Shown: piece by piece, positions 1 through 64,000 of the stretch
Position numbering within the stretch: position 1 is the stretch's first letter
Layout of the letters: every line of letters begins with the position of its first letter
From: Tetrahymena thermophila SB210
Lineage: Eukaryota; Ciliophora; Oligohymenophorea; Hymenostomatida; Tetrahymenidae
NCBI RefSeq assembly: GCF_000189635.1
Contig: NW_002476463.1
Coordinates: forward strand, 186,001 to 250,000
Direction: 5' to 3'
DNA length: 64,000 nt
Program-made: the position numbers and the translations under genes
Notes under the pieces: model-generated
Databases searched by the model: none
Told to the model about the DNA's origin: nothing
Seen by the model: only the letters and a program-made list of their open reading frames with translations

Positions 1-1862
1 TATAAATAATAAAATAAATAGCTTACTTTTAATTTTATAAGTTTTATTATGATAAATATTTATTTCAAATTGAATCATCAATTAATTTTAATTTTGTTGT
101 TTGAAACACCTTCTCAAATTATTAGAACCAGATATTAAATCTAAAGATAATATAATATTTTATTAATTTATCAATTCTTAAATTGTAGTGAATGAAATTG
201 TTTTTCTTTTTATTTTTAGATATGGAGCATCTTTGAAAAATAAAATCTTAATCTAAATTATTTGTATTTTAGGTTAATAAGAGTAGTTATTTTGAATGCA
301 AATCTAAGTATGAAAAAATAATATTCTATTCTGAGATTTTGTAGCTGAAAGAAGAGAAAATTAAAAAAATCCCATAGATCTCAAGATATAAAATTAGCTG
401 TTAATGTATAATAATTAAAATAACAAGAGTTTTTTAAAGGAGGAAAATTATATATTTAATATTATAATAATACAAATGAGTAGAAAACAGCTTAACGTGA
501 ACAAATAACATGAGATAAAGAATATCTAATTTTTAAAAAGGTATAAAAATATAAATACTTTAATAATATTTATTAAGTATTACTATAAATTTTGCTCTAT
601 AAAATTACTATTTTTATTTTTGAAAAATATGATATTATCTAATATCTAAATAGAAATAATTTCCAGAAAAACAAGAAAAACAGATAAATCATCATTTAAT
701 TTTCTTAAACAATTTGATTTAAACTTTACTCTTTACTAGTATTAATCATTAAAAGTAAGTTTGGTCTAACCTGTCAATAATAATATAATATTTTAGATTA
801 CTATAACTAAATTTATGAATGCATTACACCAAAAATAAGAATTAATCAAGTTTATATTTCAAATAATGTTAAAATATAACTTCAAAATTAAGATGAAATT
901 AAAAAAACATTTAAAAAATTAAATAAAAAGCTCCAAATATTTTTACTGAGAAAGAATTAGTTATTTAACATTTAATATGCTTCTTAATTTGTATTCTATA
1001 TTATAAAAATAGACTATATTAGTATAAATAAACTAATTTTAGAAAAATACATTGATCAATCAGCATATAAATTTAGATTAATTTGTTATGTGCATTTAAC
1101 AACAACAATAAAAGATTTAAAATCTTTCTAGAATCATAGTATTTTACTATTGAAAAAATAAGTATTTACAGATATTAGTTACATGAAGCAATTAAAAATA
1201 TATTTATGAAAATTTTAAGTAATTATATTTAGTAATATAATAATTAAATTAAGGTAATATATATCTTTTGTAAACAAGAATATATAGTCTTTCTTCTTAT
1301 TAATTATTACAATTTACTAGATATTTATTTATTTACATATTACTAATCAGCTGATATTAATCTAAAAAAAGAAATAGTTCTAATAAAATCTATTTGTTTA
1401 CTAAATAAATAAAATTACAAAAATTAAAGTTTAAAAGAATACTTTACCAAAATTAAGGAATACTCATATTTTTAAACTTATTTTTTTATTTTTATTATTA
1501 TATTTTTAATATATTAGTATTGAATTTTATTATTAGCTAAGGAATCGTTATTAATTAACTAATTCCTTCATTTTTTTATAACAGATATGATACATTTATT
1601 TTGATAGTTTTAATAAATAGTAATATTAAAAAATTGATATTTAATTTATCAAACTTCTTTGAATATCTTTAATTAAGTAAATTAATATTAATTCTAATAA
1701 AATCTGATAATTTACAATTATAATATCTGCAAAAAGCGCAAACAAAGTTAATACTAGATATGTATATCTACTTTAAAAACATGATTTTGATATATCAATA
1801 TATTAATAATAAATAAAATAGTTAAATAAAAAAATAGTTTCAATCTAAAACAAAAAGAGAGT
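1..1862. other. AT-rich spacer, no convincing gene
   Basis: No start-to-stop gene is supported here. A patch at about 240-480 on the plus strand is somewhat coding-like when TAA/TAG are read as Gln, and it is preceded by AG-ending pyrimidine stretches (around 221 and 283). It could be the last exon of a gene starting before the window, but no homology or start was recognised. The rest is very AT-rich with simple A/T runs and should contain the promoter of the gene at 1863. Confidence 0.5.
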
Positions 1863-4800
1863 ATGAATCAAATATTATTTTCCACATTAATTTGTAAGCT
1901 TTTAATTCTATTTCTTCTCAATTATTTTTTTAAATAAATAATATTTTATTAATAAGGTTTTTCTTTTTCAGTCTTTGTTCAGGCGTGCAGCTAGTTTTTA
2001 AATAAGGCGGATGCAACTTTAATTATTCCATTGGGATAAACTTGCTTGTTAGAAGATACTTCTATTGAAAATATAACCTTGAACACAATTATAATTGAAG
2101 GAACTCTTTCTATCAAAGACAGTTTATCTATGAACATTAAGTATAAAGATCTTATATTAGGTCAAAAAGGTTCTTTAGAAATAGGAAAAGATGCGGCTAT
2201 CATTAATAATTTAATTATTTTTGAAGATGTTAGCACTTAGGAATGTTAAGAACCAGCTAATACTCAAAGTATTGGGAAAATTAACATTCAATCTAGATTT
2301 ATGTAGACATACAATTTGTTTGATATTTACAAGGCTTAAACATAAATCTAATTTTAGGGTAAGCCTGTCGATATTCTTGCTAAATAAAATTATGTATTAG
2401 TTAATAGTTTCTCCTAAACAGAATAACTGTTAAATATCTAAGATGTATTAGAGGAGACTTTGATTCTTAGAGAACCTATTTAAGAAGATAACTTGAATGT
2501 AGAAATACAAAGAGAACTAGTGATTAGACCTATTCTCTTCAGTGATTTACCTGTGATATCAGGAGTAATATTTAAAAAGTAAGCTTTTTATTTTTAATTT
2601 AATTAGCTTTTTAGATCTGAGTTTGATATTTTTCATTGATTAATTTAAATAATTTTATTTGAGATAAAAATACTAAATTTTATTATTATATTTTTAATTA
2701 TAGCTCTTGCTTGATTGGAAGTGTTGAGAAGTTTTAAGGAGTAACTTTGCTGAATCCTAGAGGTCTTTTTTTAAAGGGTGGTTAAATATAAAGTTCTTTG
2801 ATAAAAATAGAAAATCAAGATAAATCAATTACTAGAACTATTAAAACAGAAGGCGGATTTCAAAGGAATATCTTTTATAAGTGTTAACAGCTGAATGTGC
2901 AAATAGACAGCACAGATCAAAATTCTTTTGTGGATAATAACATTGTAAGCTCAAAGGATCTTTAAATCAGTGTGAAAAGCAGACAATTTAACAAGAATTC
3001 TTTCATAAATAGTAAAATTGTGATTAATGCTTAAGATGTAAACTACTTAACCCTTTCTAACTTTAGATCTTTTAATACAGAGATTTAATTCTTAAATTAA
3101 GAAAATTCTTACCTTTAAATCAAAGATAAAAGTATTGTTTATAGAAATAAAGTTTTTTAAGTTTCTAAATCTTTAGACAAATTTTATCAAGACGATACAA
3201 TATTTTTTGCTACAACCCTCGATCTGAGTAAATCGATTGTAAATACTAAATTTTCTATTTCAAATTCATTCTTTGACGGAAATAATGAAGTTGATCATTT
3301 AGCTATATTTAGTAGTAATTCAAAATAATAAGACATTAACCTTGAGTATACTCTTGCGGTGAAATTTAATAGCTTTTTATTAACTACTTCTGATAAATTA
3401 AAGTAGCCTTAAATTAAATATTTTGCTAGAATTTCCTCAGAAACTCTATTTAATGTTTATATTAAATTTTTCAAAATAAATAATAAGATTATTGACTACT
3501 TGCCTTTATTTAACTTACCTATGATGAATTTAGTTACTTACTCGAGCAGAGAGGAATATAATATAGTAGAAATTGATGATTTAAACACTGAAACTCAAAA
3601 CATCATGTACTCAAAAATTAAATGGGCTCCCGTTCAAGTTTACTAAACAAATTCACTTCCAACTTACTATCAAATAAAAAACATTGTTACAACTGATAAT
3701 AATAGCAACATTTTAGCTAAAATTTCATTTGATGGTAAAGCAAAGTAAGACTTAAACTTGAATTAATATTCTTAGCTGCTTGGTGATTAAATTAAATATA
3801 TAGAGTTTATTGATAATACTGGAAAAAAATTAGATCTTTAAGAGTTCACTATTCAGCTTAATGTTTAAAGTACAACTCAAACAGTCAGATATAAAACTGG
3901 TCTAATTTTCCCCTCTACTCTAAAAGCTATAAAAAAAGTAACAGTATTTTAAGTAAATGACTCAAAAGAAGAGTAAGTTAAAGTAGTAAATAAAATAGAC
4001 GATACTTATCAATACAGTTATAGTACAATTTTCTTTTGGAGCTAGAGTCTAAATCAGTTTTCTTTAGTTTGGAAAAGGTTGACTTAAGGATTTACTACTT
4101 ACAAAATTAAGTTTGAATATTGTGAGGAAAATGAATTATTTGATGGAGCTTCTTGTGTCACTTAATGTAATACTTCAAAAATGGAGTTTTTCTGTTCTAA
4201 AGATTGTGGGGAAGGATACTATAAAGATATCAACAATCCAAATATTTGCTTAAAATGCCCATTCGGATGTAAACAATGCAAAGATAATACTGTATGCTTG
4301 AAATGCTATGATTTTTATTTCAGTGATGGCTAAAAATGTAGAGATAACTGTGGTATTAATTAGGTTGCATACAAAAATTCTTGTTAAAAATGCGGAAATA
4401 ACTGTGGTTTTTGTTACTCAAGCGAAGAATGCAATGTGTGTTAAGGATTATACACAGTTTATAATGCTCAGTGCAAAATGTGTAAAGAAAATTAAGACGA
4501 ATACTGTGATGAATGTCCTAAAAATTGCAAATCTTGTGTTGATAATAATACTAATTTTAAATGCTTTGAATGTGATGAAGGCTACGAACTCATTTTTGGT
4601 TAGTGCAAGAAAAAAAATACTTAATTAACTTAGTAAAGTTGTGAAATTGGATATAGTTTTATAAATGGGTCTTGTTAATAGTGTTCTTAAGGTTGCTTAA
4701 CATGCTCTGAACCTAACAATTCAAATAGATGTTATACCTGTACCACATCTTATTCATAAGATTATTTTGGTTCGTCTTGCAAAAAATGCAAAGGAGGGGA

Positions 4801-6305
4801 ATATTCACCCTCACGTGATTCATGCCAATCTTGTAGCTAACTATGTGACAACAAGTTTTCTTGTTTTGGTCCTTCGGTATTTTAGTGTTAAAAATGTCAA
4901 GCAGGTTACTTCAAGCATTTACAAAATAACAAATGTCTAAGTTGCGATTTGAGTAAATGCAAAGAGTGCTCTGAATCACCTACACAATGCACTGACTGCC
5001 CAGAAGGTTAGTTCCTCTATGATAAATAGTGTTTTAGTAAATGTCCAAGTGGTTGGTATCCTGATGAGAAAAGAGTTTGCAGATAATGCAATCAAGAACT
5101 TTGTAAAGAGTGCTATAATTCCCCAACTTAATGCACAGAATGCAAATAGGGTTAAGTTCTGTTTGAAGAGAAGTGCTACAAAGACTGTAAACCAGGATTT
5201 TTTGCTGACAAATAAAATGTATGTAAGCCTTGCGATCTGAATAAATGTGAAGAGTGTATTTAATATGATACTAAGTGTACAAAATGCAAAGGAGATCTAT
5301 ATCTTATTAACCATAGCTGTGAAGAAGAGTGTCCTGATAAAGGATACTATTTTGATCAAAATAACAAATGCCTACCTTGCCATGAGGATTGTGAAAAATG
5401 TTCTGGCTCTTCAACAAACTGCACTGACTGCGAATATCCAATGTTTTTGGAAGGTAACAAATGTCTTTAAGAATGCCCTCCTGGAAAATATGGAGCTTAT
5501 GTTTAGAGCATCAGTAAGTGCTTAGATTGTGATACAAAGAAATGTTAAAATTGCATTGACAATAAATCTAAATGTACTTCATGCAATGAAGGATATTTCT
5601 TATATAAAAATTAATGTATGAGCGATTGCCCTAAAGGAACAAACAAAAATTTAGTAACTTAAAGCTGTCTAGTTTGTCTTTAGCCTAATTGTGCTGTATG
5701 TGGAGATAATATCGGACTTTGTGTTTAATGCTAAGAAGGTTTTATATAATATTAAGGAGTTTGCACTAAAGAATGCCCAGTTGGTTATTTCTTAAATAAA
5801 AACGAAAACAAGTGCTAGGAATGTGATAAGAGAGTATGTATGGAGTGTTCTGAATCACCTACTAACTGCACTAAATGTTATCCAGAGCATTTCAATATTG
5901 GAAACGGAGTCTGTTCTACTACTTGCCCTAAAATGGCTTATCCTTTATAATTAGCAGATCAATCAGTATGTAAGCCATGCAATCCTACATGCACAAAAGG
6001 ATGTGTCGGACCATTAGATTCTGAGTGCTTGGAAGGTAAAATTTTATTATTATTATATATAAATTTTAATTAAAAAATATAAAACAGCTGTTTACATAAC
6101 TTAAGAATCGAATAACTAAGCAATTTTAATTGGCTTACTTGTTGTATGCTTTGTCTTATTGATAGGTTTAGTTATTGTAGGGTATTTATACTATAAAAGG
6201 AAACAAGCTCTTCCTTATAAATCTTACTTACTAAAAAGAGAAAGTCAATCTGATATAGGAACTGTAATATAAATGGAGAAAACTGAAAGTTTAAAAAGAG
6301 TTTGA
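1863..6305 (+). CDS. Large cysteine-rich type I membrane surface protein (furin/EGF-receptor-like Cys repeats)
   Basis: Three exons (1863-2578, 2704-6035, 6088-6305) give 1421 residues with TAA/TAG as Gln and a TGA stop; both introns start GTAA and end TAG or CAG and keep phase. The start has a long hydrophobic leader (residues 1 to about 45) that can serve as signal peptide. Residues about 60-710 form a Cys-poor N-terminal region. From about 715 to 1345 the chain is a series of CxxC modules of the growth-factor-receptor/furin-like type (repeated C-x2-C, C-x4-6-C, GY/GF spacing). A single membrane span lies near 1362-1385, followed by a basic tail of about 36 residues. This is a common ciliate surface protein architecture; ligand and role are unknown. 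A partial copy of its 3' end lies just downstream. The exact start is the least certain part. Confidence 0.85.
2579..2703 (+). other. Intron 1 of the large Cys-rich gene (125 nt)
   Basis: Starts GTAAGC and ends TTATAG. It interrupts the second base of a codon and, when removed, joins two long frames. Confidence 0.8.
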
Positions 6306-6483
6306 AAATAGAAGCAATCAATAAATCATATAAATATATAACAATATATTAAATTTTAACTAGTATCAATGTTATTAATTAATACAAAATTTTAATTAAA
6401 GTAATTTATTTATTTTTTTTTTTGTATGAATTTTTCATTTTAATAATCAATCTAAAGTATTTAATTAACATTTCATTTTACTC
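6197..6483 (+). repeat. Direct repeat, copy 1 (3' end of the Cys-rich gene and its downstream flank)
   Basis: Covers the last ~35 codons of the gene at 1863-6305 and ~180 nt of flank. Copy 2 at 6534-6823 lies about 337 nt downstream with clear similarity throughout, including the cytoplasmic-tail codons and the AT-rich trailer. Confidence 0.8.
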
Positions 6484-6533
6484 ACATTATAAATTTCAAT
6501 ATTATAATCTAAAATAAGTTTTAAAAATAATAA

Positions 6534-6823
6534 AATGAAACAAGTTTTTCCCTATAAATCTTACTTATTAAAAAGAGAAAGTCAATCTGATGTAGGAACT
6601 ATAATATAAATGGATAAAATAAAAAGTTTAAAAAGAGTTTGAAAATATATTCAATTAATGAATCATATAAATATAAAACAATATATTAAATTTGAACTGG
6701 TATCACTCAATTTTAATTAAACATAAAATTATAATTAAAGTAATTTATTTTTAATTTTTTTGTATGAATACTTGATAATAGTGAATGAATATAAAGTATT
6801 TAATTAATATTTCATTTAACTCT
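6534..6823 (+). pseudogene. Duplicated 3' fragment of the Cys-rich membrane protein gene
   Basis: An ATG at 6535 followed by about 35 codons matches the cytoplasmic tail of the upstream 1421-aa protein almost residue for residue and ends in the same K-R-V-TGA. No signal peptide, Cys modules or membrane span are present. It is a truncated tandem duplicate, most likely a gene relic, although the short frame is intact. The following spacer also matches the flank of copy 1. Confidence 0.75.
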
Positions 6824-7245
6824 TAAGAAAAACATCAAAAAGATATTCTAAAACAAATTTTAATTCATACTTAAATTATTTCTAATTATTTATTTTTACA
6901 TTTTCGTCTAAAATTATTGTTAAAATTTTTTAATTTTTATTCTTTTTAAACTAAATTAAGCATATTAAATAGACAAATTAATAATATGATTTAAAAATAA
7001 ATTATTACTTTAAAAAAACTATTTAGTAAAATATTTTCTTAAATAAAAAATTCACTTAAAATGAAAAACTTTTAAAGGGAAACTTTTTTATAAATGGAGC
7101 TATTCTTTAATTAATAAATGAATCAATTTTTTACCTGAATTTTAAAATTAAATTTAAGATATTGAATTAATATCAAAGTAATATCAAAGCATTAACTAAC
7201 TTAACATATATTGTAATAATTAAAATAGAGATTAGCAATAAAATC

Positions 7246-8325
7246 ATGATTATAGCTTTTTTAACAATTTTACTACAAATTTAGATACTATAAGCCTAAG
7301 CAGTTTTCAGTTATTGTTAAGCGTATGCTGATACACTTGATGTCAATGGGACAGGTCAACTTTGTAAGTATACATTAAACGGCTGTAGATTGTGTAGTGG
7401 TGGAACTTGCGTTAAATGTTTAGACGGATTTTATTTGAATTCTTTAAATTAATGTTAATCTTGCAGCGATATATTTGGATAAACTGTAGCAACATGCACT
7501 TTTAATGGCTAAAATGCAATTTATATTAATTCATGTGTTTCAGGTTATTATTTAAACACATAAACTTAACAATGTTCTCCTTGTGGAAGTAATTGTTAGT
7601 AATGTACAGATAGTTATACTTGCAACCTCTGCTAAAGTAATTATTATTTATTTTAGTATTAATGTATACCATGTTAGACTAATAATAGTATCTAAGGCTG
7701 TTGCTATTAAGATTTTTCTAACAACTGCTAAACGTGTATATAATCTTATTATTTGGCATCTAGCAATTAATGCTTATAATGTATTCAAAATTGCTTAATA
7801 TGTTCCAGAGGAAACTAATGTGATTAATGTAAAGATGGGTATTTTTATGATTTAAATCAAAATTTATGCGTTCCAAATCCTTTAAATTGCTAGCAAGCAT
7901 GTATAACCTAAAACCTAGTTTCAAATCAACTTAAATGTGTTAACTGTGTAAGCGATATGGTTCATAATAATATGTTTTACCCAAATAAAAACGGCTAATG
8001 CTAAATTTGCTAATTGTAGAATTGCAGTATTTGTAGTAATCTATATTAATGTCAATAGTGTATTTAAGGATATACTTTGATGTCATATACTTTAAATGGT
8101 AATAATTATTAATAATGTTATAAATGCTAAACAAACTGCAGCAGATGCTAAATGTAAGGAAATATAAAAGTTTGCTATTAATGTGCTGATGGAACCTAGC
8201 CAGTCAATGGCTAATGCTTGTAATAATTATCATTTACATGGAATCCTATTTAACCTTAGAATGGAGAAATTTTAACGACCTTTTTAGTAATCGTATTAAC
8301 AATACTAATAAATATCCTTATTTGA
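7246..8325 (+). CDS. Cys-rich secreted surface protein, probably GPI-anchored
   Basis: A single exon of 359 residues. It begins with a clear signal peptide (residues 1 to about 20), then about 310 residues built from CxxC modules with frequent C-x2-C, C-x5-6-C and C-x-Q-C spacing. It ends in a hydrophobic stretch of about 16 residues with no charged tail, preceded by N-G. A signal peptide, CxxC repeats and a hydrophobic C-terminus are the pattern of ciliate GPI-anchored immobilization-type surface antigens; assignment to that class is inference. Its closest relative in the window is the 351-aa gene at 11286, with shared N-terminal and C-terminal Cys blocks. A GTAAGT inside codons near residue 40 is coding, since the paralogue has the same residues there. 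Confidence 0.85.
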
Positions 8326-9304
8326 GTTTTAGAATCTTACATTTTTCTAGTTTATTTAAGTAAATTTATTTTTAGCTCAATAAAATAATATTAATTTAAA
8401 TTAAATTAGTAGATGCTCATTTTAAATTTTCTATTATTTGCTTAGAATTAATTATTTCAAAACTATTTCATTTATTAAAATAAACTATTATTTTTCTAAA
8501 TTAATAATTTTAAAAATTTTATAAAAATAATTTCATTTTCATATTTTAAAAATTTTTTAATGAAAGAAAGATAGATAGAATATCTAATGATTTAAATATT
8601 TTTACATTCTATATTAAATAATCTATTCTAAACAGTTTTTTTCTATCTTTAATTTATTTAATATTAAAGTAATTATTTTTTTTAATTAACAATCTTTCAA
8701 AATAAAAACTAAATTCGATTTTGATTACTTACTTCTCATCAAATAATATTATTAAAAATTCTTTTATAAATTGGTGAATTTCTTCGAAATTTACAACTAT
8801 GAAGATAAAAGATTTGTATTTTATTTATATCTAAGATAGGCAGCTAAATATTTCTAAAAATAAAATAAATGTTTAATTTTAGAAGTTTAATCATTTTAAT
8901 TTGTTAAAAAATATTAATAATTTCTTGAATATTCTTTTTTACTCAATTTTGTTTTGATCCTTTTAGAGAGTAGCTTATTAACAAAAATGAGAAAAATACT
9001 ATTCATGTTTACAAATATTAATTATTAATCAAATTGAGGTAATTAAAAAAGATACAGTCAAAATAATATTATAAAGATTAATTAATAAATTGAAAAATAG
9101 TGGATACAGTCAAAGCTTATACGTAAGTTTTTGTTGGAATCATAAAATAAATAATATTATATGAGAGAGAGAGGATACCTAAAAAATATCTTTTTATTAT
9201 AAATCAAAGATTTAATTTGAAAAATTAGATGCTTTTTTTGATGACCTAAATAATTTCTTAAAAAAATAATAATTAAATTAGCAAAAAACAAAAATTTGAA
9301 GTAA
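8326..9304. other. AT-rich spacer
   Basis: I see no gene, RNA or repeat of note. The minus-strand frame at 9157-9471 overlaps the next gene antisense and is not supported. Confidence 0.6.
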
Positions 9305-9850
9305 ATGACTACATTTAACTTTGTTCCAACTTTCACAAAGCTTTGGCTCTTTTTATCTACAGTTATCTGTATATGGGATGCTTCTTTTGTCCTCTTAAGA
9401 CCACGTACATTCCCAGGAGGAGATCTCCACGTATTTTGGAAACCATATGCACTGTACATTGAGATTGACAAGCTTTATTCTGATTTAAGTGACTAATTTG
9501 TTTTTAATTAATCTATACTTAATCTCTATGAATGTTTCATAAATGTGGTTGCTTTATGTCTGCTCTTTTCAAAATGCCAAAAAACATAACTTGGTGGTAC
9601 TTTCTTAGCTATTCTTGTTAATGCTTTCACTTTTTGGAAAACAGTTCTTTACTTTTAATATGGATTACCTCATTGCTTGCCTGTAAAAAATTATGTAGAA
9701 TTTATTTTCTTATACATTATTCCAAATGGCTTTTGGATTTTTGTGCCTTTAATTAACTGCATCAGCATAAGCAAGAGGATTTCCTAACAACTATTAACAT
9801 AAAAGACATAATAGCCAGAAAAGTAAAGAGAAAAAATTAAATAAAGTTGA
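9305..9850 (+). CDS. EXPERA-domain (emopamil-binding-protein-like) membrane protein
   Basis: A single exon of 181 residues with about four hydrophobic spans. Residues 24-60 resemble EBP-like proteins: a W-D pair at 24-25, then L-L-R-P-R (30-34), F-P-G-G (36-39), W-K-P-Y (45-48) and an acidic residue at 55. A later block has F-W-K-T-V-L-Y followed by an I-P-N-G-x-W motif near the last span, as in the emopamil-binding family. Characterised members are sterol delta8-delta7 isomerases or sigma-2/EBP-like ER proteins; sterol metabolism in this ciliate is inference. The C-terminus is a short basic Q-rich tail. The gene sits between two paralogous surface-protein genes. The start is the first ATG in frame after an A-rich leader. 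Confidence 0.7.
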
Positions 9851-11285
9851 TATATTTAATAAGTAGGCTTAGTAACAAGATATAATTATAAAAATGTGAT
9901 ATAAATTATAACTTAGATTATTATTCTTTATCATTGTTTGTCATTTAAAATATAAAATATTTTTTTTAATGCATGCAATCAATATATATTTACCTCTTAA
10001 GAATATATTTATTCAATGATAAATTTCAAACTTTAGAATTATTTTGATATCATATAAATAAATTATTTTAGTTTTTTTAACTATTTCTTAGATATTTTGA
10101 TATATTTTAATTAATTTAATTCATTTTTTATAAAATTACTTAAACAGATAAATTTTTTGAAGTATTGATATAAGAAATGCTCAAATTCACTCATTTATAA
10201 ATTTCATTTGATTTTTTTATATTTAAATAAAATAATTGGCTGTTCATTAACTTCTACTTTTTAAGTTAATTAAATCTAAAAATTTTTTCTTTCAATATTT
10301 CTGATAAATAGTAATCTTCGTTTTAGATTTTAGTCAAAAGTAAAAGATATTTACTAAGCATATTTTTTGCTAATTTTCATTTCTTTATTCAAATTTTTAA
10401 TAAAGATAAGAAAGTTCAAATTCTCAATTATTCATAGAAGTTTATAAGGTAGAGTTAAATTTCTAAAGCAATTATGCCAACTAACCTGTTAAGATTTTTA
10501 CTTTTTTGGATATAAAAATATCTTATATGTTTAAAATATGTAATTTTTAAAAACGATAACAAATAAATACAGTCTGCAATTAAATTTAATAAATCTATTT
10601 TAATATATTAATAATTAAAGATAAAATTATTATAAATATTTTGAAACAAAATTATTATTGTTGTTGTCGTAAAATTATTTATTAAAATATTAATATTTAG
10701 TTATAAAGCTTTCAATTAAATTTATTTTAAAAATGAAATTGAATAGAATTATTTAAAATTTTTAGAGTAATAAATTAGCTTAATAAATAATGTTGTAGAA
10801 CTTAAATTATATTTTATTCTACTATAAATTTAATTATGAAAAGATTAATCTTAAAAATAAATTAATTTAATGGAGGAAATCAAATTTTAATATTTTATAA
10901 GATAGAATTTGTTCAAATAATTGTAGTTTATTCATCTTAACTTTTTTAAATTTTTTAAAGAAAAATAAAAATATTAAATTAACATTTTATAATAAAAATT
11001 ATTTTTGTAAAGATCGAAAAAATATTTTTTAATTGAAATTAAGTAAAATATTAAATAAATTTATAATTGTTAAATTTTACTTGACAACTTAAATTTAAAA
11101 GAAGAAAGAAACATTTGATAAAAAATGGTCAGATAAAAATTTGAGTGAAAAAAAAAAAATTAATGTAATCAGTATCTTTATCAAGTAAAATATAGTCTCC
11201 AATTTTTATAAATCTCACCAAACTTGATTTAGTATATTGCTTTCTAATCATAAATTTACTAATTAAAAAAATTATAAAATTGCAA
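9851..11285. other. AT-rich spacer
   Basis: Nearly pure A/T with scattered short repeats. No gene or RNA is supported on either strand. Confidence 0.6.
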
Positions 11286-12341
11286 ATGATTATTTTACTA
11301 TTAGCTTTAGCAGTAGCTTAGATTTCGGCTGATTAACCTTATTAAGACTAATGCAAATTCTATGCTCAATTTACAGATATTGATGGTACAGGCCCTCTTT
11401 GTAAGTATTCAATTAATGGCTGTAGATTGTGCCAAAATGATTAATGTCTTTCTTGTTTGGATGGATTCTATCTTAATTCAGGCTAATGCAAAAATTGTAA
11501 AGAAGTTTTTGGCAAATCAGTACATACCTGCAAATTATTAGATAAATTAACTATCATAGAATGTTCTCCTGGTTATTACTTAGATGCGATCAATAACTAA
11601 TGTATATAATGTGGCGAATTTTGCTTGTAATGTAAAGATGCTTATTCTTGTCTTATGTGCTAAAATGATTATTTTGTTTACAGTAATTAATGCTACAGTT
11701 GTTAGAGTAATGGTATTCCTAATTGCTGCTAATAAGACACAATAAGCACTTGTAAAATGTGCAAACCATCTTTTTTCTTAGATTCAAGTTAAAATTGTGT
11801 TTAATGCATTAATAATTGTTTAAATTGTTCAAAAGCTGATACTTGTGATAAATGTAATAAGGGATATTTTTATGATTATGGTAATAAATAATGTATTCAA
11901 AATCCTCCTAATTGTGAGTAAGCGTGCTAAACGGATACAAAATAACTAAAATGTGTCAACTGCGTTAGTGATTTTAAGAACAAAAATATGTTTTACCCTG
12001 ATAAATTAGGTTAATGTTAAAAGTGCACACTTGAAAACTGTAGAGTCTGCAGCAATTAAAATTAGTGCTAAGAATGCTTTTAAGGATATTCTTTAATGAC
12101 ATACTCAAAAAGTGGTATTTTATATTAATAGTGTTTTAAATGCTAAACTAACTGCAGTAAGTGCTCAATGAATGGAAGTTTTAAAATTTGTTATGAGTGC
12201 TCAGATGGTTCATAACCTGTTAAAGGATAGTGTTTATAATAAATAAAATTGGATTGGAGAACAGTCTAATAATAAAAAACTTCTCTTTTAGAGACTTTGA
12301 ATACAATTTTGCTATTGATTATTATAATTGCAACTCTTTGA
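11286..12341 (+). CDS. Cys-rich secreted surface protein, probably GPI-anchored (paralogue)
   Basis: A single exon of 351 residues. A signal peptide (about 1-17) is followed by CxxC modules through about residue 325 and a C-terminal hydrophobic run of I/L/T ending A-T-L with no cytoplasmic tail. This again fits a GPI-attachment signal. The protein aligns along its length with the 359-aa protein at 7246: both share the D-x-x-G-T-G/P-x-L-C-K-Y opening, the N-G-C-R-L-C block and the C-terminal C-Q-T-N-C-S-x-C block. The pair arose by duplication, with the EBP-like gene now between them. The role is presumably cell-surface coat; ligand and expression control are not visible. Confidence 0.85.
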
Positions 12342-13432
12342 AAATTAATCTAAATAAAAATAAGAATTTTATAAAAAATAATTAAATAAATATCCTTCTT
12401 TTTAGTATATATTAAGCCATGCATGATATAATTGACTGAATAGTATTTCTACTTTCATAATAATTCTAAAATTATTTCTGAAAATTTTTAATTTAGTTAT
12501 TTTGAAAATGTAAGTAATAAATAAAATATTATCATCAGAAATTTTAATTTAAGATATGCAAATTTACTTTTTAATCATTTAAATATTTAAAAAAATATCT
12601 ATCAATAATCATTTTAACATTATCTTAAGTTCATACATAGATTTATATTTGAAAAAATTTTTGATTTTTTTTGATTTAATAAAAATTATAAAAAACCCTT
12701 AAAATCATTAAATACAGAAAAAAATACATTTTATAAATGCTTTTAGCATTTCAAATGATTAAAATAAATCAATACTTAAAATTTAAAAGTTTCTTTCTTA
12801 TGAAATTAAACAAAAATAAAAAAGAGAGTTTCAAAAAAATTATTTATTTATTTATTTATTTATTTAAATTGTTGGGATTAAAGATTTTTTTTTAATTAGA
12901 TGAATCTTTAGAATAGTATTTTTATCATTGAAAATCTTATAAACAGAAAGTAGCGAGTACCTAATATTCTATTCTTTTTAAATATTTTTATATTATAAAA
13001 TATTGATTGAATGAAAAGATTTTTACTTTCTTTAATCTTTAAATGTACAAAATAATAAAATTTATTCATATTTAATTATTTATTTTAAAAATATATGTGT
13101 TAAAGAGCTTATTTTATTTTAACAAGATAATATGTCTAAAGAATTAAATTATGTTTTTTCTTATTATATCCTTTTCCTTCCTGTAAGATTAAAACATGAC
13201 TACTTGAAATTTATTATTTTTAAGTTACTGCAGTTAAAAAATAATTTTAGATTTTTAAAATAAAAATTTAATTTAAATGAATAATTTTTGGAAGTTTTTC
13301 ATATTATTCAAAAAGCTAAAAAAAATTAGAATTTTATAAGCATTTAATTGAATTTCTTATTGGTATATTCTATTAAATTTTAAGAGCTTTTACTCAACCA
13401 AGGACTATTTTGAATTTAATTTAACCTAAATT
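12342..13432. other. AT-rich spacer
   Basis: Contains a short TTTA tandem run near 12840-12865. No gene is supported. Confidence 0.6.
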
Positions 13433-15633
13433 ATGGCTGATAGGAAATTTTCGATTCATAGGAAATCTTTATATATTAACAGTCCTGTTAATAATTAGAA
13501 TTTTATGATACCTGCACAAAGAAAAAGTATTCTAGAAAGTATTAGCAAAAGACATGATAGCTGTGAATTAAAAACAGGCTTAATTTGTACTGATAATCAT
13601 ATGAAAGAGTCTAACCATGAAGCTAACTAACCGATAATATAAAGACTGAGTTAATCTCAAAATAAAGATTAACTCAGCTCGAGCATGAGCTTACAAACAT
13701 AAGAAGATTTCTAAAAAGAATAACACTAATTAGCTTAACAAAATTTATCTTAAGATAGTTTTTTGCCAATTACTTCTACTATTAACAATAATTTAGCTAG
13801 AGAATATGATTTATCCCAAAAATAACACACTTAATAGATAAAACTAAGCTGCTAATTTAGCTCACTCTAAAGCAGTCCTAGAAAGTCTAATCTTTACAGA
13901 CAAATAAATAACCAATTGCTATAATAAACACTTAGCCCCAAGAATAAAGATGTTTAACAAATTAATTATAACTAAACTCGCATTAAGCATCTCAAAAAAT
14001 AAGAAATTATGCGTTATTATGGACAAATGTTTAAAGAAGTTTAGCTACTAAGACTTTAACCTCAAATGCAAGAAAGAAAAATGACATATTAAGCATTTCA
14101 TTAAAATGATTAGCAAAAATAATAAAATGATTTTGATATCTTGAAGGCTAATTCAGGGTAAATTTAACATGTAAAGAAAAAATAGAATAAAAGAGGATTG
14201 ATGTATACTAATGAACTGTGGAGTGAACCTTATTATATAAAAATACTCAAAACCTCTTAGTTGGATTAAATAGAAAATAAAATTAAAACAGAAAAAAAAT
14301 ATCAAACAGTCTAAGAAAGTGTTAATAAACTCGATGAATATTTTAAATCTCTTGCTGATCCTTAAGAAGATTATTCGCGATTCCAGGGAGTGTTTAGCAG
14401 AAAGAAAATATCATTGAAATAAGATGATCTACTTAAAAATTACATAAAAACTCAAGTGAATTATGAAAATTAGCTGTAAACTTAGAGGAAAATTGCAGAC
14501 ACTATTAGCAACAATCTTAAAAAACCTTAGTAAAAGATTAAGCATTAAGAATCTATTGTTGTTGAATAATAAAATAGTTAAATTGAAATTCTATAAGACA
14601 AAAAATAATTAATGTTATTTTAAGATTGTTAAAAAGTTGAAGAAAGTCCAAGAATGAATTAAATTACTTCAATAAATAAATTTTTAATTAAAAATGACTT
14701 TAAAGAAGAATAAAATGAAGATTTTTAAAATAATTATGACAATGATTTTTATAATGATTAAAATTTAAGACAAATTAATAAATTAGAAGTTAAACCTCAA
14801 TAAAATTTGCAAATAGCTAACTAGTATTTTAATTAGCCACAAGAAAATAAAAAAAAGATAAAAGAATTTAATTTATAATTAAATAACACTAATTTTTTTA
14901 AATCTTATGAGAAGAAATTTATTGATGGATCACAATCAACAAGAAATAGCAATGAAAAATAAATGCCTTTAAAAAAAATAGGATTTGAAACATCAAGAAA
15001 CAATTCTTTAGAGTAATCAACAAAGTCTTCTCCATATTTTTAAAGCTTAAAAAATAGTAGAACTAACTCCATTTACACCACATCTACAAATATGTATAAT
15101 AATTCCATATATCCATTTAAATGAATTTGTTAAAAATTATTTAGGGAAAAATTGGAATTAAGCAGAAAAAACTCTGAAAAAATATTTTAATAAACGAATC
15201 CAGTTTATTTTAATTAATGTAAAAGACTATACACTGAGGGCTCTTTTCTCAGTCAAAAACAGTAAATATAACCAGATAGCATTATAGAAAAAGATCATTA
15301 AAAGTTTAGAGACAACATAAACTATATTTTAGAGGAATGCTAAAAGATTCAAAATGAAAGCAAATAAATAAAAAGGTAAATTTAATATTTTTTTTAAATT
15401 AAAATTAATTTTAAAATAAATGAATTCTTAGTAAAATAAATGAGAAGATGAAAGAATCTTAAATATACAACTAAATTTAATTAAAAATATTAAGAATGAA
15501 ATAGTAAAAGTAGCTACTAACAGATTTTAATTAGAAATCACAAGAATAGAGAGACTAAATTGATTAAAGAAGAAAAGAAATAAATTTATATTAATTTGTA
15601 AAAGGAGATAATATTTTAAAGCAGAATAGTTGA
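13433..15633 (+). CDS. Q/N-rich coiled-coil protein of unknown function
   Basis: Three exons (13433-15093, 15145-15375, 15432-15633) give 697 residues. The first intron is 51 nt, a multiple of three, and contains an in-frame TGA. Unspliced, the frame would stop at 15124 after 563 residues. The frame continues after removal of the GTATAA...TTTAG segment, and the reading downstream is clearly coding-like. The second intron is 56 nt. The protein is hydrophilic and Q/N/K/S-rich, with charged helical stretches likely to form coiled coils near residues 220-400 and 555-650. No enzymatic motif, signal peptide or membrane span was recognised. It converges with the minus-strand LRR gene that ends at 15841. 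Confidence 0.8.
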
Positions 15634-15840
15634 TTTTATTGAAAAAAATATTTATTTTTTAACTCAAATAAATTATCTTGTTAATTCTAATTTAAAATTA
15701 AAATAATCTATTTTGAAATTTTCATTAAATTTTATTAAATATTTTCTATTTTTACATTTATTCCTCACTGTAATTCTATCTAAGTTAATAATAAAACTTA
15801 TTGCAAAATTGATTATGAATTTTAGATAATAACTAATTTA

Positions 15841-18156
15841 TCATTAAATCAAATCTAGATAAGATTGCTAAAAAGAATTCAGCAATATCTTGCTAAATAG
15901 TTTATTAAACGCAATGAAATTAAAAAGTTAATGATTCGACTTTTAAATCCAATACTTCCAGTTTTCTTCAGATGCTATATCTACTGATATCGATCTTGGA
16001 TCATTTATATTTAAATATAAATATCCTATTTCAATATTATCAATTTGATTGTTCTCTAAAAGCAAGTCTACTTCTTTGATATTTTCACATTTTGAAATCT
16101 GCATAATAAGTTTAGATCCTCCTAGATTCGTAATTTTATTATCAGTGAAATTTAAATAAATTTTATCTAAATGAGTGCATAAATTTAGGTAGTTTGTAAA
16201 ATTTATAACACCTTCATCACTGATCTTATTTTTAGATAATGCAATAACTAAACTATTTATCATTTAGCATTTTGAAATATAAAAAGAAAATAATTCAATT
16301 CCTTTATTTCCTATATCATTATTAGTAAAATCTAATGAAACTGATTCCAGTTGCTCGCAATTTGAGATAGAGCTAATTATTTAGCTATAACCACTATCTG
16401 TAATTTAGTTATAACTCATTCCTATTTATATTTTACTTAGTTACTTCATATTCTTTATTCCGTTTGCTAATGAGCTACAGATTTTGTCACCACATTTATT
16501 AAAAGATAGCCCTAAAGATAACTCTTTAATATTTTAAAGAGTTTTTAAACCAATTCCTAAGCCCTCCATAGACTAGTCTTCTATTTAATTATTTTCTAAT
16601 GATATTGCTAATTATTAAAGATCTAAGAAATTAGAAAGACATTCTCCTAACATTTATAAACCTATTCCATTAATCATGTTTTTTTGGAAGAAAATACTTA
16701 GATTTTATAAATATTCACAATCTTGAATGTTAATTATAAATGATTCTAAGTTATCTATCTAATTTTATTCCATATTGATTGTAAGACTTACAAGCTAAGT
16801 GCAATTATTAAATTTCAAATCAGACAGGGATTACGAAGTTATTCTATTATTAGAAAAATTAATATAAATTGTTTAAAGCTTATTTCTTGTGGAAATTCCT
16901 AATCCGAAACCAGAAATCCCATTATCCTCTATTTAATTAGACTAAAAGTTTAGCTTTAAGCTTTAAATTGAAGTACAATTAGATAACCCAATACCAATTT
17001 ACTTGCATCCTTCGTTGCAAATATTGTTGCCTTATAAATCTAAGTCCAGATGCTTTAAACTAGCTAAATTTGATAAACTCTTTCCAATTTCAATAGCTGA
17101 ATTATCCCCAATTTTATTAGAAATTAATCCTAATTGACAAAATTAAATGTTTTTGGATTGAACTAGAAACTAGATAGTAGAGATAGCTCCTTCATCTCCT
17201 ATTTCATTATAACTTAAATCAACTATACAAGATATGATGTTACTTCTGTTTGATATTCCTACTCCAATTTGAACAGCTCCTTACTCTCTAATAGAGTTTT
17301 AACTTAAATTAAGTAATAATTTTTATATTTTTGAAGAGGTGCTTTCTAATCCTTTACCAAAACTAAAGGCTCCATTATTTCCTATTTAATTATTTTCTAA
17401 ATTTACTTCCAAAAGCAGAAGTTATTGAAGAGTTTAAATTCCTTCTCCTAATCCCTCTACACCTATATCTCCTATACTGTTATTGCTTAATGCAAGATTT
17501 AAGATCATTAAATTATTTAATTTAGATAAGCAAGCACCTAGTTGTAATCCTCCTTCTTCACCAATAGTATTTTGGTTAAAATCCAATTGTAATTTTATAA
17601 GCTTCTCACACTACTATATCTCTTAGCAAAAACCTATCGCGCCAATTTAACCAATATTATTTTTGCAAAAATTCAATTAAAGTTAAGAAATATTTTAACA
17701 ATATGATATTCCCTTAGCTATACCAATTATACCAAGATCTTTTATCTTGCATTTTTCAAAACCTAGCTATAAAGACTTAAGTTTATTAAAGTAAGTAAGA
17801 GCTATCCCTAAACCCTCACAAGAGCTATCAGTTATATTAGAAAAGCTGAAATCGAGTTTGAGCTCAAACAAAGTTTTGCAATTTTATGTTCTTTCTTCAT
17901 TTTCTTTGCTCTTTTACATCATAAAATTTTAAAACAATGTAAAATTAGATTAGCAGCTAATCTCATCACTTTTTGGCTGTTTTATTTTTTAGAAAAACTT
18001 TTCCAAGTAATAAAGCTACTCACAAATGCTTATAATCTTATTAGCTACATTTGATGAGCCTTCAGCCATATCTTTTAGAATATTTGAAAACTCTTTAATT
18101 CTCTCATCTGCCTAAGTTCTCAAAATTTCTTCTTATGATTAATTTTATCTACTCAT
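15841..18156 (-). CDS. Leucine-rich-repeat protein (ribonuclease-inhibitor-like repeats), 771 aa
   Basis: One uninterrupted frame of 772 codons with TGA as stop. An N-terminal helical, Q-rich region (1 to about 90) is followed by roughly 20 LRRs of alternating type from about residue 95 to 710, with the motif L-x-L-x-x-N-x-I-G/x-D/N-x-G (for example N-x-I-G-D-I-G and N-x-I-G-D-E-G). The last ~60 residues lack repeats. Such proteins usually serve as protein-binding scaffolds; no catalytic domain is present. It is divergent from MCM3, with 820 nt between the starts, so the two may share an upstream region. Unlike the LRR gene at 36947, all repeats lie in a single exon. Confidence 0.85.
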
Positions 18157-18976
18157 TACTAAATACTAACTAACTACTAGCTGTCAAATCTATATATTTT
18201 ATAAACTTAAAAATTAAGATTAAGATTAAATGAATTAAATTTTTTTTAATTTGGTTGAATAAAAAATCACTAAAAAGATACAATTAAAAATAAAAAAAAA
18301 TAGATTATTTCATTATTTTATTATAAAAATATCTTGTATTTTGAAAATTAAAAATTTGTATAAATTAATTAACAATACACTAATTATTTAATTATTTTGC
18401 GCTTTAATATTTAATAAAGTAATTTATTTTGAAAATCAACTATAAATGTAGTATTCAAATGTAATTTTTTTAAAAATTTTAAATTATAATTTAAATTTAT
18501 GTTTTGCTAGGTTAGATCGTGTCTTTACAAGATAAAGTCTTATGAAATGGAGAAAAGATATTTAAATTAAAATTAAGATTATCGTTAATTAATATGAATA
18601 GGATAAGTAGGATTTGGTAATAATTTAGTGACAATACTGCAAATTCAAAAATTTAATATTTCCTCAAATAATTTGAATTTTGATAAATTACCTCCAAATA
18701 TATAGAATATTTAGTTAAAAACCCGCCGTATAGACATCATTTGCCTCCAAAATAAATAGTAAGTTATCAATAATAAAATTAAGGAGAATGATTGCATTTA
18801 ATTAAAAAAGATATGTATGTTACAAAGCACACACAAAAAATCTAAATTAATAAATAAGATAATAATTAGACAATAAATTAATTAAAAAATTAAAGATTTT
18901 AAAAAGAAAAAACAAAGAAATATCTTATTAAAGACATATAAAATCAATAGCAAGATATAAATTGTAATAAATAAAG
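18157..18976. promoter_or_regulatory. Divergent intergenic region between LRR gene and MCM3
   Basis: Lies between two genes transcribed away from each other and must hold both promoters. It includes a slightly less AT-rich stretch with an A-A-C-C-C-G-C-C-G-T element near 18720. No specific binding motif was recognised. Confidence 0.4.
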
Positions 18977-21935
<2,959 letters not shown>

Positions 21936-22909
21936 AAAATAAATAGAAATTAATAAATAAGTAGCATTTTCCTAAAGGTTATTTATCTGTAATAACTAAA
22001 TTAAATTTTAAAATAATCTTAATTAATTAAGGTATAAAAATAGTAACTAACTAAAAATAAATAAATAAACAAACAAACAAAATCGTTAAATAAATAAATA
22101 TTTATACTATAACCAAATAAATAAATCAACTAATAAATTTCCAAATTTAAAGAGAAATTTATTTAATATTTACTATTCCATTTATGTTTATAAATAAATA
22201 AATCTAAATAATAATATTGCAAATAAAATAAATAAATACATTCATAAATATATACTTGTCTTAAATTAATAATTCTATCAGTTTCATCAATTTTTTTACT
22301 AAATAATATTTCAAATTATCATCAAAAAAGTTTGATTATTTTATATTTAATTTGTTTGATTAAAGTTCTTAATCCAATAATATAAAAATTTTAATTTATC
22401 TTTATAAAAATAAATAAGATACTCGCTTAAAGGATAATACAAATTTATTTCATATTCTTCTCTCTTTTCCAATTAATTGTATTAATAAAAAGTAATATCA
22501 CAGAACAGAATAAAACAAAAATAAATAAACTTTTATTAAATTAGTAATTCTGTCAGTTTTCATCAAATATTTTCAATAATTTAAAAAACCATTTTCAAAC
22601 ATTAACTGATACTAAATTAACTATTAAATAGCTCCTTATTGATTCATAATATTAGTCACAACAATATTTTAATTTAACCCATTTATCTCAAATATTAGTA
22701 AAAATGTTTACTTAAAAAATAAAAAAGCTGAGATTAAAATGAATTTTATTAAAAATTTTTAATTTAATAAAATTATCAATAAATATATAGAGGATATTGT
22801 TTACAATTGAAATTAATACGATTTTATTTACTAATAAAACTATTTAAATTTAAAAATACTTTTTAATTGAAAAAATATAAAGTAATTAGTGTTTGCTTTT
22901 TGAATGAAT
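21936..22909. other. AT-rich spacer between convergent MCM3 and UBA2 genes
   Basis: Holds both 3' flanks. A run of AAAT/AAAC tetranucleotide repeats lies around 22045-22095 and further AAATA repeats continue to about 22250. No gene is supported. Confidence 0.6.
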
Positions 22910-24931
22910 TCAAATATACTTATATCTCTTAAATATATCTATTTTTTCTTTAAAAGTTTGCTCATGCTTTAGTTTTATATATTGAATTTGTTGCTACTTT
23001 ATTCTAGTAGGGTCACTATTTTGATCACAAACTACTTGTTATCCTTATAAAGAGCTATCATGCATTAAATTGAACTCCCAAGTGATCTAATTATCAATGC
23101 TAAATAGCTTAAATTTAGTGTAGTCTTAATTATAATTTGGAAGTTCGCTAATTTTCTTTAGTAGTAAGTTGTCAAATATCTTTCTCAAACTAATCTAATG
23201 AGGGTCATAATATACTTTATCATCTATTTTGATAATTTAATTATATGCTAAGTACTATTCTTCAAAAATTTATTTGAGCTATCCAAAAGTTATTTGAGTG
23301 CAATTTGCTTTTATGTTTATGTAGCAATTAGCTGGAGAGCAAACAGGACAAGATAATTGTGGAAGCTTTTAAATTAAATTTATAGTTTAAAAAAATGTGC
23401 TTATTTAATATGGATAATTTACAGATAACTGTGCTGGAGTTATTTTGCTTTGATCACCATTTTGGACTAAATACTCGCTGAATAGTTAAGGCTTAGTTTT
23501 GGCATAACCTTTCATTATTTTAATTGCTTCATTTACTTGGATAGCAGAAACGATAGCGTTTGTTGATGCTATAGTTTAATTGATATTTAATAATTTATTT
23601 ATATTTTTAAATTAAATAAATACCTATTGCAGGGATAATATTTCCAACCATTTATTTTATTTTATGCTCTGAGAGATATCTCAACTTATTCTTTTCATTT
23701 TCCTTATTAAGGAAATTAAATGTACGCAAATTAGTGATTGCAGCGACAAATTTCAAAGCCAGTTAATCATCTTTATCAAATTTTAGTTCTCCTAAAGCTT
23801 CTTTTCTATGATGAAATACATCTAAAAACGCTTAAATAAATTTCTGTGCATACTCCTTAATAGTGAAGATTTTTTCGTCTTCTAACAATTTGCGATTATT
23901 TCTTTCATCAAAGTAAACAGCATCTTCTTTGTTGTCAATTTATAAAGATTGCTCAAAAGAAATTGGGAATCTTTCTTTTTCATCACATTTTTAAATGTCT
24001 TCGTTGAAAATCTTTTCAAATAACTGAAGAGCTTTTTCTTTTGGGTCTTAGACATTCTTGATTCCCTCTTTGAAAATATCTTAAATATAGTTTTCCAACA
24101 AATTTGAATCATCTTGGTTCCCAAATATCAAATTAAACATATTAGAAGCCCAAACTATGCAGTGAATAGGTTCAGAAGGTCTAGTTCTAATTGAGCAAAC
24201 ATTAAAGCTAGTTTATTGTTTGACTTCTGGAGTGCAATTTCTGCATTCAAATAAATCTTTTATTCTAGTCTATGTCTATCCTGTTTGAATAAATTTTTTA
24301 AAACATTAAAATTCTTATTTTATTTGAAATTTTCAAAGCAATAAAATTATATTTTACTCCTAATTTACTTGAAAAATATATTCTTTAAATTTTTAAGGGT
24401 TAAAATATTGAGTAGACTTTGAAAAATACAATAATTTTCAATTTATTGTTAAAATTAATTATTACCATTAAATGCAGAAGTTCCAGCCTCTACCATAGGA
24501 ATGTTATTCACTGTACACATCTTACCAAAGTGCCTTCTAGCTCCTTAGTTATCAAAAGCACAAAATGCAATATCAAATTATTTATAAAATAAATCATCAA
24601 ACTTTGGATCATAAATATTTCCTAAAATAGCATCTACTTACAAGATATTTGGTTCAATTAATAGTACTCCTTCTTTAGCGCAAGCAGATTTAGCTTTTCC
24701 TACATGATGTTTTCTGAAATAGAATTGCCTATTTAAATTGGTTAGCTCTATTGTATCTAAATCGATCATTGTAAATTTCCTAAATCCTGTTTTACTTAAT
24801 GATTTAATTATTTCACATCCAACACCACCTGCTCCTCCAATTAAAACATTTGATTAGATAATTTTATTGTAAACTTCTTCACCATAAATTAGCTTCAAGC
24901 TTCTGTCAGACCTTTAAGCCTCTATTTCCAT
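22910..24931 (-). CDS. UBA2: SUMO-activating enzyme subunit 2 (UBA2/SAE2-like)
   Basis: Three exons on the minus strand (24931-24466, 24280-23624, 23568-22910) give 593 residues. The adenylation domain has the nucleotide-binding G-G-A-G-G-V-G (32-38), the acidic I-D-L-D-T-I-E (56-62) and N-L-N-R-Q-F (65-70). The catalytic cysteine is in V-C-S-I-R at about residue 184, followed by P-S-E-P-I-H-C-I-V-W, which is diagnostic of UBA2. Zinc ligands are C-x2-C at 168/171 and C-P-V-C at 448-451. A ubiquitin-fold domain follows. The protein pairs with AOS1/SAE1 to activate SUMO with ATP and hand it to UBC9. It is slightly shorter than animal UBA2, mainly in the C-terminal tail. Introns are 185 and 55 nt. 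Confidence 0.93.
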
Positions 24932-26568
24932 TTTATAAATATCTCCTTTTAATATAAATATCTTATGAATAATTAATTAATCAATCAAAAAATTAATTAA
25001 AAATATCTTACAAAGAAACAATATCAGAAAGTATTTGCACAATATTTTTTATCATATCAGCTTTCAAATTCTAATAACTTTCATAAAATCTTTATCCAAT
25101 AAAAGACTTTAAATATACTAACCAAAACTAAATTTAAAAGGTACTTTTTTACTCAACCTTTCATAAATATTTAATCAATGTTTGCATTTAATATATTTTA
25201 TTAAGAGAAATATCTTTATTATAAATTTTTTTTGCTTGTTAAAACACCTTAAAAGTTAAAAAAATTAATATTTGACTTTCTTAAAATAATATTTTTAATA
25301 ATAGTTTGTTTTCATTCAAATAAATTTAGCTAATTAAGACCTTATTTTTTCAATCATAATTATAAAAAATTCTAATAGCATCAATTTTATTTTAAAGCTA
25401 TGAAAGAAAAGCTGATAATTTGAAAAATAATATTAATAAATTTATTTATACGAAATTTACTTTATTAAAAATTGTGTATATTAGAATGAAATAAATTTTA
25501 GTATTTATCTAAATTATATTCATTTATAGTAATATTTATTCTAAATTATTTACTGTAGGCTCTCGTCTATAATCGTCTATAAGAATAATTTGAGAATAAG
25601 GTGGAAAAAATTTCAAAAGTAAAATTTAGAAACAATTTATTTATTTTTAGACTCTCATTATAGAAGAGTACTTAAGGTAGCTATATTTTTATTTAAAATA
25701 AATATCAAAGATTAAATTTTTTGTCAAAAGTGAAGGTTGCTATTGATAAAATAATTTTAAAGCAAAACTTTTATCAAGCTTATTAAATAAAAATATGCTT
25801 AATTATTAATTAATTAATTATTGCATTAATTAGTTAGAATGAATACAATCAAAATATGAAGGAATTTTTATTTATAGTAATATTAATACGTAATATAAAT
25901 ATAATAATTTAATTATTGTAAACTAGTCATGAAAACTCATTTACAAATTAGTAATATTTAAAAGATATGGTACTTTAGTTTATTATGTGTATACCAAATA
26001 GATACCATTTTTTAATAAGTAGTCCATTAGATTATCAGATGGAGTTATTTATTTATTTATTAGAAATTTAGATGGCTTTACAAAGTTCCAATATAACTTT
26101 TTAATGCTGATATTAAATTTATTTTTTCTATAACTAAAAAAAATTTTGTAATGAATAGTTTTTATTTCAGACATTGAATTTTTAATAACTATTTTTATCA
26201 TTTTTAGTAAATATAAATTATATTTTATCAAAAGTACTATAAATTATAACTTACATTTGCATCATATAAGATGCATCTTTTTGTACATTTGAATGCAGTT
26301 TAAAATTTATAAAAATGTCTCAAGCATTCATTCATATTTTATATAATAATGACACATCACTTATTTTTCTGTAGAAATTTAAGCAAATGTTCTATTTTTC
26401 AAAACAAATTTAATGTTCTATTTGATTTTTAAAAGGAGCATTAAAAGCACTAAACAATTAATTACTTTTTACAGTCAGATAATAATTAAGTAAAAGAATA
26501 CATAAATTTTAAAGCAAACAAAATACAATTTTTTAATAGAATAGTTAGCACATAGTATTTAAAACAAG
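24932..26568. other. AT-rich spacer
   Basis: No gene is supported. A minus-strand open stretch around 25800-26231 has intergenic-like composition and I do not call it. Near 25570 there is a short direct repeat of TCGTCTATAA. Confidence 0.5.
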
Positions 26569-27423
26569 ATGATAATTGGCAAAGTTTTTATGCTGATGAT
26601 GGCTAAGAAAAAACTTGAATGCGGAAAGAATGAAAAGTAAACTTTTTGGCGTTAGTTTTAAGCTTAGACTATTAAGGATTTAAATAAAGCTTCCTTTTTA
26701 GTTTGCTAAAGGTTTCCACTTGGATTGTGGTCTTTAGGTTTTCTTTTTAGTGTTATTGGAATTACTATAATTGGGTTAGTAATGATGCACAAGCATATTT
26801 TTCTTGATGAAATAGATGGCTTGACATATTTTACAAAGATGATTATTAGTTTATTAACACTTATTAGCGGAATGATCATGCTCATCGTTGCTAAGAAAGA
26901 AAAATTGAGGATAAATAAAAACGAAGATCTTATTTATGTAGAATATAAAAACATATTCTTTAGAGGACATCTTGAAGGCAGATATTTACACAGTCTCAAG
27001 GATTTTTATGTTGTCAAAAAAGGCATTTAAACTTTTACAGAAAACACTATCCATTATGTTATTAGATTTGAATTTAATGATGATTTTGATAATCTAGAAG
27101 TAGCTGAAAGCAGAAGATTTTTGGATATCAAAAAAAAGTATATCTAAATTTGTGTATATCTTGATAAAGAAGCTTAGTAAATGGAAAATATTAAGTTTGT
27201 AGATGAAAGCTAAGTTACTTTAAATTGGAAAAAAAGAAATGAAACCAAGAAAATTATAAAAAAACCTCCTTAGTTATCTTCTTAAAACTTTAAAAACCCT
27301 GCTGAATCTTCTTTAAATTCCTTAGAATCTGAGACAGTATAGAATAAGCAAATACCTTCTAAAACATAGAGCTTGATAAATAGCATAAAAATTTTAAAAA
27401 AGTTCAAAGTCAATGATGATTGA
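26569..27423 (+). CDS. Two-pass membrane protein of unknown function
   Basis: A single exon of 284 residues. A basic N-terminus (1-50) is followed by two hydrophobic segments at about 54-75 and 88-107, with a short D/E-containing loop between them. A soluble region of about 170 residues follows, alternating hydrophobic and charged residues, and the tail is K/S/N-rich. The order (two helices close together, then a cytosolic beta-rich-looking stretch) recalls small membrane proteins with a PH-like domain, but I could not recognise a family. It stands alone, with long spacers on both sides. Confidence 0.75.
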
Positions 27424-28993
27424 AATTTATAAATTATTTGTAAATATTTTAAGTAAGCCAAAACCTACCAAAATTATTTACAAATAATTGTAATACAATT
27501 CTTAATTTCCTAGTTCAAAAAGTAACTCAAATAAATATAAAAATTAATTAGGAATTACCAACATTTAGTATAATAAATAAATAAATAAAAAGCAGGTCTG
27601 CAATACAAAATATCTTAACTTCTCTAAACAATTAATACAAATTCATCCATATATCTATCTATATATCTATATATCCACCTCTATCCAATTCTATTATTTA
27701 TTGTAATATATATAAATTCTCAGTTTATTCATTTGATTTGCATGTGTTATAAATAAATTTTAAAAACTAATTTATTTTACAATTAAATAACTTCATGAAC
27801 AATTTAAGCTAAAAAGCAAATAAAATTAAAATAAGTAAATTTATATTGATAATTTAAAAGAGAGTAGATTTATTAACAAAGCACATACATATATTCTTTT
27901 ATAAGAAGTTCACACCTCCACCAATAATAGTAAATTTCAATATTTTAAATTTTATTTCTATTTCTTCCAATAAACAATTTGAAATAAATTAATTAATTTA
28001 AATTATCCAATTTTATTTTTCAACATTATTGAAAACATTTTATCTTATAATTTAAAAAATAAAGTAAATAAAATTGATTTTTTCAATAATAATTTTTTAT
28101 TAAAATATAATATCATGGTTAAATATAGACTCTAATTTATCTAAATTAAAAAATTTTTTAGATTATACAAGGATTTAAATGGATAAATATGGTTTGTATT
28201 TTAGTTAATTTTAGAAAACTTTTAAAAATTAATATTTAGAAAATGAATAATTAAGATATAAAACATAAAAATTTTAATTAATATTATAATAATTTTATGA
28301 AATATTACTAATTAATAATGATATAATTAAAGATTAGGGATATTTCAAATGCAGGAACATGTATTTATCAAAAATTTAATTATTGATGAATTTTAATATT
28401 TATAAACCATTTATCTAATTAATAATTAATCTTAACTTTAGAGGATAATTATATTTTATGAGCATATATTTTCTATACTTTATTATAAATTGTATAATTA
28501 TAAATTGTTTCAATTAAATTTTAAATTATAAACTTAATAAATAAATTTCTAAATTTTATTAGTTAAAATATTTTAAATAAAAAATAAAAAAGATTAGGTA
28601 CAAAAAAAAACCAATATAAAATATGCTCTAACGCTTAATATTAAAATAGATTCATTAAAGACACGTTAATAAAATCTTAATAATTACTATTGAAGGTAAT
28701 GAATAGGCTTTTAAATGTTTAAATTTGATATTTAAATTATAAAATAGTAAATTTTTAAATTTTAAATATTTTAGAAAGAAATATAAAAATTTTTACAATA
28801 AATAAAGAATACTATTCTAATGAATAGACATTAATATCCGTTTTTAATCAGATTTACTTTTTAAAAACAGTTTGAAATGCTTATTTATTTATGTGTTTAT
28901 TTGTCTAAAACCAGATTTTTATAAAGTAAAAAAAATTAATTATTACATCAGAACACTAATAATATCTAACTAAGTCAAAACAAACCTAAATAA
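27424..28993. other. AT-rich spacer
   Basis: Contains a TATC/TATA microsatellite-like run at about 27645-27680. I see no gene or structured RNA. Confidence 0.6.
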
Positions 28994-29308
28994 ATGTCTG
29001 AACCATAACCTAATAACAGTCTAAAAGCTCCTGAAATCTAAACCGCAAGACATGATAATCATAAAGATTATCAGCCTGTTTCCGCTTATTGCTCCCATTG
29101 TAAAAAAGAGGAGAATGCTCCAGTTCTTACTTACAAAACAGGAACTGGTACTTATCTTTGTTGTTTTATTTGGTGTTGTGTAGCAGTAATTCCTGGTCTA
29201 ATTCCTTTTTGCTGTAATAGATGCAAAGATAAAGTATATACTTGTCCTGAATGTGGATTAGTAATTAGAAAAGATACCTATGAGCCATGCAACTGCAACA
29301 AATAATGA
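28994..29308 (+). CDS. LITAF-domain zinc-binding membrane-associated protein
   Basis: A single exon of 104 residues. The LITAF layout is complete: C-S-H-C knuckle at 33-36, a G-T-G-T-Y turn, a hydrophobic Cys-rich stretch at 53-74 ending P-F-C-C, and the second knuckle Y-T-C-P-E-C-G at 82-88. In LITAF/SIMPLE proteins the two CxxC motifs bind one zinc ion, and the hydrophobic segment dips into the membrane from the cytosolic side of endosomes or lysosomes. The N-terminal 30 residues are P/Q/N-rich, where animal homologues have trafficking motifs. It has no introns. Unusually high GC for the region supports coding. Confidence 0.9.
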
Positions 29309-30842
29309 GTTATTGGTTTGGATAATATCAAAACAAGTAGGATTATGATATATTAATACATTTCTATCATAACTAAATGTTTAATCCATTTAAAATAAGC
29401 CTTAAATAATAAAATGATTACTATACATACATATACATACATCCCTATCTATTTGCTTTAATATTCAAAGATTTTATTAATATTTGCTTATCAAAAAACA
29501 ATCATTTAAAAAAAAATATCTTTTCAAAATTAAATAATGTAATTATATTTAAATTAAAGTATTAATACACTTTTTATTAGAAAGATTAAAAACACAATTT
29601 TCATTCATATAAATACATTTTAAGTTGATAAATTTAAATATAATTTCTAGCCGTTTTAATCTAAATAAAAATTATTTTGAAAATCAGAAAAAAAAATTGA
29701 TTAATTCAAAAAAATATTTTTTAAAAAAAATAAAAAAATAAATAATTTTGGTTTTCAAAGTAAGTTGAATGAAATTATTTTTGATTAATTATAAAATGAA
29801 TTTGATTTCTTAAGTGAATCTATCTATTATAAATCAAATTATATTTAATATTATAAATATTATTTATTTAAAAGCTAAACAAAAAAAACTCATAAAATAT
29901 TTAAATATTAAATTCAAGAAAATAAATTTTTAAAATAAAAATAAAACCTAAAATATAATTTAATTTAGAGATTGTTTCTTAAAATAATAATAATACAATT
30001 TTCATTCATATAAATACATTTTAAGAGTTTAAGTTGATAAATTTAAATATAATTTCTAGCCGTTTTAATCTAAATAAAAATTATTTTGAACATCAGAAAA
30101 AAAATATTTAATATTTTAGTATTAAATTTATTAAAAAATTGATTAATTCCAAAAATTATTTTTTTTAAAAAATAAATAAACAAATAAATAATTTTGGTTT
30201 TCAAAGTAAGTTGAAGGAAATTATTTTTTATTAATTATAAAATAAATTTAATGAATTTGATTTCTTTAAATGAATCTATGTTTAATCAAATTATATTTAA
30301 TATTATAAATATTATTTATTTAAAAGCTAAACAAAAAAAGCCCATAAAATATATAAATATTAAATTCAAGAAAATAAATTTATAAAATAAAAATCTAAAA
30401 TTGAATTTAGAAATTATTTCTTAAAATAATAAAATAATTTAATATGGGCTTTTTATTAGTTTATTTTGAATAAGTTAAATGAAAAACTTATTTGCTTTTT
30501 GTAATTTATTAACTTTCATCAAATAAACAACAAAGAATTTGTTAGCAAGAAAATAAATTTTATTAGAATAACTATCACTAAGGAGGTATTTTGCTAATCA
30601 GGTTGATCTCATCAGGGATCTTTAATCTACTTAAAATAGAAAAATATTATTAAATTTTATATAAGATTTTTATTTACTCGTATAAAAAGTTCCTTTGTGA
30701 AATATAAAAGGTTTGAAGTATAGATAGATTGATAGATAGATAAGATTATGATAACTTTTTGTTTGATATATTTTCTAGATTGCAATATTTAATAATTGAT
30801 TAACTAATTTGCCAAACTACTTCTTTAAAATTATAGATAAAA
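29309..30842. other. AT-rich spacer with a tandem ~400-bp duplication
   Basis: No gene. Most of the space is taken by two tandem copies of a ~400-bp AT-rich unit, listed separately. A GATA-rich short run lies near 30722-30745. Confidence 0.6.
29592..30440 (+). repeat. Two tandem copies of a ~400-bp noncoding unit
   Basis: Copy 1 is about 29592-29993 and copy 2 about 29994-30440. The copies share long identical stretches, such as the block around TTTCTAGCCGTTTTAATC at 29643 and 30052, and a TTTTGGTTTTCAAAGTAAG block at 29746 and 30192. The offset is about 400-410 nt, with small indels in A/T runs. Neither strand is coding. Confidence 0.85.
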
Positions 30843-31835
30843 ATGGTAAAATAAACAAAGAACTCAAATTAAAATCAAAAAATTCACCAAACAGATTCTG
30901 TTGAATCTTCTGATAGTTTGAGCAAGGAAAAATAAAACATATTTACCATCAAAAAGACTAAAAGAAGAAGCGTAAGTGAGTTAAAAGATGAAAAATAAAT
31001 TGTATGCCCAATGTGCAAAGATAAGAAATACGCTTCATTTCCTGCCTTATATACTCATATTAAATTTTCTCATCATTCAATCTAAGAGAATTAATAAGTT
31101 ACTGAAAAGCCCATATGCAAACAATGCAATAGAAAATGCTCCTCAATATCTTCTCTCAAAACACATATGAAATTAGCTCATGATTAAGAAACTAAAGAAG
31201 CTTTGTAGAAAACTATAAAATCTTGTAATTAAAATAAATCAAATGAAAAAAAACCCCCAAAAGGAAGACCTCCTAAAGCCATTCAAGAACCTGATTTGCC
31301 TGATGATTTTGAAATGATTGATGATATTGATGAAAAATATTAAATTTTAAATATCTTTTAAAATGAGAATTTTATTTCTGTATTATAGAATGTCATGTTC
31401 ACTGAAGGGTACTTATGCAGAAATCATTAAACAATTTCATGCTAAGTGCTTACAAAAGAATAAATGATAGATTATTTTAATTATTTAAAAAATATATTTA
31501 AAATAGAAGATAGCTTAGATTGGCTAAATGATCAAGTTTATGAATTTTTCAAGTAATTAAACGAATTAATTTTTAATGAGGCATTTATAATTATTTATTA
31601 CTCTTATCATAACGAAGACTATGAAAATTTACTGTAAATTTCAAAAGATCTCAAATAAGATAATTGTGATTTTAACTTAATTCATGACGTATTAATAAAA
31701 GAAACTTTGACTGAAGATCTTAAAGAGTTACTTATAGAATATTTCAAAGACCTTCATTTAAGCTTATAAACCCTTATTAATGATTTGTAAAACTTTCCTA
31801 ATCAACAACAAAAGAGCTAATTAATTTCAGTTTGA
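30843..31835 (+). CDS. C2H2 zinc-finger protein with AT-hook-like motif
   Basis: A single exon of 330 residues. Two C2H2 fingers are visible: C55-C58...H72-H77 and C92-C95...H108-H113, the second with the classical S-L-K-T-H-M-K-L-A-H ending. A P-P-K-G-R-P-P-K sequence at about 138-145 resembles an AT-hook core, followed by an acidic D-D-F-E-M-I-D-D stretch. The remaining ~170 residues are hydrophobic-helical, with C/H pairs near 180-195. A nuclear DNA-binding role is inferred from fingers plus AT-hook. Target and pathway are unknown. It lies just downstream of the ~400-bp tandem noncoding repeats. Confidence 0.8.
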
Positions 31836-33008
31836 ACAAGGATAAAATAATTAAATTCATGAAAATAATATGAATAAAAATAAATATCAATAAATATTAA
31901 AAATTTAGTTAAAAAGAAGTATTTGTTTGTTGATTCCTCAAGATTATAAGAAAGAATGTGGTATTTAAAATCTATTTTTAAAATCAAGCAGCAATATTAA
32001 TTGCAATCATCTTCTTTACCTATTATTCGATTGATTGATAAATAGTTTTTCATTATTCATATTATATAGAGCTTTTTATCAATTTAAAAAGATTCTTTTA
32101 TTTAACAAATTAATAATAACCATAAATAAATTAAATTTTTTCCATAAAAAAATATATTGGGTAAAAGGATTAAACTATTGGACTAATTTATATTTTTAGA
32201 AATTAAAATTTTATATTAATTCAATAAAATATTATGTTAATTTAAGTAATTTATTATGATTAGTTCGAATTTACATATTAAACAGCAATTCAAAGAAATA
32301 AATAAAAATTTAATAATCATTTTTATGTTTCTTAATTTCTTGAATTTTCATTTCATCTTTTAAAAAAATCATCACTAAAAAATAGAAATTAAATTTGCTT
32401 TTTTTTTCTATTTTATATTGAATAAAAGTCTTTAAATATTTTAACTATTATTTACATTTATTTCATTAAAAACAAAAATAATTTATCAATTTTAAGAATC
32501 AAAAAAGGTTTCCAAATTCTTATCAAATGTTAGAAGTTCACACCCATTTAAAGTGTAAAAAAAATAATCATAAAACAATTTTAAGAATAACTTAAAAATA
32601 ATAATGAATACATTTTTTTAATATTAAACATTTTAAAGAATAAATTATTTTAATAAAACTTATGTAAAAACTCTTTTGAAAGTAAAAAGAAAAAATTGAA
32701 ATAGTTCTACTTAGCAAGCTAATAACAAAAAAATAATAAAAGAAGATACATTCCTTTATTATCAAAAATGATTATTTTGTTTAACTAATTTTTAGTAAGA
32801 AATTATTCGTCTATCTATTTATTAATGTATTCTTATGAATGTATATATAGGGTTGTTTGTTACTTACTCATATTGAATTCGAAATTTTAGATTCACCATA
32901 TAATCACATATTAAATATTTTCAACAAATTATTTGTATCATTTTAATATTGAAAATTATTAAATAATAAAAAATAAAAAATAAATAATTACAGGATTGGT
33001 GTAGAGGA
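31836..33008. other. AT-rich spacer, possibly holding a short upstream exon
   Basis: Mostly featureless. An ATG at 32768 followed by nine codons and a GTAAGA donor could splice to the ATTACAG at 32993 in frame with the next gene, which would extend that protein by 14 residues. This is possible but not proven. Confidence 0.45.
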
Positions 33009-34436
33009 ATGTATAGTAATTACTTTAGAGAAATCACCCACTAATATATGAGCTAAGGGAACAAAAGTCCTTCTCAGACATGCTAAAATTTTAGATATCC
33101 TATAAAATACTCTGGATTTGTGCATCCATCTTATATCAAACAAGACAGGTTGGTTAATGAACATACTGCTCATACTGAGTTAGAAGATTTTTAACAAGAC
33201 GAAAATATTTATACTTCTATGACTTAGATTCATAAAACTCCTATTAGGATGAAGATAAATCCTATTTGTCAGGCAACTATGTAAGGACTTCTTGAGATAA
33301 ACCCAACCAATCTATTTAGCAGCCAACTATCAAATGAATTTAATGAAAAGGCCAATCTTTCTCCTAAAGAAGTGGTAGATCTTAGCAAGAAAGACCAAAA
33401 TAATTAGAGTGGCAATGCCTGCTAATATCCTAGCGAGAACATCAATCTTTACTTAGAAGCTAAGAAGTGTGAGCTGAATGATTAGGATTTAGATAAGGCA
33501 GTTTATTATTACACTAAGTGTCTAGAGTTTAATTAGAAAAGAGACTCTGCTCTTAAAGATCTTGCTACAGTTTACCACAAGCAAGGTAAGACACAATTAG
33601 CATTAGAATTGCTGCTAAAAGAAAAAGAAAACTACTAAGGCGACTTAAAGACTTATGAAAATCTCATTTGCACACTTGAAAAACAACTGGTACCAACAGG
33701 GAAAGTGTATCTAAAATTCATTCTTCTCTATAATTCAAGCAAAGAATGTATCACTAACAACGATATAAACAACATATTTCCAAAAATAAAGAGTATTTTA
33801 ATTAATAATAATCTCAAATTAAATAAATAATATATTATATTTTCTTATAAATTCAATAGAAGTCAAATAAATGTACTATTTTAGGGATTTATCGCTATTA
33901 AATCCTATATAAAATGGTATTTCAAATATATGTCTATTAGAATTTAATAGCTACTCCAACGCAAAAAAAATCATAGAAGGATCTATGATAAACTAATCTA
34001 CTTCAATTAAAGTATAAATTTTTTTTCATTATTTACTATTTATTCATTTTTTGTTAAACAAATAGTGCTTTCTTGTAGATATAATGGGAAAGGTCAAAAT
34101 CCATATACTTGATAATAAGAATTTCGACAGAGAGCTGATAGAATATCAAAAGTAAAATAATTTAAAAAAGATTTCAAATTAATTATTTACTAAATTAAAA
34201 GTCCTTATTTGCAACCTACAACTTTCTCTTAGTCGCTGCTTTTTATATTCTAAGATAAAGGAAGCTAAGAGATTATCAATTCTGACGATAAAAAATATAC
34301 ATGGACCCAAGACTAGTTATTTCTTAATCAAAATACTAAATATATTGAGTTTTAATACAAAAGCCGCCAATTAGAAAATGAGCTAACTATTTAAAGTTTA
34401 TTAAAAAAGAGTAAACTAAATAGCCAAATACTTTGA
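33009..34436 (+). CDS. TPR-like helical repeat protein, unknown function
   Basis: Four exons (33009-33792, 33860-34011, 34066-34151, 34202-34436) give 418 residues. Each junction was chosen because it restores a coding-like frame, and all phases close. Residues about 140-225 read as helical hairpins typical of TPRs: a K-A-V-Y-Y-Y-T-K-C-L-E-F block, then A-L-K-D-L-A-T-V-Y-H-K-Q-G-K and L-A-L-E-L-L. The C-terminal exon is Q/N-rich and helical. No catalytic motif is seen. Introns are 67, 54 and 50 nt. The N-terminus is uncertain: an alternative start at 32768 would use a 199-nt intron ending at 32993. The role is likely protein-protein contact. Confidence 0.7.
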
Positions 34437-35002
34437 TCTAATTAAAATTTAACTGACAAAAGTTTGGAATTTGAAACAGATTTTGGCTTAAAAGTATATA
34501 TACTTACTTACTAACAATAAAAAAATTATATATAAATTTACTACTTCAAATACTACTACTATTACAAATACTAGCTAAATTTAATAAGAATATTTATAAT
34601 CAAATTAAAATTTAAGAAATCTTGAGAATAGAAAATTAAGAAAATTTAGCTTGCCAATAGTTGACTATAAACCAAATAAATACCTATCTATGTAAATAAT
34701 CTAAAGAAACAATTAAAAATAATTCTCTTTTTCAAAATAAACCAAGAAATTTTAAATTTATGAAAAATATAAAATAAATATTTTATTTATGTATTTATTT
34801 CTATAGCAAAACATTTTATATAAAAATGATTAGAATTGTTTAATTTGAAATGAATTTTGTTTAGTTGAAACAAATGATTGAAATTTAAAGTAAATTTACT
34901 CATATCAATTAAAGATAAATAATAAAATATAACAATGAAATATAAATATATAATTGGTACATCTAAACTATTATAAAAATGATTGATTATTTATTCATTT
35001 TA
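34437..35002. other. AT-rich spacer between convergent genes
   Basis: Includes a CTACTA-rich run near 34540-34575, after the stop of the upstream gene. No gene is supported. Confidence 0.55.
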
Positions 35003-35841
35003 TCATTCAAATTTTGCAAACTATGTTTCATCGAGAGTTTCTCTAAATGCGCTTTTATGTTCAGGAAGTGTTACTTCTTTTACAAATTTATTATCAGTTT
35101 ACAAGTAAAAGGGTGAATTTTTTTTGAAAAAGGGATGATCTATATTTAATAATTATTTATCCATCAACTCCTAAATAAAATCATCCATTCCTTCATTATC
35201 TTTAAAGTGGTGAGCCCTATTTTTTAGTGAGTTTAATCTAAGTAATTAAAACAAACACTTCTAAACTAATATTTTAAATTCAATTCAATTCAAATAAAAC
35301 AATTTACTATTCTAAATATTTTTTAAATTATTGTTGCTTTATTTTGAATTCTTCAAAACTTTCTCTATGTCTTTCTTTTACTTCCTCTAATTCTTTTTAT
35401 ACTGTTTCAACTTATTCTATTTTAATTTATTTATTTATTTAAATGTTTTGACATGTTTACATTTTCAATAAGCTAAAATATATTTTTTTATTTATTTTTA
35501 CCTTCTGAAACATTTTTTAATGAATGAGAATCAAAGTTTACAGCCTCCGAATATCCATCAGAGTCAATGTCATAACTAAATATGCGGCCAAGAATGTAGT
35601 TCTTAATTATTTATTATAAATATTGCACATTCTATATTATTAATCAATTATGATTTACATTTCTTTTATATCTAATCATAGCCTCATCTTAGCTGAGCTC
35701 TCTCGCATTTTTATTTGAAAATCTTAATTCCTATTTTGTTAAGAAAATAATAAGGCTAATTTAAAATCAAATCATGCTATGCTATCTATTTAATTTGTTT
35801 ACTATATAGTTTTAGTTAGAAAATTCTTTGTACTGATTCAT
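35003..35841 (-). CDS. Small five-exon protein of unknown function
   Basis: Five short exons on the minus strand: 35841-35803, 35730-35659, 35631-35502, 35416-35308 and 35237-35003, giving 194 residues with all phases closing. The protein is charged, with a D-I-D-S-D-G stretch in exon 3, a strongly helical E/K/Q segment in exon 4 that should form a coiled coil, and a C-terminal region with H-P-F-F and E-H-K-S-A-F-R-E. The second intron is ambiguous: a 27-nt version ends at 35632, and a 57-nt version (ending AAG at 35602) drops ten residues and gives 184. Both keep the frame and remove an in-frame TGA. I recognised no domain. Confidence 0.7.
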
Positions 35842-36946
35842 TACTTAATGCTTTTAAATTATTACTAATTAATATATTAAATTGATAGATACTAAATAAT
35901 TACAAAATTAATTAATTAATAAATAAATAATTAGATTTGCAAACAATTTTTATCTATTCGTTCCCTCTTTATAATTATTAATATATTGTTTAAAAACTAT
36001 ATTTTCCATTCAATCAAATGCATGCACACAATTTTAAAAATAGCGCTCAAATTTAGAATATTAAATAAAAAATTTAATATTTTAGTGTTAATAACTAAAG
36101 GCTTTTAAAATTTAATATAATTATCTGTAAAACTATTTATTTGTATTACTAATTAATAATAAAAAAATGATTTTTAAAATAAGGAAAATATGTGTTGCAA
36201 TTCATGTTAAAAAATTAATCTCAGGTCCAGTCCAGGGTTAATCCCACCTCCAATTTCCTATTTACATTCTGAAAATGAATAAATTCATTAAATGTATTGA
36301 CTATTAAATTTTTTATGTTAGCTAATAAATATCCTAATTTATGATTGATATTTAGTTTATTTTAAAAAAATTATCTTAATTAACAAAAAAACAAAAATGC
36401 ATAATCTATTTATTAAAAGTGTATTTAATTATATTTATAAATGAGCTTATTTGGTTCAGACAACCTAAATTATATGTATTTCAAAAAAAACTAATAGGAT
36501 TTGAGAATAGTTAAAATTATAAGAAAGATTATAATATTTTAAACATATTTTAATACATATAAATATCTCCCTCATTACAGAACTAAAACAAACAAATCTA
36601 CTTAATAAAAATTATTTATTAAACATAAATATTGTAATTAATAGAATATTTTCAATATATGACTTCCATCTCAAAATCATACTATATTTTTAAGTTTATA
36701 TTTTCAATAGAAATATTAAGATTTAACAATGATTGTTAGTTACACAAACTTTTTTGTGATATTTTTTATAAAATCAAATTTATAAATTCATATTTGAAAA
36801 TTATTTTAATTTATTGATTCTTTTTATACAAATTAATTTGAAATAAAACTAAATTAAATATTTTATATACCTATTATTAATTAATTCAATTTCCAAAAAT
36901 TACTATTAAATTGTCTTTGAAGAAAAAAAATGACATAATAGAAAAC
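35842..36946. other. AT-rich spacer with one GC-richer patch
   Basis: No gene is called. A 30-nt GC-richer segment at about 36220-36250 (GGTCCAGTCCAGGG then TTAATCCCACC) stands out from the surrounding A/T. It does not fold into a tRNA and its role is unclear. Confidence 0.5.
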
Positions 36947-39900
36947 ATGTTTTAAAAATATACAAGAAGTAGTTATTTATTTTTTTATGGATATTCTTTA
37001 AATTTATTTTTATTAATAAAAAAGTTTTAAAATTCTTCATTTTAATCTCATTAGATTCTTGATCTTGTTCTGAGGTATATTTAATTTATTAATGTATTAT
37101 TATTAATAATTTTTATATTTTCAAGTTATTATTAATAATATTTTTCTAAAAGAAATTCTTATATTTACTCATTCATTTCATTCATCCAAATATTTTTTAT
37201 TTTTTTAACTTAATTTTAACTTTCTATTTTTATTTTGTAAAATAATTATTTATTTTTTATTATTTCGTATTTTTTATTCATTTTTTCCTTCTAACTTACT
37301 AAATATCATATTCTTTCTTCAATATTTAAAAAGATTCAAATTAATGAGTGATAAAGAGGCATCAGGCTTAGGTTCTGATTTAGCAAAATGCACTAATCTC
37401 TCAAGTTTGACACTTGATCTTTTGTAAAAATAGTTATTTAATTTTGTATTGTAATATTTTTTAAAGTAAAAATCAATTTTAAAAAATATATATTACTCAT
37501 TTTGTTTTTTTTCTTTCATTTTTTGTAAATTTTTTCATTTTCTAATTTTTACTTTATTATAATATCATTTAATATTATTTCATATTTTCCTTCATTTTTT
37601 CCTTCTAATTAACTAATTAATTATTTTTTCTTCAATATTTAAAAGTTACAATTATATTGGCGATGAAGGTTCATCAGGTTTGAGTTATGGTTTGGCAAAG
37701 TGCATTAATCTCTCAAATTTGTCACTTTGTCTTACGTAAAAATCTTTCTTTCTTTGCTAATTTAACTCATCTTTTAATTTTCAACTTTTGTTTTATAATT
37801 AATTTATTTATTTCTTAATATTTCATATTTCTTATTCATTTATTCCATCAAACTAACTAATTAATTATCTATTTTATCTTCAATATTTAAAAAGTGAAAA
37901 TTAAATTGGTGCAATCGGTGCATCAAGCTTAGGTTCTGCTTTAGCATAGTGCGTTAATCTCTAAAACTTGATAATTGATCTTAAGTAAAAACAGTTTATT
38001 TGTTTAAATTGTAATATTTTTAAAGTAAAAATGAATTTAAAAAAATTGTAACAATTTTAATTCATTTATAACTTTTGATTTTATTATTAATCAATCTATT
38101 TTTTAATTTTTAATTTTTTCCTTCATATTAACTAATTAAATTTATATTTTTTCTTTAATATTTTAAAAGTTTAAATAAAATTGGCGATGAAGGTTCATCA
38201 AGCTTAAGTTTTGGTTTAGCATAGAACACAAGTCTCTCAAATTTGACACTAAAGCTTAAGTAATTTTGGATTTTGATATTTTTTTTATAAAAATGAATTT
38301 AAAACGGTATAACTAACTCTTTTTATTTTTGCATTTTCCCTTTTTAATAATGAATTAATTATATTTTTTTCTTCAATATTTAAAAAGTAAAAATTAAATT
38401 GGTGATAAAGGTGTATCAGAATTAGGTTTTAATTTAGGAAAGTGCACTAATCTCTCAAATATTACACTTTATCTTAAGTAAAAATAATTTATTTGTTTTC
38501 GATTGTGATATTTTTTAATATAAACTGATTAATTATATTTTTCTTCTATTCAAAAATAGTTCCAATAAAATTGGCAAAATTGGTGTATAAGGCTTAGGTT
38601 TTGGCTTATCAAAGTGCATTAATCTCTCAAATTTAACACTTGATCTTATGTAAATACAATTTATTTATTTTGGATCGTGATATTTTTTAATATAAAAATG
38701 AATTTAAAGCAATATAATTAATTCTTTTAATTTATTTATTAGCTTTTATTTGATATTATTTATTTTTCTTTTTCTTTTTTACTTTTTGCTTTTTGTTTCT
38801 TTGTTGATATAAATAATTTTTTATTTATTTTCAACACTTGCCTTAAATTTATCAAATTATTTCTTATTCTTTTTAATATTCTTCCTTCATTTTTCCTTCT
38901 AACTAACTAACTAACTAATTAATTAATTATTTTTTCTTCAATATTTAAAAAGTAAAAATTAAATTCCTGATGAAGGTGCATTAGGATTAGGTTTAGCTTT
39001 AGCAAAGTGCACTAATCTTTCAATTTTGACACTTTTTCTTAAGTAAAAACAGTTTATTTGTTTTGAATTGTAATATTTTTTAATATAAAACTGAATTCAT
39101 ACTCATTTAATTTATATATTTGATTTTTTTTTTTTTACTCTTTATTTTGCTTGAGTTTTTCTTTTCTGTTAATTTAACTCATTTTTTCATTTTCAATTTT
39201 TAATTTTATTATTAATTAATTGTTTCATATTTTTTCTTCATTTTTTCCTTCTAACTCATCAATTATTTTTTTTCAATATTTAAAAAGTTCGAATGAAATT
39301 GGTGGTGAAGGTGCATCAGGCTTAAGTTTTAATTTAGCAAAGTGTACTAATCTCTCTAGTTTGAAACTTAATATTAGGTAGCAGTTTATTTATTTTGGAT
39401 TGTGAAATTTTTTAATATAAAAATGTATTTAAAACAATATTAATATTTTAATTTATTTATTATATTTTATTTATTTTTTCTTTTTTTTATAGTTTGCTTG
39501 CTTTTTTTTCTTCTATTTTAGTTAATTTAACTCATTTTTTCATTTTCAATTTTTAATTTTATTATTAATCAATTGTTTCATATTTTTTCTTCATTTTTTC
39601 CTTCTAACTCATTAATTATTTTTTATTCAATATTTAAAAAGTGAAAATTAAATTGGTGATGAAGGTACATCAAATTTAGGTTTAGATTTAGCAAAGTGCA
39701 CTAAACTCTCAAATTTGACACTTTATCTGAGGTAAAAATAGTTTATTTATTTTGGATTCATATATTTTTATTTATAAAAATGAATTTAAAACAAAAATAC
39801 TTTATTAATTTATTGAAAAGTTTTTTATTGGAATTATTTTTTTTCTTTTTTATTGTTCTTGCAATTCTTTTTCTTTGTTTATTAATTTAGCTCATGTTTT

Positions 39901-40782
39901 CATTTTCACTTTTGCTTTTATAATTAATTAATTAATTTAATTCTTATTATTTCATATTTTTCTTCATTTTTTCATTCTAATACACTAATTAATTATTTTT
40001 CTTTAATATTAAAAAAGTGAAAATAGAATTGGTGCAACTGGTGCATTATGCTTAGGTTACGGTTTATCAAATAGCACTAATCTCTCAAATTTGACACTTA
40101 AATTAAAGTAAAAGCATTCTATTTGTTTTAGATTGTCAAATTTTTAATGAAAAAATAAATTTAAAACAATAAAATCTTTTAATTTATTTATTAACTTTTT
40201 ATTTTAATTAATTTTAATTTCTTCTTTATTTTGCTTGTGTTTTTTTTCTTCTTTAGCTCGTTGTTCATTTTTAAATTTTGCTTTTATAATAATTAATTAA
40301 TTTATTTTTATTGTTTCATATTTTTCTTCATTTTTTCCTTCCAACAAACTAATTAATAATATATTTTATTTTCAATATTTAAAAGTTACAATGAAATAGG
40401 CAATCAAGGTACATCAGGTTTATGCTCTGGATTAGCAAAGTGCACTAATCTCTTAAATTTGACACTTTCTATGAGGTAAAAATAGTTTATGTTCTTATAT
40501 TGTTCAATATAAAATTGAATTTCAAAGAATATAACTTTTTTAATTAGCTTTTTATTTGAATTATTATCTTTTTATAGTTTATTCAATTAAGATTTTTATT
40601 TATTAATTTAAAATATATATTTTAATTTAAAACTTTTATTGTATTTAATTTATTTTAATAACTTACACTAATTAATTTATATTAAAAGTAAATATTAAAT
40701 CAATAAATCATAACAATTAAGAGTAAAAAGCATATGCCTTAAATCATTAAGATTAGTTGACTTCATAATACTTTTCTTATGA
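36947..40782 (+). CDS. LRR protein with one 30-residue repeat per 90-nt exon
   Basis: Thirteen exons: 36947-37074, 37334-37423, 37646-37735, 37895-37984, 38170-38259, 38388-38477, 38560-38649, 38953-39042, 39288-39377, 39642-39731, 40018-40107, 40386-40475 and 40689-40782, encoding 403 residues. Exons 2-12 are each exactly 90 nt, all begin with the third base of a codon and end after two bases of the next. Each contributes the repeat N-x-I-G-D-E-G-x-S-x-L-x-x-x-L-A-K-C-T-N-L-S-x-L-T-L. The last exon is in phase, ends in TGA and supplies the C-terminal cap. Exon 1 is inferred: its end (L-D-L-V-L) aligns with the repeat and its phase fits, but an ATG at 37344 inside exon 2 is an alternative start. 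No TGA interrupts any repeat. The function is probably binding or scaffold. Confidence 0.85.
37075..40688 (+). repeat. Tandem exon-intron array (11 LRR exons with related introns)
   Basis: The repeating unit comprises the 90-nt exon and its intron, at spacings of about 170-395 nt. Most acceptor regions share a TTCAATATTTAAAAAG-type sequence preceded by TTTTTTCCTTCTAACT and T-rich tracts. Donors are mostly GTAAAA followed by ATAGTTTATTT-like sequence. This shows that introns were copied with exons, so the array grew by duplication of whole units. Confidence 0.85.
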
Positions 40783-41128
40783 TGATAAAAAAGTAAGTGC
40801 CGAAAAAAAAAAAAGATGAATTAATTTAAAAATATTTGAATAATAGAAAATAATATATTTTATTAAATAATATTTTGTAATACAATAATTTAGCCTAACA
40901 GTTTTTATTATTTATATGTATATAAATATCATAGTTTGTTAAGTGATAAAAAAAAAGATAATTTATTATTCCAAAGATTTAAGGTAAAATCAAAATTTAT
41001 TAAAGTTTTATTTACATTAAAAAGTTCAAAGCAAACAAGGATTTTATATATATATTATAATATTAATTAACTTTAAACTTGCAATTTATAGCTTATTAAT
41101 AAAATTTAATTAAAAAAATTGTAATTTA
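40783..41128. other. AT-rich spacer between convergent genes
   Basis: Contains the 3' flanks of the LRR-exon gene and the ankyrin-SAM gene. There is an A12 run near 40803. No gene. Confidence 0.6.
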
Positions 41129-43274
41129 TCAAAATATAGAACATTTATTTTCGCATTTATTTGGATTAGAACTCGTTTCAAAATTAAATCCACCACAAAA
41201 TCCTTTTGGCACTGCAACCATTTAGGCATTATGAGAATCTAGAATATTAGTTAATAAATATTTTAAATGTTAAAAATTAATAAAAATATATATTTTTTTA
41301 TATACCTCTGCTTAAAGAGTCTAAAATTTTTTTCCTAGAGTTATGATCACAGATACCAACTTCCTTAAATAACATATTGTCTGTTATAGGGTTACTAGTT
41401 GTCATTTAGAACATCATGCTCTCTAAATCATCAAAACCAGATAACAAGAATAAATCTATGTATAAATCTAAATTTAAAGATTATAGCCATGCTTAAATTG
41501 TAGGTAGCTCTATACCTCCTAAATTATATTTAAGACTAAAAATTCCACTTCTTTTTTCTACTCCACAATCTATTTAATTTATAATTTTTAAATTAATTAA
41601 AATTTAATATGAGCTAACTAACTAACTAACCTTCATGAAGTTTCGTTATGATACGTAGACGATGACCAAATTTATCTACTCCAAAGAGGGTAACCAAGAG
41701 TTTATCCCAATTATTTGAATTATTCAAAAATTTAAGTAAAGATTAGTTATCATAGACATTGTTATCTAAGAAATTCTACAACAAACACTCTAAATTGATT
41801 TCCCTCAACCACATACTAATAGTTTTATTTTCTTTGATTTAATACTTAATTGCATTTTCATTAGAATAATCTAGGTATTGATCATCTTATGTTTAATTGT
41901 ATTGAGCTTTTAAGTCATTTTAATAATTTGTATATTTTTATTGATTTTAATCTTTTTCCAAGTCTGTACTTACCTAAATAGAAGGCAGTTCGTAGTTAGA
42001 AGAATAGAAAGGCTTTTAATTTTAAATATTATTATCAACATCAAGATAAATTTATTAAGTGTTATCATTAACCATGAAATTAATTATGGAAGAGCAATTT
42101 TCTTTGTCATTTAAGTCGTAATTTTAGTATTATTGTTAATGTTTTTTATTTTTTATCTCAGAAAGAACCTTGTTGCGTTGAGTTTGTTTTATTTTTTGTT
42201 CTTCTAGAGTTTTACTAACTTCTATCTTTATGTCTTTTATTTCATCGATGTTTTGTTTAAGGCCTTAAATCTTTAAATCCCAATTTTAACGAAGTTGAGA
42301 GGTGTTAATTAAGTTTATTTTTTTCGACTTGTTGCTAAATGTGCTTATGTTACTTGTATCTACTTTTTTATTTTAGCTAACTTCACTTTGGCAGCTAATG
42401 ATTGATTCATTTAATGGATTCATGCAATTACTTTCATATTCTTCTAGAATCTCTCTACAATTTTTATCAGTGCAATAATCGATAGCGGTTTTACCATCCT
42501 AAATTAATTTGAATTCAAAAAATTAAAATCTTAAATTAATTTTTGATCAAATATGCGAAATTTGATAATATAAAAATAAATAAATGATACTTTATCCATA
42601 GAATTTATTTTAGGGTTTCTGTCTAACAATATTTTAATTATTCTAGGGTTGTTTGATTCTGCGGTGATATGGAGAGGAGTTATTCCATTCTATGTTAATA
42701 AAAAATATTATTTAATTTTGCCATTTATATAATATTTACAGATGTTTTAATATCGATGTCAGCACCAAAAGCAAGCAGTTTAAGTATAAATTATTCTTTT
42801 TAAAGAAAGCAAGCAATATGAAGAGGAGACATTCCTTCCTAAATTAAAAAAACATATAATAAACTTCATCAAAAAAGAATTATCTTACTGGTCCTCTTAT
42901 ATTAGGATCAGCTTTGTATTTAAGTAGATTTGAAAAAATCTCAAAGTAATTATTTTCAATGCATAAGTGGAGAGGAGTATCTTCAAGCTATTTTTTGAAA
43001 AAAAATATATTATTTCTTTTGTTAGTAGCTAAAATAATACTTTATTTTTAATATTTGGATCTGCTCCATTTTATAATAAAAATTCTACTATCTAGTTGTC
43101 TCCTTATAAAACAGCTTTGTACAAAGGAGACCAACCTAACTTTCCATCTTTCTCATTAATTCTGTTTTTCTATAAATGGATAGCTTTTTTGACTTCGGCG
43201 ATATCGCAAGTTCTTAAAGCTTAGTGAATTTAATTTTCTTAAATCTCTTGTGTTAAGTCTGAGCTATTACTCAT
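41129..43274 (-). CDS. Ankyrin-repeat protein with two SAM domains and a CaaX-like C-terminus
   Basis: Seven minus-strand exons: 43274-43041, 42987-42889, 42838-42740, 42689-42591, 42498-41631, 41569-41306 and 41238-41129, giving 590 residues. Residues about 20-200 are ankyrin repeats (W-S-P-L-Y-K-A-V, D-T-P-L-H-L-C, M-S-P-L-H-I-A, I-T-P-L-H-I-T, D-G-K-T-A-I-D). Exons 2-4 are each exactly 99 nt in phase 0, one 33-residue repeat apiece. A Q/K-rich linker with coiled-coil character follows. The first SAM domain (M-W-L-R-E-I-N-L...V-D-K-F-G-H-R-L-R-I) lies at about 395-465 and a second SAM-like domain (I-Q-A-W-L-Q-S-L...H-N-S-R-K-K-I-L) at about 485-550. The protein ends C-S-I-F, a plausible prenylation box. 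The role is likely a membrane-tethered scaffold. Confidence 0.88.
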
Positions 43275-44137
43275 TTTTTAATGCAATAAATAATAAATTT
43301 TTATGTGTGATAGCTATATAATAAACTAATAAATTAATTGTTAATTTATTTTATTCTATAAAATTTCAATTAAATTTCTTATTAAAATGGAAATTAAAAG
43401 TAAAATCATAATTGAAATGTATTAATAAATTATTTTCATAACAATAATTTAATAAGCCTTTCTTTGAAATTATTTTCTAATTTAATTTAAAATTTTAATT
43501 TATGAATGTCTAAAACTTGTTTGTGTTATAAAAAATAATTATGATATAATCAATAATTATTCTAAGCAAGATATTAGCTTTCAAAAAAATATTTATTTTT
43601 ATAAAAAGCAAAAATCTATTTCATTAAATAAATCATTTAATAAAAATTATTTTCAACAAAATTAAATGTAATCAATTTAAAAAAATAAAAAATAACTTTT
43701 AAATTAATTTAAAATAGCTTTTCCATATAAATTATCCTAAAAGATTTAAATGATCAAAACTTGAAAAATACCATTCAAAAATCATGAATTTTTTACGAGA
43801 TTTGGTTTAAAGAACTTTTAGTTACTATTTTAAATTATTTTTTTATGAAATTTGGTTAAAAGAACTTTTAGTTACTATTTTAAATGAATTTTTTATGAAA
43901 TTTTGTTTAAAGAACTTTTAGTTACTATTTTAAATGAATTTTTTATGAAATTTTGTTTAAAGAACTTTTAGTTACTATTTTAAATGAATTTTTTATGAGA
44001 AAGGTTTTATTCAACAAAAACAATAAAAGTAGAATTACATTTTTTAAAAAACGAATTTTTATAAAACTAAAATGAAAATAAAATGATTAATTGTTTTGAT
44101 CTTAAAATAAAATTGCTTTTAAAAAAAGTCTAAAAAA
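43275..44137. other. AT-rich spacer with a 50-bp tandem repeat
   Basis: No gene. Holds the 50-bp tandem array listed at 43783-44000 and otherwise featureless A/T sequence. Confidence 0.6.
43783..44000 (+). repeat. 50-bp tandem repeat, about 4.3 copies
   Basis: The block AGAACTTTTAGTTACTATTT recurs at 43811, 43861, 43911 and 43961, an exact 50-nt period. Copies differ at only a few positions, mostly in the first. A final partial copy ends near 44000. There are no spacers or conserved direct-repeat/spacer alternation, so it is a simple minisatellite in the 3' flank of the TMEM33-like gene. Confidence 0.9.
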
Positions 44138-45247
44138 TCATTAATCTTTTTTTTCTTGTTCTTCTGTTTTTGCTGATTCTTAGGCTTGATTTTCAGATTT
44201 ATTTTCGGTTGATGTTGCTGTAGTTTCGCTTGTATTTTATTTTTTATCTTCTTAAGTTTCCTTAACTTCTTATTTTGGAGAGCTGTTTTCACGTTAATTT
44301 GTTTTATCAGGTGTTTTACTTTCGTATTTTACCAACCAGGAAAATAATCTTTCAACCTAAGCATATAATTTTCCTACAAATTTAGGAACTCCTGGCTTAG
44401 AAATACGGGCCTTGATTGAGTTGTTTACTTTTTAGAAGGCAAGTTGTGTGTTTGTGTTTATGAGGTACTTTATTTTCAAGAAATTGTAGTAGAAAATAAC
44501 TAAAAAGATGCTGCTTAGTCCGAAAAAGATTTCAACAAAAAGTATTAACAAATATACGATTTCGTATTAACTTTTCAAAAGCATAATTCTATCTTTGTTT
44601 TAACGTGTTTAAGTAATAAATTTCTCTGCTTTGTAGTATAATTTATTCTTTGAAATATTTAAATACTCACATATTCCAATCCAATAGTGCAGTGCTAAAG
44701 GGAAGTAAAAAAACACATTACGTGAGTCACTATGAAATGCGAAGACTAGCATGTAAACCAAATTTTGAGAAAACTAGTTTTAAGCTAACTGCTAAACATA
44801 TTATTTGGTATAGCGAGGGCGTTTTAATTAACGAATTATTGCTAAAATACAAATAATTATAGAAGCATATTGAGCTACAACTCTAGTATTAAAGAATGTC
44901 AACATGAATATTACTTTCAGATAGTTCTCAACTGAATAAGCTACTTTCTTTAAAGTAGATTTGAACTTACTTTCTTCCTTATGATGATGATGGCCTTCAC
45001 ATTTTTTGCCATTGTGAGTATGTCCTTCTTCTTTTTCTTCTAAATCATCTAAATCAGGTAGAGTACCATCATAATTTGGTTCGAATTGTTGATTGATGAA
45101 TCTTTTATACCAATGTCTCTTTATCATCTCCATAGCTTATTCAGGAACAGGAGGCTACAATTCTTTGAGGAACTTTTAAAAATCCTTATTATTAGCAAAA
45201 TCATAGCTCTTGAAATCATCTATTAGCTTTTATTTGGTATCCGTCAT
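44138..45247 (-). CDS. TMEM33/Pom33-family membrane protein
   Basis: A single exon of 369 residues. The TMEM33/Pom33 core spans about 105-300: a helix opening V-E-N-Y-L-K-V, a long hydrophobic segment, a basic stretch, then two further hydrophobic hairpins, and the family's C-terminal amphipathic block (N-S-I-K-A-R-I-S-K-P-G-V-P-K-F-V then L-Y-A-Q-V-E-R-L-F-S-W). Characterised members shape tubular ER and associate with nuclear pores. Added here are an N-terminal cytosolic extension with a His-rich loop at about 75-89 (G-H-T-H...H-H-H-H) between acidic stretches, and a C-terminal tail of about 60 residues rich in K/E/Q/S/T. Start: the first ATG of the frame, before a helical segment. Confidence 0.8.
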
Positions 45248-45981
45248 GGCAAATATACTCTAAACGACTAGCTTTTTATCTAATTAATTACTTTTTAAAA
45301 ATATTGATTTTTAAATATATTTTTTTAATAAGAATTAGTTTACATGATTTATTAATTAATGAATTTTTAAATATGCTCATACAATCTAACCTATCTTTTT
45401 TTTCATTTAAATTTCTACGATTCTTCCTTTAATTATTCATTTATTTTCTGCAATAAACTTAAAAACTTTACTAATATTTCGTAAATTATTTAAATATCTA
45501 AATTTTCTAGATTAATTAAAAAATTTTAGTGTTATAATTAAGTTTTCAAAACTTTCTCATCATTAAAATTCCAATTTTCTTTATCTTTTTCTCCTATTTT
45601 TTTCCAAAAACTAACGTGATAAGAATAAAAATATAAAATTATGTTTTTTTTAATCCAATTTTGTTGATTACATCATCAATTTGTTCTGATGAAAAACAAA
45701 TTGAAAAAAATACTTGTTTTAAAGCTCTCTAAAATCAAAATTTATTAAAAATTATTATTAAATATTTCATTTCAAAAATATAAAAATGCATATTTAACTT
45801 ATAAAATGATTTTAAGGTATTTAAAATATTAAATCAATTAGCGATGATTGAAATTTTGTTATCAAAAAGCAGATTCTAAAATTAAAAATGTAGGGCTTAC
45901 TGATTTAATGTTAATTTGATTATTTTTTCTTTTAATTTTAATTATTATTTCTATTTTTCTAATTTACTTTATATTTATTTA
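45248..45981. other. AT-rich spacer
   Basis: No gene or structured element recognised. Confidence 0.55.
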
Positions 45982-46335
45982 TCATTTTTTTATTTATTTA
46001 TTTGATTTTATTTTTTAGATTTAATTTTCTTTTTGCTTTTTAAATTTATATTTTATCTTTTTTATTTGTTTCTTTTTTTTTCTTTTTAATAGCGAGTCTG
46101 AGATTTTGTAGAATGTTTTATTAGCGAGCAGCAGAGAGTCTTCAGTAGAATTTTTTAATTTCCTATTTTAAAAAAATACTTTTTATAAATTTGGGAAGAG
46201 AATTAAATCTAAATCAAAGTATTTAAGTGTGCTTAGTACTATGATGGATACTATTGTTTAAATAACTATCTAGAAATTAATAAAATTTATATATCTCCTT
46301 ATTATTTATACGATATTTAAATCGTTGCGATCCAT
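45982..46335 (-). CDS. Possible small gene or fragment (117 aa), F-box-like
   Basis: An ATG-to-TGA frame on the minus strand. The middle has a coding-like stretch (L-I-L-F-P-N-L-Q-K-V-F-F and L-L-L-A-N-K-T-F-Y-K-I) reminiscent of ciliate F-box-type sequences, and the end is a K/Q tail that merges into A/T sequence. In a TGA-only code, frames of this size occur by chance, so this is a weak call. A strong hairpin sits directly upstream of the ATG. It may be a remnant related to the fragment at 46994-47310. Confidence 0.3.
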
Positions 46336-46439
46336 AAAATAGAAAAGCAGCACGGGCTTGCTGAATTTCTATTTTGAAGGAGATATCTTCTAATCGATAT
46401 TTTGGGATTCAAAAATTTATTTTCTGCCATATAAGGCAG
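46336..46439. ncRNA. Two adjacent hairpins, candidate structured RNA
   Basis: Hairpin 1 (46336-46375) pairs AAAATAGAAA with TTTCTATTTT (10 bp), then a 2x2 internal loop, then CAGCA with TGCTG around a six-base loop CGGGCT. Hairpin 2 (46424-46439) pairs CTGCC with GGCAG around ATATAA. The region is GC-richer than its surroundings. Two hairpins in a row recall snoRNA-like RNAs, but no diagnostic box was confirmed and the strand is unknown. Confidence 0.3.
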
Positions 46440-46993
46440 CCCTCAAATTATTTCATAAAGATAGTCAAGCATCTTAAATATGTTTTCTTTTAGATTTTTT
46501 TTTTAAAGAACTTGATTTGTTTTATCAAAGAAATTAATTATAATTTTCTTAGCTATTTGGTTTTCTTTTATACGCACTTTTTGTGAAAATTAATCTATTT
46601 ATAATTTTTCCCCACCTTTTTATATCATCAATTCATTTTTAATTAAAGCAAAGAAAAAATATTTATTCTTAATTAAGAAATTAAATATTTTGAAAGAAAT
46701 TAACAATTCCTAATAAAAATTAGTGATATTCTTTCTTATTATTTTGATTTTTTATTTATACCATATCTTAATCTGAAATATGAAAAGAAAAAGATTTACA
46801 TAATATCCAAAATACAAATATTATTGTTTGATATTTTTAATAATTTTTTAAACTTAAATTCAAAATTAATTTCTTAAAGAAAAATAAACAAACACATTTT
46901 TTGGAATAATTAATTAAATTAATTAAACAATTAAGAAATTGAAGAATTAAAAGCAAGAAAAGAGTAGAAAATACTATTTCTTGCATTTGTTGC

Positions 46994-47310
46994 TCAATAA
47001 TGGAAATATATCTTTTGCCTATTTAATGATGCAAAACCTAAAGTTTTTAAATCTCCAACTTCAATAAACATTAAAAGAATCATCTAATTAGCTACACAGC
47101 TAAGTAAACAATCAATCAGGGAATGTTTAGATGATTTTTTAATTGTCTTATTGCCAAATAGCATAGTTTTTAACATATAAAAAATTTATCGCATCAAAGA
47201 TATCAGTCTATTAGAGCAATTAGTATTTCAAAATGTCATCTGGCCAAACAAAATGCCTTTCTTTCTACTATTTTAAATGTTAAATTATATATAAAAAAAT
47301 ATTTTTAAGA
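46994..47310 (-). pseudogene. F-box-like gene remnant in two overlapping frames
   Basis: On the minus strand, one frame without a start runs from before 47310 to a TGA at 47112 and includes a W-P-D-D-I-L-K-Y block typical of F-box openings. An overlapping frame (ATG 47194 to TGA 46994) includes F-I-E-V-G-D-L-K-T-L-G-F-A-S-L-N, which looks like the second half of an F-box. The two halves in different frames suggest a frameshifted relic or an unrecognised intron. Weakly supported. Confidence 0.3.
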
Positions 47311-48141
47311 AGAAATGAAGAACAGTTAGATTGAGATCTTTTGAGGAATGCACAGTTTCGAGTTTGCTTGCTTGCTTTAAAAAAAAGAAAAGAAAGAGAT
47401 AAAAAAAGATAAAAGAAATAAAAAGAAATTAATAAATTAAATTTGAAATTTGAAATAAAAAATTAAATCTTAATAAAAGAAAGATAAAAAGAACATCCAT
47501 AACAGAAAAATAAAAAATAAAATTAAAAAATTAAAAATAAATAAAGAAATAAAGAAATAGAAACTGAAAAATAAGAAGCTTAATACTAAAATAATTTTTA
47601 AAAGTAAATAAAAATAGATTTAAGCCAACTTTAAATTTTATTTATGTAAAATAAATTAATATTGATTTAGAATTATTCAATTTTTCTATACTTGAATGCA
47701 TTCAAATCATTTTGATTGATTGATTGATTGATTTTTTAGATTTATAACTGTTTTCTTTTAAATTAATTTTAAAAATAAATATTTTTTTATAAATTTAAAT
47801 TAATTATTAAATTTGACAAAAAAAAACATTTTAGATTGATTTAAGTTTAGTAAGTTATTTAAAATCACTTTTTATGTGATAAATAAATTATAATGATTGT
47901 TGGTCAGACATAGTAAATGATTTAATATATAAATCAAATGTATCTTATTTATTATAATTTGCAGTTTTGGGGTTTCAAAATTTGTTAATTAATTAATTAA
48001 TTATTACTTTAATTTAGCAACCAATACTCTATTAAAATTCTTTGTTTATTTATTATAATTGATAGTTATATATATATATATAGTGTATAGTTATATCTAT
48101 TTCCTTAATTTCATCAATAAAATTAGAGTTTTATAACAGAT
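47311..48141. other. AT-rich spacer
   Basis: Contains an A/G-rich stretch (47380-47570), a (GATT)5 run at 47716-47736, a TAAT run near 47990 and (TA)n at about 48066-48081. It should hold the promoter of the next gene. No gene is supported. Confidence 0.55.
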
Positions 48142-49439
48142 ATGTCAAAGAAACCTTCTAAGGTTGGAGAGTAAATAATAGTTACAGAATCCAAAGATAA
48201 AAAAGCAGAGTAGCCCAATAATTAGCCTTAAAAGGATTAAGGGTAAAACGCATAAAAAAGCTAAAAGGATTTAAATTAGAAATAAAATGCAAATCAGCCT
48301 TAATAGTAATCAAAAACAAATTTATAAAATCAAGCTTAAAATGAAGCATAACAACAAAAGCAACCTTCTAAAAGCAGTATCGATGAAGGAAATAAGAAAA
48401 AACAATCTGTAGACGCATCTGCAGTTTAAAAATCTCAAAAAAATGACGATTAAACACCCTCAGTTGTTTTGTCACAAAAAAATAATTAGAATGCAACATC
48501 TTAGTCGTAGTTAAACCAACCAAATACACCCAAAGATTCAAATCCTTCAATTATTATTTCTCAATAAGAACTTCCAAACGAAAAATCTAAAAGCAAAAGT
48601 AGCATTTCGAATAAATCAGGAATTGCTGCAGGAGGTATTACTCTTTAAAAAATTTACAGCTAGAAAACATATAATTAATTAAATAATTGTAAACATTTAT
48701 TAGGAGAGTCTAATCAATTAAAGGGAATAGTACCGATTCCAGAAGAAAAGCCACCTTAAAAATAGAATATTTTATTTGAAACTGGATTAGTTGATGCTTA
48801 TGATTGTATATTTATTAGCTTATTTACTTTATTTTAATTTCATATTAATTAAATTCTAAATTAAAGATTTCTTAAGGTAGCTTTGTAAAAATGGTCTTCC
48901 AACTGGTAATATATTTGAGTATGCTGCTTAAGAAATTTTGAAATATGAGAAAAAAAAGAAACAAGACAATTTAAAGAAACTTTACTAAAGAACAGGTAAA
49001 TATAATATGAATTTAATAATTATAGATTAATTGTTCTTTTTGTTGTATTATTATTAAAGGCTCTCCCCTAAATAGAACTTAAGAAAACAGCCCTAAATCA
49101 AGTCCTAAAAAAGGAGAAAACAATAGAAATGATTCAATAGACAAAGGCAATAATAAATCCACTAAAGATTCTCAATTTTTGAAAGAAGCTAATTCTAAAA
49201 CAAAAGAAAAAAATGAAGATTAAAACCAAAAATAACAGCCTGGAAAATAAACCCTTTAAAAAGATCCTAAAGTAGATGATAAAAAAGTTATCAGTAAAGA
49301 TAAAGTGAAAGAAGAACCTTAAGAAAAAAAGAAAGTATAAGAAAAGGATGAAAATAAAAAGTAGCCTTAAAAAGAAGAAAAAACAAAAGCTTAACAGTAA
49401 CAACCACCTGCACCAGCAGCTCAAAAGGGAAAAAAATGA
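48142..49439 (+). CDS. K/Q-rich protein with a short conserved-looking core
   Basis: Three exons (48142-48805, 48867-48995, 49060-49439) give 390 residues; introns are 61 and 64 nt. The N-terminal ~200 residues and the C-terminal ~125 are low-complexity, rich in K, Q, S, N and E. Between them lies an ordered core of about 60 residues (205-265) reading F-E-T-G-L-V-D-A-Y-D-Y-F-L-R-Q-L then C-K-N-G-L-P-T-G-N-I-F-E-Y-A-A, followed by a K-rich helix. The core crosses two exon junctions, which supports the splicing. It resembles small helical motifs of ciliary proteins in style, but I cannot name the family. No membrane or signal segment is present. Confidence 0.75.
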
Positions 49440-50492
49440 TTTGATTTACTTAATATCTATTTTTAAAGACAAAAAATAATTTTAGATGTAAAAAAAAATC
49501 TGGATAGTTAGTTAGTTAATTAATTAATTAATAATTAAAAGTAATCGAACAAATTACTACCATACATATCCTATCAAAGAATTTGATTTTACTAATTAAT
49601 TTTAATTTAATGTTTTTTTCATTATTTTTTCTAAAAATTGTTTTTAAAATTTAATTTATAATTTTAAGTCATTTATTTATTTAGTCGTTACGATTCTAAT
49701 ATATTGTGATGATTAATTTATACTAAGTAAGTTAAAATAAGAGCAATAGTAAAATTCTAATAGTTTTTTGTGAGTTTTCAGTGATAAAATTAGATGTAAA
49801 ATCAATTAATTTAAAAAATATTGATGAGAGAGGGACTATTTTAATTAAGTAAAAAATAAAAGTTTCAAGAAATAAACCAGATATCATTTTATGACTGACT
49901 TATTTTTATTAAAATGATTTATATTCAGTCCCTCACAGTTTTTTTAAATAGTTTTGCACTAATATAATCTAAATAAAAAAAATGAATAATGTTTGTGTTT
50001 GTACAATTTATTTGAATCAAAGTTTTGATTAAAAGTAAGTGCTAATTGAGAAATAGATAATTAAATAAAATATATTAATTAGAATTATCTAATAAATTAA
50101 TCGTTAAATATAAAATAAAAGTTTTATTAATTTATTCTTTTTATTTTTAAATAAAAAATTGATTTAGAGAAAACTTATTCTAAAAACTTAGAGGAAGTCT
50201 CAAAAAAAAATAATAAAAAAATGAAATTAATAAAATTAGTAACTTTCTTTTTATACAGTTTGTTTTGAAAAGTAGAATAAAAAAATATATATATTAAAAG
50301 AAAATTTATTATATGATTGATAATAAAATAATTTAAAAAATTGAATTAAAACCATTCAATAAAAATAAGTAAATTTAAATTTATGATCATAATGTATAAT
50401 TTGATCTCACAAATAAATTCAATAGAATAAATAAGTAGGATTATTTTAATCATTAAAGTCTGAAATAAATAAATAAACTATGCATTTATCAC
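49440..50492. other. AT-rich spacer between convergent genes
   Basis: Contains a GTTA/ATTA run near 49507-49535 and otherwise featureless sequence. Confidence 0.6.
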
Positions 50493-51731
50493 TCATTCTA
50501 TTTTTATTGTATAGCTTATAGTAATTTTATCACATTTAAGGATAGCAAAAGAGTCGCTATTAAATAGCAAGGCTTTTTCTCCTTTAGCAACTTTCACCCA
50601 TTATCCAGCTTCTATCAGTTTCATATCTTTGATAAGCTTTTTCTTTGATAACTCATCTTGTATCTGCTAATTCTCTCTTTTTCTATAAACAAAGATACCA
50701 TTAGGTCCTTTACATGCTATAGAAACATAGTAGTGCTTTTATTTTTTTGCAGGCGTTTCTTTATTTCCTTTTCCAAACATTTCATCTCCTTCACCATCAC
50801 TAAAACCTTCAACACAAGTTGCAAACTAATCGTCTTCTTTTGTGTTTGTTTTATTTTCAGATTAAGATTGATGATTTTACTTCTCTTTTTGCTACTACTT
50901 TTCAGCAGCACTCATGGGAACTTATAAAGTAACTGTTTATGAATGAGAATCTTCCGTTTATTCTATTTCTATTAATTCTAAATCGGCATGCTCTCTTGAT
51001 ATTCTATTTACATCTTTGTTGTCATCAGCTAATTTGATATAAGTTATTCTCTCAAAAGTGAAAAACACTTTAGGATCTAACTTCAAACTAAAACTTTATT
51101 TAGTGTTTATTTTAAACTCTTCAAATAAATCATAGATGTTGGCATTTTTATCTAGCGTTATATCAATGTTAAGCTTTTTTGAATTTCCAAAAATGTTTTC
51201 ACCTTCATCTTCACTTTCTTATTAATAAGTAGGATCTAACTAATCGACTAATGTTGCTGGTACTTGTAAACTAGAAGCAGTTGAAGCTGCTGTATTATCA
51301 TTTTTTAAATCTTTTTCGCTGTCGTTGCTATTAAATTTCTTTACTTTAGAGACTCTCAAATCTGAAATTGAACCCATATTATTTGTAGAATACATAATGC
51401 TACTTATCCATGCATTCAAATTAATAATAGTATTATGAATATTATCCTTAGCTTCTTTCAGCTTTTGTATAGTTTGCTACCCAGAAAGCATACTAAACAC
51501 GCTCTGCATTATGCCTACTTTGTGGTTAACATTTTTTAAAAGTGTTTCAGCTTCTTCTAAGTGTTTCTTTATTTAATTCTAATACAATTATGGAATCTAA
51601 TCTTCTCCGATTGTCTTTATAAGTGTACTTAGATTGAAGCATTCAGTCTTTAGCTTCTCTATTTCGTCCTTATAAGAATCAGGATATTACTAAACATCCA
51701 TTACCCATTGAATTACACCTAAAAAATCCAT
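50493..51731 (-). CDS. Unknown 412-aa protein with N-terminal helical bundle
   Basis: A single exon. Residues 1-115 are amphipathic helices without Q-rich filler (M-D-F-L-G-V-I-Q-W-V-M then repeated heptad-like L/I/V spacing and L-N-A-W-I-S-S). This resembles in layout the four-helix N-terminal bundles of HeLo/MLKL-type proteins; that comparison is inference from helix pattern only. Residues about 190-280 are beta-like with acidic stretches. A K/Q/E linker (about 285-330) precedes a final ~90-residue segment with Y-Y-V-S-I-A-C-K-G-P-N-G and W-V-K-V-A-K-G-E. There is no kinase, protease or membrane segment, and its partner is unknown. Confidence 0.75.
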
Positions 51732-53879
51732 TTCTTATTTAAAAAAATCTAATAATTAACTAAAAATCGGTCTATGTCTGAATAAATTGATAGCTTTTAT
51801 AATAAGATATTAATTTTCTTTTTAATTTAATAATTTAATTTGTTTTATATATAAATAAATAAATGGAATTCTCACAAAAAATAAGATAAATAATAGTATT
51901 AAATTAATTTGTGGAAGCCTAACTTTGAAATATTGATGTGTCAACTATAACATCAAATAATTCTGAAAAACTCGGTTCACTTTCATATTTTTAACTTATT
52001 TGCGCCTTTTTAATTATTTGCAATTAATCACCAAATTATAGTTGTTTCGTAAATACTTTATGTTAAATTTTTGAAATTAATTTACCGCTTTCAAAAATTA
52101 AATCTTTGTTTGTGGTGTAACATAATTAATTAATTAAAAGTTAAACTATTATTTCTATAATTTTAAATTATTTTTTTTAATTTAAAAATCAATCATACAA
52201 TAAAAGAAACGATTAACATTTTAAATTATTAATTTGTCTTCAAAATTAATAATTAAAAACAAAAATTAATATTTGTAAAACTAAATAGTTTAAAATAAAT
52301 TAATTTTATTTTATTTTAATCAAATAACATTTAAAATATTTAATTTAATCAAATAAATGTTTAAATATTGATACTGTTTTAAATAAAATTTAAAATTAAA
52401 ATTTAAAGTTTTTGGTAAATACAAACTATATTTTGACTTTTTTTAAAAAAAGTTTACTTAAATCAAACGGCTAGTGGCTTATAAAAAACATAAATTTGGA
52501 GCTTTAATTATTATTAGCCTAATTTTTAAATTTTATTTATTTTAAAATCATTTTGAAAATTTATTATTTAAATAGTTTATTTTAATTTATACAGTCATTT
52601 TTTTAATTAAATTAATTAGTGATTTAATTATCGTCAGTACATTTTAGCAATTTTTAAGAAAAAGCATTCTAAAAATTATTTCTTAACTTAATTATATTAA
52701 TTAAAGTAAATAAATATTTAAATATAAAATAATAAATCTTAAGATATCTGATGTAAGAATTTTTTATATAAAAACTAAAATCAAAATCAAAATCTCAATA
52801 AAATATAAATTAGAAAAATCAAATTCAAATTCATTACAAAATTAAAATCAGTTTATAATAAATACAATACAAAACCCAAACTTAAAGTTTTATCAAAAAA
52901 TTTAAATAAGAAAATATTTTGATATTAATAATTATAAAGAAATTATATATTAGACAATAAAGTTAGTTAGTAATTCAATTATAACTTTTCAATTAATTTA
53001 AACATTAAATTATAATTACAATTACTAAATAAATTACACATTAAAAAAAATACTAAATAAAATATAGCAGTTTGAATCTTTATTTTTTTAAATATAGCTG
53101 TTCCTGCATTTGAAAAATCACGAACCATAATATCATTATGCAGTACCCTAGGGTACTATACATATAAGAAAATATTTAAATATTCATAATTATTAAGAAT
53201 ATATATAAATTAGTCTATAAATAAGTTAGATAGCAATTGAATTATAACTTTACACCTTATCTAAACATTAAATTATAATTAAAAATGCTAAATAAACAGA
53301 AGCAAATTTAAAAAAACAGTAAATAAAATATTTGACAACTTGAATCTTTACTTTTATTAAAATTTACTGAAAAAATATTATATTTGTTTAATTGCTTGTT
53401 ACGAATAAGTAATACAAAATTAAAATTATTAACTCTTAATAATTATTTCTATTTATTTACAACACATTTTAAAATAAATTGAATAAAATAATTAAAAATA
53501 GCTCAAAAATTAAAATAAAAACATCTGTTAGGAGTAAAAAAAATGAAAAAGAAAAATTAGTTTATTAAATAAATAAATTAAAATTGTTACAATTTTTAAA
53601 ATATTTGCTACTTAATAAATTGGTATTAATCAATAAATAAATAAATAAATAAAATAAATTCTAAAAAAATTTAAAATAATATAAAAATACTATGAAGATA
53701 GATAGATAGATATACTTAATTTTATTGAATTTATATATTCATTTATTGTTTGTTTTGTTGAATGATTTTTAAAATTAATTAATTTAACTCTATTTATCTA
53801 TATCTTTTTTAATTTAGAACAAATAACTAGTCCTTTTACAAAAACATGATATTTTAATTATTATTAATTGTAAATATCC
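51732..53879. other. AT-rich spacer with repeat boundaries
   Basis: No gene. About 52940-53060 is a partial copy of the sequence found again at 53210-53330 and 55850-55960 (the AGTTAGATAGCAATT-type block followed by TCTAAACATTAAATTATAATT). The GC-rich palindrome at 53142-53157 and the start of the 2.6-kb tandem duplication also lie here. Confidence 0.6.
53142..53157. repeat. 16-bp GC-rich perfect palindrome
   Basis: AGTACCCTAGGGTACT reads identically on both strands. The sequence CAGTACCCTAGGGTAC (53141-53156) recurs exactly at 60913-60928. It lies just before the first unit of the 2.6-kb tandem duplication. Confidence 0.85.
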
Positions 53880-54599
53880 TCAAATATAAGTTACTAATTG
53901 TTATTTATTATTGTTTTCTGGTGGTTTTTGTGTGTATGCTTGCTGTGGCTGCATTTACTAGCTAGGATTAACTGATGTTGGTTAAAATTATTGTTATGGT
54001 TACATATACTACTATTGTGGATAATACATTTAATTCATATTATAAGGTTGCATTTAGGGTATCTAGTTATCGAAAGCTGGTTGGAAATTATTTTGGTAGT
54101 TATAAGGTTAGATGGCTCCCACTTACTAAGGTTATTAGTTATAATACATTTATTGCATTTATGCATTTTATCTCAGCATTTCTTAGTTCATTTAAAATTA
54201 ATTATTAATAGCAGCTTAATTCGTTTAGGCTACTACACCTTTGTTGCGGTTACTTATTATACACTTTCTTACAATGCAAATAATTATAATAATCAAAAAA
54301 AAAGTCCCAAAAAATACAGGTAAAAAGATAGCGAGGAATATTGCACTATTATTACTTGGTGAGCTATTATCAATGCACTTACTTCCAGCAATGCAATAAT
54401 TTTAGTAGCAACAATTTAGATGGCAGTCACTGTTTGAAGAACAGTAATCAGCACACGAAAATGTACTTTATGCACAATCTCCTAGTATATCTAGACATCC
54501 ATAATTGTTTTTAGGAAGGCATTGTGAAACTGATTTTTAATTTGCTTACACTAATATAATGCTTAAAAGCAAAATGGGTATATTTATTAAATAGCTCAT
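53880..54599 (-). CDS. Ten-cysteine type I membrane protein, family member 1
   Basis: A single exon of 239 residues. Signal peptide (1 to about 20), then an ectodomain with ten cysteines spaced C-x7-C-x6-C-x6-C-x3-C-x5-C-x3-CC-x4-C-x5-C, then a short S/N linker, a membrane span (about 92-115: A-I-F-L-A-I-F-L-P-V-F-F-G...I-I-I) and a basic stop-transfer. The cytoplasmic tail is rich in Q, N, P, Y and M, with repeated P-Q-Q, Q-P-Y-N and M-Y-Y. The C-x5-C-x3-CC-x4-C section resembles the core of WAP-type four-disulfide domains (inference). The overall layout is like Shisa-type adaptors. It ends L-V-T-Y-I. It is a close paralogue of the gene at 56527 in the next duplicated unit. Confidence 0.85.
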
Positions 54600-55797
54600 A
54601 ATTATTTACTTTTTAATATTGCAAATAAGTTAGTTAATTATTAATTACTATTAAGTTTCTTTAGGAATGTATTTTAATAGGGATTATGACAAAGGTCATA
54701 TGCATATATATAGAACCTAATAGACAAAAAAGACAGAAGAAATCAATAAATAACCTAATTTTAATATTTCATAATCAAAAGTATAAATAAATGCTAAAAA
54801 AAATCTACCAAGCATTTGATAAAATAGTCTGAAGTCATAAATTTAAATTAATATTTTTTTGAATCCTATTTTAAAATGATATTATTGGTTTACTTTTTAA
54901 ATATATTTCCTAAATATTATAAACTATTTTTATTGGAAATGGTTTTCTTAATATCGATAATCTTGAAAACTAAACCTAAAATATATTAATTTGAGAAAAG
55001 ATCTAATTTAGAATTTGTATTTTTATCGCAATCAATCAATTGCTATTTTCTTTGGAAATTAAATGTAAATTATAAATAAATTATAAAATTTATTATTTTT
55101 CTTTCATACTAAATTTTTTATGGTAAATTTTTAATTTATTTTTAAGCAAGAAATCTAATTTCGATCAAATCAAAAAAAAATCAAATTTTTTTAATTTCTA
55201 GCTTTTTAATTTTTCTTACTACTTTGAATTTACTCTTTTACTTCATAGATAGGAAGGAAAATTTTTAACCAGAAATATTTATTTTAAAATATTTTTATCA
55301 ATAAATAATACAGAGTAATAATCATAAATAAGTTGATTAATTCATTCACTTTATGTAATTAAAAGAATTATAATTTTCTTATTTTTGATTATTTAATCAA
55401 ATAATTATTTTAGCTAAAAAAGGAATATTTTATTTTTAATTAATATTATTTAAATTAATCATTTTCATTAATATTAAAAAAAATATTTTAACATTTAAAT
55501 ATAATCTATTATTCTGTACAATAAATTATTTAAAGTGTTAAATTAATATAATAGTATCATAAGAGATAGTTAAAAATTAAAAAATTAATTTTATTAACAG
55601 GATTTCTAATACATAGATTCTATAAAAACTGATAGAGTATTTTTTATCATTTATAAAATATTTAACTTTAGTAAGATGGATAACAAAAAAAGATTATTTT
55701 TAATTAAAAATATAAATACACTGTTTGTTATTTGTTTTACTTTTTTGAAGTAAAAATATCTGTTTCTTTAAATTAATAGTAAACACTCAAATTTTAA

Positions 55798-55808
55798 GGG
55801 GTATCCCC
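55798..55808. repeat. GC-rich inverted element at the duplication junction
   Basis: GGGGTATCCCC (GGGG and CCCC arms around TAT) lies between the end of unit A and the start of unit B. Runs of four G and four C are very rare in this DNA. Confidence 0.6.
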
Positions 55809-56287
55809 GATATTGGCTTGTACAATTGTAACAAAATTATGGTAAATTAATCTATAAATAAATTAGATAACAATTCAATTGTAACTTTTCAATTTATCTA
55901 AACATTAAGTTATAATTACAAATAGATGCAAATCAAATAAGTAGTAAATAAAATATTTAATAACTTGAATCTTTAATTTTATAAATAATATAAATTTATC
56001 TAAAAATAAATTATAACAATAGTTTAATTTCTTGTTAATTAGATAACATAAAATTAAATGACGAATCCTAAATACTTGTTAGTATTTATATTTACTAATT
56101 TTATAATAAATTGAATAAAATTTTTAAATATGCCTAAAAGATAAAAATAAAACTTCTACTTTACTAATAAAAAATGAAAAAATAAATTTAATTAAATAAA
56201 CAATTGAAAAAAAAAAAATTTTTTTAATATTTGCTATTTAATAAAATAAATTCTAATACAATATTAAGATAATATAAAAATACTATG

Positions 56288-56289
<2 letters not shown>

Positions 56290-56361
<72 letters not shown>

Positions 56362-56362
56362 T
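56290..56362 (+). repeat. (GATA)n microsatellite, about 18 copies
   Basis: An uninterrupted tetranucleotide array. The equivalent place in unit A (about 53695-53712) has only about four copies, so the array expanded in unit B after the duplication, or contracted in A. Confidence 0.95.
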
Positions 56363-56526
56363 ACATAATTTTATTGAAGTTTTATATTCATTTATTGTTT
56401 GTTTTGTTGGTTGAATGATTTTTAAAATTAATTAATTTAAACTCTATTTATCTATATATTTTTTAATATAGGACAAACAACTAACCAGTCCTTTTATAAA
56501 AAAGCATGATATTTTTGTAAATATCC

Positions 56527-57249
56527 TCAAATGTAAGTTACTAATTGTTGTTTATTTTTACTTTCTGGTGGTGGTTATGTGTAAGCTTGCTATGGCTGCA
56601 CTTACTAGCTAGGAGTAACCATCAACGGCTAAAATTATTATTATGGTTACATATACTATTGTGGATAATACATTTAATTCAAGTTATATGGTTGCATTTA
56701 GGGTATCTAGTTATCGAAAACGGGAGCGGCTTGGAAATTATTATTGTAGTTATAAGGTTAGGCGAATCCCATTTACTAAGGTTATTAGTTAAAATACATT
56801 TATTGCATTTATGCATTTTATCTCATCATTTCATTGTTCATTTAAAATTAATTATTAATTGCAGCTTGATTTGTTTAGCCTTAAAGACCTCTATTGCGTC
56901 TCCTTATTATACTCCTTCTTACGCAGCAAATTATAATTATAATCAGAAAGAATGTCCCAAAAAATACAGAAAAAAAAATAGCAAGGAATATTCCAGTACT
57001 ACTTGATGGGTTATTATTATCAAAGCACTTATTTCCTATAATGCAATAATTTTAATAGCAACAAGTTAAATGGCAGTCATTGTTTGAAGTACAGTAGTCA
57101 GCACATGAATAATTACTTGATGCACAATATCCAAACTTATCTAGACATCCAAAGCTGTTTTAAGGAAGGCATTGTGAAACTGATTATTAACTTGCTTGTA
57201 CTAATATAAAGCTTAAAAGCAAAATGAGTATATTTATTAAATTGCTCAT
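56527..57249 (-). CDS. Ten-cysteine type I membrane protein, family member 2
   Basis: A single exon of 240 residues. Same plan as the protein at 53880: signal peptide, ten cysteines with identical spacing, one membrane span (G-I-F-L-A-I-F-F-S-V-F-F-G), R-rich stop-transfer and a Q/N/P/Y/M tail ending L-V-T-Y-I. The two proteins are alike over their whole length. Substitutions are concentrated in the linker between the last cysteine and the membrane, just after the span (R-R-S-I-I-R-R-R), and at small tail indels. Retention of every cysteine in both copies implies that both are under selection for the fold. Function is unknown; presumably surface or secretory-granule membrane. Confidence 0.85.
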
Positions 57250-59814
57250 TATTATTTACTTTTTAATATTACACATAAGTTAATTAATTACTATTAAGTT
57301 TCTATAAAAATCTAATTTGATAAACATTATTCAAAAAGATAAATGTCACATACATATACCCACAACCTAATAGACAAAAATGCAAGAAGAATTCAATAAA
57401 TAACTAAATTTCGATATTTAAAAATCAAAATAAATTAAAGAAAAATGCAAAAACATTAAAAAAATCTATCAAAAAATTTGATAAAATAGTCAAAAATTAT
57501 AAATTTTAATCAACATTTTTTTTTGATTTTCATTTTAAAATGATATTATCTGTTTACTCTTTTAAATATATTTTCTAAATATCATAAACTATTTTTATTG
57601 GAATGACATTCTTTTATCAATAATATTGAAAATTAAATAAAATATATAAATATGTGAAAATTTGAATTAAAATTTTTATCATTTGTAATTTGATTTTTAA
57701 ATTAAAATATTATTTTAAGTAAAATGTTAAAAATTAAATACAAATTATAAGTTATAAAATTTTTTATTTATCTTTTCTTACTTATTTTTATGGTAAATTT
57801 TTAATTTATTGTTAAGCCAGTAGTAAGTCTATTTCGACCAAATCAAAAAAAAAAAATCTAATTTTTAAATTTCTAGCTTTTTAATTTTTCTTACAACTTT
57901 GAATTTACTATTTTATTTCATTGCAAGAAAAATTTTGAAGAAATATTTAATTTAAAATATTTTTATCAATTTTTAATAATAGTTATAAGTATATGAATTC
58001 ATTTTTTATGCAAATTACCATTTTCTTACTTTTGATTTTTTAATTTTAATGAAATAATTGTTTTAGATAAAGAAGAAAATGTTTTATTTTTTATTAATAT
58101 TAGTAATTTTAATCATTTTCATCAATATTTTTAAAAATATTTTAAAATTGAAAAAGAATTTGTTATTATGTATAACTAACAATTAAAGTATTATATTAAT
58201 ATATTATTATTTTAAGTTAATCAATAAAATTAAAAATTAATAAAAACATAAAATTTGTTCAACAGGATTTCTAATACCTAAAAGCAGGTTGAGTATTTTA
58301 TGATTTATAAAATATTAAATTTAATTGAATAACAAAAAAAGATAATAGAAAAATATAAATGGATTGCTTGTTATTTATTTTACTTTTTAAGGTAAAAATA
58401 TGTGTTTCTTTAAGTTAATAGTAAACAGGATTAAATATTATGAAAATATTTAAAAATCAAAATTAAAATTAGACCTAAAGAATTAAATTCTAACAAAATA
58501 CAAAAAAGTAAAAAATGAGTTATTTAAATAGAATTTTAATTTATTCTAATATTATCATTAAAATTTAAATAAAAAGGATAATTTAAAGTCAACACCTTCT
58601 ATAGGTATTTATTTTTTTAAAGTTTATTCTTTTTATCAAACTAAATTAAATAAAATAATTAATATTTAAATATAAATTAAAAATGTAAATTTTTATATTT
58701 TTTACTTTATTTATCTTTAATAATTTTCTCAACTCTCAATTAAAATTTTATTTTTTTACTCTTCTCTAAAAAATATTTTTTGTAATTATATCAAATAGCA
58801 TAGGTTTTTTTAATTCATTTATTATAAATATATAATTTTTTATAATTTTATTTATAATTCATAATTTGTTACTTTTTTTTTGTTCAATTTTATTCTTTTA
58901 GTTTAATAATCATTTTCATTAACTATCTTCACCTATAACTCATATTCAATCACTAATGTAATTTAAAAAAACTATTAATTACTTTTTTATGCTAGATTTA
59001 AATTCTAATCTCTGTCAAAATTCAATTCACTCACCTTTCATTTATTTTCTAAAAATAAAATTAAAAACTTATTTTATTATTGAAAAAATAAAAAGAAAAA
59101 ACTTATTTACCTTATTAATCATGGAGGAAATAATAAAAAAATATTATAAAAATTACTAAAACTCAATTTTTTGTTTAAATTCACGTATTAATCTCCAACA
59201 ATAAGTTTATGTTGAAATAAATACATTTAAAAAATGTATTTTAATCGAAAGAAACAATTAAATATTTATTCCAAATAAAACTTACTTCTATTATCTAAAC
59301 TAAATTCATTAACCAGAATTTGAAGAATAGACTTTAATTATACTTATCTTTGATAAAATTTTACTTTTAATTTAATTATGCAAGATATATAGATATGCTT
59401 TTATTAAATATAATTTTAATTTTAAGAGTAACTAAATAATTAATTAATTTATTTCAATATTGGCCATATTCAAAAAAGTATTTATTTATTTGTTAATGAT
59501 TTAGTATTATGAAAGTGTAAAGTACTGTAAAATTAAATAAATAAATTATTAAATTTAATAAAAATATTAATACACTAAAAAGTAAATAAATTTTTATATA
59601 AATAATGAGGTTTTAATAAAAGATAAAAGTAGTATTTAATAATATCTTGCTTATTTATTAACAATTATGAGTTTAATTTTCAATTATAATCAATTAATTT
59701 CTTTTTAATTCAAGGTATTTATTTGTTCATCTAATTTAAAGTGTATTTATTAATTATCATTTATTTTGGGTTAATTTAATATACCAAACTCATCCAGTCT
59801 GTATTAACAATTAT
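57250..59814. other. AT-rich spacer; end of unit B and start of the 1.8-kb duplication
   Basis: No gene. The 3' part of the 2.6-kb unit B ends near 58436, the sequence to about 59160 is unique A/T, and the first copy of the 1.8-kb duplication begins at about 59160. Confidence 0.6.
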
Positions 59815-60606
59815 TCAAAGATACGTAGTTTGATTGTTATTAGTCATTGGATTCTAAATTTATTAAGGCACCCCCATTACAGGTTGATTATGGGGATAAT
59901 AATTTCCTAATTATGCTTCATATATACCAGGAATTTATTATTAAGGCTAAGGGGCCATAAACATTTACTGCTGATTAACAGCAAATGCTTATTGTTAATT
60001 TGGATAATAATATTATATATTATTTGGCTGCTATAACTAACCATATTAAGCAGGTTAAATTGGTTATGCAGCATTTAAAAATGATTAATTATTGTAATAT
60101 ACTGGTTGATTCATGTACGTTTAGGGTATTTGTTATTAGTTTTAGTTTGCCATTTGCATATTAAATTAGTTATTTTATAGATTGTTGTTATTTAAAGCTG
60201 CCTTTTGTTAAATTAATAATTATGCCTACTATCTTTTTCTTCTTTAATAGCAAAAACAAGCAATAGAAATTATAATAACAACTCCAAAGACTATTGGAAC
60301 TACTATTGCAGCTATATTAGAACTAGTACCGCTACTAGAGCTGTATGTGTAACTTTAACTACTATTAGACATGCAAGATCCTGCAGTATTGAGTATGCAA
60401 TAGCCTTCATGACAACATTATTATGGACAAGAGTTATTACTGGAGCAAATTTTTGCACAGCTAGATTAAACTTTAGTACATTTTCCGAGTTAATTAAGAC
60501 AAAACTTGTAACCTTAACCTTATTATAAGCAACTTTGTGCGGTATCACACCTTATGCAAACAAATAATATTTTTATAATTAATAAAATTTGGATTATTTT
60601 CATCAT
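59815..60606 (-). CDS. Ten-cysteine type I membrane protein, family member 3
   Basis: A single exon of 263 residues starting at the first of two adjacent ATGs. Signal peptide (1 to about 22), ectodomain with the spacing C-x9-C-x6-C-x6-C-x3-C-x5-C-x3-CC-x4-C-x7-C, an S/T/Y-rich linker, and a membrane span (I-A-A-I-V-V-P-I-V-F-G-V-V-I-I-I) followed by R-R-K-R. The ~150-residue cytoplasmic tail is very rich in Q, N, P, Y and M and contains I-P-G-I-Y-E-A-Q-L-G-N-Y near its end, finishing T-T-Y-L. That last block is shared with the proteins at 61620 and 63226. It pairs with the gene at 61620 by tandem duplication. Confidence 0.85.
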
Positions 60607-61619
60607 ATGTTCTCTGCTTTTTTATTGATTTTTTTTTGTAACTAAACAATCTACGTAAGAAAGTAATTTATTATTGAATAAATTATAATCAAAATTTTTA
60701 TAATAATAACTTATATCAAATTGTGACATTCTCGAATTTGGTAATTTTATATTTTTTAAATAAATTTATTTAGATTAGGTATTCTAATTTCATTTATTTA
60801 TTTATATATATAAAATTGTGTTTTAATTCTAAAATAATTTATAATTTCATAAAAAACTTCTCATAATTAATAGAAAGTTGTAATATTGTATGGCACAAAC
60901 CCCTAAGACGGGCAGTACCCTAGGGTACAAATATATATATATAATTTATTAAAAGTCTATTTTTTGTATAAATTCATACATTAATTTCAAACAATAAGTT
61001 TATGTTGAAATAAATACATTTAAAAAATGTATTTAAATTGAAAGAAATAATTATATATTTATTCCAAATAAAACTTACTTCTATTATTTAACTTAAATTT
61101 ATTAACCTGAATTTAAAGATTAGCCTTTAATTTATACTTATGTTTGATAAATTTTTACTTTTAATTTAAATATGCAAGATATATAGATAGATATTTTTTT
61201 ATTAAATAAAATTTTAATTTTATGAGTAACCCCAATAATCAATTAATTAATTAATTTCAATATTGGCCATATTCAAAAAAGTATTTATTTATTTATTTGT
61301 TAATGATTTAGTATTATGAAAGTGTAAAGTACTGTAAAATTAAATAAATAAATTATTAAATTTACTAAAAATAGTAATACACTAAAAAGTAAATACATTT
61401 TTATAAAAATAATGAGGTTTTAATAAAAGATAGAGTAATATTTGATAATATCTTGCTTATTTATTTAGAAGTATGAGTTTAATTTTCAATTTTAATTAAT
61501 TAAATTCTTTTGAATTCAAATTATTTCTTTGTTCATCTAATATAAAGTCTACAAATTATTATCATTTATTTTGGATTAATTTAATATACCAAACTCATCC
61601 AATCTTTATTAAAAATTAT
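60607..61619. other. AT-rich spacer with palindrome at the duplication junction
   Basis: Includes 60913-60928 (CAGTACCCTAGGGTAC) immediately before copy 2 of the 1.8-kb unit. No gene. Confidence 0.6.
60915..60928. repeat. 14-bp GC-rich perfect palindrome, second copy
   Basis: GTACCCTAGGGTAC with the same preceding CA as at 53141. It is surrounded by a GC-richer patch (CCCCTAAGACGGGC at about 60900-60913) and followed by (TA)n. Confidence 0.85.
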
Positions 61620-62421
61620 TCAAAGAGATGTAGTTTGATTGTTAATAGTCATTGGATTCTTAACTTATAAAGGCACTCCCGCTTCAGTTTGCTCCTGGGG
61701 ATAATAATCTCTTAATTATGCTTCGTATATACCAGGAATTTATTATTAAGGCTAAGGGACCATAAACATTTACTTCTAATTAACTTCAAATACTTATTGT
61801 TAATTTGGATAATTATTTGGTGGCTATAACTAACCATATTAAGCAGGTTAAATTGGCTATGCAGCATTTATACATTATTAATTATTGTAATATACTGGTT
61901 GATTCATCTACATTTAGGGTATTTGCTATTGATTTAAGTTTGCCATATGCATATTAAATTAGTTATTATATAGATTGTTCTTATTTATATCTGCATGTTT
62001 TTAATTTTCTAATTATTCCTACTATCTTTTTTTTTTTTTTATAACAATAACAAACAATAAAACCTATAATAAAAGCTGCAAAGAATATTGGAACTACTAT
62101 TATAGCTGCAGTACCGTTATTAGAGTTGTCTGAGTTACTAGTACTGCTATTAGAGTTGCCTGAGTTACTAGTACTGCTATTATTCATGCAAGATCCTGCA
62201 GTATTGAGTATGCAAAAGGATTCATGACAACATTATTATTATGGACAAGACATCTAACTGGAGCACATTTATGCACAGTCTGAATAATAACTAGTACATT
62301 TTCCAAGATAAGTAATACAAGCTGCTTTAAAACCTTAATCTAAGCAACTTTATGAGGTTTCACACCTTATGCAACCAAATAATATTTTTATAATTAGAAA
62401 AGTTTGAATTATTTTCATCAT
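61620..62421 (-). pseudogene. Ten-cysteine type I membrane protein, family member 4, with a +1 frameshift
   Basis: From the start at 62421 the protein matches member 3 through the signal peptide, ten cysteines, S/T/N-rich linker (with a small internal repeat of S-S-T-S-N-S) and membrane span. Directly after the span is a run of 14 A on the coding strand (62027-62040). Reading straight through leaves the family frame and stops early. The family frame resumes one base off and runs intact, with the conserved I-P-G-I-Y-E-A-Q-L block, to the TGA at 61620. The total of 802 nt is one more than a multiple of three. An uninterrupted tail after the run suggests a recent change, polymorphism or base-calling error rather than an old pseudogene. 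Confidence 0.8.
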
Positions 62422-63225
62422 TTGTTCTCTGCTTTTTTTTTTGATTTTTTTTTCTTGTAACTAAACAATTAATTAACGAAAGAAAGATAATTTAAATTAA
62501 TTATTGGATACAATATAATCAAAATTTTTGTAATAATAGCTTATGTAAATTTTTTAATTCTAAAATCTGATCATTTATTTTACATTTTTTAATAAATTTA
62601 TTTAGATTAGTTAATTCTAATTACATTTGTTAATTTGTATCAAATTTGGTGAAAATTTTATTTTGCTTCTAAAATAATTTATAATTTCATAAAAAACTTC
62701 TCATAATTAATTTAAAACAATTTTTAAGAAAGTTTTCTGATGTTTTAATCTTTAATAATTATCAAATTTATATAAAGATCAAATACATTCTGAACATTTA
62801 ATATAGCTAATTCTAAAATGATGTTATGAATCAAGATTAATTCATATTGGTTATCGATAGTTTTTAACATAAGCTTATACTTTAAATCATATTTATTAGG
62901 AGGCTCTAAAAATACCACAAATTAATAAAATATGTAAAATTTTTTGCTTTTTCAAACAAACATAAAACTTTTACTTCATTGATTGCTTATTTTATGTTAA
63001 TTACAATAAATAATTAGTAGAAGATATAAAATGTTTTTTATACTATTAAAAATAAATAGATTCAAATTTACTTACATTCAATCAATGTAAGTTTGTTTTA
63101 TGATTTTATTTCAGGAGAAAGAAAAGTTTTACTTATTTTTTAGTGAAATTTAGATTATTTTATAGTTTTGTTACAAAAGAATTAATACTCTAAATAATAT
63201 AATGAAAGTATTCTATATATAAATT
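62422..63225. other. AT-rich spacer
   Basis: The end of copy 2 of the 1.8-kb duplication is at about 62710; the rest is unique A/T. No gene. Confidence 0.6.
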
Positions 63226-63966
63226 TCAAAGATAATTAGTTTATCCATCGTTGAGCGGGTTCTTTACTAAAGGAACTCCCATTTGAGGCTTAGGTTGCAT
63301 GTCATAATTTCCTAATTAGGCCTCATAAATACCAGGAATTTGTTGATTTTGCTGTTGTTAAGGTGCCATAAAAAATTATTGTTATGGAGGATAATATAAA
63401 TAGTTCATTTAGATTGGATTTGTTTATTAAATAGGTTGGTTAGGATATACTACAGGCTAGAATTATAAATTATTCTAGCCATACATTTGTTAATTATGAT
63501 ATGGTATTTATGCATTTTAATTTGTTACATCAACCCTATATTGATTATTCATTAAATCATTATTGTTTTTTTAAGCAGCTTGTTGTAAAGCTTATAACGC
63601 TAGCTATCTTTTTCTCCTCTAATAACAGAAACATGCTATCCCAATAATTATTACTAAACCAAAAACTATAGGAACTACTATTGCTACAACAGGAGATTTA
63701 TTAGTGTTTACTATTTAGCTCTATTAATTGCTTGAAGTACATGATCCTGCGCTTTAAGAAGTACAGTATCCTTCATGGCAGCAGTTTGAACTGCAAGAAT
63801 TATTAGAAACACAAATTTTTGCACAGGTCAGAGAACTATATGTACATTATCCAAACGAATCAAGACATAATTTAAAGCCTAAATTAAAACAGCCTTATGC
63901 AGTTAAGCATTTTGTGGTAGTAAATAAAAGTTGTAAAATAAACAAAATTTCTACTTAAAATTTCAT
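63226..63966 (-). CDS. Ten-cysteine type I membrane protein, family member 5
   Basis: A single exon of 246 residues, complete in the window. Signal peptide (1 to about 23), ectodomain with C-x7-C-x6-C-x6-C-x3-C-x5-C-x3-CC-x4-C-x7-C, an S/Q/N linker, a membrane span (V-A-I-V-V-P-I-V-F-G-L-V-I-I-I) followed by R-R-K-R, and a Q/N/P/Y/M tail with I-P-G-I-Y-E-A-Q-L-G-N-Y. It ends T-N-Y-L. It is closer to members 3 and 4 than to 1 and 2 but has diverged in the tail, so it is an older duplicate. Its promoter lies mostly beyond the 34 bases left in the window. Confidence 0.85.
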
Positions 63967-64000
63967 TTATTAAGAGTTTATATAAAATATCTTTGAACTA

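Follow-up and report, generated by a model that had tools for sequence, protein, structure and literature searches.

Eleven leucine-rich repeat exons of exactly 90 nt in a Tetrahymena gene whose first exon is doubtful

How does a gene come to carry eleven consecutive exons of exactly the same length, each with a leucine-rich repeat (LRR), and is such a gene in working order? Both questions are raised by a locus in the window analysed here, a stretch of 64,000 nucleotides within a 1.87-Mb contig of a 101-Mb, 445-contig assembly. The contig begins with CCCCAA repeats, the telomere repeat type of Tetrahymena. Together with ciliate code 6 and the gene family described below, this points to a Tetrahymena macronuclear chromosome. 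The locus very probably belongs to the Tetrahymena family of LRR genes with 90-bp exons, where the young group III resembles it most, and lies on a somatic (macronuclear) chromosome.

The array comprises eleven stretches of exactly 90 nt at 37334-40475 on the plus strand, each with the layout AG|90 nt|GT:

37334-37423 (+): LRR exon 2, 90 nt
37646-37735 (+): LRR exon 3, 90 nt
37895-37984 (+): LRR exon 4, 90 nt
38170-38259 (+): LRR exon 5, 90 nt
38388-38477 (+): LRR exon 6, 90 nt
38560-38649 (+): LRR exon 7, 90 nt, preceded by the shortest intron (82 nt)
38953-39042 (+): LRR exon 8, 90 nt
39288-39377 (+): LRR exon 9, 90 nt
39642-39731 (+): LRR exon 10, 90 nt
40018-40107 (+): LRR exon 11, 90 nt
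40386-40475 (+): LRR exon 12, 90 nt

With one base skipped, all eleven exons are open under ciliate code 6, which corresponds to phase-2 introns; read from the first base none is open, and with two bases skipped only two are (those starting at 38388 and 38560). The preliminary description had proposed eleven consecutive 90-nt exons in one common phase, and this layout bears it out. The ten introns between the 90-nt exons span 82-303 nt, six of them starting with GTAAAAA and five finishing with ATATTTAAAAAG. Mean identity among the eleven exons is 74%, and their consensus over 29 whole codons is ENQIGDEGASGLGFGLAKCTNLSNLTLDL. When the exons are joined, TGA occurs 0 times in the coding frame and 18 and 12 times in the other two. 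That no copy contains a TGA had been noticed before and is correct, but its weight as evidence is small: drift from the consensus with intron-like composition left no TGA in 14% of 5000 neutral simulations. TAA and TAG codons in the array gene fit glutamine.

Leucine is the commonest residue at columns 12, 16, 22, 25, 27 and 29, where it is kept in 62 of the 66 window cells. Each exon was also said to encode a single repeat. This holds for length, one repeat length per exon, but not for the fold. The LRR motif stretch LxxLxLxxN contains the exon boundary, so each folded repeat draws on two exons. In the Tetrahymena 90-bp-exon LRR genes, junction codons are likewise reported to be common to adjoining exons (PMC6564038). 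Joined from the ATG at 36947, the reading gives 403 amino acids with TGA only at its end, and 14 of its 16 glutamines are written TAA or TAG. A Pfam search of the spliced reading found LRR_6 (E=2.7e-18) over six stretches, with five further models below their cut-offs, the best being PITH (5.8e-4). Fifteen distinct chains of solved structures match by sequence at E<=0.001. The top one is annotated 'Leucine-rich repeat protein' (9y6s_8O, 2.7e-13), and the others include dynein regulatory complex subunit 5 and Ran GTPase-activating protein. The predicted protein, if made, is mainly an LRR solenoid, and such a solenoid would probably bind other molecules.

Related arrays are widespread in the genome. 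A search with a 451-nt piece of the array returned at least 241 matches at E<=0.001, its own included, from the best 40 of 1809 candidates scored. Searches with exon 1 and with the last exon each returned at least 40 matches, own included, among the best 40 candidates. For comparison between arrays we used a sample made up of the window and 20 other loci (L017-L036), which were the best other matches to exon 1 and not a random draw. This sample contains 232 units, 227 of them with a splice pair, and 213 of these 227 are exactly 90 nt long (202 of 216 without the window's own eleven). The figure of 213 is somewhat favoured, as the exon picker preferred 90 nt and open frames where several AG/GT pairs lay within 6 nt. 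Among the 14 other spliceable units, 13 are off by multiples of three (one each of 75, 78, 96 and 99 nt, four of 84 and five of 87), and the remaining one has 89 nt and contains a TGA. Five units lack a splice pair: three reach Ns or the end of a stretch, one is without a GT donor and one gives way to other sequence. All 213 exact units are open in phase 2, a count that the picker's preference for openness also favours, with 40 and 57 open in the other two frames. Arrays in the sample hold 1 to 17 units, some being cut by stretch ends.

Two of the sampled loci have local peculiarities. In L029 (+) a single array carries units of 75, 84, 78 and 99 nt beside eleven of 90, and all keep the frame. 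In L034 (-), at 282-371 in reverse-complement coordinates, an LRR unit breaks into a run of ATAC repeats followed by GC-richer sequence; the break lies ~2.8 kb from the contig end and may be a breakpoint or a misjoin.

The repeated unit is larger than the exon. A 175-nt repeat family that includes ~70 nt of upstream intron has 11 copies in the window, and randomly paired introns of the sample mismatch at 0.17-0.18, compared with 0.27 for shuffled introns. The introns are thus homologous between units and the repeated unit is exon plus intron, as had been suggested from the shared intron flanks. Whether neighbours are most alike had been put forward as a point to check with a tree; by pairwise identity they are not: adjacent exons share 72.4% identity and non-adjacent exons 73.9% (permutation p=0.93), so that among the eleven exons this neighbour-identity test gives no sign of recent local duplication within the window array. 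For ten of the eleven window exons the best match lies in another sampled array, where 202 of the 212 possible partners lie; best matches in other arrays are also what PMC6564038 reports for shuffled exons. With all sampled arrays taken together, 32% of exons are matched best by an exon of the same array, compared with 4% expected at random. From sequence comparison, this pattern points to both within-array duplication and between-array exchange, in agreement with PMC6564038. Either unequal crossing over or exon shuffling, acting on exon-plus-intron units in the germline, probably made the array grow. The gain or loss of a unit would lengthen or shorten the LRR solenoid by one repeat with the frame kept, because each unit is 90 nt long and has the same phase at both ends.

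The ends of the gene are less regular than the array, and the start of exon 1 is the weak point of the gene model:

36930-37074 (+): exon 1 if begun at the family start; 145 nt, which through the family donor join the array out of frame; from alignment with 22 other genomic copies
36947-37074 (+): exon 1 as first proposed, 128 nt, with a phase-2 end, in frame with the array; its ATG is present in 0 of 22 aligned copies
37075-37333 (+): intron 1, 259 nt; near exon 2, AG occurs only before 37334
40689-40782 (+): likely last exon, 94 nt, ending in TGA; its array-like acceptor was chosen among ten possible acceptors

The last-exon region also recurs in other arrays. The start codon first proposed, the ATG at 36947, is private to the window copy and does not agree with the family, whose start aligns at 36930. 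From there to the family donor, exon 1 is 145 nt long and contains an in-frame TGA, whereas 146 nt is the length in nine of the 11 sound copies. The 22 other copies are what remained of 25 matches after two weak ones (E>1e-20) and one at a stretch edge were dropped, and the start and donor columns were taken from one MAFFT alignment. Eleven of the 22 first exons are intact from the family start, ten are not, and one is cut by its own stretch end and was counted as not intact. The lengths of the sampled first exons cluster at 145 and 146 nt; ten of the 22 copies in the 20 loci, compared with 36930-37074 in the window, are out of frame, some of them also without a donor or a start codon. At one locus (L021) the first exon, on the minus strand, is intact, and no 90-nt unit was found downstream of it on the same strand.

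Expression of the window copy is uncertain, since its array does not follow in frame from the family start. Three accounts are possible: the gene works from an atypical start or donor, the sequence contains an assembly error, or the copy was recently disabled.

It is quite possible, although we do not favour it, that the window copy is a decaying gene: a recent pseudogene with a broken 5' end and repeat exons that are still clean, which would be compatible with its membership of the family. Besides the misplaced frame and the private ATG, the other faulty first exons in the sample fit this reading. Unit lesions were found in 3 of 66 units behind a faulty exon 1, one of them running into Ns, and in 0 of 107 behind a sound one (Fisher p=0.054). 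Over 29 columns the commonest residue is kept least often in the window (213 of 319 cells), with 2129 of 2900 in sound arrays and 1217 of 1711 in faulty ones (sound versus faulty p=0.09). Against decay, all 11 window units keep their splice sites, length and frame, and at the 11 scaffold columns faulty arrays (599/649), sound arrays (1017/1100) and the window (110/121) retain the commonest residue to the same degree. An in-frame gene is also possible, either from the ATG at 36947 or from the family start with a donor after 37066 (GTTCTG), the latter being unlike the GTAAA donors of the array. In addition, the change in exon 1 may be an assembly error in a single-base run.

Near-neutral substitution in the array exons also speaks for decay, and the measures of selection vary with the method. 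A crude pairwise count of dN/dS gives 1.13 for the eleven window exons, compared with 1.28 (sd 0.21) in a neutral simulation, and 1.09 for 116 near pairs across the sample. Codon models fitted to the 213 exons give 0.86 (MGK) and 0.57 (GY) over all columns, and 1.13 (MGK) and 1.03 (GY) for the 7 variable ones; the values for the 11 conserved columns came out at the default 1.000/1.000 and were discarded. Based on codons with a single difference, the ratio is 0.71 overall, 1.06 for middle columns, 0.78 for variable ones and 0.35 for the 11 conserved columns, the last figure being biased down since these columns were picked from the same data. These measures between paralogous exons disagree, ranging from neutral-like to mildly constrained, and we read them as weak constraint that is strongest on the scaffold. 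We make no claim of positive selection.

Divergence was also compared between exons and introns. In random pairs the exons mismatch at 0.239-0.249, above the value given earlier for introns, but gapped alignment lowers the intron figure: in simulation a true mismatch of 0.20 was returned as 0.17, and one of 0.25 as 0.20-0.21. The simulated alignments had 2.2-3.3 gaps per 100 and the observed ones 4.5, so the intron mismatch is a lower bound. Among similar exons (127 pairs) the introns come out higher, at 0.144 against 0.130 for the exons. Neither faster change in exons than in introns nor the reverse is established. Ratios of dN/dS in the neutral range, and exon divergence at least about the intron level, fit either weak constraint or decay.

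Nearly all repeat exons behind broken first exons keep their splice sites and frame. We consider it improbable that the arrays with a broken exon 1 act as a silent store of clean 90-nt exons, which would be shuffled into expressed arrays by crossing over or conversion.

Also improbable is exon skipping as a means of regulating or diversifying the array, by which one gene would yield proteins of differing repeat number. Skipping any unit would leave the frame unchanged, which makes it possible by arithmetic only, and human NLRP3, with LRR exons of 171 bp each, is expressed with and without exon 5 (PMC6642158). However, the equal length of the exons is accounted for by unit duplication, and the main text of PMC6564038 contains neither 'exon skipping' nor 'alternative splicing'. 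Among the titles listed for alternative splicing, pseudogenes, exon shuffling or strain variation in these genes, PMC6564038 was the sole one to deal with them.

That AG and GT fell into register by chance in AT-rich sequence, with no real exons, can be ruled out: although the AG-90-GT pattern occurs at 119 of the 2926 AGs on the plus strand of the whole window (array included), 78 of the 119 being open, and a lack of TGA would arise under neutral drift with P ~0.14, the units share the mean identity given above, the same layout recurs at other genomic loci, and each of the eleven fits one profile at E 2.6e-25 or better. Within 37300-40500, 11 of 87 AGs are followed by GT at +90, each of them open in phase 2, compared with ~2 open cases expected among 87 AGs at the window-wide rate. 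A search of the window at E<=1e-3 with this profile, itself built from the same 11 units, found no match beyond them.

We return to the reading of the locus as a family member with a doubtful start and consider its neighbours. The window also encodes a second LRR gene of a different layout and three other open frames:

3521-6253 (+): open frame, 910 aa, with Furin-like_2 cysteine-rich repeats
15841-18156 (-): single-exon LRR gene, 771 aa, LRR_6 E=1.7e-19
20586-21935 (+): open frame whose Pfam matches, MCM P-loop and lid domains, mark it as part of a replicative helicase gene
44138-45247 (-): open frame with a TMEM33/POM33 match

A tRNA search with ARAGORN returned nothing in the window. The gene at 15841-18156 (-) had been contrasted with the array for having its repeats in one exon, and it is indeed one open frame. 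Like the array gene it matches LRR_6, in the same genome, but its repeats lie within a single frame. Its layout alone likens it to group I of PMC6564038, the older LRR genes that lack 90-bp exons.

The exon-array architecture itself is already known, having been published in 2019 for ten Tetrahymena species. Xiong et al. 2019 described tandem LRR exons of exactly 90 bp in these species (PMC6564038), giving their number as nearly 50,000 in the introduction and about 72,000 in the discussion. According to the same paper, more than 96% of 90-bp exons have phase-2 introns, T. thermophila genes carry 1 to 51 such exons each, and RNA-Seq supports the arrays, per a supplementary legend. Exon shuffling by unequal crossing over, perhaps with retrotransposition, was proposed as their origin, and bacterial recognition or response to the environment was suggested as their role (PMC6564038). 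Membership of the family calls for at least three consecutive exons of exactly 90 bp; in the window all 11 are so. The young group III is the subset masked by a nucleotide repeat consensus from RepeatModeler.

As in groups II and III of PMC6564038, the array here has tandem 90-bp exons, phase-2 introns, repeats at the nucleotide level (in the window and across the genome) and a variable number of units. Six conserved leucines per unit are likewise common, by count, to those groups and the window array. Introns in those groups are far above the genome background, with a peak at ~257 bp for group III of T. thermophila (PMC6564038); the median in the present sample is 265 nt (194 introns, with three gaps of more than 600 nt excluded from the intron figures). 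The window copy differs from the genes of that paper in the 82-303 nt range of its ten inner introns and in its family start, from which the array cannot be read in frame through the family donor.

To this description we add three points: the start of the window copy is doubtful, roughly half of the sampled relatives have comparable faults, and neighbouring exons are no more alike than distant ones. The first exon is in doubt in many sampled members, the window copy among them, so transcripts should serve as a check on gene counts and on claims about frame. Human NLR genes such as NLRP3 (PMC6642158) also have LRR exons of uniform length that can be lost with the frame kept, as here. The likeness is one of layout, and NLRP3 differs in its 171-bp exons with two repeats each and in that skipping has been shown there (PMC6642158). 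As an example of exon shuffling in a unicellular organism the Tetrahymena family is striking, and it has already been described in these terms.
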